Of a DNA stretch of 49,428 bases, positions 1 through 49,428 are shown one piece after another. Position numbers and translations under genes: made by a program. Each line of letters begins with the position of its first letter. The first letter of the stretch is position 1. The stretch is from the NCBI GenBank assembly GCA_009694365.1, contig SHVE01000013.1:1-49428 (forward strand), written 5' to 3'. The stretch comes from Thermoleophilia bacterium. GTDB lineage: Bacteria; Actinomycetota; Thermoleophilia; Miltoncostaeales; Miltoncostaeaceae. The notes beneath the pieces are model-generated. The model saw only the letters and a program-made list of their open reading frames with translations. It made no database searches and had not been told where the DNA came from.

Positions 1-108
1 GTTGTTACCGCCGTTGTTACCGCCGTTGTTACCGCCGTTGTTACCGCCGTTGTTACCGCCGTTGTTACCGCCGTTGTTACCGCCGTTGTTACCGCCGTTG
101 TTACCGCC
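1..108. repeat. 12-bp perfect tandem repeat, 9 copies, open at window edge
   Basis: Nine identical copies of GTTGTTACCGCC run from position 1 to 108 with no mismatch, and the array is cut by the window edge. On the minus strand each unit encodes Gly-Gly-Asn-Asn in the frame of the signal-peptide protein. The unit length is a multiple of three, so gain or loss of copies would change protein length without a frameshift. The identity of the copies suggests recent expansion or homogenisation. Confidence 0.97.
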
Positions 109-267
109 GCTGGGCCTGCAACCTGGCACGACGCGGTCGGGGACGCAGACCGGAGCCTGTGGGGGCTTTGGGCCCGTCTGGGCTGTCCCCATTCCCGCAC
201 CAAGTCCTACGGCTATGACGACGGCGGAACTCGCCGTCGCTGCGATGAGTTTGGCTATGCGGTGCAT
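1..267 (-). CDS. Secreted Gly-Asn (GGNN) repeat protein, C-terminus beyond window
   Basis: The reading frame opens with ATG at 267 and is still open at the window edge, giving 89 residues. A GGAGG Shine-Dalgarno lies 9 nt before the ATG. Residues 1-29 look like a Sec signal peptide: a basic start (MHRIAK), a hydrophobic core of Ala, Val, Ile and Gly, and a probable cleavage after GTA. A short Pro-rich segment with two cysteines (C41, C50) follows, and residues 54-89 are nine perfect GGNN units that continue past the edge. The protein is therefore probably exported and ends in, or contains, a flexible hydrophilic Gly/Asn region. I do not recognise a family. The cysteines could form a disulfide or an anchor. 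The signal peptide, the Shine-Dalgarno and the promoter at 312-341 make this frame far more likely than the overlapping Leu-Pro frame on the plus strand. Confidence 0.75.
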   Translation of the reverse strand, partial: MHRIAKLIAATASSAVVIAVGLGAGMGTAQTGPKPPQAPVCVPDRVVPGCRPSGGNNGGNNGGNNGGNNGGNNGGNNGGNNGGNNGGNN

Positions 268-311
268 CTGGACAGACCTCCACTGGCTTGGATCACGCAC
301 GTACTTATCTC

Positions 312-341
312 ACGGTACGCCTAAACGCGTTTGAATGTCAA
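312..341 (-). promoter_or_regulatory. Near-consensus sigma70-type promoter of the GGNN protein gene
   Basis: On the minus strand a perfect -35 TTGACA (341-336) is followed after 18 nt by a -10 TACCGT (317-312). Transcription would begin near 305, giving a leader of about 38 nt that contains the GGAGG of the gene starting at 267. The 18-nt spacer contains the perfect 10-bp palindrome AAACGCGTTT (323-332), a possible operator. This is the only full TTGACA-type promoter I noticed in the window. Confidence 0.7.
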
Positions 342-357
342 CCCACTCGGGTACGGG

Positions 358-723
358 CTACTGCGAGAGGTCGTCACGCAGGCGAACAGCCTCACGCAGA
401 TACGAGTGTGCCACCGGGCGGTCCGCCGGCATGTACGCGTGGATCATCAGTCGCACGCACATCGGCAGGGATCCCGCGACGGAGATCTCGCTGGCACAGA
501 GCAGGGGCACCGTTACGAGCCCCATGTCCCGGGCGGCCACGGCCGGGAACTGCGCGGTCAGGTCAGCGGTCGCGGTGAAGATGATCGACACCATGTCGTC
601 GGGGGATAGGGCGTTGCGGGCGATCACGTCATCGAGCAACTCACGCGTGGCGGTGATGATCTCGTCGGCGGAGTCGTTCGGGACGCTGGTCGCCCCGCGA
701 ATGGCACGGACACGCTCGCTCAC
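358..723 (-). CDS. aroH: Monofunctional chorismate mutase, AroH class
   Basis: Converts chorismate to prephenate, the branch step to Phe and Tyr. The 121-residue length and sequence match the Bacillus-type trimeric AroH family. Residues matching its active site are in register: R9, R65, E79 (in the CASE segment), R91 and Y108. The start is the GTG at 723, whose GTGA overlaps the rluB stop by 4 nt; a longer upstream reading is only an rluB shadow. It is the last gene of a scpA-scpB-rluB-aroH minus-strand operon. The prephenate dehydrogenase gene (5023-6153) lies in the divergent operon, so the two halves of the pathway flank one promoter region. Confidence 0.9.
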   Translation of the reverse strand: MSERVRAIRGATSVPNDSADEIITATRELLDDVIARNALSPDDMVSIIFTATADLTAQFPAVAARDMGLVTVPLLCASEISVAGSLPMCVRLMIHAYMPADRPVAHSYLREAVRLRDDLSQ

Positions 724-1445
724 TGTCTCATCCCCGCCATCGTCTCGAGTTTCGCGATCTCGGCCGAAGACAGCATGCGGAACTCCCCGCGCTCCAAGCG
801 GCCGAGGCCGAGTCCGGCGTAGCGGGTGCGCACGAGGCGTCGTACCCGGTGCCCGATGGCCTCGCACATACGGCGTACCTGACGATTGCGTCCTTCGGTG
901 ATCTCCACGGACAGCCATGTTCCACCCGGGGCCTGGCGGTCGAGGATGTCCACTTTCGCGGGCTGGGTTGGTCCATCGTCCAAGTCGATACCGTTTCGCA
1001 ACGCCCGTATCCCGGCGGCCGAGACCCGGCCGTCCACCAGTACCTCGTAGATCTTCGAAACGCGGGAACGCGGATGCATAAGGCGGTGCGCGAGGTCGCC
1101 GTCGTTGGTGATGAGCAGGAGACCTGTGGTGTTGATGTCGAGGCGTCCGATGGGATACAGGCGCACATCACCCGGAAGTGTGTCGAGCACCGTGGGGCGC
1201 CCCTGTGGGTCGGATGCGGTGGATACCACACCCATTGGTTTGTTGAAGATGTAGGTACAGATGGGCTCCGGACGTACCTCGATTCCATCCACGGCGAGAT
1301 GATCGGAGTCCGACACCATCTGGCCGATTGCGGCCACGGTGCCGTTGATGGTGACCCGGCCCTCACGGATCAGCGTCTCCGCCCCGCGCCTGCTCGCCAC
1401 CCCCGCCTGGGCGAGGGCACGGTGAACGCGGCGGTCAGCGGTCAC
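720..1445 (-). CDS. rluB: 23S rRNA pseudouridine synthase, RluB/RsuA family
   Basis: A 241-residue RNA pseudouridine synthase. An S4 RNA-binding domain occupies about residues 1-60 (VASRRGAETLIREGRV region), followed by the catalytic domain with the GRLD motif whose Asp is D103, and a C-terminal GRNRQVRRMCEAIGH segment typical of the RsuA/RluB/RluE/RluF group. It probably modifies helix 89 of 23S rRNA, as RluB does elsewhere; the exact target cannot be read from sequence. Start is GTG at 1445, overlapping the end of scpB by 11 nt. The scpA-scpB-rluB order is widespread in Gram-positive and actinobacterial genomes. Confidence 0.92.
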   Translation of the reverse strand: MTADRRVHRALAQAGVASRRGAETLIREGRVTINGTVAAIGQMVSDSDHLAVDGIEVRPEPICTYIFNKPMGVVSTASDPQGRPTVLDTLPGDVRLYPIGRLDINTTGLLLITNDGDLAHRLMHPRSRVSKIYEVLVDGRVSAAGIRALRNGIDLDDGPTQPAKVDILDRQAPGGTWLSVEITEGRNRQVRRMCEAIGHRVRRLVRTRYAGLGLGRLERGEFRMLSSAEIAKLETMAGMRQ

Positions 1446-2019
1446 CGGTCTCCGCCTCGGCGATGAGGTCGTCCTTGTGGAGGCGGGCGCGAAGGGCCGA
1501 GGCTTCGGGGCCCGTCAACTCGAACCGCTCGAGCGGCGGGAGGTCGCCGCGCCGGGCGAGGCCGAATCGCTCGAGGAATCGTGTGGTGGTCTGGTAACGC
1601 ATGGCGCCGCCCGATGGGGTGCGGTCGGCCTCCTCGATCAGCCCGTGATCGATGAGGCTGCTGAGTGTCGAGTCGACATCCACCCCTCGCAGCCGGCCGA
1701 TCTCCCGGCGCGTGACCGGCTCGAGGTAGGCCACCACGCTCAGGGTTTCAAGCGCCGCCGGCGAGAGCCGGTCCTCCCGGGGACGGGCCCGTAGGCGGTC
1801 GCAGGCCGGGGCGAGATCGGCCCGCGTGCGGAGCGCCCAGCCGCCAGCGATCTCCGCGAGTTCGAGGCCCGTCTCCTCGTGGTGTCGTTCCCGGATCTCC
1901 GCGAGGGCGCGGTCGATCTCGGCGGGAGACCCTGCGGTGATGTCCTGGATGGTCGTGACCTCCAGCGGCTCCGGCGAGATGAAGAGCAGGGCGTCGATGG
2001 TGCGTGCGAGATCGCTCAT
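1435..2019 (-). CDS. scpB: Segregation and condensation protein B
   Basis: A 194-residue ScpB, the winged-helix partner that binds ScpA and completes the SMC-ScpA-ScpB condensin. The N-terminus (SDLARTIDALLFISPEPL) and the second winged helix (TLSVVAYLEPVTRREIGRLRG) are family hallmarks. The start ATG overlaps the scpA stop as ATGA (2016-2019), so the two subunits are translationally coupled. The SMC subunit is encoded about 36 kb away at 38267-41569. Confidence 0.93.
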   Translation of the reverse strand: MSDLARTIDALLFISPEPLEVTTIQDITAGSPAEIDRALAEIRERHHEETGLELAEIAGGWALRTRADLAPACDRLRARPREDRLSPAALETLSVVAYLEPVTRREIGRLRGVDVDSTLSSLIDHGLIEEADRTPSGGAMRYQTTTRFLERFGLARRGDLPPLERFELTGPEASALRARLHKDDLIAEAETGDR

Positions 2020-2738
2020 CGACGACCGGTGATGAGGATGTCGCGGAATGGGATGTCCTGGCGCAGTTCCGCCTCGCCCCGACGCACCAACTCCAGTGCG
2101 GCGAGCAACGTGAGGGCTTCCTCCAGACGGTCGCAGTCGGCCACCATCTGGTCGAACGAGACCTCGCGAAGTCGGGCGATCGACTCGCGAAGGCGGCCCA
2201 GGAGTTCGGGGAGCGGCCGCCGCTCGACGCCCATGTGCGCGAGGGACGGTGCGGGGGGCGCATCGACCATCGCCTGCATGGCGGCGCGGAGACGGTCCGG
2301 GTCGTCACGTACGGGCACCGGGGTGCCCGTACCGGGTGGCACTCGGCGGTACCGGGGTCCCTCGGCAGCGGTGAGGCGCTCAGCGAGCCACAGGGCGGTG
2401 CGCTGGAACGGGGCGTAGGCGATGAGGCGGGCGGCCAACGCCTCGCGCATCGCCACGGCATCGGGGTCGGGTTCGTCTTCGATGTCCTCGCCCAGCATCC
2501 GCCGACCCTTGAGGTCGGCGATGGATGCGAGCAGCAACACCAGTTGGCTCGCGGCGTCGAGCTCCCACGTCTCGCCCGTTCCGGTGGTGGTTGCCTCCTC
2601 CACCAGATCGGCGAGGGGAAGTTCGAGCAGATCGACCTCGTCCCGGAGGAGCAGGGTGAGGAGGACGTCGAAGGGGCCCTCGAAGAGATCGGTCGCGACC
2701 TCTTGTGTGAGGGCCGCGCTGGCATGGGAAACGCGCAC
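2016..2738 (-). CDS. scpA: Segregation and condensation protein A (kleisin)
   Basis: A 240-residue ScpA, the kleisin that bridges the SMC heads. The FEGPFDVLLTLLLRDEVDLLELP segment near residues 18-40 is the family signature, and the C-terminal winged helix (FRDILITG region) is present. The start is GTG at 2738, with no Shine-Dalgarno; a TAACCT -10 hexamer lies 7 nt upstream, so the message is probably leaderless or nearly so. It is the first gene of the scpA-scpB-rluB-aroH operon and is divergent from hisC. Confidence 0.92.
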   Translation of the reverse strand: MRVSHASAALTQEVATDLFEGPFDVLLTLLLRDEVDLLELPLADLVEEATTTGTGETWELDAASQLVLLLASIADLKGRRMLGEDIEDEPDPDAVAMREALAARLIAYAPFQRTALWLAERLTAAEGPRYRRVPPGTGTPVPVRDDPDRLRAAMQAMVDAPPAPSLAHMGVERRPLPELLGRLRESIARLREVSFDQMVADCDRLEEALTLLAALELVRRGEAELRQDIPFRDILITGRR

Positions 2739-2745
2739 CGTCGCA

Positions 2746-2751
2746 AGGTTA
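2746..2751 (-). promoter_or_regulatory. Candidate -10 element (TAACCT) of the scpA operon
   Basis: TAACCT on the minus strand ends 7 nt before the scpA GTG. No clear -35 and no Shine-Dalgarno are present. It belongs to a recurring class in this window in which a TAnnnT hexamer sits 6-9 nt before the start codon. Confidence 0.5.
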
Positions 2752-2812
2752 CCCAGCGTCCCGGCGACCGCACCTTCCGCCGGGCAGACGGTCCGTGCGA
2801 TTATGCCAATCG

Positions 2813-3931
2813 ATGACGATTCGCACCGCTTCCCGGATCGCTCGGGTCCCGCACTACGAGCCCGGTCTCACGATGGCCGAGGTGATGGCGGACTACGGCC
2901 TGACGTCGGTGGTCAAGTTGGCGAGCAACGAGAGCCCGTTCCCACCGCTCCCCGAGGTGGAGGCGGTCATCACTGAGGAACTTGCGCGGCTCAATCGCTA
3001 TCCCGACGCGGCCGCACGATCCCTCCGGGCCGCCTTGGCCGACCGCCACGCGGTGGACACCCCGCAGATCGCCGTGGGGAACGGCTCGTGCGAACTGATC
3101 GTGCACGCGGGTATCGCACTGCTCGACCCGGGAACCACGGTCGTGCACGCCGACCCATCCTTCGCCATGTACCCGCACCTCGCCGCTGTGTCGGGCGCCG
3201 AGGGCATCGGCGTGCCGCTCGCCCCCGATGGGGGGCACGACTTCGATGCGATGGCCGCCGTCGTGGACGAGCGCACCCGCCTCATCATCATCTGCAACCC
3301 CAACAATCCGACGGGCGTCTATCGCAGTGCGGACGACATCGAACGGTTCCTCGACCGGGTTCCCGACGACCTCGCGGTGCTGGTGGACGAGGCCTACTAC
3401 GACTTTGTGTCCGCGCCCGATCGTGGGCGCGTGTCGGTACTCGCACGTACGCGACCCAATCTCCTCGTCACGCGCACGTTCAGTAAGGCCTATGGGCTCT
3501 GCGGGCTGCGGGTGGGGTACGGCATCGGTTCCGCGTCGTGGGTGGCCGCGCTCGACGCAGTGCGCCAGCCGTTCAACACGAATCACTTGGCCCAGGTCGC
3601 GGCGCTCGAGAGCCTGCGGCACCCCGCGGCTATCCAGGAGCGGGTGGACGAGGCAATTCGGGAGCGGGAACGGGTGGCGGGCGCCCTCGTTGCAATGGGT
3701 GTGCCCTTTACTCCGAGCCACGGCAACTTTATCCTGATGGAGCCACCCGGCTCGGGCATGGATGCCCGAGCCTTGCACGAGGACCTGCTTACGCGCGGGG
3801 TCATCGTGCGCGACGGGTCCGCGCTCGGGTGCCCCGGCACCCTTCGCATCACCATCGGGGCACCGGCGGAGAACGATGCATTCGTGGCCGCGCTCGGCGC
3901 GGCCACCGGGATCGCCGCACCCACCGCGTAG
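2813..3931 (+). CDS. hisC: Histidinol-phosphate/aromatic aminotransferase (HisC-like)
   Basis: A 372-residue class I/II PLP aminotransferase of the HisC family. Visible motifs are NRYPD (61-65), NGSCELI (90-96), CNPNNPTG (161-168), DEAYYDF (192-198), the PLP lysine in RTFSKAYGL (K225) and the RVGYG arginine (R233). It catalyses transamination of imidazole-acetol phosphate or of aromatic 2-oxo acids. No other his gene is nearby, whereas aroF, tyrA and (divergently) aroH adjoin it, so a role in Phe/Tyr transamination is at least as likely as histidine synthesis. The ATG at 2813 is chosen because MTIRTASRIARVPHYEPG aligns with family N-termini; a GTG at 2795 would add six residues. Confidence 0.88.
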   Translation: MTIRTASRIARVPHYEPGLTMAEVMADYGLTSVVKLASNESPFPPLPEVEAVITEELARLNRYPDAAARSLRAALADRHAVDTPQIAVGNGSCELIVHAGIALLDPGTTVVHADPSFAMYPHLAAVSGAEGIGVPLAPDGGHDFDAMAAVVDERTRLIIICNPNNPTGVYRSADDIERFLDRVPDDLAVLVDEAYYDFVSAPDRGRVSVLARTRPNLLVTRTFSKAYGLCGLRVGYGIGSASWVAALDAVRQPFNTNHLAQVAALESLRHPAAIQERVDEAIRERERVAGALVAMGVPFTPSHGNFILMEPPGSGMDARALHEDLLTRGVIVRDGSALGCPGTLRITIGAPAENDAFVAALGAATGIAAPTA

Positions 3932-3976
3932 GTCGCGGAACCCACGGAAAACACCGAACGAGGACTCACTGCAGCC

Positions 3977-5023
3977 ATGATGATCGTGATGAAGGAAGGC
4001 GCGTCCGAGGGCCAGATCCAGTCGGTCGTCGACCGGGTGACCGCTGCCGGAGCAAAGGCTCATGTGTCGCGTGGTGAGTTCGTCACCGTTATCGGTGCCA
4101 TCGGCGATGATCGCGAGATGGTGGCCGGTCTTGATCTCGCCGGCGAAGACGGCGTGGAGAAGGTCGTTCCCATCCTCAAGCCCTACAAACTCGTCTCCCG
4201 TGAGTTCCGCCACGGGGATCTCCCGGTCACGGTCGCCGGGCGTCAGGTGGGCGGCGGTTCCTTCGGCCTCATCGCCGGACCGTGCACGGTGGAGACTCGC
4301 GAGCAGACGCTCGCGACCGCCCGGGTCGTGAAGGCGGCCGGGGCCTGCATGCTGCGTGGTGGCGCGTACAAGCCGCGCACCTCGCCGTACACGTTTCAGG
4401 GGCTGGGCAAGCCCGCGCTGGAAATTCTGGCCGAGGCCCGCGCGGAGACGGGGCTCCCCGTCGTCACCGAGCTCATGGACATCCGCCAACTCGAGGACGT
4501 TCTCGAGGTGGCGGATGTCATTCAGGTGGGTGCCCGCAACATGCAGAACTTCGATCTCATGAAGGAGATCGGCCGCACCGACAAGGCCATCCTGCTCAAA
4601 CGTGGTCTGGCCAACACGGTCGAGGAGTGGCTGCTCTCGGCCGAGTACATCGCCAAGGAGGGCAACGAGCGCATCATCTTGTGCGAGCGCGGCATCCGCA
4701 CGTTCGAAACCGCCACGCGGTCTACCCTCGACCTGTCGGCCATTCCGGTGGCCAAGAACCTGTCGGCCCTTCCGGTCATCGTGGATCCGTCGCACGCGAT
4801 GGGCCGTCGTGACTTCATCCTGCCCATGGCCCGCGCGGCCGTTGCAGCGGGTGCGGATGGCCTCATCGTCGAGGTGCACCCGGAGCCCGAGCACGCCCTC
4901 TGCGACGGACCGCAGCAGATCCGTGCGGCGGACTTCGCGGCCTGGGTGGCCGACGTCGCGCGCGTGGTGGAACTCATGGGCCTAGTGATGGCGGGCGGCG
5001 AGCCCGTCCCCGCCGGGGTCTGA
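3977..5023 (+). CDS. aroF: 3-deoxy-7-phosphoheptulonate (DAHP) synthase, type I-beta with FLD domain
   Basis: Condenses phosphoenolpyruvate and erythrose 4-phosphate, the entry step of the shikimate pathway. Residues 1-70 form the ferredoxin-like regulatory domain seen in Thermotoga-type enzymes (MIVMKEGASEGQI start). The barrel follows with the metal-binding Cys in GPCTVE (C103), AYKPRTSPY (130-138), VGARNMQNF, DPSHAMGRRDF and VEVHPEPEHALCDG. Length 348 is typical. The stop overlaps the tyrA ATG by one base (TGATG), so the two are coupled. The FLD domain usually confers feedback inhibition by Tyr or Phe; that is family knowledge, not shown here. Confidence 0.93.
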   Translation: MMIVMKEGASEGQIQSVVDRVTAAGAKAHVSRGEFVTVIGAIGDDREMVAGLDLAGEDGVEKVVPILKPYKLVSREFRHGDLPVTVAGRQVGGGSFGLIAGPCTVETREQTLATARVVKAAGACMLRGGAYKPRTSPYTFQGLGKPALEILAEARAETGLPVVTELMDIRQLEDVLEVADVIQVGARNMQNFDLMKEIGRTDKAILLKRGLANTVEEWLLSAEYIAKEGNERIILCERGIRTFETATRSTLDLSAIPVAKNLSALPVIVDPSHAMGRRDFILPMARAAVAAGADGLIVEVHPEPEHALCDGPQQIRAADFAAWVADVARVVELMGLVMAGGEPVPAGV

Positions 5024-6153
5024 TGGCCATGACCGGGACGGGTGGCCCGGTCGCCCTTGTGGGCGTCGGGCTCATCGGCGGATCCCTCGGCCTCGCGCTT
5101 CGCGCGCTGTCCGGGGCTCCGGAAGTCCGGGGCATCGACCCCAGTGCCGGCGTGCTGGATGCCGCCCTCGCGTGCGGGGCCATCTCCGTGGCATCGCCGG
5201 ACCTCGCGTCGGCCGTGCGCGGGGCCGAGGTGGTCGTGGTGTGCGCACCGGTCGGGGAGATCCCCGGTCTGGTGCGCGAGGTCCTCAGATTCGCCGACGC
5301 GAATGCGGTTGTCACCGATGTGGGGTCGGCCAAGAGTGGCGTGGTCCGTGCGCTTCGTCCCGGGGAGCGAGAGAGGTTCTGCGGCGGACACCCCGTGGCG
5401 GGCGGCGAGGGTGCTGGGGTGGGGCAGGCGCGCGGCGACCTCTTTCGTGGGACCACGTGGTTCCTTACGCCCACGGTCGAGACCCGACCGGATCTGCTCA
5501 CGAGGGTTCACGGAGTGGTCACCGCCGTGGGCGCGCACCCGGTGGCCGTGGACGCCGCGGTCCACGACCATCTCATGGCCCTCGTTTCGCACCTGCCGCA
5601 CGTCATTGCATCCACCCTCATCCGGCAGGCCGCGACTACGGCTCCCAAAGGGCGCGAGGCACTGCGGTCGGCTGGCCCGTCGTTTCGTGATCTCACACGG
5701 GTGGCGGGGGCTAATCCGGCGCTCTGGGCCGACATCCTCCTTGAGAACCGCGATGCCGTTGTGGTCGAGACCCGGCGCCACCGCGCCGAACTGGCCGAGG
5801 TGGAGCGTGCGCTCGACCTCGGGGATCGCGAGTGGCTCGAGGGCTTCTTCCGTAGTGCTGCGGACGGGCGTGCGCGTCTCATGGCCGAGGACGATCCCGT
5901 CACGGGCGAGGTCGCGCGCGTGGTGGTGGAGATCCCGAATGAACCGGGGGTCCTCTCGGCGATCGCCACGGCGCTCGGACACGCGCATATCAACATCGAG
6001 GATCTACACCTCATTCCGGCGCGCCCGGGCGAGCCGCTCGGTTCACTCGAACTCGACGTCCACGGCCCCGATGCCGCGCGTCGTGCCATTGAACTGATCA
6101 CCGAGCGCGGATTCCGTGTGCGTGGCGATGCGGGAGACGCGGTTCCGCACTGA
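5023..6153 (+). CDS. tyrA: Prephenate dehydrogenase with C-terminal ACT domain
   Basis: A 376-residue enzyme converting prephenate to 4-hydroxyphenylpyruvate for tyrosine synthesis. The NAD(P)-binding motif VGLIGGSLG lies near residues 15-23; [10 protein letters not shown] and a dimerisation-helix region ([11 protein letters not shown]) follow. The last 75 or so residues ([18 protein letters not shown] onward) form an ACT domain that probably binds tyrosine or phenylalanine for feedback control. It is directly coupled to aroF, and with aroH it completes the chorismate-to-tyrosine branch. Confidence 0.92.
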
Positions 6154-6203
6154 CCGCCCGATTCCGTGCGCAGTCGCCGGATGCACGCGATAAGGAGACA
6201 CCC

Positions 6204-6839
6204 ATGCCACCCCGAAACGTCGCGAGAAATATGGTTGTCACCCCGGAGGACGCCCTCCCCGGGCGTGCGGAGGAGATCTGGGTTCCCACGGCGCATGCGG
6301 TACTCGGGAATCCGCTCCGGCCACCGTTCCCGGATCGCCTCGAGCAACTCGTGGTGGGCATGGGTTGCTTCTGGGGCGCCGAACGACTCTTGTGGCAGAT
6401 TCCGGGGGTCTGGACCACCGCGGTGGGGTACGCAGGTGGTCACACCCGCAATCCGTTGTACGAGGAGGTCTGCAGCGGGCGTACCGGCCATACCGAGGTG
6501 GTGCTCTGCGTGTTCGATCCCGCGGTCACCTCATTCGGCGAGATGGTGCGCGTGTTTTGGGAGGGGCACGATCCCACCCAGGGGATGCGCCAGGGTCACG
6601 ACACCGGCACCCAGTACCGATCGGCCATCTACTGGACCGGGACACGCCAGCGCGAGTTGGCGGAGGCATCGTGCCGGACCTTCCAGTCGGCGCTCACCGC
6701 AGCGGGCCGTGAGGAGATCACCACCGAGATCGCCGAGGCTGGACCCTTCTTCTACGCCGAGCGCCTCCACCAGCAGTACCTCGCCACGAACCCCGACGGG
6801 TACTGCGGCCTCGGCGGAACGGGGGTGTCGTGCCCCTGA
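6204..6839 (+). CDS. msrA: Peptide methionine sulfoxide reductase MsrA
   Basis: Reduces methionine-S-sulfoxide in proteins. The 211-residue protein resembles the long Escherichia coli-type MsrA throughout, with catalytic C55 in GCFWG, the YAGG and HTEVV strands, [12 protein letters not shown], and a C-terminal tail bearing two cysteines (GYCGLGG...SCP) as resolving candidates. The distal Cys is one residue later than in the E. coli tail. A strong AAGGAG lies about 7 nt before the ATG. It follows tyrA after 50 nt and may be the fourth gene of that operon or carry its own promoter. Confidence 0.94.
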
Positions 6840-6867
6840 GGGGTGGCCAACCGTCGGTGAGCGCCTG

Positions 6868-7329
6868 ATGGAGGGGCTCCGGCCACCGCGGCCCCTCGTG
6901 GCGGACGACTTCGACGTGGCCCGCGCCGTGGCAACGGAGTGGTTCGGGCATCCCGTGGGGCTCACCCTTCACCGCCTCTTCTTCGATCAGTTGGGCCCTC
7001 AGGGTGTATGGCTCGCCCGTCACGACGGGTCCCCGGCGGGCTTCCTCCTCGGGATCATCAGTCAGTCGGAGCCCGATCTCGCCTACGTGCACATGCACGT
7101 CGTGGACCCCGTGCTCCGGGGGCAGGGCGTGGGGTCCACGCTCTATCGGGTCTTCGCCGCGCTTGCCGTGGGCGCGGGGTGCACCCGGATCCGCGCCCTC
7201 GCCGCACCGCACCGCGAGGGATCGATTCAATTCCACCGGGCCCTCGGGTTCGCCGGTCCTCTGGTGGCGGACTACCTCGGACCGGGTGAGGATCGCATCG
7301 TGTTCGAGCGCCCGCTGCCGCTCGCTTAG
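6868..7329 (+). CDS. GNAT-family N-acetyltransferase
   Basis: A 153-residue single-domain acetyltransferase. The acetyl-CoA pyrophosphate loop is visible as VLRGQGVGSTLY, preceded by the HMHVVDP strand and followed by GSIQFHRALGF, all typical of GNAT folds. The substrate is unknown. The ATG at 6868 is taken because it begins where homology would start and has a weak GGTGAG upstream. Its 3' end overlaps the convergent hydrolase gene by 4 nt (7326-7329). Confidence 0.75.
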   Translation: MEGLRPPRPLVADDFDVARAVATEWFGHPVGLTLHRLFFDQLGPQGVWLARHDGSPAGFLLGIISQSEPDLAYVHMHVVDPVLRGQGVGSTLYRVFAALAVGAGCTRIRALAAPHREGSIQFHRALGFAGPLVADYLGPGEDRIVFERPLPLA

Positions 7330-8141
7330 GCGGGTATGTCCGCCACGAAGTCCGCGATCACCCGGCTGAGGGTGCTGCCGCGCCAGGCCAGTGGGCTGTG
7401 CGTGGCGTCCTCCACCACGAACCGGGCCCCCGGGATGATCGTGGCCCATCGCTGCGCGATGTCCATGGGGTGCTCGGGGTCCAGTCGGTCGCGACTGCCC
7501 ACGATCAGTGTGGGGCAGATGACCGCGCGAAGGGCACGCTCACCGTCGAAGGCCGCATCGGCCGTTGTGCATCGCAGGGCAGTCGCCACGGCGTCGGGGT
7601 GCTCGTGCCGCGTAAGGCGCTGCCGCATGACGGTTTGGATTGCCTCGCGGCTCCCGGCGGGAACGCCCGGATCTCCGTAGGCCGCGACGAACCCGTCGGG
7701 ACCGTCGGCCTCGAGCCCCGTCGCCAAGGCGTCCCATCGCTCGGGTGCGGCGCTTGGGGCGCCGAGGTGCGCCGGGGTGATCGCAACCAGCGCACGGACA
7801 CGGTCGGGGTGGGCCAGGGCCACCGCCGCGGCCACCGCGGCTCCCATCGACATTCCCACGAGGGTCGCTCGGGACACGCCCCGGTCGTTCATCACGCGTA
7901 CGGCGTCCTCGACAAGGACGCGGTAGGTGTATCCATCGGTATGGACCGCGGGCGACGACTCCCCGTGCCCACGCGAGTCGTACGCGATGACCCGGTAGCC
8001 CGACCGCTCGAGTCCGGTTGATCCGTGTACGACGTAACGGCGGGTGGCAGAGAGCCCGTGAAGCAGCAGAATGGCGGGCCCGACACCGTTGTCGTCACCA
8101 CGCAGCGTGACTCCGTCTCCCTCGACTGTGAACTCCGTCAC
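7326..8141 (-). CDS. Alpha/beta-hydrolase fold protein
   Basis: A 271-residue cytoplasmic alpha/beta hydrolase with no signal peptide. The oxyanion HG motif is LLLHGLSATRR (about 26-35), the nucleophile is S98 in GMSMG, a probable acid Asp lies in VGSRDRLDPEHP and the catalytic His in DATHSPLAW. A cap of about 80 residues separates the core halves. Substrate unknown; family members include esterases, lactonases and haloperoxidase-like enzymes. Start GTG at 8141 overlaps the recQ stop as GTGA, so it is translationally coupled to the helicase although no functional link is obvious. Confidence 0.82.
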   Translation of the reverse strand: MTEFTVEGDGVTLRGDDNGVGPAILLLHGLSATRRYVVHGSTGLERSGYRVIAYDSRGHGESSPAVHTDGYTYRVLVEDAVRVMNDRGVSRATLVGMSMGAAVAAAVALAHPDRVRALVAITPAHLGAPSAAPERWDALATGLEADGPDGFVAAYGDPGVPAGSREAIQTVMRQRLTRHEHPDAVATALRCTTADAAFDGERALRAVICPTLIVGSRDRLDPEHPMDIAQRWATIIPGARFVVEDATHSPLAWRGSTLSRVIADFVADIPA

Positions 8142-10138
8142 GCCGTGTCGCCGAGGAATGCGAGCAGGCTCGTGGCGTGGCGTTCAGTGAACACGGGTCC
8201 GATGCCGGGGATGCGCGTGAGTGCGTCGATGTCACGGGGGCGCTGGGTGGCGATCATCTGCAGCGCTCGGTTGGCACACACCGTGTACGCGGGATTGCCG
8301 TCGGCCCGCTCCCGACGCCATTCCCGCAGGCGCTCGAACAGGATGCCGTCGTCGCCCACACAGTCGATGGGTTCGCGTGCCTGCGTGGTGGCCCGTGCTC
8401 GCCCCGGGACGGCTGGTGAGGTGGCCGCCGCCGGGGCCACGTCAGGGAGGGGGTCACAAATGTCGCAGCATCGGCCCTCGGCACGGCCGGGCGCGACGTC
8501 GCCGAAGTGATCGAGGATCGTACGGCGCCGACAGGTGCGAGCATCCACGTACCCCGTGATGGCGCGGTATCCGCTCCATGCTCGGTCAATCGCTTGCCGG
8601 GACGCATCGTCAGCCGCTCGGTCCATCTCGGAGTCCATGCTGCGCACGAGTAGCCGGCCCTCCACGCACCCGCCCCGCCCGGGCCACAACTCGATTGCTC
8701 CGATGCGCTCGGCCACGGCGAGTGCCAGGCGCCGGGAGTCGTCCCACCGGTCGCGCTCGACGGCGAATGATCCGTTTCCGGTCTCCTCGGTGGCAAGGTT
8801 GCGGAGCAGCGCCGCGACGTCAGCGGCCGAGGTGCGGTCGCGCTTCGCGAACTGGATGAGCCGGCCGAGGTCCGCGCGCATGGCCAGCATCACCGCACGC
8901 CCGGGCAGTCCGTCGCGCCCGGCGCGACCGGCCTCTTGGTAGTAGCCCTCGAGGGACGTGGGGATGGACCAGTGCCAGACGCCGCGGACGTCGGCCCGGT
9001 CGATCCCCATCCCGAAGGCCGTGGTGGCCGCGATGACATCGACCCGACCCGACATGAAGGCGTCCTGGGCACGGTTACGGGCGTCGGCCGACATCCCCGC
9101 GTGATACCCGACTGCGGAGAGGCCGCGATCGACGAGGCCCTTGGCCACGTCGTCGGTGGCCCCACGGGTACCGCAGTAGACGATGGCCGGCGTACCCCCA
9201 TCGGCGTGGAGCCCTGTCAGGAGCGCGTCCCACTTGCGGGCGACGGCACCTTTGCCCCCGAGAGGGATGACGTCGAAGCTCAGGTTCGTCCGGTCGAACC
9301 CCGTGCGCATGACCACGGGGTCGCGGAGCCCCAGACGGGCGCTGATCTCCGCAGCGACCTGCGGCGTGGCAGTGGCCGTGAGGGCCATCACGGCCCGAGC
9401 GCCCAAGGTTGCCCGCAGTTCGGCTAGCCGCAGGTACTCCGGCCGGAAGTCGTGCCCCCACTCCGCCACGCAGTGGGCCTCATCGATCGCCAGAAGGTCA
9501 ACCGGGTTGGCGGCCACGGCCTCGGTGAACGAGGCCTGCCCGAAGCGCTCCGGCGCACACAGCACCAGACGCACCGTGCCAGCACGGATGGTCGCGAGTG
9601 CCGCGCGGGACTCGTCGGCGGTCTGGGTGCTGGCCATCATGGCAACGGGGAGTCCCGCCGCTGTCAGCTTGGCGTATTGGTCGCTGATGAGCGCGATGAG
9701 GGGGCTCACCACCACGGTGAGGCCACCGCTGGCGAACGCGGGTGCTTGGAAGCACAGCGACTTGCCGGATCCGGTAGGCATGATGACGAGGCTGTCGGCT
9801 CCCGCGAGCGCGGCAAGGATGGGGCTGTCCTGACCGGGTCTTAGGGTCGTCGCTCCCAACCGCGCGAGCACGTCGCGCAGCGACACAGGGTTGGCGGATG
9901 GTCGTTTCCGCCCGTCCGACATGAGCGCATCCCGCCGGGCCGTGAGGTGTCGGACGATGCGCCCGAGGGATGCCCTCCCGTCGGCGTCGGCGGCATGCCA
10001 GTCAGCCCGAAGGCCTTCGAGCAGACGGTCGGTGGTGTCCGCCGCCGCCTCATCGACCACACCCGCGATCTCGGCCCATGCGACCAGATCGGCCAGGTCG
10101 GCCACGGCGTCAACGGAACGGTCGGGAAGCGCGCTCAC
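8138..10138 (-). CDS. recQ: RecQ-family ATP-dependent DNA helicase
   Basis: A 666-residue 3'-5' superfamily 2 helicase for recombination and repair. About 85 N-terminal residues, Ala/Asp-rich and helical in character, precede the core and are not part of standard RecQ. The core has MPTGSGKSLCFQ (Walker A, K126), the box II sequence IDEAHC, ALTATAT, and YYQEAGRAGRDG (motif VI). The zinc region (ARTCRRRTILDHFGD, then GRCCDICDP) has adjacent cysteines and a longer spacer than the E. coli C-x16-C-x2-C-x2-C arrangement. A C-terminal HRDC-like segment (LFERLREWRRERA... IPGIGPVF) is present. Start GTG at 10138 has a TACCCT -10 hexamer 9 nt upstream. Confidence 0.92.
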   Translation of the reverse strand: MSALPDRSVDAVADLADLVAWAEIAGVVDEAAADTTDRLLEGLRADWHAADADGRASLGRIVRHLTARRDALMSDGRKRPSANPVSLRDVLARLGATTLRPGQDSPILAALAGADSLVIMPTGSGKSLCFQAPAFASGGLTVVVSPLIALISDQYAKLTAAGLPVAMMASTQTADESRAALATIRAGTVRLVLCAPERFGQASFTEAVAANPVDLLAIDEAHCVAEWGHDFRPEYLRLAELRATLGARAVMALTATATPQVAAEISARLGLRDPVVMRTGFDRTNLSFDVIPLGGKGAVARKWDALLTGLHADGGTPAIVYCGTRGATDDVAKGLVDRGLSAVGYHAGMSADARNRAQDAFMSGRVDVIAATTAFGMGIDRADVRGVWHWSIPTSLEGYYQEAGRAGRDGLPGRAVMLAMRADLGRLIQFAKRDRTSAADVAALLRNLATEETGNGSFAVERDRWDDSRRLALAVAERIGAIELWPGRGGCVEGRLLVRSMDSEMDRAADDASRQAIDRAWSGYRAITGYVDARTCRRRTILDHFGDVAPGRAEGRCCDICDPLPDVAPAAATSPAVPGRARATTQAREPIDCVGDDGILFERLREWRRERADGNPAYTVCANRALQMIATQRPRDIDALTRIPGIGPVFTERHATSLLAFLGDTA

Positions 10139-10147
10139 GGACAGTCG

Positions 10148-10153
10148 AGGGTA
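10148..10153 (-). promoter_or_regulatory. Candidate -10 element (TACCCT) of recQ
   Basis: On the minus strand TACCCT ends 9 nt before the recQ GTG at 10138, with no Shine-Dalgarno between. It is one of the near-leaderless set and shares the 47-nt divergent region with the aroA promoter. Confidence 0.45.
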
Positions 10154-10171
10154 GCGCCGTCGCCGGACCCC

Positions 10172-10177
10172 TAAGAT
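10172..10177 (+). promoter_or_regulatory. Candidate -10 element (TAAGAT) of aroA operon
   Basis: TAAGAT ends 8 nt before the aroA ATG. There is no Shine-Dalgarno in the remaining bases, so transcription probably starts at or next to the start codon. No -35 resembling TTGACA is present at the expected distance. Confidence 0.5.
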
Positions 10178-10185
10178 TGCAGTGG

Positions 10186-11490
10186 ATGACCAGCCTCACT
10201 TTCCGTCCGGCAACCGCCGTCGCGGGCACCGTCGCGGTGCCCGCGGACAAATCCATCACGCACCGGGCGTTCCTGATCGGGGCCATCTCGGATCGCGCCG
10301 TCACGGTCGAGAACCCGCTCGACTCCGCCGACACGGCAGCCACGCTCGACGCCGTCCGGCTCCTTGGCGCCGGGGTTGAGGGCGACATCGCGCGTCGCGT
10401 CGTCATCACCGGACGGGGTGTACGGGGTCTCACTCCGCCGCCCGTCATCGACTGCGCGAACGCAGGAACACTCATGCGGTTGGTTACCGGCATCCTCGTG
10501 GGCCAGCAGGGTGAGGTGACCGTCCTTGACGGAGACGAGTCGCTTCGCGCTCGTCCCATGACGCGCATCATCGAGCCGCTCGCGCGAATGGGGGCCGAGG
10601 TCGTGGCATCGGGCGGCGGCACGGCACCGCTCGTCGTACGCCCAGGACGTCCGCTCCGGGGGGTGGTGTACGACCTCCCGGTTGCCAGCGCCCAAGTGAA
10701 GAGTTGCATCTTGTTGGCGGGCCTCAATGCCGAGGGCGAGACCTGGGTGCGTGAGCCGGTTCGGTCGCGGGATCACACGGAGCGCATGCTGCGCGCCGCC
10801 GGCGTGGATGTGATGGAGCGGGATGGCATGGTCGGCGTTCGCGGGCCGGTTACGTCACTCGCGCTTCCGGACATCCGGGTACCCGGCGACTTCTCGTCGG
10901 CGGCGTTCGCCATCGTCGCGGGCGTGCTTGCCGGAGACCCCGCAGTCTGTGTGACGGGCGTCAACCTCAACCCTGCGCGCACCGGACTCCTGGATGTGCT
11001 CGCCCGGATGGGCGCCGACGTCACGGTGGCGGCTGGGCCCGATGTGGCCGGCGAGCCCGCGGGGGACATCATCGTGCGCCGTTGCGGGTTGCTCCACGCC
11101 ACCGAGGTACGCGCCGATGAGGTGCCGTCGATGGTGGACGAGATCCCCCTCGTGGGTCTCCTCGGAGCGTTGGCCGCAGGCACGACGGTGGTGAGTGGGG
11201 CGAATGAGCTTCGGGTGAAGGAGAGTGACCGGATCGCTACGGTCGTGGCGCTCCTCAGAGCCATCGGTGCGGATGTCGAGGAGCAGGGCGACGGCTTCGT
11301 TGTGCGGGGATCGAAGACGCTTCCCGGCGGCGAGGTGCAGTCCCACGGGGACCACCGTTTGGCAATGCTCGGGGCCCTCGCGGGCATCGTGAGCGTCCGC
11401 GGGGTGACCGTGCACGGTATGGACGCCGCCGCGGTGTCGTACCCCGGGTTCGTGGACGACTTCACCGCGCTTGGGGTGGTGACCGGGTGA
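10186..11490 (+). CDS. aroA: 3-phosphoshikimate 1-carboxyvinyltransferase (EPSP synthase)
   Basis: Joins phosphoenolpyruvate to shikimate 3-phosphate, the sixth step of the shikimate pathway. The 434-residue protein has the ADKSITHRA motif near residue 20, CANAGTLMRL (the NAGT phosphoenolpyruvate loop), LRARPM, the VASAQVKSCILLAGL segment and LRVKESDRIATV. These motifs define the AroA family; I did not assign it to a glyphosate-sensitivity class. Its stop overlaps cmk as GTGA. The aroA-cmk pairing, followed by plsC and der, is a common conserved order. Confidence 0.95.
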   Translation: MTSLTFRPATAVAGTVAVPADKSITHRAFLIGAISDRAVTVENPLDSADTAATLDAVRLLGAGVEGDIARRVVITGRGVRGLTPPPVIDCANAGTLMRLVTGILVGQQGEVTVLDGDESLRARPMTRIIEPLARMGAEVVASGGGTAPLVVRPGRPLRGVVYDLPVASAQVKSCILLAGLNAEGETWVREPVRSRDHTERMLRAAGVDVMERDGMVGVRGPVTSLALPDIRVPGDFSSAAFAIVAGVLAGDPAVCVTGVNLNPARTGLLDVLARMGADVTVAAGPDVAGEPAGDIIVRRCGLLHATEVRADEVPSMVDEIPLVGLLGALAAGTTVVSGANELRVKESDRIATVVALLRAIGADVEEQGDGFVVRGSKTLPGGEVQSHGDHRLAMLGALAGIVSVRGVTVHGMDAAAVSYPGFVDDFTALGVVTG

Positions 11491-12146
11491 TCATCGCGAT
11501 CGACGGCCCGGCGGGGGCGGGGAAGAGCACCGTGGCCCGCGCGGTGGCCCGCGCACTCGGGATCGGGTACCTCGACACGGGTGCGATGTACCGCGCCCTC
11601 ACCCTCGTGGCCCTTCGCACGGGGGTGGCTCTCGACGACGGGCCGGCGCTCGCCGATATGGCCCGTGACCATCCCGTCACCCTCACGAGTGGCGCGGCCG
11701 GTGTCCGCGTCGTCATCCGCGGCGATGACGTGACGATGGCGATTCGCGAGTCCGACGTGACCGCCGCCGTATCCGTCGTGGCGGCGTACCCGGACGTGCG
11801 TAGCGAGATGGTCGCCCGTCAGCGGCAGGTTATGGAGCATGGGGACTGGGTATGTGACGGTCGCGACATCGGCAGCGTGGTGTTCCCCGGTGCGCAGGTG
11901 AAGGTGTTCCTCACGGCCTCGGTGGACGAGCGCGCGCGCCGCCGCCACGCCGAACTGGTGGCCCGGGGCGAGCGGGTAGATCTCCGCGTCGTCCGCGACG
12001 ACGTGGAGCGTCGCGATCTGGCCGACTCCTCTCGCGCCGCGAGTCCGCTCGTGGTGGCCGATGGTGCCGAGGTTCTCGACACCACGGGAATGCGCATCGA
12101 CGAGGTGGTCGCCCGTATCGCCGGGATGGCACGGGGGGTGTCGTAG
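11487..12146 (+). CDS. cmk: Cytidylate kinase
   Basis: Phosphorylates CMP and dCMP using ATP. The 219-residue protein starts with the Walker A motif IDGPAGAGKSTVARA, followed by YLDTGAMYRALTL, the CDGRDIGSVVFPGA substrate-binding segment and the lid RRRHAELVARGE. Start is GTG at 11487, coupled to aroA by a 4-nt overlap; the TAG stop shares one base with the plsC GTG. Confidence 0.95.
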   Translation: MIIAIDGPAGAGKSTVARAVARALGIGYLDTGAMYRALTLVALRTGVALDDGPALADMARDHPVTLTSGAAGVRVVIRGDDVTMAIRESDVTAAVSVVAAYPDVRSEMVARQRQVMEHGDWVCDGRDIGSVVFPGAQVKVFLTASVDERARRRHAELVARGERVDLRVVRDDVERRDLADSSRAASPLVVADGAEVLDTTGMRIDEVVARIAGMARGVS

Positions 12147-12832
12147 TGACGGTCCACCCGCCCGGACCGGCAGATGCGGTGCGGCACCGGATGTGGTTGT
12201 GGTGGATTTCCGCGCACCTGCTCGGGGTGGTGTTTCGCCTGTGGTTCCGCATCCGGGTGCGCGGCACGCACCACGTGCCCCGCACGGGCGCCGTCCTGAT
12301 CGTGTGCAACCACATCTCGTTCCTCGATCCGCCCATGGTGGGATGGGCCAGCCGCCCCCGAAAGTCGTTCTACATGGCGAAGGCCGAGATCTTCGACGGT
12401 GCCCGGAGTGCATGGATGATGTCGTCTTTCGGGGTATTCCCCGTGGCGCGCGGTGGTGTCGATCGCAATGCGGTGCGCATCGCCCGCGACCTGCTGGCCC
12501 GTGGCGAGTCGGTGCTCATGTTTCCCGAGGGGACGCGGTCGCGTGATGGCCGGCTGCGCGCGGCCTTCCCCGGAGCGGGTTCGATGGGGCTCGACACGGA
12601 TGTGGTTATTGTGCCGGCGGCCATCTGGGGGAGTCAGTCGAGGACCGGTCCGGTTCGCGTGGTGTTCGGTCCCCCCGTATCCTCCGACGGGCTCACCGCC
12701 GGAACACGCGGTGCGCGTGCGGCCGAACTGACGCGCCGAATGATGGAGGCCATCGCGGAACTGATTCCCGAGGCTGGTGGTCCACCGCAGGTCGTGAATG
12801 ACGGCGTGCCGAGTCTGGAGAAGGACGCATGA
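12146..12832 (+). CDS. plsC: 1-acyl-sn-glycerol-3-phosphate acyltransferase
   Basis: Acylates lysophosphatidic acid at the membrane to make phosphatidic acid. The 228-residue protein has the catalytic HX4D box in [10 protein letters not shown], the AKAEIFD and [10 protein letters not shown] segments, the substrate motif [10 protein letters not shown] and a P-rich strand before IWGSQS. An aromatic-rich hydrophobic N-terminal helix ([19 protein letters not shown]) probably contacts the membrane. It shares one base with cmk and overlaps der as ATGA. Confidence 0.9.
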
Positions 12833-14259
12833 GCGAGGGGGATGAACCCACGGGCCACCCCGACCGGTCGAAGCCGTCGCGCCCAGGCATGCCCGATCGC
12901 CCGCGGGGACGGGAGCGCCACGCACCGAAGGGCAGCACGGTGGCCCTTGGGCAGGCGGTGGTGGCGGTCGTGGGGTATCCCAACGTGGGCAAGTCAACGC
13001 TGTTCAACCGGCTCACCGGACGACGCGAGGCCGTCGTCGATTCCCGGCCCGGAGCCACTCGCGATCGTCGTCAGGGCGGCGCAGAATGGAACGGCGTGCA
13101 GTTTCAGATCCTCGACACCGGTGGCATCGACGATGCCGACGAGTCGTCGCTCGCACGGGACATCTCGAGTCAGGCCGTCCGCGCGATCGACGAGGCCGAC
13201 CTCATCCTGTTCGTCGTGGACGCGATGGCCGGTGCCACGGCCGGTGACCTCGAGGTCGCCGAGCGCCTGCGCCGCTCGCACCGTCCGGTCATCGTGGTCG
13301 CCAACAAGTGCGACAACGAGGACGCCGAGATACGTGCCCAGTCGTTGTGGGGGCTCGGTCTCGGCGAGGTCGTCACGGTGTCGGCGCTGCACGGGCGAGG
13401 GGTGGGCGACTTCCTCGACCTGCTGGTGGAGAGTCTCCCCGAGATCGCGGTGGATGACGACGAGGGGGACGACGCGGTCGACCGGATGCCGGCCTTCTGC
13501 ATCATGGGCCGCCCGAACGTGGGAAAGAGTTCCATCCTCAACGCGCTCCTCGGGGAGGAGCGCATGATCGTCCAAGACCAGCCCGGTACTACGCGCGACC
13601 CGGTGGACACCATCATCGAGTGGGATGGGCAGGAGATCGTGCTCATCGACACTGCCGGTCTCCGGCGCCGCGGGCGCATGAGGGAACGCGTGGAGCACTA
13701 CAGCCAGTTGCGTGCCATCGAGGCCGCCCACCGGGCCGACGTAGCGATCGTCGTGGCCGACGCGACCGAGGGCATCACCGAGGCCGATCTGGCCGCATGC
13801 GACCAAGCGGCGCAGGCGCATTGCGCCACGCTGCTCATACTCAACAAGTGGGATCTCGCCACCCCTGACCTCACGGACTTGCGTGGTCGCGTGCGCCGGA
13901 AGAGCCGGCAGCACCCGCCCATCGTGGCCTGTTCCGCGGTGACGAGCGAGGGGCTGGATCGCGTCATCCCCGCAGCGCTCCGCCTGTTCGCCAAGAGCCG
14001 CAACCGGTTGTCGACGCACGACCTCAACACCACGCTGCGTGCTCTGGCCGCGGAGCGGCCTGGCCCGCGCAAGGGCAATCGCCAACTCTCCATGCGCTTC
14101 CTCGTGCAGACGGGCGTCGCCCCACCCATCTTCCGGCTCGAGGTCAACGACCGTGCTCTCATGACCCGCGACTACGGTTTCTGGCTCGAGAACCGGATTC
14201 GCGACCGCTTCGACCTCGCGGGTGTGCCGGTGGACATCGAGGTGAGGAGCCGCAGGTGA
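12829..14259 (+). CDS. der: Ribosome biogenesis GTPase Der (EngA)
   Basis: A 476-residue double GTPase required for 50S subunit assembly. The first G domain has [19 protein letters not shown] and NKCD; the second has [19 protein letters not shown] and NKWD. The C-terminal KH-like domain (residues about 370-476) ends in the basic tail VDIEVRSRR. About 40 polar, Pro- and Arg-rich residues precede the first G domain, longer than in the E. coli protein but common in actinobacteria, where der can be fused to or close to cmk. GGAGAAGG precedes the ATG. Confidence 0.95.
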
Positions 14260-15251
14260 GCGATGTCGTTGTGGTGGGAGCGGGGGCATGGGGTGCAACG
14301 TTCGCCTGCGTCGCCTCGCGTGCGGGTGCCGGGGTGACCCTCCTCTGCCGAACGCCTGAGCAAGCGGCGGTCCTAAGAGACACTCGCCACGACGACGCGC
14401 ATCTCGGTGATGTCGCTCTTCCCGACGACGTGAGCGTTACCCACCTCGACGACTCGGATCCATTCGTCGACGCCCGCATCGTGGTCATCGCGCTCCCCAG
14501 TCGAGCCGTCGGTGTCATGGCACCGATCATCGCGGACCGCCTTCCGGCCGGCGCTGGGGTCCTGTCGCTCACCAAGGGTCTCGAGCCCGGTACCGGTCGC
14601 GTTCTGTCGGAGGTCTGGCGCGACGCCCTCGGGGACGACGTGCCCTTCGCCGTGCTCTCGGGACCCAACCACGCCGAGGAGATCTCCCGAGGCCAGCCCG
14701 CCGCTGCAGTGGTGAGTGGTGATCCCGCGTTTGCGGCCCGGGTACGGGACGCCGTGTCGGGTCCGGTCTTCCGCGTGTACGTCAACGACGATCTCGTGGG
14801 TGTGGAGTTGTGCGGGGCGGCGAAGAACGTCATCGCGATCGCTGCCGGCATGGCCGACGGGCTCGGATTCGGTGACAACTCCAAGGCGGCGCTCATCACC
14901 CGGGGGTTGGCGGAGATGAGCCGCCTCGGTGCCGCAGCGGGTGCGAACGACGCCACATTCCGTGGGCTTGCGGGCATGGGCGACCTCATCGCCACGTGCA
15001 CGAGCCGGCACAGTCGCAACCGCCGGGCCGGGGAGTTGATCGCTCGGGGAATGACCGCCGCCGACGCGGAAGCCAAAATCGGGCACGTGGTCGAAGGGCT
15101 CGCCACCGTGCAGGCCCTCCGTTTGCGCGCAGACCGGGCCGGGGTCGAGTTGCCAATCTCTGATCAGGTGGCGGCTGCGATTTTCGAGGGCCGCCCGGTG
15201 GCGGACTGCCTCATGAACCTTATGGGGCGTGCACCGGCTGCTGAGGCGTGA
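14256..15251 (+). CDS. gpsA: Glycerol-3-phosphate dehydrogenase [NAD(P)+]
   Basis: Makes sn-glycerol 3-phosphate from dihydroxyacetone phosphate for phospholipid synthesis, which fits its place three genes after plsC. The 331-residue protein has the dinucleotide motif [12 protein letters not shown] at its N-terminus, [21 protein letters not shown], the catalytic lysine in [13 protein letters not shown] and the [14 protein letters not shown] and [11 protein letters not shown] segments. Start GTG overlaps the der stop as GTGA. plsY, which often lies between der and gpsA, is absent here. Confidence 0.94.
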
Positions 15252-15316
15252 ACCCGCCGGGTGAGACCTGAACCGAGTCTTTACCGTTTCGTGACGATCA
15301 GTCCATCGCGCCCCGT

Positions 15317-15322
15317 TACCGT
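15317..15322 (+). promoter_or_regulatory. Candidate -10 element (TACCGT) for the DUF3352 lipoprotein gene
   Basis: TACCGT in a GTTACCGT context lies 39 nt before the ATG at 15362. A second TACCGT occurs at 15282-15287. No convincing -35 accompanies either. The 110-nt gap after gpsA contains no gene that I can see. Confidence 0.35.
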
Positions 15323-15361
15323 CGTCCGTAGTGTGAAGTCCCCAACGAAGGTTTCCCTGAG

Positions 15362-17299
15362 ATGAGATTGTCCACCGCTCGCCGTCGTACGCGTCGTCAG
15401 ATTATTCCGGCGGTCGTGTTGGCCGTAGTGGGTGTTGCGAGCGGCGCGGTGCTCGTCTCGGGGTGCGGGGATACGGCATCGGCCGGTTCCGCCCCGGAGT
15501 CGATCGCCGGGTACATCCCCGCGGAGAGCGCCGTCTATTTCCAGGTGTCCACCGACACCGACGGGGCACAGTGGACACAGATCAAACAGCTCGGGGCACT
15601 GTTCCCGGGGTACGCGGCAATGAGTGCGGACTTCGAGGCGGCGTTAGCCCGTGAGGGCGTGGACTGGGACACGGACCTCAAGCCCCTCCTCGGCGAGGCC
15701 GTCGCCCTCGCGATCACCGATGTCCCGGGTGGCGCATCGGGCGCCGCCGGGACGGAAACGGCGACGACAGGTGCCGCTGGGACGAGCGCGATGCCGACGA
15801 GCCCGGACGGGATGAGCACCGACGGGATGACCACCGACGGGATGACCACCGACGGGATGACCACCGACGGGATGACCACGACGACGCTCCCTGACCCGAC
15901 GACCACCTACGGCACGAGCACCGACGGAACGGGCATCGGGATGGCGATGGAACCGTATCCGGGGCGAACGAACCCGACGGGCGTCGACGGCACGAGCACC
16001 GACGGGACGAGCACGACGACGCCTGGTGCCACCTCGAAGAGCCCGCTGACGATAGGCACGAAGCACGCGATGCTGGCCGTTCTGCAGATCGCTCCGGACG
16101 CGATGGCAGACGTGACGGCACTCATCACCGATGACCCGTCGGGACTCACGAAGACCGGGGAGTACCAGGGCGCAACCATGTATTCCGATGCGGCCGTCGA
16201 CATGAGCGTGGCGGTGGCGGAGGAGAGCCTCATCATCGGGTCGTCAGAGGAGGTGGTACGGCGTTCCCTCGATGCCCATGCATCCGGGGGGGAGGCCGTG
16301 TTGTCTGGCGTCGTCCGCTTCAACGATGCGTTGGCCCTCCTCCCCAAGGATGTCTTCGCGATGGCGTACGTCAACCTCGATGTCCTCGGTCTGAGTGCGA
16401 CGGACGCCATCCCGCAGGTGGGCTCTCTTGTGGGCGACCAGGTGACCGGTGCCGCTGCGATGTCGGTGACCGCTGAGCCGGGTGGACTCCGGATGAAGGC
16501 CGTGGTGGTGGATGGCCCGCCCATCTTTGACCAGACGTCATTTGCACCGACCCTCACCCGCCAAGCACCGGCCGACTGCGTTGTCTACATCGGCTTCAAC
16601 CGCCTCGCCGACACCGTCTCCGCAGCTCTTGCGGCCGCCTCCGAGAGCGGAACCCCCGATACGAAGAAGCAGATCGACGCCCTCACCACGCAACTTCCCA
16701 GTCTCCTCGGCGTGAATGGAGATGACCTCCGCAACCTGACCGGAGGTGAACATGCGGTGGTGGTGACTCGGGAGTCGCCCACTCCCGGTGTATCGCTGGC
16801 CCTGCGAACAGCCGATGGGGCACACGCAACGAAGAGTCTCACCGCTCTGTCGAAAAGCCTGCCTGCGGTCTTCGCGCAGTTCGGTGGCAGCGACACGGTG
16901 ATTGGCGACTGGACCACCGTGGACCTCAAGGGCACCACAGGTCGCCAACTGTCCCTCGGGACGTGGGGCGGCATCGTCTGGGGTGTGCGCGGCAACCTCG
17001 CCGTTGTGGGCTCCCGCGCATCGGGCGTGGCCAGCGTGCTGGCCCCGCGTGCGGTCGGGACGTCGCTCGCCGCCGCGCCGGCGTTCGGAGATGCTACCCG
17101 CGGGATGCCGTCACAGGTGAGTGGTCTCGCGTGGGTGAACATGCGCGAGGTCAGTCGGCTGTTGGCGGCGAATGGCGCCTTCGATGGCAAGGGGGGCGCA
17201 CGCATGCGTGCCAACCTCGCTCCGATCACCTCCGTCGCGGCGTGGACGACGTCGGGGACGAACCCGACGCTCGAGGTGTTCGTGGGGATGGCCCCCTAA
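15362..17299 (+). CDS. DUF3352 family lipoprotein with Thr-Asp-Gly-Met repeat linker
   Basis: A 645-residue exported protein. The N-terminus is Arg-rich, followed by a hydrophobic stretch and the lipobox LVSGC with the lipid-modified Cys at 35. The next segment (AGYIPAESAVYFQVSTD, then GAQWTQIKQLGALFPG) matches the start of the actinobacterial DUF3352 family, whose function is unknown. Residues about 120-225 are a low-complexity Thr/Gly/Asp/Ser linker containing five DGM(S/T)T units. A long globular region with repeated LGV, NRLAD and VGMAP-type strands follows to the end. It is flanked by gpsA and metK and probably forms its own transcription unit. Confidence 0.8.
   Translation: MRLSTARRRTRRQIIPAVVLAVVGVASGAVLVSGCGDTASAGSAPESIAGYIPAESAVYFQVSTDTDGAQWTQIKQLGALFPGYAAMSADFEAALAREGVDWDTDLKPLLGEAVALAITDVPGGASGAAGTETATTGAAGTSAMPTSPDGMSTDGMTTDGMTTDGMTTDGMTTTTLPDPTTTYGTSTDGTGIGMAMEPYPGRTNPTGVDGTSTDGTSTTTPGATSKSPLTIGTKHAMLAVLQIAPDAMADVTALITDDPSGLTKTGEYQGATMYSDAAVDMSVAVAEESLIIGSSEEVVRRSLDAHASGGEAVLSGVVRFNDALALLPKDVFAMAYVNLDVLGLSATDAIPQVGSLVGDQVTGAAAMSVTAEPGGLRMKAVVVDGPPIFDQTSFAPTLTRQAPADCVVYIGFNRLADTVSAALAAASESGTPDTKKQIDALTTQLPSLLGVNGDDLRNLTGGEHAVVVTRESPTPGVSLALRTADGAHATKSLTALSKSLPAVFAQFGGSDTVIGDWTTVDLKGTTGRQLSLGTWGGIVWGVRGNLAVVGSRASGVASVLAPRAVGTSLAAAPAFGDATRGMPSQVSGLAWVNMREVSRLLAANGAFDGKGGARMRANLAPITSVAAWTTSGTNPTLEVFVGMAP
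15806..15880 (+). repeat. 15-bp tandem repeat (5 copies) inside the DUF3352 gene
   Basis: Five consecutive 15-nt units of consensus GACGGGATGACCACC. The first has AGC in place of ACC at its fourth codon and the last ends in G; the others are identical. They encode Asp-Gly-Met-Thr-Thr. Related but degenerate GACGGCACGAGCACC-type units recur near 15910-16015, extending the linker. Confidence 0.9.
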
Positions 17300-17335
17300 C
17301 TGCGCGGACCACACACCGTCCGTGACCTGTGCTCG

Positions 17336-17363
17336 CCGGAGGCCGAGGCCCCTGGCTCTCCGG
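17336..17363 (+). terminator. Possible hairpin after the DUF3352 gene
   Basis: CCGGAG (17336-17341) pairs with CTCCGG (17358-17363), with a few further inner pairs. No T-tract follows. It lies 37 nt after the DUF3352 stop and could act as a weak terminator before the metK promoter. Confidence 0.3.
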
Positions 17364-17474
17364 TCGGAACGTCGGCGGGACCGCACCTTGGGGCCATTCG
17401 TCTCGGGTCCGATCCGACGGGGGTTGCACCTCCGAGCGGCATCCGTCGTGTGTGATGGGGGTCTGCCCTGCTGG

Positions 17475-17480
17475 TAACCT
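17475..17480 (+). promoter_or_regulatory. Candidate -10 element (TAACCT) of metK
   Basis: TAACCT in a GGTAACCT context lies 30 nt before the metK ATG, giving a leader of roughly 24 nt that carries the AAGGAG Shine-Dalgarno. No SAM riboswitch-like structure is evident in the 211-nt gap. Confidence 0.45.
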
Positions 17481-17510
17481 CGCGCGCTGGATCAATTGGC
17501 AAGGAGCTGC

Positions 17511-18689
17511 ATGAGCGAGTACCTGTTCACCTCGGAGTCCGTGACCGAGGGGCACCCCGACAAGATCGCTGACCAGATCTCGGACGGCGTGCTCGATTCG
17601 ATGCTCGCTCAGGATCCGACGGCTCGCGTGGCGTGCGAGACCCTCATCACGACGGGACAGGTGATGATTGCGGGAGAGGTCACCACGACTGCCCAAGTGG
17701 ACATCCCCGCCGTCGTGCGCGACACCATCACGCGCATCGGATACGTCAATTCGGCCGACGGCTTCGATGCCAAGTCCTGCGGCATTTCGGTGGCGCTCGG
17801 CAAGCAGAGCCCCGACATCGCGCAGGGCGTTGACACCGCCCACGAGCGCCGCGTGCAGGGCAAGGAGGACCCGTACGATCAGATAGGTGCGGGCGATCAG
17901 GGCCTCATGTTCGGCTTCGCCTGCGATGAGACCCCAGTGTGGATGCCGCTGCCCATCGTCCTCGCGCACGAACTCGCGAAGCGGCTCGCGACCGTGCGCC
18001 GCACGTCGCTGTCGTATCTCCGCCCCGACGGTAAGTCGCAGGTGACCGTGCGCTACGACGGGCTGACGCCGGTGGGTGTGGACACGGTGGTCATCTCGAG
18101 CCAGCACACCGAAAATGTCGACACCGACCAGTTGCACGACGACATCACCCGTGAGGTCATCCAGCCGGTGCTTGAGGAGTTCGGCGTGTGGACACCGGAC
18201 GACATCAATCTCCTCATCAACCCGACGGGAAAGTTCGTAGTGGGTGGTCCCATGGGCGACTGCGGCCTGACGGGTCGGAAGATCATCGTGGACACCTATG
18301 GCGGCATGGCGCGTCACGGTGGTGGCGCGTTCTCGGGCAAGGACCCTTCCAAGGTGGATCGCTCCGCCGCGTACGCCGCGCGCTGGGTGGCCAAGAACGT
18401 GGTGGCCGCAGGGTTCGCCACTCGTGCCGAGGTGCAGGTGGCCTACGCGATCGGTGTTGCGCACCCGGTGTCGGTCAACGTGCAAACGTTCGGCACGGCG
18501 ACGCGCCCTGAGGAGGAGATCCTCACGTGGATCAATGAGAAGTTCGATCTCCGCCCGGCCGCCATCGTTGAGCACCTCGATCTGCGCCGACCGATCTACC
18601 AGACGACCGCGGCATACGGCCACTTCGGCCGCACCGAGCCGGAGTTCACCTGGGAGAGCACGCGAATCGGTGACGAGCAGGCGGGTTGA
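17511..18689 (+). CDS. metK: S-adenosylmethionine synthetase
   Basis: Makes S-adenosylmethionine from methionine and ATP. The 392-residue protein has all the family landmarks: [20 protein letters not shown] at the start, the [12 protein letters not shown] loop, [21 protein letters not shown] and the phosphate-binding [19 protein letters not shown]. The ATG at 17511 is supported by AAGGAG 5 nt upstream; a TTG at 17496 would only extend it over the Shine-Dalgarno. The product feeds several methyltransferases nearby (rsmB, rsmD, trmD). Confidence 0.97.
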
Positions 18690-20919
18690 CCCCACCGACG
18701 ACGGAGCGATCGCCCAGGTCGTTCCGCTCGTCGCCGCGCGTGCCCTCGACCGGGCGCTCGACTACGCGGTGCCGGACGAGCTGCGCCCCCGCGTCGTCCC
18801 CGGAGCTCTCGTTGCCGTCGGCCTTGGTCCTCGCACCGTGCTCGGCGTGGTGGTGGGGAGGGACCCCGCGACGCACGATGGGCGCATGGCCCGGGTCGCG
18901 GGGGTTGTGGACGCGCCGGTGGTGCCCACCGATCTCCTAGACGTCGCCCGGTGGGTGGCCGGGCGCACCCTCGCTCCACTCGGTACCTGCCTGAAGCTGG
19001 TACTGCCGCCGGGTGCCGAGGGTGCTCTTCGGCGCGGCCCGGAGGGCACCTGGCACCTCGGTGCACCAACCGGGCAGGGGCGGCAGCGCATCGTGGCTCG
19101 AGTCGTGGACGGGGTGGAGGACCTTGCCGGTCGGCGGGCCGAAGTTCTGCGTGAACTGCGGGCGGGGGGAGGCAGCATGCCCGCTGCGGACTTGGTCACG
19201 GTGGCGGCGACGACGATGCTCACGCTCCGGCGCATGGCCGATGACGGGCAGATCGACCTCGTGCGGGAGCGCGACGATGCCCGTGGGCTCGATTGGGCCG
19301 GTCCAGCGCCATCGCCGGACGAACCACCAGTACTCACCTCCGCTCAACAGGTGGCCGTGAACCGGATCATCCGGGCGATGGACTCCACAACGGGAGAGGG
19401 CCTCCTGTTGCATGGCGTCACCGGGTCCGGCAAGACCGAGGTGTACCTACGGGTCATCGCTGAGGCGCGGGCCCGTGGTCAGACGTCTCTCATCTTAGTT
19501 CCGGAGATCGGGCTCACTCCCCAACTGCTCGGGCGGCTTCGCGCGCGCCTTGGCGAGACGGTGGCCGTGTGGCATTCGGCGCTTCCTCCGGCACAGCGGG
19601 CAGCGGAGGACCGCCGCATCCGGTCGGGGGAGGCCGACGTGGTGATCGGCGCACGCAGTGCGGTGTTCGCACCGCTCATGAACCTCGGGGTCGTGATCGT
19701 GGACGAGGAACACGATGCGTCGTACAAGCAGGACTCGTCGCCCCGCTACGACGCGCGGCAGGTGGCCTACCGGCGTGCAATGGCCTCCCACGCGGCGCTC
19801 GTCTACGGCAGCGCCACACCCCGGCCCGAGGCCTGGCACGCGCTTGAGCGCATCACCCTTACGGAGCGCGCTGATGGTGCGACGTTGCCGCCGATCGACG
19901 TGGTGGACATGCGTACCCAGCCCCCCGGACCGGTGTCGCGCCCGCTGCAGGCGGCACTTCAGGCGGCCGGGGAGCGTGGCGAGAAGGCGATCATCCTGCT
20001 CAACCGGCGAGGATTTGCCCGTACCACTCTCTGCCGGTCGTGCGGATGGATCGCGCGGTGCCGCGACTGCGATGTCCCCATGATCCTCCATCGCGCGGGC
20101 GGGGGCGACCTCGTGGTGTGCCACCACTGCGGGCAGGAGCGCATTCCCCCCACCACGTGCCCCGCGTGTCGGTCGGTGGACGTCGGCCGACAGGGGTCCG
20201 GAACCCAAGCGCTCGAGGAGGCCCTCGCCGCCGTGGTGCCCAACACCCGCCTCGTGCGGCTCGACGCCGACAGCGCTGCCCGCCCCGGTGGCATCGTGGG
20301 CTTGCTTAAGGAGTTCAACCGGCCGGGCCCGGCGATCCTGCTGGGTACGCAGATGGTGGCGAAGGGTCACGACCTGCCGATGGTGACCGTTGCGGGAATC
20401 CTCGACGCCGACGCGGGCCTTCAACACCCCGACTTCCGTGCGGAGGAGCGCACGTTCTCGTTGATCGTGCAGTTGGCGGGCCGCGCGGGTCGGCGCAAGG
20501 GTGAGCCCGCGCGAGTCGTGGTGCAGGCGTGGGAGCCCGCCGCGCGCGCGGTACGCCTAGGCGCGGCCCACGCGGTGGAGGAGTTCGTTACCGGTGAGAT
20601 CGCACGTCGGGAATCGCGGGGGATGCCGCCGCACGGACACCTGATCCGAATCGTCGTGGAGGGGGAATCGGCGTCTCGGGTGGGGGAGGTGGCCCACGAG
20701 TTGGCGGACGCCGTTGCCGATTGCGACCCGTCCATCGTGGTGCGGGGTCCGTCGCGACTCCATCGGCTGCGGGGCCGCACGCGACGCGCCATCCTTCTCC
20801 AAGCGCCGCTGTCGTCCACCCTCACTGCCGCGGTACGTCACGTGGCTTTGGCCCCGCGTGGCCCGGCATCGCGCACGGGGGTGAGGATCGGCATCGACGT
20901 CGATCCGCAGGAGACCTGA
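18670..20919 (+). CDS. priA: Primosomal protein N' (replication restart helicase PriA)
   Basis: A 749-residue PriA that reloads the replisome at collapsed forks. The N-terminal DNA-binding domain (about 1-200) is followed by [16 protein letters not shown] (Walker A), [24 protein letters not shown] (box II), GSATPRPE, and eight zinc cysteines in [13 protein letters not shown] and CHHCG...CPAC. The ATPase motifs are intact, whereas many actinomycete PriA proteins lack them. The GTG at 18670 overlaps metK by 20 nt and is the only plausible start before the conserved [12 protein letters not shown] segment. Confidence 0.93.
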
Positions 20920-20938
20920 CACCGCCCCACGATCCCGC

Positions 20939-20944
20939 TAGCCT
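20939..20944 (+). promoter_or_regulatory. Candidate -10 element (TAGCCT) upstream of the 21001 gene
   Basis: TAGCCT in a GCTAGCCT context lies 57 nt before the GTG at 21001 in the 81-nt gap after priA. It fits the TAnnnT pattern seen elsewhere in the window, but the longer distance makes it a weaker case. Confidence 0.3.
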
Positions 20945-21000
20945 GCCCCGGGCCAGCACCCCGACCCGAGGTTCTCCCGATTCCCGTCCCGCGCCTGTTC

Positions 21001-21840
21001 GTGTCCCCGTCCGAGCCCCGTGCTCAGTGGACCCATGTCCTCGCGTCCGTCCTCGCCCTCACGTCGGCGGACCACCGTGTCGCGCTCATGCGCGACTTCC
21101 TCGACGAGGATCTCCCCGACATCGGGAACGCCATCGTGCGCGAGTTCGCTCCGGCCGGTGACGACGTCATCGACATTGTCGTCCAGGATCGCGACAAGGC
21201 GTGGGCCCTCGGCATCCAGACCACCCTCGCGTTCCAGAGTGACACTCAGGCCCGGCTGAGTCGCGCGGCGGGTGCCCTCGAGGGTTACGGCCGCGTGATC
21301 GTGATGGCGATCACCGCCGATCGCACGTCGGGTCCGGCGATCTCGGGCGCGTGCTCCGAGGGCATCGACGCCCGCCACTCGTCGTGGTTGCGCGTGCGCG
21401 ACTGGATTCAGGAGCGGCCGGAACGGGGTCGGGCCCATGGTGTCGACTTCGCGGTGCTGCAGCAGGCGGAGTACCTCCTCACTCCGAACGTGGCCGAGCT
21501 CTATCGCCTCGAAGACATCGTTCCGATCGTTCCGGTGGAGGCCCGTGAGGCCGTCACGGCCGCGTTCTTTGGCCTCAACGATTTGTCACCTGCCCCGCGC
21601 ATCGACCAGCACAGCGATGGCGCAACCGCGGTCTTCCCGCGTACCGGTGATCCGTGTGTCGAACTCGTCATCCGTGGTGGCTCGGCGAGCGTGGTGCTGA
21701 ACGCCGACGGCGGCCCGGGGATGACCACCACCGACCGCCCCGGTTGGGGCGCACTCGCCATCGGGTCGGACGCTGACTGGGACCTCGCTTCCTCGTGGGG
21801 GCTCGCTGCGGCGCGACGCCTGCTCCCGCGCAAGCGGTAA
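21001..21840 (+). CDS. Uncharacterised protein, possibly a degenerate PD-(D/E)XK nuclease fold
   Basis: A 279-residue soluble protein that I cannot name. Residues 50-105 read as a strand-turn-strand then helix: DDVIDIVVQD, ALGIQTT, DTQARLSRAAGALEGYGRVIVMAIT. This resembles the core of PD-(D/E)XK nucleases (D ... IExK ... QLxRY ... VxLxxLT), but the E-x-K position reads Q73-T-T75, so catalysis would be lost. A mid segment (SWLRVRDWIQERPERG) also recalls such proteins. The resemblance is by eye only. The GTG at 21001 is the only start in a clear position. The gene stands alone between priA and def, and its GC-rich codon use matches its neighbours. Confidence 0.6.
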   Translation: MSPSEPRAQWTHVLASVLALTSADHRVALMRDFLDEDLPDIGNAIVREFAPAGDDVIDIVVQDRDKAWALGIQTTLAFQSDTQARLSRAAGALEGYGRVIVMAITADRTSGPAISGACSEGIDARHSSWLRVRDWIQERPERGRAHGVDFAVLQQAEYLLTPNVAELYRLEDIVPIVPVEAREAVTAAFFGLNDLSPAPRIDQHSDGATAVFPRTGDPCVELVIRGGSASVVLNADGGPGMTTTDRPGWGALAIGSDADWDLASSWGLAAARRLLPRKR

Positions 21841-21966
21841 TCGGTTCACTGGGCACGCCGGACCCTCCGGACGTGGTACCGGGAGTCCTGTCCGTGGGCG
21901 GGTTTGCCCACTTCGTCACATCGGTCCGGTCCCGATGGGGTCGGCCGGGCACCGGCAACCCGGTGG

Positions 21967-21972
21967 TACCCT
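21967..21972 (+). promoter_or_regulatory. Candidate -10 element (TACCCT) of def, leaderless geometry
   Basis: TACCCT in a GGTACCCT context ends exactly 6 nt before the def ATG, placing it at -12 to -7 relative to the first base of the start codon. No Shine-Dalgarno can fit. This is the clearest leaderless arrangement in the window together with rpe and rnhB. Confidence 0.55.
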
Positions 21973-21978
21973 GAAGCC

Positions 21979-22530
21979 ATGTCGCGACGTTCCTTCGATG
22001 ACGCCGAGCGCGAGGCGGTTCGCCTTGCCGCGCTCGAGCACATCCGCCAGTACGGCGATCCCTGTCTGCGCACCACCGCGGCACGCATCGAGGTGTTCGA
22101 CGATGCCCTCGTGCGCGAGGCGAGTGAGATGGTCCGGCTCATGGACGAGGGGCGCGGCTGCGGGTTGGCAGCCCCACAACTCGGGCGCCTGCATCGGCTG
22201 ATCGTGGTACAGGCGTCGGACGAGAAACCCGTGCATGTGCTGGTCAACCCCGAGATAATCTCCCGCAGCGAGGATGAGGAGATCGGTCCCGAGGGGTGCC
22301 TGTCGCTCGGTGAGGTGATCGTGGACGTCTCACGTGCCGTCGCGGTGCGCATCCGGGCTCAGGATCTGAATGGCACGGGGTTTGAGGCGGACCTTGAGGG
22401 GTTCGGTGCCCGTGTGGTGCAGCATGAGATCGATCACCTCGACGGCATCCTGATTCTCGACCGGGCCACGTCCGAGGACCGTCGGGCCGCCCTCGCGGAG
22501 CTTCGCGAGTCGCTCCTCGCGCGCGCCTGA
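21979..22530 (+). CDS. def: Peptide deformylase
   Basis: Removes the formyl group from nascent proteins. The 183-residue metalloenzyme has the three family motifs: GCGLAAPQLG, EGCLSLG (Cys metal ligand) and HEIDHLDGI (two His ligands and catalytic Glu). The ATG at 21979 is chosen over an upstream in-frame ATG at 21904 because the family N-terminus (IRQYGDPCLR) follows closely and a -10 hexamer lies immediately before it. It heads def-fmt-rsmB-rpe-rib, the usual initiator-Met processing cluster. Confidence 0.95.
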   Translation: MSRRSFDDAEREAVRLAALEHIRQYGDPCLRTTAARIEVFDDALVREASEMVRLMDEGRGCGLAAPQLGRLHRLIVVQASDEKPVHVLVNPEIISRSEDEEIGPEGCLSLGEVIVDVSRAVAVRIRAQDLNGTGFEADLEGFGARVVQHEIDHLDGILILDRATSEDRRAALAELRESLLARA

Positions 22531-22540
22531 TCACCGTTAT

Positions 22541-23449
22541 ATGAGGGTCATCTTCGCGGGGAGTCCCGCCTCTGCCGTACCGGTGCTCGAGGCGCTGCTT
22601 GCGTCGCGTCACGAGGTGGTGCTGGTGGTCACGCGTGAGGACCGTCCCCGCGGCCGCCGTGGAACCCCGGTGCCCACGCCCATCGGCACGGTGGCCGTCG
22701 AAAAGGGCATCGCGACCCTCACGCCGACATCCATCAACACCCCGGACTCCCTCGCCGCACTGCGCGCGGTCGATGCCGACGTTATCGCGGTGGCCGCGTT
22801 CGGCCAGATTCTGGGGGACGAGGTGCTCGGGGGGTGGCCGTGTATCAACGTCCACTACTCCCTTCTACCGGCCTACCGCGGTGCCGCACCGGTCGAGCGG
22901 GCGCTGATGGACTGCTGTGAGGAGGTGGGCATCACGATCATGCAGATGGATGCCGGCCTCGACACGGGTCCGATCATTGAGCAGGTCCCGGTCGCGCTCA
23001 CGGGCGATGATGACGCCGGGGGCCTGCTCATGACGATGGCCGCGACCGCTGGCCCCGCGCTCATCCGCGCGCTGGACGCTGTGGAGTCCGGCACGCTCGT
23101 CGTCACACCCCAGCCCGACGAGGGCGTCACGATCGCGGCCAAGATCACCCGTGACGATCGGCCCATCGATCTCACGCGCACGGCCGCGCAGATCGCCGGG
23201 CAGGTACGGGCGCTGTCCCCGCACGTTGGTGCAACGATTGTCATCGACGGCGTGCCCGTCACGGTCTGGCGCGTGGGACCGGTGCCCGACACCGCAGCGC
23301 CCGGACTGGTGCGGGGCGACGGACGCCTCATTCTCGGCACGGCGAGCGGTGCACTCCAAATTCTGGAGATCCAGCCATCCGGCACGGTACGTATGCCGGT
23401 CGATGCATTCCTGAGGGGGTACCGCGGTGAACTCACGCTCTCGACCTAA
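22541..23449 (+). CDS. fmt: Methionyl-tRNA formyltransferase
   Basis: Formylates initiator Met-tRNA, the reaction that def later reverses on the protein. The 302-residue protein has FAGSPASAVPVLEALL at the N-terminus, the folate-binding and catalytic NVHYSLLPAYRGAAPVERAL segment with conserved Asn and His, the catalytic Asp in MQMDAGLDTG, and an OB-like C-terminal domain. The ATG lies 10 nt after the def stop with no clear Shine-Dalgarno. It overlaps rsmB by 23 nt. Confidence 0.95.
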   Translation: MRVIFAGSPASAVPVLEALLASRHEVVLVVTREDRPRGRRGTPVPTPIGTVAVEKGIATLTPTSINTPDSLAALRAVDADVIAVAAFGQILGDEVLGGWPCINVHYSLLPAYRGAAPVERALMDCCEEVGITIMQMDAGLDTGPIIEQVPVALTGDDDAGGLLMTMAATAGPALIRALDAVESGTLVVTPQPDEGVTIAAKITRDDRPIDLTRTAAQIAGQVRALSPHVGATIVIDGVPVTVWRVGPVPDTAAPGLVRGDGRLILGTASGALQILEIQPSGTVRMPVDAFLRGYRGELTLST

Positions 23450-24776
23450 TCACGAGCGTGACGAGCACGCCCCGGTGTCACCGGCGAGGCGGCTCGCGCT
23501 CGGCGTGCTCCGCCGTGTGGACGACGGCGCGTACGCCGACCGCGCCCTGCACGCGGAGGCCACGCGGTCACGGATCCTGCCCCGGGATCGCCAGCAGGCG
23601 CAGCGTCTGGCCTACGGTGCCGTGCAGATGAGACGTCTGCTCGACTGGTTGATCGACGGCGCTGCCGATCGACCCGAGCGGATTGAGCCGGGTGTGCGCA
23701 ACGTTCTGCGCATCGGTGTCTACGAGATTGTCTTCTCCGACGGAACCCACGACTCGGCGGCGGTGGATCAGGCGGTGAGCATGGCCTACGCCCTGCCGGG
23801 CCCGCGCGGGCGGGGTCCGGCGCGTGCGGGTCTGGTCAACGCTGTGCTCCGGCGCGCGGCGGCCGAGGGGCCGCAGCGCATCGCTGCGCTCGGGCCCAAC
23901 GACGTGGCGCTGCGTACCTCGTTTCCCGATTGGATCGCCGCCGGCCTGGTCGCATCGCTTGGAGCGACGGATGCTGAGGCCGTCATGCGGGCCGCGAACG
24001 AATCGAGCGAGTCCGCCATCCGCTGGAACACCCTCATGGGGCCACGCGAGGCCGTGGAGAGTGAACTTCCGGCGTGGCACGGGGACGCACTCCTCCCCGA
24101 GGCGATGGTGCTGGAGTCGCCCTTCGCCCTCGAAGACTCCGACGCCTTCGCCGCGGGGCGCGTGATGGCCCAGAGCCGGGCGTCGATGATTCCTGCCCGG
24201 GCGGTGATGCCGCGCGCCGGGGAGCGGATCCTCGACATGTGCGCCGCGCCGGGGGCCAAGGCGACCCAACTGGCGGCCCTCGCCGACGGGGGCGCCGAGA
24301 TCGTCGCCGTGGAACTGCACTCCGCACGCGCGGCGGTTCTGCGCGAGGTGGCCGACCGCATGGGCGCCCGCATCACGGTAATCGAGGGCGACGCGCGGGA
24401 GGTGGACATCCCCGGTGGCCCGTTCGATGCGGTGCTCGTGGACGCGCCGTGTACCGGCACCGGCGTGTTGTCGTCGCGACCCGATGCTCGGTGGCGACGG
24501 CGCGAGGAGGCGCTCGCGCCGCTCGTGGAGATTCAGATGGGACTGCTCGCCCGTGCGCTGACGGTGGTGAAGCCCGGCGGGCGGGTGGTGTACTCCACGT
24601 GCTCGTTGCTCCGGGTCGAGAACGAGGACGTCGTGCGGGCGTCCGGGGCGGACGTGGACGACCTCACGCAGGAGTTCCCGGGCATGCCGTCACCGGACCT
24701 TCCGGGGACTCTTCGCCTGCAACCGCACGTGCAGGGTACCGACGGGTTCTTCGTCGCGCGGTTGATCGGCCGATAA
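23427..24776 (+). CDS. rsmB: 16S rRNA (cytosine967-C5)-methyltransferase
   Basis: Methylates C967 of 16S rRNA using SAM. The 449-residue protein has an N-terminal NusB-like domain (about 15-150; ARRLALGVLRRV to VNAVLRRAA) and a Rossmann methyltransferase domain with LDMCAAPGAKATQLAAL, VDAPCTGTGVLSSRPD and the nucleophile Cys in VYSTCSLL. Start is GTG at 23427 inside the end of fmt, indicating coupled translation. Its stop codon TAA is part of the rpe -10 hexamer. Confidence 0.94.
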   Translation: MNSRSRPNHERDEHAPVSPARRLALGVLRRVDDGAYADRALHAEATRSRILPRDRQQAQRLAYGAVQMRRLLDWLIDGAADRPERIEPGVRNVLRIGVYEIVFSDGTHDSAAVDQAVSMAYALPGPRGRGPARAGLVNAVLRRAAAEGPQRIAALGPNDVALRTSFPDWIAAGLVASLGATDAEAVMRAANESSESAIRWNTLMGPREAVESELPAWHGDALLPEAMVLESPFALEDSDAFAAGRVMAQSRASMIPARAVMPRAGERILDMCAAPGAKATQLAALADGGAEIVAVELHSARAAVLREVADRMGARITVIEGDAREVDIPGGPFDAVLVDAPCTGTGVLSSRPDARWRRREEALAPLVEIQMGLLARALTVVKPGGRVVYSTCSLLRVENEDVVRASGADVDDLTQEFPGMPSPDLPGTLRLQPHVQGTDGFFVARLIGR

Positions 24777-24779
24777 CCT
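24774..24779 (+). promoter_or_regulatory. Candidate -10 element (TAACCT) of rpe, leaderless geometry
   Basis: TAACCT begins with the rsmB stop codon and ends 6 nt before the rpe ATG (-12 to -7). No Shine-Dalgarno is present. It suggests that rpe-ribD-ribE-ribBA can be transcribed separately from def-fmt-rsmB. Confidence 0.55.
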
Positions 24780-24785
24780 CCGGAC

Positions 24786-25460
24786 ATGCCGCAGATGCCC
24801 GCCAGTCCTGCCGTATGCCCCTCGCTCATGTCCGCCGACGCGCTACGGCTCGGCGATCAGGTGGCGTTGCTTCTCGACGCTGGAGCACGTGTGTTCCACA
24901 TCGACGTGATGGACGGGCGCTTTGTGCCCAATCTCATGATCGGCACCGAGACCACACGCGGTGTCGCCGGGCAGGTACAGCCTGCGGGCGGGCTCGTGGA
25001 TGTGCACCTCATGGTGGAGCGCCCACGCGATGCCGTCGGGTGGTACGCACCGTTCGCCGACATGATCAGTATCCACATTGAGGCCGACCCGCACCCGCAC
25101 CAGTTACTCACCGAGATCCGGGCGAACGGGTGCCTCGCGGGCCTCGCCATCAACCCCGGCACACCCCTCGAGACCGTCCTTCCCCTCGTGGAGCGTCTCG
25201 ACTACGTCAACTGCATGGGGGTGAACCCTGGTTTCAGTGGCCAATCGTTCATCCCCGAGACCCTCGCGCGGATCACGCGCCTACGCGCGGCGTTGCCGGA
25301 CCACGTCCTCATCCAAGTGGATGGCGGCATCGGGCCCGCGAATGCCGCCGCGGCCCGTGCGGCGGGCGCCGACCTCGTGGTGTCCTCCTCGGCCATCTTC
25401 TCAAGCGTGGACCCGGTCGCGGCCTATCGCGACCTCGTGGAGCGAGTCGGCGCGGCATGA
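24786..25460 (+). CDS. rpe: Ribulose-phosphate 3-epimerase
   Basis: Interconverts ribulose 5-phosphate and xylulose 5-phosphate. The 224-residue TIM barrel shows the metal ligands in FHIDVMDGRFVPN (His, Asp), DVHLMVE (His) and QVDGGIGP (Asp), the N-terminal CPSLMSAD (usually PSILSAD), and CMGVNPGFSGQSF. Ribulose 5-phosphate is also the substrate of RibB, encoded three genes downstream, so the position next to the rib genes is metabolically sensible. It overlaps ribD as ATGA. Confidence 0.95.
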   Translation: MPQMPASPAVCPSLMSADALRLGDQVALLLDAGARVFHIDVMDGRFVPNLMIGTETTRGVAGQVQPAGGLVDVHLMVERPRDAVGWYAPFADMISIHIEADPHPHQLLTEIRANGCLAGLAINPGTPLETVLPLVERLDYVNCMGVNPGFSGQSFIPETLARITRLRAALPDHVLIQVDGGIGPANAAAARAAGADLVVSSSAIFSSVDPVAAYRDLVERVGAA

Positions 25461-26602
25461 CCCTGTCGGGGCGCCCCACCGCGGCCGAGTACCACCTCCT
25501 TATCCGTGCCTGCGAACTCGCCGAACGCGGACGGGGCCGTGTGAGCCCCAATCCGTGCGTGGGCGCGGTCATCGCCCGTGACGGGGTAATCGTGGGGGAG
25601 GGGTGGCACGCCGGGCCCGGGCAGGCGCATGCCGAGCCCGCCGCAATCGCGGCGGCGGGCGGCGCGGCGTCCAGTGCAACCCTCGTGTGCACCCTCGAGC
25701 CCTGCTCACACACCGGGCGCACCGGGCCGTGTACCGAGGCCATCATCGCGGCGGGGGTCGCCCGGGTGGTCATCGGTGCGCTCGACCCGCTCGAGCGCAC
25801 CCGTGGGGAGGGCGCACGGATCCTTGCCGAGGCCGGTATCGAGGTGGTGGTGGCGGACGGTGAGGATGCCGCCCGTGCCCGCGCCGTGGCGTCGCCGTTC
25901 CTCACCTGGGCCGTCTTGGGACGCCCGGAGGTGACGCTGAAGATGGCGGCATCGCTCGATGGGCGCGTGGCCACGCGCACGGGCAGCACCCGGTGGATCT
26001 CGAGTCCCGAGGCACGCGCCCACGTGCACCGCCTCCGGGCGGACATGGACGCCGTGGGCGTGGGTATCGGTACCGCCGTGGCGGATGACGCCATGCTCAC
26101 CGCGCGCGACGTGGCGATTCCCGAGGGCCGCGTCGCGACGAGGGTGGTGTTCGACCCGCGTGCGCGCCTGCCACTCACCTCCGCACTCGCCACCACGGCC
26201 CTCGAGGCCCCCGTGACAGTGCTGGCGGGGTCCGAGGCCGACGGCGCCCACATCGAGGCTCTCCGGGCCGCAGGGATCGATGTGGAGGTGGGTCCCACCC
26301 CGCATGGCGCCGGTTTCCTGGCCGACGGGCTCGACGCTCTCGGCCGCCGTGGAATTCAGTCGATCCTCATTGAGGGCGGCCCCACGATCGCCGGTGCTCT
26401 GCTCGAGGCGGGTTTGGTGGATGTGCTCGCGTGGGTCGTCGCACCAATCGTCATCGGCGGCGACAGCGCTCCGGTCGCCGTGCGGGGGGTGGGGGCCGAT
26501 CAGATCACCGACGCCGTACGCATCCGGTCACCGCGCGTGGAGCGCCTCGGCGATGACGTGCTGATCACGGGACGGCTCCGGCCGGTCCCCGGAGGAGACT
26601 GA
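25457..26602 (+). CDS. ribD: Bifunctional riboflavin biosynthesis deaminase/reductase
   Basis: Carries out the deamination and side-chain reduction steps of riboflavin synthesis. Of 381 residues, the first 145 or so form the zinc deaminase domain (AHAEPAAI with His-Ala-Glu; LEPCSHTGRTGPC with two zinc Cys), and the rest the NADPH reductase domain (LKMAASLDGRVATRTGSTRWISS; SILIEGGPTIAGALL). The ATG overlaps the rpe stop by 4 nt. ribE follows after 3 nt. Confidence 0.95.
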   Translation: MTLSGRPTAAEYHLLIRACELAERGRGRVSPNPCVGAVIARDGVIVGEGWHAGPGQAHAEPAAIAAAGGAASSATLVCTLEPCSHTGRTGPCTEAIIAAGVARVVIGALDPLERTRGEGARILAEAGIEVVVADGEDAARARAVASPFLTWAVLGRPEVTLKMAASLDGRVATRTGSTRWISSPEARAHVHRLRADMDAVGVGIGTAVADDAMLTARDVAIPEGRVATRVVFDPRARLPLTSALATTALEAPVTVLAGSEADGAHIEALRAAGIDVEVGPTPHGAGFLADGLDALGRRGIQSILIEGGPTIAGALLEAGLVDVLAWVVAPIVIGGDSAPVAVRGVGADQITDAVRIRSPRVERLGDDVLITGRLRPVPGGD

Positions 26603-26605
26603 CCC

Positions 26606-27217
26606 GTGTTCACCGGACTCGTGGAGGAGACGGGCACCGTGCGGGAGCGCATGCGCACCCCTGCCGGCGCCCGACTGGTTATCGGTTGCGACGCCGTGTA
26701 CGAGGGGCTTGCCATCGGTGATTCGGTCGCCGTCGATGGGGTGTGCCTCACTGTGGTGGGGACCCGCGACGGTGCGTTCGACGTGGACTGCGTGGCGGAG
26801 ACCCTCCGCCGCACGTCGGTGAGTGACCGGCAGCCGGGCGATACGGTGAACCTCGAGCGCGCGATGCGACTCGGTGACCGTCTGGGTGGGCACATCGTGC
26901 AGGGCCACGTGGACGGCACGGGGGTGGTGCGCGCGGTCATTCCCGAGGGGGAGGGCGTCCTGATGTCGGTTGAGTGTTCCGACGCCGTGCGGCGCTACGT
27001 CGTGGAGAAGGGAAGCATCACGGTGGACGGTGTGAGCCTCACGGTCGCCAGTTGTCAGCCCGACGGCTTCACCGTCGCACTCATCCCTCACACGATGCAG
27101 GTCACGACCCTCGGACCCGACCACTTGGGCCGTCGGGTCAACCTCGAGACCGATGTGGTGGCAAAGTACGTTGAGGCGCTTCTCCGCCCGTACATCCCCG
27201 AGGGAGACACACCCTGA
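26606..27217 (+). CDS. ribE: Riboflavin synthase, alpha subunit
   Basis: Dismutates two 6,7-dimethyl-8-ribityllumazines to riboflavin. The 203-residue protein shows the duplicated lumazine-binding fold: [12 protein letters not shown] then DGVCLTVV, and in the second half [13 protein letters not shown] then [17 protein letters not shown] Shine-Dalgarno lies 8 nt before the GTG start. Its TGA stop overlaps the probable CTG start of ribBA. Confidence 0.95.
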
Positions 27218-28473
27218 GTACCACCTCATCACCCTTCGCCTCCATCGAGGAGGCGATTGACGACATCCGCAGCGGCCGCATGGTCGTGGTGGTCGACTCG
27301 GAGGACCGGGAAAACGAGGGCGACCTCGTGATCGCTGGTCAGTTCGCCACCCCGGACGCCGTGAACTTCATGATCACGCACGGCCGCGGTCTCGTCTGTC
27401 TGACCCTCACGGAGGAGCGCACCGAGCAACTGGGCCTCGCACAGCAGGTGCGCCGGAACCAGACCCCGTTGGGCACGGCCTTCACGGAGTCGATCGAGGC
27501 CCGTGAGGGCATCACCACCGGTATCAGCGCACCCGATCGGTCGCGCACCATCATGGTGGCCATCGACCCCGACTCCACGCAGTCCGACCTTGTCAAGCCC
27601 GGGCACGTCTTCCCTCTCCGTGCAAAGCCGGGTGGGGTACTCGAACGCGCGGGCCACACCGAGGCCGCGGTGGACCTTGCGCGCATGGCGGGCCTCATCC
27701 CGGCCGGCGTCATCTGCGAGATCATGAAGGACGACGGCAGCATGGCGCGAGTGGACGATCTTGTGGGATACGCCGAGCAGCACGGCCTTCGCATGATCAC
27801 CATCACGGATCTCATCGAGCACCGTCGTCGCACCGAGCGCCTCATCGAGCGCGGCGCTGCGGTGCGGCTTCCCACTATCTACGGCGAGTTCACCGCCGTG
27901 GGGTACGCGTCGCTTATCGACGGCAAGCACCACATGGCGCTGGTCAAGGGTGATGTGGACGGGAAGGACGACGTGCTGGTGCGCGTGCACTCCGAGTGCC
28001 TCACCGGTGACGTGTTCGGATCGCTGCGCTGCGACTGCGGCGGCCAACTCGACGCGGCTCTCCGGATGATCGCTGACGAGGGACAAGGGGTCCTGCTCTA
28101 CATCGCCCAGGAGGGACGCGGCATCGGCCTGCTCAACAAGTTGCGCGCGTACGAGTTGCAGGACTTCGGGCATGACACCGTCGAGGCCAACCTCGCGCTC
28201 GGATTCCCCCCGGATCTGCGCGACTACGGAATCGGCGCCCAGATTCTCGTGGACCTCGGCCTCACGTCCATCCGGCAGCTCACCAACAACCCCAAGAAGA
28301 TCGTGGGTTTGAAGGGCTACGGGCTCACGGTCGTCGAGCGCGTTCCCATCGAGGTGATTCCGGGCGCCGAGAACGTCCGCTACCTCCAGACCAAGCGCGA
28401 CAAGCTGGGGCACATGCTCCACCACAACGGGCTGGACCTCGGCCCGGACTCTGAACCGCCCCGGGTTTCGTAG
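27214..28473 (+). CDS. ribBA: DHBP synthase / GTP cyclohydrolase II fusion (RibBA), probable CTG start
   Basis: Supplies both riboflavin precursors: the RibB domain (about 1-205; DREnEGD acid motif, [22 protein letters not shown]) makes dihydroxybutanone phosphate, and the RibA domain (about 206-419) opens GTP, with zinc cysteines in [18 protein letters not shown] and [10 protein letters not shown]. The first ATG (27280) would remove about 22 residues, including [14 protein letters not shown], which belong to the conserved RibB N-terminus. No ATG, GTG or TTG lies upstream before the in-frame stop at 27172. CTG at 27214 has AGGGAG 8 nt before it and overlaps the ribE stop as CTGA, the same geometry as a dozen other junctions here. 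Confidence 0.88.
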
Positions 28474-28912
28474 GCACCTTGATCTCGCTCTACAGTCAGG
28501 TGGTCTGAAGTGGTGTAACCGGCTCGTCGGCGTTAGGCAGCGCCCTGCGGTGGCTCTCGGACGGGGTCCCGCAGCACAGCCCATGCAAGGTCATCGGTGG
28601 ACTGCCGCTGCGTTGCCGAGGTCCCAATGGGGTGCCACACCAGCATGAGATCCACACGCCGACGCCGTCCCTCGACCCGGATCGGGACATTCCCGTGGAG
28701 GGCCTCCGATTTTCGGCGTCTGGTCGGTCGTGTTGAGAATCCCCGCGCAGCGCGTGGGGATCGAACGGGTTTCCTCGAGTGGTCACACCGTTCGTGGGGA
28801 CGACACCTGAGGTCATGATCGGGACGGCGGTTCCGCCGATGACGACGGTCGGCGGGAGGAGGGTGACAATGGGGCCGACGGACGGCCCGTGGCGACGGCG
28901 CACCCGGTCGGA
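28474..28912. other. 439-nt gene-free, hairpin-rich region
   Basis: I see no convincing gene on either strand. It contains several potential hairpins: CGGGA/TCCCG at 28683-28695; a 9-bp stem (one G-U) with a 5-nt loop at 28739-28761; CCGCCG/CGGCGG near 28840-28862; and GGGCCG/CGGCCC with a 5-nt loop at 28872-28888. The last could terminate the minus-strand peptidase gene. A TTGATC followed by TACAGT near 28482-28498 could be a plus-strand promoter. The region may hold a structured RNA, decayed sequence or only terminators; I cannot tell which. Confidence 0.45.
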
Positions 28913-30772
28913 TTAGCCGAGAGGGATCCTTACCGGCACTCCGTGAATCGTCCCGGTGTAGGCGCGCTCCCCCCCACGCGCGAGGAATAGCGTGCCGTCG
29001 TAGGCGCCCGGACCATCGACGGCGATTGACCCCTGGAAGGTGGTGCCGTTGAAGCGCAGGGTTCCGGTGATGCGCACGTTTCTCACCGCGCTGAAGCGCA
29101 AGAACCGGATTCGCGTTGAGAACGGGTCGAGGGGGTGGGCCAGCCCGCCGCGTATCCCGGGGAGGGCAGACAGACCCGAATCGAGCGCGGCGTCCATGGA
29201 CCGTATGCCATCCCGGATCGTGAGCCTCGCCGCGTGTGCCACACGCCCGGCGGTCCCGGGGGCCCCCGACGGGGAGACCTGCGCGAGCGTTGCGGGGGGA
29301 ACGGCGATGGGCACGATGGGCGGTACCTCGCGGTTGCACGCCGCGGTCGACGGGGTGCCACCGTTGAGGAGGCGCGCCATCTGGGATCTGGCACAGGAAT
29401 AGGAGTAGAGGAGCGAGTGCCCTCCGCCGGGAGCCACCACTATGGTCGCCGAGGGGGAGCGGGCCGCCACGGCCCGGGCTGACTCGATGGGGGTACGCAT
29501 GTCCTGTCCGCCCGCGAAGAGGACCGTGGGGACCGCGGGCAATGGTCCGGCCGTGAGCGGGTCCGTTGCCGCATCCGGCCACGGGGCACACGTCGCGACG
29601 GTGGCGTCGGCCAGCACGTTGTCGATGCCGAACGGGGCGAACGCGGCGGCGCCGGTGGCAGTGGCGGCGGCGTGGGCCAGTCCACTGCGCTCGGCGACGG
29701 GCGTTGTGGATGTCCACGGCAGGGCGGCGTCCGCACACATGGTCGCGTAGTAGAGGGCGGTGGAGATCTCGGTCGGCGGCGTCCAACTGCGCGCGGCCAC
29801 GAAGGTTCTGAGGCGCATGAGCGGGGCCGGGTCGCCCTGTCGCGCGGCGTGAGCAGCGCCCGGCCACAGCGCCCGGAGCGTTGTGCTCAAGTCTCCCTCT
29901 ATGAGGATGTAGGGGAGGTCATCCTGGGATCCCGGTCCACCGAGCACGTCCCCGGTCACTCGTCCCCCGCCGGTCGTGCGGTTGCCGCGAATGGGACGTG
30001 TGCGGCTTACGGCCACGAGCGCGGCGATGTCGCCCACGGGGTCCGTAGTGATCCCGGCGCAGTGCCGCTGGGCGCACAGATCGGTGAGTACACGTCGTAC
30101 GGAGCCGAAGGGTCCGGTGTCGAGGCCGGTGAACCCGGCGGGGTCGATGACCGAGTCGAGGACGATGTGCGACACGCGCGTGGGGTACGCCTGTGCGTAG
30201 GCTTGGGTGACGTAGGTACCGTACGAGATGCCACCGAGCGCCATGGTGTTCACGCCCATCGCGTTCCGCAGGTCCTCAAGGTCGAACACACTCTCGCGCG
30301 TGCCGAAGAAGGAGCGACGCGGCCCCACCTCATCGGCGCAGTGGGCCACCTCGGCATTCGACCACGTGGATGACCGTGCGTCGAGTGCGGAGCACCGCAG
30401 CGCGCCCTGGCCGGTACCTCGCTGGTCGAGCATCACGTAGTTCCACCCGGGAACGCTCTCGGCAACCGGATCGTCGGTGGCAATGGGCGTGCCGGCCTGT
30501 CCGGGGCCGCCGGCCAGCAGTACCAGAGTGCCGCGCAGAGGACGGGTGGCACGCCTGCGCTCCACGTGAAGCGGGAGCGAGTCACCGGACGGGTTCGAGT
30601 GGTCGAGAGGGACCACGAGCGTGCCGCACTCGATTCCCGGGCGCTTCGCGCAGGGCGCGAACGCGATGGACGCGGCGGATGCGCTGCCGGTCCACGCCAC
30701 CAGTAGGGCCGCTGCGATGGCGGCAGGAGCGGCAAAGCGGTGGGGGACGGTCACGAATCGAGTGTGGCACAC
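28913..30772 (-). CDS. Secreted alpha/beta-hydrolase, TAP-like peptidase family
   Basis: A 619-residue exported hydrolase resembling tripeptidyl aminopeptidases of actinobacteria. Residues 12-33 form a signal peptide ending at SASA. The mature part begins with APCAKRPGIECGTLVVPLDHSNP, typical of the family, then LLAGGPGQAG, LDQRGTGQG, the nucleophile S183 in GGISYGTY, a probable Asp in AGGQDMRTP and His in PGGGHSLLYS. About 100 extra C-terminal residues form a beta-rich tail of unknown role. Paired cysteines suit an extracytoplasmic enzyme. Start is GTG at 30772, or GTG at 30754 (six residues shorter). It sits between ribBA and ribH on the opposite strand. Confidence 0.85.
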   Translation of the reverse strand: MCHTRFVTVPHRFAAPAAIAAALLVAWTGSASAASIAFAPCAKRPGIECGTLVVPLDHSNPSGDSLPLHVERRRATRPLRGTLVLLAGGPGQAGTPIATDDPVAESVPGWNYVMLDQRGTGQGALRCSALDARSSTWSNAEVAHCADEVGPRRSFFGTRESVFDLEDLRNAMGVNTMALGGISYGTYVTQAYAQAYPTRVSHIVLDSVIDPAGFTGLDTGPFGSVRRVLTDLCAQRHCAGITTDPVGDIAALVAVSRTRPIRGNRTTGGGRVTGDVLGGPGSQDDLPYILIEGDLSTTLRALWPGAAHAARQGDPAPLMRLRTFVAARSWTPPTEISTALYYATMCADAALPWTSTTPVAERSGLAHAAATATGAAAFAPFGIDNVLADATVATCAPWPDAATDPLTAGPLPAVPTVLFAGGQDMRTPIESARAVAARSPSATIVVAPGGGHSLLYSYSCARSQMARLLNGGTPSTAACNREVPPIVPIAVPPATLAQVSPSGAPGTAGRVAHAARLTIRDGIRSMDAALDSGLSALPGIRGGLAHPLDPFSTRIRFLRFSAVRNVRITGTLRFNGTTFQGSIAVDGPGAYDGTLFLARGGERAYTGTIHGVPVRIPLG

Positions 30773-30806
30773 CGCGGAAGCGGTCCGGTCCGACCGACCC
30801 GGCGCG

Positions 30807-30812
30807 TACCCT
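30807..30812 (+). promoter_or_regulatory. Candidate -10 element (TACCCT) of ribH
   Basis: TACCCT ends 8 nt before the ribH ATG, in the 48-nt divergent gap with the peptidase gene. There is no Shine-Dalgarno, so a leaderless or near-leaderless transcript is likely. Confidence 0.5.
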
Positions 30813-30820
30813 TACGCGTA

Positions 30821-31330
30821 ATGGCACGTACCGATCCCGCCCCGTCCGCTGAGGTACTTACGGTGCCCGACGTCCGTATTGCGGTTGTCGTCGCCCGTTT
30901 TCATCGCGGTATCGCCGAGGCACTGCTCACCGGTGCGCGGGATCGTCTGGCGGAGAGCGGGGTACCCGCCGATCATGTGGACGTGGTCTGGATCCCGGGT
31001 GCGTACGAGGCCCCAGCCGCGGCTCAGGCTCTCGCCGTGACGGGTCGCTACGCGGCCGTCATGGCGCTCGGTGCGGTCATTCGCGGCGAGACGCCGCATT
31101 TCGACTACGTCTGTGATGCCGTCGCGCACGGACTTCAGCGTGTCGCGCTCGACACGGGCGTTCCGTGTTCATTCGGAATCCTGACGTGCGACACCATGGC
31201 GCAGGCCGAGGCACGCGCGGGTGGCGACAAGGGTAACAAGGGGCACGAGGCCGCCGATGCGGCCGTCGCCATGATCACCCTAGTGGCGTCCGCCCGGGCG
31301 ATGGCCCGAGCCGACGCGAGCCGGTCTTAG
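30821..31330 (+). CDS. ribH: 6,7-dimethyl-8-ribityllumazine synthase
   Basis: Condenses the two RibBA/RibD products to lumazine, the RibE substrate. The 169-residue protein has IAVVVARFHRGIAEALLTGA, IPGAYEAPAAAQAL, LGAVIRGETPHFDYV (active-site His) and SFGILTCDTMAQAEARAG with GNKGHEAADAAV. It is separated from ribD-ribE-ribBA by 2.3 kb and has its own promoter candidate, unlike the usual contiguous operon. Its 3' end overlaps the convergent rpmB by 4 nt. Confidence 0.95.
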   Translation: MARTDPAPSAEVLTVPDVRIAVVVARFHRGIAEALLTGARDRLAESGVPADHVDVVWIPGAYEAPAAAQALAVTGRYAAVMALGAVIRGETPHFDYVCDAVAHGLQRVALDTGVPCSFGILTCDTMAQAEARAGGDKGNKGHEAADAAVAMITLVASARAMARADASRS

Positions 31331-31527
31331 ATCCCGGAGACGACCTTCTGCACCTTGCCGGCCTTGAGGCAGCGGGTGCAGACGTAGGCACGGGTCGGCG
31401 TGCTGCCGATGATGATGCGGATCTTCTGGAGGTTGGGGTTGAAGCGACGGGGGGTCGCGCGCATGGAGTGACTGCGGTTGTTCCCGAAGGACGGACCCTT
31501 GCCGCAGGAGGTGCAAACCTTCGCCAT
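31327..31527 (-). CDS. rpmB: 50S ribosomal protein L28 (zinc-binding form)
   Basis: A 66-residue L28 with two CxxC pairs (C5/C8 and C50/C53), the zinc-binding C+ paralogue form. MAKVCTSCGKGPSFGNNRSHS and RRFNPNLQKIR are family signatures. The ATG is preceded by a GAGGT about 12 nt upstream and by TAATCG 6 nt upstream, which nearly fits the leaderless pattern. It is divergent from recG; the DAK-domain kinase gene that often separates rpmB and recG is absent. Confidence 0.95.
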   Translation of the reverse strand: MAKVCTSCGKGPSFGNNRSHSMRATPRRFNPNLQKIRIIIGSTPTRAYVCTRCLKAGKVQKVVSGI

Positions 31528-31616
31528 GTCGACCGATTACCTCACGTAGGGGAAATGGAGCGGCGCAGACCGCCGCGATCCGGGCACGATGCCACAACCG
31601 GGGCGGGAGTTCCAGC

Positions 31617-33773
31617 GTGACCGGCGCCGAGGGCGCGTTCGGTCGGGTGCGCGCATCGGCGGCCGAGGGTGCCCGACCGCATCATCCGGGGAGCACATGG
31701 TGGGATCGTCCCCTCACGGACCTTCCCGGCGTCGGACCGGCAACGGCGCGCCGGGCAGAGGAGATTGGCATCAGGTGCATCGGCGAGTTGGCCGAAAACC
31801 TGCCGACCCGGTACCTGGCCTACGACAGCGCACGCCCGGTGGGCGAACTGGCGGACGGGGAGGAGGCCACCGTGCATGTGGTGCTGGACCGCATCGTGGT
31901 TGTGCCCACGCGCAGGCGGGGGTTGAAGATGGTGCGCGCGCGGGTTCACGACTCCTCAGGGCACATCGACGCCGTCTGGTTCAACCAGGCTTACCTCGCG
32001 GGCGCGCTCGTGGAGGGCGATGAGATGATGATCCGGGGCCACGTTGCGCTTCGACCGCAGCGGCAGATTCGAGTGAAGACGCACGAGGTGGTGGGCAGCG
32101 GGGCGTCTCTGGGGCTGCACACCGAGGGGCTCGTACCGGTGTACCCGGCCACCGAGGCGCTGCCAGCCCGTCGGTTGCGCGAACTCGTGGATGCCGCCCG
32201 CCCGGTGTTCCGGGCGGCCCCGGAGATCTTGCCGCAGTGGATTCGCGCCCGGGTCAACGTGGCCACCCGTGCCGATGCGCTGTCGGCTATGCACTTTCCG
32301 CGCACGGCGTCCGACTCACGGGTGGGCCGTCGTCGGCTCGCGTTCGAAGAGCTCCTCGTTCTGCAGTTGGGTCTCGTCGCCGTGCGGCGGTACCAGGAGA
32401 CTGCCCGTCGGGCTGCGCCGCTCGTCGGGACCAGAGTCATTACCGGTGCGATGCGCGCGGCACTGCCCTTCACCCTCACGAGGGAGCAGGAGCGCGTGAT
32501 ACGCGAGATCGCGCGCGACCTCGCGCGCCACCAGCCCATGCGACGGCTGCTCCAAGGGGAGGTGGGGGCTGGCAAAACGGTGGTGGCGGCCCTCGCCTGT
32601 GCGCAGGCGGTAGAGGCCGGGGCTCAGGCCGCAATTCTTGTACCCACCGAGACCCTGGCGGAGCAGCACCTGCGCACCCTCGACACGCTGCTCGCGCCGG
32701 TGGGGATCACTCCCGTGCTCATCACAGGCAACGTGCCGAAGGCCGAGCGCGAGCGGCGCGAACTCGCCGTCGCGTCCGGTACCGCGTCCGTGGTGGTGGG
32801 CACGCAGGCGCTGCTGGTGGGTGGCGTGGGGTTCCATCGCCTCGGGCTGGTGGTCGTGGACGAGCAGCACCGGTTTGGCGTGGAACAGCGACAGGCACTG
32901 GCCGAGCAGGCGGTCGAGGGTACGGACGCCGCGCACATTCTGTACATGACCGCCACGCCCATCCCACGAACTCTGGCGCTCACGGCGTACGGCGACCTGA
33001 GTGTGTCGGTGATCCGTGGTCGGCCGCCCGGGCGCCAGGACGTCCCAACCCGCTGGATGGGGGACGATCGGCGTGAGGAGGCCTACGACGAGATTCGCGC
33101 CGAACTACGGCGCGGGCGTCAGGCCTACGTGATCTGCCCGCTGGTGGACGACAACGAGGCGGGTACTCCCGCTCGTTCGGCCGTGGCCGAGGCCGAGCGT
33201 CTGGCCGCCGGCCCGTTCAGTGCCTTCCGCGTGGGGCTCGCGCACGGGGCGCAGCGTCCGGACGATCGCCGGGCCGCGATGGCGGCCTTCGCCGCGGGCA
33301 CGACCGACGTACTGGTGGCCACCACCGTGGTGGAGGTGGGAATCGATGTCCAGAACGCCACGGTAATGGTCATCGAGGACGGGGACCGGTTTGGCCTCGC
33401 ACAGATGCACCAGTTGCGTGGCCGCGTGGGTCGTGGCGAGCATCCCGGCCGGTGCATCGTGTTCGCGGAACCGAAATCGGACGAGGGTACCCGTCGCCTC
33501 GAGGCCCTAGTGCAGACCAACGATGGATTCCGGCTGGCCGAAATCGACCTCGACATCCGCGGCGAGGGCAGCATCCTCGGCCTCCGGCAGTCCGGCCCAA
33601 GCGACCTTCGGTTCGCACGCCTGTCGCGTGACCGCCGCACGCTGGTCGAGGCACGCCACATCGCCAAGGCCACCCTGCAGCGCGACCCGTCCCTCGCTCA
33701 GCCAGAGCACGTGCTTCTGGGCGAGGCCGTCCGCGTGGCGTTTCCGGACCTGCCACGACTGCTGGACGGCTGA
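31617..33773 (+). CDS. recG: ATP-dependent DNA helicase RecG
   Basis: A 718-residue branch-migration helicase for fork reversal and Holliday junctions. The N-terminal wedge/OB region carries DLPGVGPATARRAEEIGI and LPTRYL; the helicase core has LLQGEVGAGKTVVAAL (Walker A), VVDEQHRFGVEQR (box II), MTATPIPRTLALTAYGD, TTVVEVGIDVQNATVM and LHQLRGRVGRGEHPG (motif VI; glutamine and histidine precede the conserved RGRVGR). Start is GTG at 31617 with a GGGAG upstream. The stop shares a base with the rsmD ATG (TGATG). Confidence 0.95.
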   Translation: MTGAEGAFGRVRASAAEGARPHHPGSTWWDRPLTDLPGVGPATARRAEEIGIRCIGELAENLPTRYLAYDSARPVGELADGEEATVHVVLDRIVVVPTRRRGLKMVRARVHDSSGHIDAVWFNQAYLAGALVEGDEMMIRGHVALRPQRQIRVKTHEVVGSGASLGLHTEGLVPVYPATEALPARRLRELVDAARPVFRAAPEILPQWIRARVNVATRADALSAMHFPRTASDSRVGRRRLAFEELLVLQLGLVAVRRYQETARRAAPLVGTRVITGAMRAALPFTLTREQERVIREIARDLARHQPMRRLLQGEVGAGKTVVAALACAQAVEAGAQAAILVPTETLAEQHLRTLDTLLAPVGITPVLITGNVPKAERERRELAVASGTASVVVGTQALLVGGVGFHRLGLVVVDEQHRFGVEQRQALAEQAVEGTDAAHILYMTATPIPRTLALTAYGDLSVSVIRGRPPGRQDVPTRWMGDDRREEAYDEIRAELRRGRQAYVICPLVDDNEAGTPARSAVAEAERLAAGPFSAFRVGLAHGAQRPDDRRAAMAAFAAGTTDVLVATTVVEVGIDVQNATVMVIEDGDRFGLAQMHQLRGRVGRGEHPGRCIVFAEPKSDEGTRRLEALVQTNDGFRLAEIDLDIRGEGSILGLRQSGPSDLRFARLSRDRRTLVEARHIAKATLQRDPSLAQPEHVLLGEAVRVAFPDLPRLLDG

Positions 33774-34342
33774 TGCGGGTCGTCGCCGGGGAGTTCGGTG
33801 GGCGCCGCCTGATTGCCCCCACGGGGGCGAGCACGCGCCCGACATCGGATCGCGTCCGCGAATCGCTGTTTCAGATCCTCGGGACTCTCGACGGGCACCG
33901 GGTCCTTGACCTCTTTGCGGGATCCGGCGCACTGGGGATCGAGGCGTTGTCGCGCGGGGCGGCCACGCTGGTGGCGGTGGACGACGACCGGGGCGCCGTG
34001 GAGGCCATCCTCGCCAACGTCTCCGTGCTTGGGCTCGGTGAGCGGGTGCGGGTGGTACGGCGAGGATGGCGCGCGGCGCTCGAGGCCGACGCACAGGCGG
34101 GTGCCACGTACGACCTAGTGCTGGCGGATCCGCCCTACGCCATCCTCCCTGTTATCGCCGATGAGCTGTGGCCGAGAATCTGCGCCGTTCTCGTGCCAGG
34201 TGGGACGATCGTGCTGGAACACGCCCGTGGTGCGATCATTCCCCGGGACGGGACCCACGTCGTGGGTGTCGAACGGGAGATCACCCGTAGGTATGGTGAC
34301 ACGGAGATCACGGTGATCTGGACGCTGGGAGAAGGAACATGA
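33773..34342 (+). CDS. rsmD: 16S rRNA (guanine966-N2)-methyltransferase
   Basis: Methylates G966 of 16S rRNA. The 189-residue protein has MRVVAGEFGGRRL and RPTSDRVRESLFQIL, the SAM motif LDLFAGSGALGIEALSRG and the catalytic DPPYA. It is coupled to recG upstream and overlaps coaD as ATGA; the rsmD-coaD pair is highly conserved across bacteria. Confidence 0.95.
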   Translation: MRVVAGEFGGRRLIAPTGASTRPTSDRVRESLFQILGTLDGHRVLDLFAGSGALGIEALSRGAATLVAVDDDRGAVEAILANVSVLGLGERVRVVRRGWRAALEADAQAGATYDLVLADPPYAILPVIADELWPRICAVLVPGGTIVLEHARGAIIPRDGTHVVGVEREITRRYGDTEITVIWTLGEGT

Positions 34343-34839
34343 GCGCAACAGGGCGAATCGCCATATATCCGGGTACGTACGATCCGGTCACATATGGTCA
34401 TCTCGACGTCGTGGAGCGGGCAGCGCGCCTGTTCGACGTTGTCGTCGTATCCATTGCAGAGGGCTCAACTACCAAGCAGCCCCTCTTCACCGCCGAGGAA
34501 CGAAAGGCCCTCGTGGTAACAAGCGTCGAACATCTGGAGACCGTCGAGGTTCGTGGCTTCAACTGCCTGGTGGCCGACCATGCCCGTGAAGTGGGTGCGG
34601 TGGCGATCGTCAAGGGCGTGCGAACCGCCGCGGACTTCGAGTACGAGACCCAGATGGCACAGTTCAATCGACGTCTCGGCAACGGAATTGAGACCGTTCT
34701 CCTGCCCGCTTCCCCGGAGTGGGCATTCCTGAGTTCCTCCGGCTGCCGTGAGGCCGCCGCGTGGGGTGCATCCGTCGACGAGTGGGTTCCCCCGCACGTC
34801 GCCGAGGCACTGAGGGACCGCATCGGCCGCACTGCCTGA
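34339..34839 (+). CDS. coaD: Phosphopantetheine adenylyltransferase
   Basis: Adenylates 4'-phosphopantetheine, the penultimate step of coenzyme A synthesis. The 166-residue protein has the nucleotidyltransferase motif YPGTYDPVTYGHLDVVERA (T/HxGH), KGVRTAADFEYETQMAQFNR and SSSGCREAA. The Shine-Dalgarno GAAGGAA lies within the end of rsmD. The 20-kb block that follows includes acpP, which receives the phosphopantetheine arm derived from CoA. Confidence 0.96.
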   Translation: MSATGRIAIYPGTYDPVTYGHLDVVERAARLFDVVVVSIAEGSTTKQPLFTAEERKALVVTSVEHLETVEVRGFNCLVADHAREVGAVAIVKGVRTAADFEYETQMAQFNRRLGNGIETVLLPASPEWAFLSSSGCREAAAWGASVDEWVPPHVAEALRDRIGRTA

Positions 34840-34852
34840 CAAAGGACGATCA

Positions 34853-35359
34853 ATGGATGTTCTCGCGCTCATCGACAAGCTGGACGACCTCGTGCACAAC
34901 GCGCGCGCGGTGCCCCTGACCGATCAGGTACGCATCGATCGCGAAGCCGTGTACGAGTTGCTCGACCAGATGCGTTCCACGATCCCCGAAGAGATCAAGC
35001 AGGCGCGGTGGATTGTGAAGGAGCGACAGGAGATGCTGGCCGAGGCCAAGCGCGAGGCCGATCGCCTCGTTACCGAGGCCCGCGACAAGGCCGAGCGCCA
35101 GGCGTCCGACCAGGAGGTCGTGAAGTTGGCGGAGCGACAGGCCGCCGACCTTCTCGACGAGGCCCGCATGCGCGAGCGCGAGGTGCGTCTCGGTGCCGAG
35201 GACTACGCGGATGAGGTGCTGGAAACGCTCGAGGTCAACCTCGAGAAGTTCACCAGCGCCGTGCGCCGTGGCCGGGAACGCCTGCAGGGCACGTCGGGGG
35301 ACCGTGGTGGCGATGGCCCGTTCATTGCCACCGGTTCGTCGGCGGACGACACCGACTAG
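34853..35359 (+). CDS. SepIVA/DivIVA-like coiled-coil protein
   Basis: A 168-residue, highly charged alpha-helical protein with a long coiled-coil from about residue 30 to 150, rich in EAKREADRLVTEARDKAE-type heptads. The N-terminal segment (VLALIDKLDDLVHNARAVPLT, then YELLDQMRSTIPEEI) resembles the start of mycobacterial SepIVA, a DivIVA-like septation factor, whose gene likewise sits just upstream of DUF177 in mycobacteria. It is clearly shorter than SepIVA. A role in division or cell-envelope elongation is inferred from this resemblance and synteny; an ATP-synthase b-subunit-like resemblance comes only from coiled-coil composition. AAAGGA precedes the ATG. Confidence 0.75.
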   Translation: MDVLALIDKLDDLVHNARAVPLTDQVRIDREAVYELLDQMRSTIPEEIKQARWIVKERQEMLAEAKREADRLVTEARDKAERQASDQEVVKLAERQAADLLDEARMREREVRLGAEDYADEVLETLEVNLEKFTSAVRRGRERLQGTSGDRGGDGPFIATGSSADDTD

Positions 35360-35363
35360 ACCC

Positions 35364-35948
35364 ATGCCCCGAGGGGAACTGGGAGCGCCGACCGGGATCG
35401 TGGACCTCCGTGGGGTCCACCTCATCCCGGGTACGGGTGTGTGCGTTGCCGTGCCCCTGCCTCTCGACGCCATCAGGATCGGCGGGGAGGACTACGCGCC
35501 GCATCCGCCCGAGGTGGTGGCGGAGATCGATGTCGGATCGTCGGGGTCCGGATTGGTGCTCCGGCTGAGGTTCGCGACCACCCTCCGCGGACCGTGCCAG
35601 CGCTGCCTCGGAGACGCATCGTTCGATGTGGACGTCGATGCCGAGATCGTCCAGACTCCCCCGCGCGGCGGGGCGGTCCGGTCCGCCGACGACCCCGACA
35701 CCGCGTATTTGGTGGGCCCGGCCCAGATGGATCTCGACGTTCCCGCCTGGGCGCGTGACGCGATCGCCGAGATCGTGCCGATGTCGGTGGTCTGCCGCGC
35801 GGAGTGCAAGGGGCTCTGCGCCGGCTGCGGTCACGACTTGAACGACATGCCCTGTGCCTGTGTGGATGATGATCGTGACCCACGCTGGGCGGCGCTGTCG
35901 GCACTCGCGGACCAGACCCGGGGGAAACGCGACGACCACCAATCGTGA
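35364..35948 (+). CDS. DUF177 (YceD) family protein
   Basis: A 194-residue YceD/DUF177 protein, a family almost always next to rpmF and linked to 23S rRNA or L32 maturation. The signature cysteines are present: RGPCQRCL and, near the C-terminus, CRAECKGLCAGCGHDLND followed by CAC, a probable metal site. The ATG at 35364 lies 4 nt after the previous stop, without an obvious Shine-Dalgarno, so translational coupling is likely. Confidence 0.85.
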   Translation: MPRGELGAPTGIVDLRGVHLIPGTGVCVAVPLPLDAIRIGGEDYAPHPPEVVAEIDVGSSGSGLVLRLRFATTLRGPCQRCLGDASFDVDVDAEIVQTPPRGGAVRSADDPDTAYLVGPAQMDLDVPAWARDAIAEIVPMSVVCRAECKGLCAGCGHDLNDMPCACVDDDRDPRWAALSALADQTRGKRDDHQS

Positions 35949-35967
35949 CATTCGCCCGCCGACGCTC

Positions 35968-35997
35968 TTGCCCGTGACGCGTGGAAGGCGCTAACCT
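35968..35997 (+). promoter_or_regulatory. Promoter candidate of rpmF (TTGCCC - 18 nt - TAACCT)
   Basis: A -35-like TTGCCC (35968-35973) and a -10 TAACCT (35992-35997) are separated by 18 nt. Transcription would begin near 36004, giving a leader of about 32 nt that includes the GAGGAG Shine-Dalgarno of rpmF. Confidence 0.55.
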
Positions 35998-36035
35998 CCC
36001 GCGTCGTTCCGGACCAGGTCCCACGAGGAGCCATC

Positions 36036-36215
36036 TTGGCCGTTCCAAAGCGCAAGACCTCTCACGCCCGTCGTGACAAGCGGCGTGCAACTCACGCCAT
36101 CTCGGCAACCCGTCTGGGTCGCTGTCCGCGCTGCACCGCCCCGGTGATGCCCCACCATGTCTGCATGGCGTGTGGTCACTACAAGGGTCGTGCGGTCGTG
36201 GACGTCGGCACCTGA
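36036..36215 (+). CDS. rpmF: 50S ribosomal protein L32
   Basis: A 59-residue L32 starting at a TTG codon with GAGGAG about 7 nt upstream. The translation begins MAVPKRKTSHARRDKRRA, the universal L32 start, and has a zinc ribbon with C30, C33, C43 and C46 in CPRCTAP and CMACGHYKG. It lies between DUF177 and plsX in the standard order. The protein is short and has a TTG start, so simple ORF searches can miss it. Confidence 0.97.
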   Translation: MAVPKRKTSHARRDKRRATHAISATRLGRCPRCTAPVMPHHVCMACGHYKGRAVVDVGT

Positions 36216-36228
36216 GCACGGCATCCGG

Positions 36229-37248
36229 GTGACGTCGCCCGAATCCGGCCCGGTCGTTGTCGCGGTTGACGCGATGGGCGGTGACGCGGCACCCGAGGTC
36301 CCGGTCGCGGGCGCCCTCGCTGCGGCCCGTGAGGGAGTGGGGATCCTCCTAGTGGGGGACGCCGACACACTTGAGGGAATCCTCGCCACCCACGGCGACG
36401 TGCCCGCGAACGTCGAAGTCGTGCACGCGTCCGACCGCATCCATTCGGCGGAGGATGCGGTCAGGGCCGTCCGCACGAAGCCCGACGCGTCGATGGTCGT
36501 GGCATGCCGTCTCGTGCAGGAGGGGCGAGCGGAGGCCGTGGTGTCCGCCGGGAACACCGGCGCCATGCTGGCGGCATCCACGCTCATCCTGCGCCGCCTG
36601 CCCGGTGTCATCCGCCCGGGCCTCGCGGTGCCCATGCCTTCTATCGCGGGTCCTATCGTCATGATCGACGGTGGCGCCAACGTCGAGTGCCGCCCCGAGT
36701 ATCTGCAGCAGTTCGCCGTCATGGGCCGTGTTCTCGCCCGTGACATCATGGGCATCGAGGATCCGACCGTGGGAATTCTCACGATCGGTGAGGAGGCCGG
36801 CAAGGGCACCGAACTCGTGCAGCAGGCGTACGCGCTCCTTGAGGGGAGCCCGGGGTTCGTGGGGAACATCGAGGGGCGCGACATCCCCCGGGGCACGGCC
36901 CGCGTCATCGTCACCGACGGCTTCACCGGCAACGTCGCCCTCAAGTTGTACGAGGGCACCGCCGGCATGATCTTTCACGAGATCCGACGCGGGCTCGGGT
37001 CGAGCCTGCGTGGCAAGGCCGCCGGTGCCTTGGGCATGCCGGTGTTCGCGGGCCTCCGTAGGAACATCGATCCCGAGGCCTACGGCGGGGCGTACCTGCT
37101 GGGCGTACGTGGCATGACGGTGATCGGCCATGGCAACTCCGGCATCCGCGGCATGACCAATGGGATCCTGCGCGCCGCTCGGGGTGTGACCGAGGATGTC
37201 ACCGGTCAGATCGAGGTCGCCCTCCGTGGGGGTACCCGGAACCGCTGA
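36229..37248 (+). CDS. plsX: Phosphate acyltransferase PlsX
   Basis: Makes acyl-phosphate from acyl-ACP for phospholipid synthesis. The 339-residue protein has [14 protein letters not shown] at its N-terminus, [47 protein letters not shown] and GGAYLLGV. The GTG at 36229 is chosen because it lies directly before the conserved start; a longer frame would overlap rpmF. Its partner acyl carrier is encoded immediately downstream. Confidence 0.95.
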
Positions 37249-37276
37249 CCCCTCGGCGGGCGTCCGGCGGCGCTGG

Positions 37277-37282
37277 TACGTT
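37277..37282 (+). promoter_or_regulatory. Candidate -10 element (TACGTT) of acpP
   Basis: TACGTT in a GGTACGTT context lies in the 80-nt gap between plsX and acpP, 46 nt before the acpP GTG. No -35 is clear. The leader carries an AAAGGAG Shine-Dalgarno. Confidence 0.35.
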
Positions 37283-37328
37283 GGCGCCCGTTCAGCGGTA
37301 TCAATCGGACACTCCAAAGGAGCAACTG

Positions 37329-37574
37329 GTGGATCGAGCTCAGGCCCTGTCCGAGCTTCAGGCCATCCTCGTCGAGCAACTCGGCGTGGACGTATCTGAG
37401 GTTCAGGAGTCAGCATCCTTCGCCGAGGATCTGAACGCCGACTCCCTCGACCTCGTCGAGATGATCATGGAGATGGAGGACAAGTTCGGGGTCACGATTC
37501 CGGACGAGGACGCGGAGAAGATCCTCACCGTCGGTGACGCCGTCGACTACATCACCCGTCAGTCCGGTTCCTGA
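37329..37574 (+). CDS. acpP: Acyl carrier protein
   Basis: An 81-residue ACP. The 4'-phosphopantetheine attachment site is S39 in [12 protein letters not shown]. The acidic helix II ([18 protein letters not shown]) that docks fatty-acid enzymes follows. GTG at 37329 is set by AAAGGAG 6 nt upstream; upstream in-frame codons are not conserved. The end overlaps rnc by 41 nt. Confidence 0.96.
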
Positions 37575-38262
37575 GGACGCCGGACAGCCTCCCCATGGTC
37601 TGGTCGGGCTCCTCGAGCGCTTGGATCCCGAAATCCGCCAGCAGGCGCTCTCCCATCGGGAGTGGGCGCCCAGCCGGGTCGACTCGTACGAGCGCCTCGA
37701 ATTTCTGGGGGATGCGGTGCTCGGCGTGGTCGTGACCACGGAACTGTTCACCCGGCACCCCGGGCATTCCGAGGGCGACCTCACCCGGATGCGTCAGTGG
37801 GTGGTGTCCCGCGAGACGTGCGCGGTGGTGTCGGACGCCTGCGGACTGGCGGACGCCATGGTGAACGCAACCCCCCGGGCGCGGCGCGCCGAGGCGGAGG
37901 CGATGGCCGGGGGCCTCAACGTGCGTGCCGCACTGGTGGAGTCGGTCATCGGGGCCGGTTGGCTGTCGGCGGGTGCCGAGGTCACCACTCAGGCGGTTCT
38001 GGAGTCGTTCGCGGACGCCATGGACCGCGCCCCCGGCCGCGGACGCGACCCGAAGTCGGCGCTTCAGGAGCAGGTGCAGGGCACCGGTGACCGTGTGGAG
38101 TATGAGATCACCGGTCAGGACGGACCCCCGCAGGATCGGACGTTCCACGCGCGAGTCACCCTCTCGGGAAACGCCATCGGACGTGGTTCGGGGCGGTCGA
38201 AGCAGGCGGCGGAGCAGGCCGCCGCTGCCGCCGCGCTCGACTCCCGTCGGACGGGACCCTGA
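37534..38262 (+). CDS. rnc: Ribonuclease III, with one conserved metal ligand replaced
   Basis: A 242-residue RNase III that processes rRNA precursors and double-stranded RNA. The signature [12 protein letters not shown] carries E53, E56 and D60, and HSEGDLTRM provides a further acidic residue. In the second catalytic helix, where families read A-D-x-x-E-(A/S), this protein reads [14 protein letters not shown]: the Glu is kept but the Asp (E. coli D114 position) is Ala. The KGE/GG loop before it is also divergent. The dsRNA-binding domain occupies about 165-240 ([12 protein letters not shown] to [16 protein letters not shown]). Start GTG at 37534 is the only good candidate and lies inside acpP. 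Confidence 0.9.
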
Positions 38263-38266
38263 CGTC

Positions 38267-41200
38267 GTGCTGAGGCGACTGCGGATCAAGGGCTTCAAGT
38301 CGTTCGCCGACCCGGTCAACCTCGAGTTCGGCCCCGGGCTCAACGTCATCGTGGGCCCCAACGGGTCGGGGAAGAGCAACGTGTCGGACGCCATCGCCTG
38401 GGCGTTCGGCGAACAGCGCGCGGGCCATCTCCGCGCCCCGGCGATGCACGACGTCCTGTTTTCCGGTGGCGAGGGCCGGCCGCCCGTGGGCATGGCCGAA
38501 GTCGTCGTCACCCTTGAAGGGGACATGCTCGATGGGCCTGCCGAGATGGCCGTCTCGCGTCGTCTCACCGGCGCCGGGGAGTCCGGATACCGGCTCAACG
38601 GATCCAGCGTGCGCCTCGTCGACGTGCTCGACTCCCTCTCCACGCAGGGTCTCGGCCCTCAGTCCCTCTCCATCATTCGGCAGGGGCAGGTGGAGGTCAT
38701 CTGCCAGAGCAAGCCCTCCGAGTTGCGGGCCATCCTCGACGAGGCAGCGGGAACGGGTCTTCCAAAGCGACGGCGTCATCGTGCCGAGTTGCGCCTGAAG
38801 CACGTGGACCAGAACCTCGCCCGTGCGCGCGACCTCGCGGGCGAGCTCACCTCGCGGGCCCGGTCCCTCGAGCGTCAGGCGCGTGCCGCCGAGCGTGCCG
38901 CCGAGGTGGAGGCGGACCTCACCCAGGCCCGCGCGGCACTGGTTCGCGCTCGCGCGGTGGCCGCGGGGCGGGAACTGGCAGACGCCCGACGTGCGTGTTC
39001 GACCTGCGCCGGTGAGGTGACTGCGGCGACTGCTGCCGCTGATGCCGCGCGCAGCGCCGTGGTTGTCGCCACCGAAGAGCGGGGACGGGTGGTACGGGAG
39101 CGTGACGGGGCCGTGCAGACCTCCGCCGGCCTTCGCGGCGTGTCGGAGCGGCTCGTCGGGCGCGCGGAGGTGGCCACGGGGAGGGTTGCGGTATCCGTGG
39201 ATGAGTTCGGACGGCGTGGCCAGCGACGTCGGGAGGCACGCGAGGCGCTGGTCGCGGCCGAGGCCGCCGCCCTCGAGGCCGAGATCACCCGGCAGCAGGT
39301 GGAGGAGGCGGCACGGCACGCGACCGAGGAGTTGGAGCAGGCGGAGGCCACCCATCAGCGGGCCGTGGCCGAACGCGAGCGGACTCGTGAGTCGCACCGC
39401 CTTGCCGAGGCCGAGGCGGTCGCGCGCGGTGCGGTCGACGGCCGCATCATCCGTGCCACCGAGGCGATCGCGACTCTCGACGTCGCCGGTGGCCCCGATC
39501 TGCTGCGCGCGGAGCGCCGCGCCGAAATCGTGGTCGCCCGGCGCACGCGCGATGCCGAGCGCAGTGCCGCGGCCGGGCGTGACGCCGATTCCGCCCGGTC
39601 CGCACGTGCGGGGGTCGCGGCGCGCGCCGCGCGACTCACGGCCGAGGCCGTCGCTCTGGCACATGGCGATGAGCGTCCGGTTGAGGGTGTTGTGCTCGGT
39701 GATGGCATCGAGGTGCAGGACGGCATGGAACGCGCAGTCGCTGCCGCACTCGGCGACCTGGCGGACGCCCCGCTGCTCGGATCGGTGGATGACGGCATCC
39801 GCGCCCTTCGGAGTGGTGCCGTGGCCGCCGCCGTGGCACCTCCCGCCCCAGGGAAGGGGTTTGGGGCTCCGCCCACTCCGGGTGCACAGCCCGTGAGCGA
39901 CCTCGTTATCGCGTGTCCGGGTCGTGCCCGTCCGTGGTTGGACGAAGTCCTCCGCGATGCATGGTTGGTGCCGAGTCTTACGGATTTGCCACCGGGCATT
40001 CGTGCCCGGGTGCTGGTGACCGCCGAGGGTCTCGCATTCCGACCGGATCTGGGCATGCTTACCGGCGTGCGCGGCCCATGGGCCGGGCGGGTGCTGCACA
40101 CGCGGGCGCTGGAGAGGGCCGAGCACGCGGCGTCGCAACTCGGCGACGTCGAGCGTGCTGAGGAGTTGGCGACGGAGATCGAACGCCGGAGCGCCGGGCG
40201 TGCTCGTATCACCGCTCGTGCCGCGGAGGAATCGGAGGCCCGTCTGGTGTCTCTCCGGGCCGAGGACCGACGTCGTGCCACCCTGCGTGCGGAGGCCGTG
40301 GCCGCCCTCGATTCGGCGCGCGCCGAACTCGCGCGCCTCGGTCCGCCGCCCGAAAGCGAGCCCATCGCCCCCGAAGTCAGCGAGGATGCCGCCCGCGCGG
40401 CCCGCGTGGTACGCGACGCCGCTGCCGAGACGTCCCGTCTCGCGCACTTAGGCGCCGCGCAGGAGCGCGCACGGGCGGAGGGCATCGTTGCCCGCCGCGC
40501 GCGCGCGCGGGCTGAGGTCGAGACCCCGGACACCCCGCGTGCGGACCTCTCGGAGGTCCTTACGGCCGCCGAAGCGCTGTCGGCCGTGGCCACGGCCCTT
40601 GCCCGTCGGGCCGATGATATGGACAACCGCTCCCGGTCATTCGCCGACGTCATCACCGCACTGGATGCCACGGTGTCGCAGGCCGAGATGGCCGCCGAAC
40701 ACGCTGGCCGTGTGGACGCCGGCGCCGCCGCTGCTGATCGGGCGGCCGAGGTGGCATTCGCCGTCGCGGATGAGCGTGCCCGTGAGGCCGGCGTGGCGGA
40801 GGGGGCCCCGGAGCCGCCACCCCCGGCGGAGGACGACGAGCCCGCCGACACCATCGCGGACCGCGTGGAGTCCCTCGCGCTACGCCGAGCGGGAATGGGT
40901 GCCGTCAACTCGCTCGCGGCGGACGACCATGTCGAACTGGTCGAACGGGGACGGGAGACCGGCGAGGTCGTCACCGACCTTGAGCTGGCCGCCGCCGCGC
41001 TGCGTACCCAGATGGACGAGATTGACGCCCAGGTGGCCGGTGGGTTCGCCGAGGTCATGACGGCGGTGGACGAGCGGTTCCAAGAGGTCGTCGGGCTTCT
41101 CTTCCCGGGCGGTACCGGTCGGTTGCGTGTGGTCAGCGACGATGGGGAGGACGGCGTCGAGGTCGAGGTCGTGCCCGCCGGCAAGCGCGCCCGCTCGCTC

Positions 41201-41569
41201 GGCCTCTTTTCCGGAGGCGAGAAGTCGCTGATCGCACTGGCCTTTTGCCTCGCCATCGCGATGGCGAGGCCCACGCCCTTCTACCTCCTCGACGAGGTGG
41301 ACGCGGCCCTCGACGACGCCAACCTCCGCCGCTTCCTGAGCGTCCTGCGGCGCCTGTCCGGTGAACGGCAATTCATTCTCATCACCCACCAGCAGCCCAC
41401 GGTGGAGATTGCCGATCTGCTCTTTGGGGTCACGATGGGCCGGTCCGGTGTGTCGCAGGTGGTTTCCCGGCGACTGGGGGGCGACGCCGAGGGCCCCGCA
41501 CGCCCATGGGTGCGCCGGCACCTGCAGGAGGCACGCGGGAGCGACGCCTCCACTGCCGCCGCCGGATGA
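38267..41569 (+). CDS. smc: Chromosome segregation protein SMC
   Basis: The 1100-residue SMC ATPase of the condensin that ScpA and ScpB (at 1435-2738) complete. The N-terminal head has LRRLRIKGFKSFADPV and Walker A GPNGSGKSNVSDAIAWAFGEQ (K36). Two long Ala/Arg/Glu-rich coiled-coil arms flank a hinge near residues 480-590 (VVLGDGIEV onward). The C-terminal head has the ABC signature LFSGGEKSLIALAFCLAI and Walker B FYLLDEVDAALDDANL. The GTG at 38267 lies 4 nt after the rnc stop, just before the conserved start. The arms are somewhat shorter than in the usual ~1180-residue proteins. Confidence 0.95.
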   Translation: MLRRLRIKGFKSFADPVNLEFGPGLNVIVGPNGSGKSNVSDAIAWAFGEQRAGHLRAPAMHDVLFSGGEGRPPVGMAEVVVTLEGDMLDGPAEMAVSRRLTGAGESGYRLNGSSVRLVDVLDSLSTQGLGPQSLSIIRQGQVEVICQSKPSELRAILDEAAGTGLPKRRRHRAELRLKHVDQNLARARDLAGELTSRARSLERQARAAERAAEVEADLTQARAALVRARAVAAGRELADARRACSTCAGEVTAATAAADAARSAVVVATEERGRVVRERDGAVQTSAGLRGVSERLVGRAEVATGRVAVSVDEFGRRGQRRREAREALVAAEAAALEAEITRQQVEEAARHATEELEQAEATHQRAVAERERTRESHRLAEAEAVARGAVDGRIIRATEAIATLDVAGGPDLLRAERRAEIVVARRTRDAERSAAAGRDADSARSARAGVAARAARLTAEAVALAHGDERPVEGVVLGDGIEVQDGMERAVAAALGDLADAPLLGSVDDGIRALRSGAVAAAVAPPAPGKGFGAPPTPGAQPVSDLVIACPGRARPWLDEVLRDAWLVPSLTDLPPGIRARVLVTAEGLAFRPDLGMLTGVRGPWAGRVLHTRALERAEHAASQLGDVERAEELATEIERRSAGRARITARAAEESEARLVSLRAEDRRRATLRAEAVAALDSARAELARLGPPPESEPIAPEVSEDAARAARVVRDAAAETSRLAHLGAAQERARAEGIVARRARARAEVETPDTPRADLSEVLTAAEALSAVATALARRADDMDNRSRSFADVITALDATVSQAEMAAEHAGRVDAGAAAADRAAEVAFAVADERAREAGVAEGAPEPPPPAEDDEPADTIADRVESLALRRAGMGAVNSLAADDHVELVERGRETGEVVTDLELAAAALRTQMDEIDAQVAGGFAEVMTAVDERFQEVVGLLFPGGTGRLRVVSDDGEDGVEVEVVPAGKRARSLGLFSGGEKSLIALAFCLAIAMARPTPFYLLDEVDAALDDANLRRFLSVLRRLSGERQFILITHQQPTVEIADLLFGVTMGRSGVSQVVSRRLGGDAEGPARPWVRRHLQEARGSDASTAAAG

Positions 41570-42588
41570 GCGAAGACACCGGCGCGCAGGCCTCCGGGGC
41601 GTTCGCCGCTCTGTTCGGCCTCGAGTCTCCGGTGTCCGAGGTCGAGGAGGAACCGCGCCGGCGGGGACTCCTTCGGCGCCTCACTGACGGCCTCAGCCGT
41701 CCCCGTCAGGCGATCTCCCCGCAACTCGCGGGCGTGTTCGCATCCCGACTGGTGTCGGAGGACACCTGGGAGGAGTTGGAGGAGGCCCTCATCACGGCCG
41801 ATTGCGGAATGGACGCCACGATGGACGTGGTGGCGTCGCTGCGCGAGCGCGCCTCCCAGGGAGTCATCACCTCGGGGAGCGGCCTTGCGCGGGCGCTCAC
41901 CGACGAGATGGCGTCGCGTCTCGCTGCCAACCCCGCGCGCATCCCGCTGGGGGATGACCCGACAGTCATTCTTGTGGTCGGGGTCAACGGGAGCGGTAAG
42001 ACGACGACCATCGGCAAGTTGTCCTACCGGCTTACGCAACTGGGGCAGACGGTGGTGATCGGGGCGGCCGACACGTTTCGCGCTGCGGCGGTGGAGCAGC
42101 TGGCCGTGTGGGCCGACCGGGCGGGTGCGGACCTCGTGCGCCAGTCACCCGGCGCCGACCCGGGGGCTGTGGCGTTCGATGCGGTGGCCGCGGGGAGGGC
42201 GCGCGGAGCCGATGTGGTCATCATCGACACCGCGGGCCGCCTCCAGACCCAGCACAACCTGATGGAAGAACTCCGCAAGGTGTACGGCGTCACGGGCAAG
42301 GCCATGGACGGCGCACCCCACCACGTCCTTCTTGTGATGGATTCCACCACGGGGCAGAACGGGCTGTCGCAGGCCCGGCTCTTCTCGCAGGCGGTTCCCG
42401 TGAGTGGCCTCGTGCTGACAAAACTGGACGGCGTGGCACGCGGGGGCATCGTCGTGGCCATCCACCGCGAACTCGGAATCCCCGTCACGATGATCGGGGT
42501 GGGGGAGGACATCGACGATCTCCAACCCTTCGACGCCCGGGCCTTCGCCGAGGCCATCTTCTCACCACCCTCCGGGGCCGACGCGTAA
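41566..42588 (+). CDS. ftsY: Signal recognition particle receptor FtsY
   Basis: A 340-residue SRP receptor GTPase that docks ribosome-nascent-chain complexes at the membrane. The N domain (about 55-125) is followed by the G domain with VVGVNGSGKTTTIGKL, ADTFRAAAVEQL, DTAGRLQTQHNLMEEL and TKLDGVARGG. The acidic A region is very short. The ATG overlaps the smc stop as ATGA; the smc-ftsY-ffh order is common in Gram-positive and actinobacterial lineages. Confidence 0.95.
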   Translation: MSEDTGAQASGAFAALFGLESPVSEVEEEPRRRGLLRRLTDGLSRPRQAISPQLAGVFASRLVSEDTWEELEEALITADCGMDATMDVVASLRERASQGVITSGSGLARALTDEMASRLAANPARIPLGDDPTVILVVGVNGSGKTTTIGKLSYRLTQLGQTVVIGAADTFRAAAVEQLAVWADRAGADLVRQSPGADPGAVAFDAVAAGRARGADVVIIDTAGRLQTQHNLMEELRKVYGVTGKAMDGAPHHVLLVMDSTTGQNGLSQARLFSQAVPVSGLVLTKLDGVARGGIVVAIHRELGIPVTMIGVGEDIDDLQPFDARAFAEAIFSPPSGADA

Positions 42589-42593
42589 CGCGG

Positions 42594-42599
42594 TAATCT
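42594..42599 (+). promoter_or_regulatory. Candidate -10 element (TAATCT) of ffh
   Basis: TAATCT in a GGTAATCT context ends 8 nt before the ffh GTG in a 19-nt gap after ftsY. No Shine-Dalgarno is present, so ffh may have a near-leaderless transcript in addition to read-through from ftsY. Confidence 0.5.
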
Positions 42600-42607
42600 G
42601 CCCAGCG

Positions 42608-43933
42608 GTGTTCGACGCCCTCTCCGACAAACTGCAGGGAATCCTCTCGGGCATTCGTGGCCGCGGAAAGTTGACTGAGGCCGACATCGAGAAGGCGCTG
42701 CGTGCCATCCGCCTGTCGCTGCTCGAGGCCGATGTGAGTCTGCCCGTGGTCAAAGAACTGACCACGGCGATCAAGGTCCGCGCCACCGGCGACGAGGTGA
42801 TGTCGTCCATCACGCCCGACCAGCAGGTCGTGAAGATCGTCAGCGAGGAGCTCACCCGCCTGATGGGCGGCACCAATGTGAGCCTCGCGATGTCTCCCAC
42901 CCCACCCACGGTCATCCTCATGGTGGGCCTTCAGGGATCGGGTAAGACAACGCACGCGGCCAAACTCGCGCGCCTCCTCGCGTCGCAGGGGCGTTCGCCG
43001 CTGCTGGTCGCCTGCGATGTGCACCGTCCGGCCGCCATGGAGCAACTTGCGGTGCTGGGGGAGCAGATCGGCGTGCCGGTGCACCGTGAGGACGGGGGCA
43101 CCAACCCGGTGGCGATCGCAAAGGCCGGGATCGCCGCCGCGAAGCGTTTGGGGCGCGACGTGGTGCTCGTGGACACCGCCGGACGCCTCACCATCGACGC
43201 CGACATGATGGCGGAACTCGTGGCCATTCGGGATGCCATCCGGCCGACCACGGTGGTGCTGGTCGTGGACGCGATGACCGGTCAGACGGCCGTGGACGTG
43301 GCCTCCGCCTTCCAGGCCGCCGTGCAGTTCGACGGGGTCATCCTGAGCAAACTTGACGGCGACGCGCGTGGTGGGGCCGCCCTGTCCGTGCGGTGGGTTA
43401 CGGGTAAGCCGATCCTGTTCGTGGGCACCGGCGAGAAGGTCGACGCCCTCGAGGCGTTCCACCCGGACCGCATGGCGTCGCGCATTCTCGGGATGGGCGA
43501 TGTGCTCACTCTCATCGAGAAGGCACAGCACCATGTAGACGAACAGGACGCTAAGCGCATCGAAGAACGCATCCGCGGGGGTAACCTGACGCTCGACGAC
43601 TTCTTCGAGCAGCTCCGTCAGGTACGGAAGATGGGCCCGATCGGCCAATTGATGGGCATGATTCCGGGGTTCGACAAGTCTGCGAAGATGAAGGACGTCG
43701 AGATCGATGAGCGGCGTATCGACCGTATCGAGGCCATCATCAGCAGCATGACGGGGTCCGAGCGCGCGCGTCCGGACATCATCAACGGCAGTCGCAGGCG
43801 CCGTATCGCAGTTGGAAGTGGCACGACGGTTCAGGAGATCAATCAACTTCTGGCCCAGTTCAAGCAGATGCAGAAGCTCATGAGGCGCATGGGTACGGGC
43901 GGCGGCGGTATGCCCTCCCGGTTCGGCATCTGA
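42608..43933 (+). CDS. ffh: Signal recognition particle protein Ffh
   Basis: The 441-residue SRP54 homologue that binds signal sequences. The NG domain has [36 protein letters not shown] and [14 protein letters not shown]; the Met-rich M domain (about 300-441) has [24 protein letters not shown] (RNA-binding helix) and a Met/Gly-rich tail. Start is GTG at 42608. No 4.5S RNA gene was recognised in the window. Confidence 0.96.
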
Positions 43934-43958
43934 CAGTCCGAAATTCCTAGGGAGCACA

Positions 43959-44201
43959 GTGGTCAAGATTCGCCTCGCCCGAGTGGGCAGTAAGAAGAAC
44001 CCCATCTACCGCGTCGTGGTGTCCGACTCGCGCTCTCCGCGCGACGGCCGGAACATCGAGACGATCGGTCGCTACAACCCCCAGCCCGACCCGTCCGTTG
44101 TTGAGGTGGACATCGCGCGGGCCGACTACTGGCTCGGCAACGGTGCCCAGCCGACGGCGCCCGTGAAGAAACTCATCTCGATCGTCCGCGCACGCGGGTG
44201 A
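43959..44201 (+). CDS. rpsP: 30S ribosomal protein S16
   Basis: An 80-residue S16 with [24 protein letters not shown] at its N-terminus and [12 protein letters not shown], both family signatures. GTG start with GGGAG about 6 nt upstream. It opens the rpsP-khpA-rimM-trmD-rplS operon and overlaps khpA as GTGA. Confidence 0.96.
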
Positions 44202-44446
44202 GCGAAGCCGTCGTCGCCGAGATGGTTGCCCGCATCGCGCGGGCGATGGTCGAGCACCCCGACGAGGTCTCCGCATCGGTGGGCGATGAGCGGGGTGAGC
44301 CCGTGGTGGACCTGATGGTCGCCGAGAGCGATCGGGGTCAGGTGATCGGCCGTGCGGGTCGGGGCGCGAATGCGTTTCGCGTTCTGCTCCGGGCGGCCAC
44401 CGGTCCCCGCAGTCAGGGCGGCCTCGGTCTTCGAATCGTCGATTAG
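44198..44446 (+). CDS. khpA: KH-domain RNA-binding protein KhpA
   Basis: An 82-residue single KH-domain protein of the KhpA/YlqC family, usually found between rpsP and rimM and acting with KhpB on RNAs in Gram-positive bacteria. The GxxG loop is in [15 protein letters not shown]. Translation is coupled to rpsP by a 4-nt overlap; rimM begins 4 nt after its stop. Confidence 0.9.
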
Positions 44447-44450
44447 GGCG

Positions 44451-44984
44451 ATGCCGGATCCGGGGGAGCAGGTCGCGATCGCGCGGCTGGGTCGCCCGCA
44501 CGGACTCCGGGGGGCCATCACGGCCCATTCCGACGGCCCGACGCTCGGGACCATTCACCCCGGTGAGGAGGTGGTGGTACGGGTCGGTGGGGCCGATCGC
44601 ACCCTGACCATCACGTCACGCCGTGGCGATACCCCACGGGGGATTCTCACGTTTGACGGTGTCGACCGGCGGGAGGACGCCGCGGCGCTGACAGGCGGCG
44701 AGATTCTGGTCCTCATCTCCCGTCTGCCCGATCCCCCCGACCCCGACACCTACTACGTGCGTGACCTCATCGGCTTCACGGTCGTCGCCGGCACCGAGGC
44801 GGTCGGAACGGTGGCCGACGTCATCGCGGCGCCTGCCAACGACTGTCTGGTGGTCCGTGGTGCCGCCGGCGATGTGTTGATCCCGTTTACCCACGATGCC
44901 GTGGTGGATGTGGATGAGCGGGCACGACGAGTCGAACTCCGCCACGACCTTCTTCCGACATGGGACGCGGAGGATGCCGGGTGA
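44451..44984 (+). CDS. rimM: 16S rRNA processing protein RimM
   Basis: A 177-residue 30S maturation factor that binds S19. The N-terminal RimM domain starts VAIARLGRPHGLRGAI and the C-terminal PRC-barrel begins YYVRDLIGFTVV and ends with LIPFTHDAVVDVDERARRV. The ATG at 44451 follows the khpA stop closely and matches the family N-terminus. It overlaps trmD as GTGA. Confidence 0.93.
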   Translation: MPDPGEQVAIARLGRPHGLRGAITAHSDGPTLGTIHPGEEVVVRVGGADRTLTITSRRGDTPRGILTFDGVDRREDAAALTGGEILVLISRLPDPPDPDTYYVRDLIGFTVVAGTEAVGTVADVIAAPANDCLVVRGAAGDVLIPFTHDAVVDVDERARRVELRHDLLPTWDAEDAG

Positions 44985-45709
44985 TCGTGGACGTCCTCAC
45001 CCTGTTTCCGGAGTGGTTCGACTGGATGCGGCGCCCCCGTCACCTCGCGAACGCGGCGGCGGTTGCGGGTCTGTCGGTGCGTTGCTTCAACCCACGTGAT
45101 TACACGCCCCTCGGGCAGGGGCAGGTGGACGACTCTCCGTACGGCGGTGGACCCGGGATGGTGCTGCGGGTGGACGTGATGGCGGCCGCGTTGGAGGCCG
45201 TCTACGGCGTTCCTGCCGAGACGGTGCGGGACACCCGTCGCGTGGTGGTCTTGTCACCCCGGGGGCGCCCCTTCACGGATGCCGTTGCCCGCGAGTTGGC
45301 CGTGCTTCCCGACCTCACGTTGCTCGCCGGGCGCTACGAGGGATTTGACGAGCGTGTTCACGAGTACCTCGCGAACGACTGCATCAGCCTCGGCCCGTTC
45401 GTCCTAGCCGGGGGCGAGGTGGCGGCCATGGGAATCATCGATGCGATGGCCCGGCGGCTCCCAGGCGCGCTCGGCAACGCCGACAGCCTTGCCCGGGAGT
45501 CGTTCTCACCGGGCCTCGACGGACAGGTGGAGCACCCGCACTACACACGTCCGGCGGAGTTTCGGGGGTGGGGCGTGCCGCCCACCCTGCGGTCCGGGGA
45601 CCACGGCCGAATCGAGGAATGGCGGCGGTCGGCGATACGTCCCGCACCTCCGGCCGGGACACTGCTACTCTCGCCGTCGCTTTCACCCCACAAGGACGCC
45701 ACCGAATGA
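44981..45709 (+). CDS. trmD: tRNA (guanine37-N1)-methyltransferase
   Basis: Methylates G37 of tRNAs to prevent frameshifting. The 242-residue SPOUT enzyme has [28 protein letters not shown], the knotted SAM-binding segment [23 protein letters not shown] and [13 protein letters not shown]. The start is the GTG at 44981, overlapping the rimM stop; a GTG-like reading 21 nt earlier is less conserved. It overlaps rplS as ATGA. Confidence 0.95.
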
Positions 45710-46149
45710 CCGTTATCGAGAGCCTGGAGCGGATGCAGATCCGCGACGACATCCCCGAGTTCCGCCCGGGCGACACCGTGCGCGTGCATTTCCAGGTCAT
45801 CGAGGGCCAGCGCCGTCGCGTGCAGGTCTTCGAGGGCACGGTCATCAAGCGCCAAGGGGCGTCGTCCCGTGAGACCTTCACCGTCCGGAAGACGAGTTTC
45901 GGCGTCGGCGTGGAGCGCACGTTCCCCGTCCACTCCCCCAAGATCGAGAAGATCGAGCGCACCCTCGAGGGTGATGTCCGGCGGGCCAAGCTCTACTACC
46001 TGCGCGACCGCGTGGGCAAGAAGGCGCGCGTGCGGGAGAAGCAGAACTGGATGTCGCAGCGTGAGGCCACACCCGTCGCGGTGCCGCCGGTCGAGGTGCC
46101 CGTTGTGGATACCGCGGCCGTAATCGGCGAGGCCACCGCCGCAGAGTGA
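45706..46149 (+). CDS. rplS: 50S ribosomal protein L19
   Basis: A 147-residue L19. The core ([26 protein letters not shown], then [19 protein letters not shown] and [17 protein letters not shown]) is unmistakable. About 30 extra C-terminal residues, rich in Val, Pro and Ala, extend past the usual end and look disordered. It is translationally coupled to trmD and followed 34 nt later by a strong terminator. Confidence 0.96.
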
Positions 46150-46463
46150 CCCCGGAGTGCTCCGGCACCCCACACGGATGTCCCGAGGGCCCGCCACGTC
46201 CGGGTCCTCGTGTTTCCGGGCTCGGATCCGGATCGTTCCGGCGATGGGTCGCTCCGGTGGCGACGGGACCCGGACGGCGCCGGGGATTCGTGTCCGTCGT
46301 TTCGTCCGTAGGGTGCTCCACCTGTCCGTCGGGCCGTACCGGGGACCCCGGGGTGTGACGCCCTCCGGCGGGCATGGTGGCGATCCGGGTCGGCGGGGCG
46401 ACGTCGGTGTGCCCGGGTCCCGGGTCCACCTCAGGTGCGCCGCGCGGCCCGCCGCCATCCGGC
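46150..46463. other. Intergenic region rplS-rnhB without a recognisable gene
   Basis: Apart from the terminator at 46184-46215 and a small palindrome CCGGAG-TG-CTCCGG at 46152-46165, I see nothing that I can support here. Short reading frames crossing it lack a Shine-Dalgarno and recognisable sequence. lepB, often found between rplS and rnhB, is not present. Confidence 0.6.
46184..46215 (+). terminator. Intrinsic terminator of the rpsP-rplS operon
   Basis: CGAGGGCCCG (46184-46193) pairs with CGGGTCCTCG (46201-46210) as a 10-bp stem with one G-U pair and a 7-nt loop, followed by TGTTT. It lies 34 nt after the rplS stop. Confidence 0.75.
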
Positions 46464-46469
46464 TACCGT
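46464..46469 (+). promoter_or_regulatory. Candidate -10 element (TACCGT) of rnhB, leaderless geometry
   Basis: TACCGT in a GCTACCGT context ends 6 nt before the GTG at 46476, exactly at -12 to -7. This supports the GTG start over the ATG 21 nt further on. Confidence 0.5.
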
Positions 46470-46475
46470 TTCCCT

Positions 46476-47135
46476 GTGTCCCCGCCGGCCCCCACCATGT
46501 CCGCCCTCCTCCGGCATGACTCCACTCTTGGGGTACGACGCGTGGCGGGTGTCGATGAGGCAGGGCGTGGGTGCTTGGCCGGGCCCATCGTCGCCGCCGC
46601 CGTGTGTCTCGACTTCGCGCAGCTCACGCCCGCGGCGCTGGCTGACCTCGCAACCCTCGATGACTCGAAGCGTCTGTCGCGAACGGTGCGGGCAGGTCTT
46701 GTGGGGATGGTGCTGCGTCACGCGTACCAGGTGGTGGTGGTGTCGGCATCGGCGCGTTCCATCGATGCCGATGGCCTGCACCGCACGAACCTCCGCATCA
46801 TGTGCGACTGCCTCGCCGCACTCGATCCCGTCCCCGACATCGCATTTGTGGACGGGTTCTCTCTGGGCCCCGATGCACCACCGCACCACCCGGTTGTGAA
46901 GGGCGACGCCACCAGTGCGGCAATCGCCGCCGCATCGGTGATCGCGAAAGAGACACGGGATCGCCTAATGCGCGGACCCATGGCCACGGCCTATCCGGGC
47001 TACGGGTTCGAGGGCCATGTGGGGTACATCACCGCCGCTCACACGGCGGCCGTGCGACGGCTCGGCCCAAGTCCGATCCACCGGCGGTCCTTCCGGTCAT
47101 CCGCCTACGGGGATGGTCTCACCCTCTTCGAGTAG
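46476..47135 (+). CDS. rnhB: Ribonuclease HII
   Basis: Cleaves RNA in RNA-DNA hybrids and excises misincorporated ribonucleotides. The 219-residue protein has [21 protein letters not shown] (catalytic Asp, Glu), [13 protein letters not shown] (Asp), [17 protein letters not shown] and HRRSF. GTG at 46476 is preferred because a -10 hexamer lies immediately upstream; ATG at 46497 would be seven residues shorter and also keeps all motifs. Its end overlaps convergent yraN by 31 nt. Confidence 0.92.
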
Positions 47136-47497
47136 TCATCGGGGGTGACATCCTCGGTGCGCCAGATGTCCCAGCCCACCCCGCGTGGGCGTACGACGAT
47201 GAGATCCGGACGGATCGCGTGTCCGGCGTAGTGGGGGTGCCGTCCCACGTAGGCCACGGCGGCCCGGGCGAGCCGTTCGCGTTGTGCGGGGCGCAGGGGC
47301 GGGGCGTGGGGGTCCGTCCGGGTTCGGGTCTTCACCTCGCAGGCGGCGAGGATGCCCCGTCGCTCGGCCACGATGTCGATCTCGCCGCCGGCCCCACGCC
47401 ACCCGGTGGCGAGGATGCGCCACCCCCGCCGGATCAGCCAGCGGGCAGCGGCGGCCTCTCCGGCAACTCCGAGGGCATGCGCGGGGTTCGTGTCCAT
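47105..47497 (-). CDS. yraN: UPF0102 (YraN) nuclease-like protein
   Basis: A 130-residue YraN family protein with a predicted endonuclease fold. [37 protein letters not shown] and CEVKTRTR match the family, including the Asp and the E-x-K triad of a PD-(D/E)XK site. Function unknown; synteny with rnhB and comM is conserved, but here it is inverted relative to both. The ATG at 47497 has a GGGGGA just upstream. Confidence 0.88.
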
Positions 47498-47644
47498 TCC
47501 CCCATCGTGATCGCCCCCGGGTGGACCCTCCGACGACGTTCGTGCAAAAATCACCACGATCGAGTGCCGATCCACGTGAACTCCGGCCCCCAGTCGGCCA
47601 CACTGCGGGTCAATCACCGGAACGACCCCTCTCGAGGAGGACAG

Positions 47645-48247
47645 ATGGCCTTCGAACTCCCACCGCTCACCTACGCGTTCGACGCGCTCGAGCCGCACAT
47701 CGATGCAACCACGATGGAGATCCACCACGATCGTCACCACAAGGCGTATGTGGACAACGCCAACGCCGCACTCGCCGACACCCCGTGGGCCACGTCCTCC
47801 GTAGAGGAGGTCGTCACGAGCCTCGACGAGATGCCCGACGACATCCGCATGGCGGTGCGGAACAACGCTGGCGGTCACTACAACCACTCGCTCTTCTGGG
47901 AGATCATGGCTCCGGGCGGGCCCGCCGCCCCGAGTGGAGCGCTCGAGGCCGCCATCGTGTCGGCCTTCGGCTCGGTGGAAGACATGACGGCCGCCGTGAA
48001 CGGTGCCGGCGTCAAGCGCTTCGGATCGGGCTGGTCGTGGCTGGTTGTCTCGGGCGGAACTCTCGAGGTCATGTCCACGCCCAACCAGGACACCCCGCTC
48101 GCACAGGGGATGACCCCGATCCTCGGTGTCGACGTGTGGGAGCACGCCTACTACCTCACCTATCAGAACAAGCGTCCGGCCTACCTCGCGGCGTGGTGGA
48201 ACGTGGTCAACTGGGATGTGGTGGCCGCGAAGTTCGAAGCCGCCTAG
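47645..48247 (+). CDS. sodA: Superoxide dismutase, manganese type
   Basis: Dismutates superoxide. The 200-residue protein has the four metal ligands H27 (MEIHHDRHH), H81 (NHSLFW), D163 and H167 (DVWEHAYY). Gly in AGGH and Gln in STPNQDTPL match manganese rather than iron enzymes. A GAGGAGG Shine-Dalgarno lies just before the ATG. The gene is inserted between yraN and comM and is bounded by a 147-nt upstream gap and a strong downstream hairpin, so it is a single-gene unit. Confidence 0.96.
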
Positions 48248-48257
48248 ATCTCATTCC

Positions 48258-48293
48258 GGTCACGGCCCCCGCACGTGTGTGGGGGCCGTGACC
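48258..48293 (+). terminator. Strong hairpin terminator after sodA
   Basis: A 17-bp stem, with one G-U pair, between 48258-48274 and 48277-48293, and a minimal loop. It starts 11 nt after the sodA stop. Only a short T-poor tail follows, as is common in GC-rich bacteria. Confidence 0.75.
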
Positions 48294-48358
48294 GCCTCGT
48301 CTGTCCCCTGATGCACTCGTAGTGAGATTGACGCGATCCGGGGGCGCATGCTGGCGGC

Positions 48359-49428
48359 GTGGTCGCCCGCATCGTCAGCCCGGCCCTCGTCGGGCTCGAC
48401 ACCGCCACCGTGGAGGTGGAGGTGGACCTCCGGCCCGGGCTGCCCGGGTTCCGAATCGTGGGCCTCCCCGACACCGCCGTGCAGGAGGCGCGCGAACGGG
48501 TACGCAGCGGTCTGGTAAACCAAGCCTTCGACCTGCCCCCCATTCACATCGTCGCCAATCTCGCTCCGGCCGACCTGAGAAAGTCGGGTCCGCAGTACGA
48601 CCTGCCCATCGCCCTTGCGATCCTCGTGGGGTCGGGGCAGGTACGCCCGGGAGTGCTGACGGGCACGGGGGCGGTGGGCGAACTCGCCCTCGATGGAAGC
48701 CTGAGGCCCGTCCCGGGGGTCCTCGTTATGGCCGAGCATGCGGCGCGCCGGGGGTGGCGGCAGTTCCTCGTGCCCGAGGCTAATGCCGAAGAGGCGTCCC
48801 TCGTTCCGGGAATCACCGTGCTCGGGGTGCGCAGCCTGCGGCATGCGGTGGACGTGGTGGAGCGAACCGCGATGCCTGTGGTTGTCGCCGGGGACGCGGC
48901 AACCTTGCTTCAGGGCGCGGAGCCGGCGGGTCTGGGCGACCTCACGGACGTACGGGGGCAGGGGGACGCCCGTCGCGCGCTCGAGATCTCGGCCGCCGGA
49001 GCCCACTCGGTGCTGCTGATCGGACCACCGGGTGGTGGAAAGACCATGCTTGCGCGGCGCCTACCGGGCATCATGCCGCCGCTCGGGGTGGGCGAGGCCA
49101 TCGAGATCACCAGAGTGCATTCGGTGGCCGGGATTCTGCCCCCGGGGAGCTCCCTTGTCACCCGGCGTCCCTTCCGGGCTCCGCATCACACCATCTCGGC
49201 TCCCGGACTCGTGGGAGGTGGACGGGTACCGCGCCCCGGGGAGGTGAGTCTCGCGCATCTGGGTGTGCTGTTCCTCGACGAGGTCTGCATGTTCCCGCCG
49301 GCGGCCCTCGATGCGCTGCGTCAGCCGATGGAGGAGGGTCTCATCGACATCACGCGTGCCTTCGGAAGCGCACGCTTCCCGGCCGAACCGGTGTTGGTGT
49401 GCGCCGGCAATCCGTGTCCGTGCGGCTA
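48359..49428 (+). CDS. comM: ComM/YifB family Mg-chelatase-like AAA+ protein, C-terminus beyond window
   Basis: The first 356 residues of a ComM/YifB protein, an AAA+ hexameric helicase that promotes branch migration during natural transformation in some species. The N-terminal domain has ARIVSPALVGLDTATVEVEVDL, GFRIVGLPDTAVQEARERVR and NLAPADLRKSGPQYDLPIAL; the ATPase domain has LLIGPPGGGKTMLARRLPGI (Walker A), FRAPHHTISAPGLVGGG and LFLDEV (Walker B), and the sequence stops inside NPCPCGY. GTG at 48359 is chosen because it precedes the conserved start directly; no Shine-Dalgarno or clear promoter is visible. Confidence 0.92.
   Translation, partial: MVARIVSPALVGLDTATVEVEVDLRPGLPGFRIVGLPDTAVQEARERVRSGLVNQAFDLPPIHIVANLAPADLRKSGPQYDLPIALAILVGSGQVRPGVLTGTGAVGELALDGSLRPVPGVLVMAEHAARRGWRQFLVPEANAEEASLVPGITVLGVRSLRHAVDVVERTAMPVVVAGDAATLLQGAEPAGLGDLTDVRGQGDARRALEISAAGAHSVLLIGPPGGGKTMLARRLPGIMPPLGVGEAIEITRVHSVAGILPPGSSLVTRRPFRAPHHTISAPGLVGGGRVPRPGEVSLAHLGVLFLDEVCMFPPAALDALRQPMEEGLIDITRAFGSARFPAEPVLVCAGNPCPCG

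Follow-up and report, generated by a model that had tools for sequence, protein, structure and literature searches.

Bacterial surface proteins with low-complexity repeat stalks are exported proteins in which a variable tandem-repeat spacer lies between fixed modules. The copper and silver carriers CusF and SilF are also exported; CusF, which binds metal through His and Met, is not known to have Cys modules or a spacer of this kind. DUF5666 (PF18914) is presumably a small, beta-rich, OB-like domain of exported proteins. These described systems were compared with the 5′ part of a putatively secreted repeat protein gene that lies at the left end of the window, the whole 49,428-nt stretch of Thermoleophilia bacterium DNA analysed here. 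The window is a complete contig (G000:C13) of a 1.50-Mb assembly in 19 contigs, and its position 1 is a contig end.

At this end, a frame on the minus strand opens with an ATG at 267 and meets no stop before the contig end at position 1 (1-267; 89 residues), its product being MHRIAKLIAATASSAVVIAVGLGAGMGTAQTGPKPPQAPVCVPDRVVPGCRPS(GGNN)9. By hydropathy, residues 1 to about 30 (MHRIAKLIAATASSAVVIAVGLGAGMGTAQ; 178-267, minus strand) form a predicted signal peptide, in which the mean Kyte-Doolittle value over 15 residues peaks at 2.11 at residue 8, comparable to the peaks of 1.8-3.1 in the relatives that bear an N-terminus; by our reading, cleavage could take place near GTA/Q. Between the signal peptide and the spacer sits a Cys module, CVPDRVVPGC (C-x8-C, residues 41-50, with C41 and C50; 118-147, minus strand). 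The spacer starts with nine perfect GGNN units, encoded by the 12-nt unit GGCGGTAACAAC (1-108, minus strand), and as the contig ends inside the array, nine units are a lower limit. A first-pass annotation had described an edge-cut frame with a signal peptide, a Cys/Pro segment and nine perfect GGNN units preceded by a GGAGG ribosome site, and each of these was confirmed in the minus-strand frame; the GGAGG (277-281, minus strand) begins at 281, 9 nt ahead of the ATG.

The array was located by TRF at 1-109 (period 12, 9.1 copies, 100% match), with the top score of three rows returned for the window at a minimum score of 60. The longest exact run of period 12 measured 109 nt in the window versus no more than 22 nt in any of 20 mononucleotide shuffles. 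One further low-complexity repeat protein is encoded in the window; it is a DUF3352 protein whose N-terminus is signal-like (frame 15362-17299, plus strand), and in it a 15-nt tandem array at 15806-15883 specifies TTDGM units.

A TTGACA/TACCGT promoter had also been proposed for the gene. The pair is indeed present, with TTGACA at 341-336 and TACCGT at 317-312, separated by 18 nt (312-341, minus strand; 9/12 matches), and TTGACA-N16-18-TANNNT occurs only once in the 49 kb when both strands are scanned, but it is weaker than was claimed, as the -10 box TACCGT matches at three of six positions. A stricter promoter scan of 1-2800 returned no candidate, and none of the nine related upstream regions compared shares the TTGACA. 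Expression of the gene and secretion of its product are both presumed from sequence.

Related genomes were read at the region following aroH, with the neighbouring genes as anchor. In the window, aroH (chorismate mutase; 361-723, minus strand; Pfam CM_1, E 4.5e-42) is the upstream neighbour of the frame. At 10 of the 15 aroH loci of the genus, the source genome included, the next gene on the same strand encodes a protein with a signal peptide and a Gly-rich spacer (source genome, G003, G004, G005, G007, G008, G010, G015, G017 and G018). A C-terminal domain shared by the family, here called the head, was also found in seven of these ten genomes, in G017 on a second contig; in the source genome, G004 and G010 the contig stops before it. 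No such gene was present at four of the 15 loci (G001, G006, G011 and G012), and the head was nowhere in these four genomes; in G019 the contig ends at aroH. Around members outside the genus, aroH was not found in any of eight stretches of 3.5-5.5 kb, and it is therefore probably a chance neighbour rather than a partner. The first-pass annotation, which had proposed a secreted protein of no known family and suggested a search for homologues, was supported on this point, as regards a probably secreted protein with start signals of its own: relatives of the same kind were found downstream of aroH, and the part in the window had no Pfam match at E<=1.

The architecture, which it had described as unfamiliar, turned out to be common to 13 full-length proteins from three genera (G003, G005, G007, G008, G013, G015 and G018 in this genus; G100 in g48; G138, G174, G182, G186 and G224 in g69). 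In these proteins, the signal peptide is followed by one or two Cys modules and a Gly-rich spacer, after which come two more Cys modules and, at the C-terminus, the head of about 130 residues. The members outside the genus follow the same layout, some with additional Cys modules. The number of mature Cys (after residue 28) was even in all 13 proteins, ranging from 8 to 14: in the genus, 10 in G008 and 8 in each of G003, G005, G007, G013, G015 and G018; outside it, 8 in G174, 10 in G100 and G138, 12 in G224 and 14 in G182 and G186. When the Cys were taken two by two along the sequence, the 50 pairs that precede the head included 38 of the form C-x11-C, typically CxxGxxPTxxxPC. The first pair varied from C-x8-C to C-x15-C in the other members read, and genus members with a first pair had C-x11 to C-x15, in contrast to the C-x8-C of the window, which among the members read was found elsewhere only in G138 and G182. 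In G004, no Cys precedes the spacer. In G100 (L118, 2464-4437, minus strand), the family gene is located about 300 nt after a same-strand frame with GH18 and CBM_2 domains.

The window frame itself has the aroH-adjacent place on the same strand, an N-terminal signal peptide as judged by hydrophobicity, a Cys pair and a Gly-rich spacer. When frames of 40 aa or more from the window and 36 contig ends were scored with a profile of the family N-terminus, it was the best of 2,245 real frames (17.2 bits, E 0.0013), the next one reaching 13.0. None of 2000 fully shuffled sequences reached this score, whereas 205 of 2000 did so when the mature part was shuffled and the signal peptide left intact; therefore, the signal peptide and composition carry much of the N-terminal match. 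The similarity of the N-terminus to the family is thus modest, and the assignment of the gene is carried by synteny and layout.

A search of 61 genomes with the N-terminal part of the window protein gave mostly weak matches, most of which are in our judgement probably low-complexity chance, while L006 was a true relative. The best three matches outside the window (L003, L004 and L005) were rejected, as they fit neither the Cys-module pattern nor the head. They represent a different Gly/Asn-rich protein found in the genus, whose C-terminal domain looks thioredoxin/DsbA-like by eye.

In the source genome, a profile search gave no match to the head, and trpS was not found either. This gene scored over the cut-off in 16 of 20 genomes of the genus and in all 14 controls. 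Besides the source genome, which is 98.14% complete, three genomes of the genus are without it, and their completeness is 64-82%. Wherever the head was found in the genus (ten genomes), trpS shares its contig and follows at a distance of 1.3-1.7 kb from the gene. As the head and the neighbouring trpS are both missing, the remainder of the gene is therefore probably in an assembly gap, that is, missing from the assembly and not necessarily from the organism. A parallel search of the source genome with another neighbour, which we take to be ArfB-like from its GGQ motif, gave a best E of 0.03, with no positive control. A gene that is truncated in the source species, or has a different C-terminus, so that only a secreted repeat is left, would also agree with a genome without the C-terminal domain, and gain or loss does occur, since the gene is missing at four of the 15 aroH loci. 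We consider this unlikely, as the frame, the signal peptide and the start signals are intact and the absence of trpS as well points to an assembly gap.

Within the source genome, the start of C13 was the sole site of a two-unit repeat pattern when up to three mismatches were allowed, and the left end of the window had no exact overlap of 21-400 nt to any of the other 36 contig ends. Frames at the end of contig C3 are 71-77% identical to G018 frames that lie 7-9 kb past the gene, in an orientation that continues the window, and one of them is gcvT by our reading; the last 1.1 kb of C3 had no match in that region of G018. Judging from the conserved gene order, the simplest account would be that the start of C13 faces the end of C3 across a gap of several kb. 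In G017, the GGGQPQQ repeat forms an end of two contigs, of which one carries the N-terminus and the other the head; by analogy, this split within the repeat may be the situation of the window. Contigs end within the spacer in three genomes of the genus, namely the source genome, G010 and G017.

Other contig ends of the source assembly were also repetitive or overlapping. Contigs C11 and C15 (L097 and L100) end in one 9-nt tandem array (CGGGTTCGG), with an exact overlap of 93 nt, which reads PPN, GFG or RRV depending on the frame. At the right end of the window, 49280-49428 overlaps the end of C16 by exactly 149 nt, inside what we read as the frame of a ComM-like ATPase, and therefore C16 in reverse continues the window.

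The spacer unit differed between species, being GGNN in the window and GGTAP, GGQQGGPPP, GQGGQP or GGGQPQQ in others. At the DNA level, the unit was 12 nt in the window (100% match), 15 nt in G007 (82%), 18 nt in G008 (98%), 21 nt in G017 (100%) and 27 nt in G003 (96%) and G004 (98%), whereas the spacer repeats of G005, G010, G013, G015 and G018 were weak or short. The units are thus 96-100% alike in five of the six strong arrays, G007 being at 82%, which fits recent tandem expansion. The unit lengths of the strong arrays are divisible by three. The relatives hold other Gly-rich units at this place and the sequence after it is conserved, because of which the function probably does not reside in the repeat. 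The rival view that the GGNN repeat is itself the working part, as a matrix, adhesive or ice/water-binding structure, would agree with the long and perfect array and with the similar GGGNNQ spacer of G100, which belongs to another family of the class. Nevertheless, such a role is decidedly improbable, given that relatives of the same genus carry different units, or a weakly repetitive Gly-rich stretch, with the rest of the protein kept, and that the likeness of the units in five of the six strong arrays fits recent expansion. For ice or water binding in particular no support emerged, the Pfam search of the window part at E<=1 being empty.

The head was invariant at 18 of 136 columns across 16 sequences, both Cys being among the invariant residues and no His or Met. 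A profile built from six heads matched 10 of the 20 genomes of the genus, none of 17 genomes from other genera of the family and, in a sample of 249 genomes of the class, 18 that belong to three genera (10 in this genus, one in g48 and seven in g69). With a profile from 16 heads, three genomes were matched in a sample of 396 from the phylum, namely G003, G018 and G100, all of them Thermoleophilia. Searches of Pfam, NCBIfam and PHROGs gave no convincing match (best E 0.069), and neither did the PDB sequences (best E 0.53). The head was not found in a plasmid search with one head as query or in a search of viral contigs, and a literature search on the lineage and protein type surfaced no relevant publication, which does not exclude that one exists. 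DUF5666 was rejected as an identity for the head, since its model matched none of the 20 genus genomes (2 of 42 in the family) and none of six heads; a profile comparison between the two was empty, a weak test with only two members on one side.

The best of five AlphaFold2 models of the head, obtained from six sequences, had a pLDDT of 83.4 and a pTM of 0.78 (pLDDT 74.0 to 32.6 in the others), and its predicted fold is an OB-like barrel of strands and helices. A full-length model had a mean pLDDT of 40.5, head included, and was uninformative on the arrangement of the parts. Foldseek gave no match to the head model at E<=0.001, and many of its best rows were OB folds. With VIA-align, CusF came top (Z 7.2, rmsd 2.7, 77 residues), with the OB domains of PriB, a tRNA synthetase and SSB within 1, values of Z below 8 being common for unrelated folds and perhaps signifying just a shared arrangement. 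This leading place of CusF would suit a head acting as a periplasm-type metal carrier, with additional metal sites in the Cys modules, but the nearness of the other OB folds and the 16 heads without an invariant His or Met make such a role very doubtful. That the window frame is an artefact, arising from misassembly at the contig end or from a frame left open by chance, is scarcely credible: the contig does end at a repeat with no exact overlap of 21-400 nt to the other contig ends, but a protein of the same kind and position occurs in nine other genomes, and signal peptide, RBS and paired Cys all share one frame.

The frame with its repeat, the synteny, the layout seen in relatives and the missing neighbours are direct observations. 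The protein is most likely an exported, disulfide-stabilised modular one, with the repeat as a flexible spacer and a C-terminal domain that binds something. The signal peptide would direct it through the Sec system, and the two-Cys modules, mostly with 11 residues between the Cys, would probably close into small disulfide loops. The Gly-rich tandem repeat, GGNN here, would act as a hydrophilic and flexible spacer that changes rapidly in both sequence and length. The domain of about 130 residues at the C-terminus, an OB-like barrel with one Cys pair, would be the probable binding part, acting at or outside the cell surface, and the source species presumably has it as well, the window breaking off inside the spacer. 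That the window gene belongs to this family is highly probable, whereas the mechanism of spacer plus binding head is put forward tentatively; taken jointly and loosely, the 5′ part of an exported modular protein gene working in this way is an explanation that we hold with moderate confidence. A more speculative and rather unlikely extension is that of a fast-evolving stalk, with differing Gly-rich repeats placed at one site between conserved Cys modules, in which length and chemistry would change with the frame preserved, perhaps because phages or grazers exert selection at the cell surface.

The family is new, if of an ordinary kind, and gives a definition to proteins that would otherwise be left as hypothetical. 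Its most eye-catching part, the repeat, is also the least conserved one. As contigs end inside the spacer, copies of the family can be anticipated to turn up as contig-terminal fragments. Should the spacer vary within populations, the family would give access to surface variation in an actinobacterial lineage that has been little studied.

Compared to the described systems, the head may resemble CusF and SilF in being a small OB barrel, with CusF as its best structural alignment at a Z of 7.2, a value also common for unrelated folds. It differs from CusF in its lack of invariant His and Met, and no CusF was among the PDB sequences at E<=10. The family shares with repeat-stalk surface proteins a variable tandem-repeat spacer between fixed modules, but no sortase motif or lipobox was seen by eye in the relatives of the genus, and past residue 40 no segment looks membrane-like (mean hydropathy over 18 residues reaching 1.11 at the highest). 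The Thermoleophilia family defined here is the closest of all: the window, in which the N-terminal part alone is seen, differs from it in a GGNN unit of its own and in a C-x8-C shorter than that of the genus members read, but has the same signal peptide, Cys pair, Gly-rich spacer and place after aroH in the genus.
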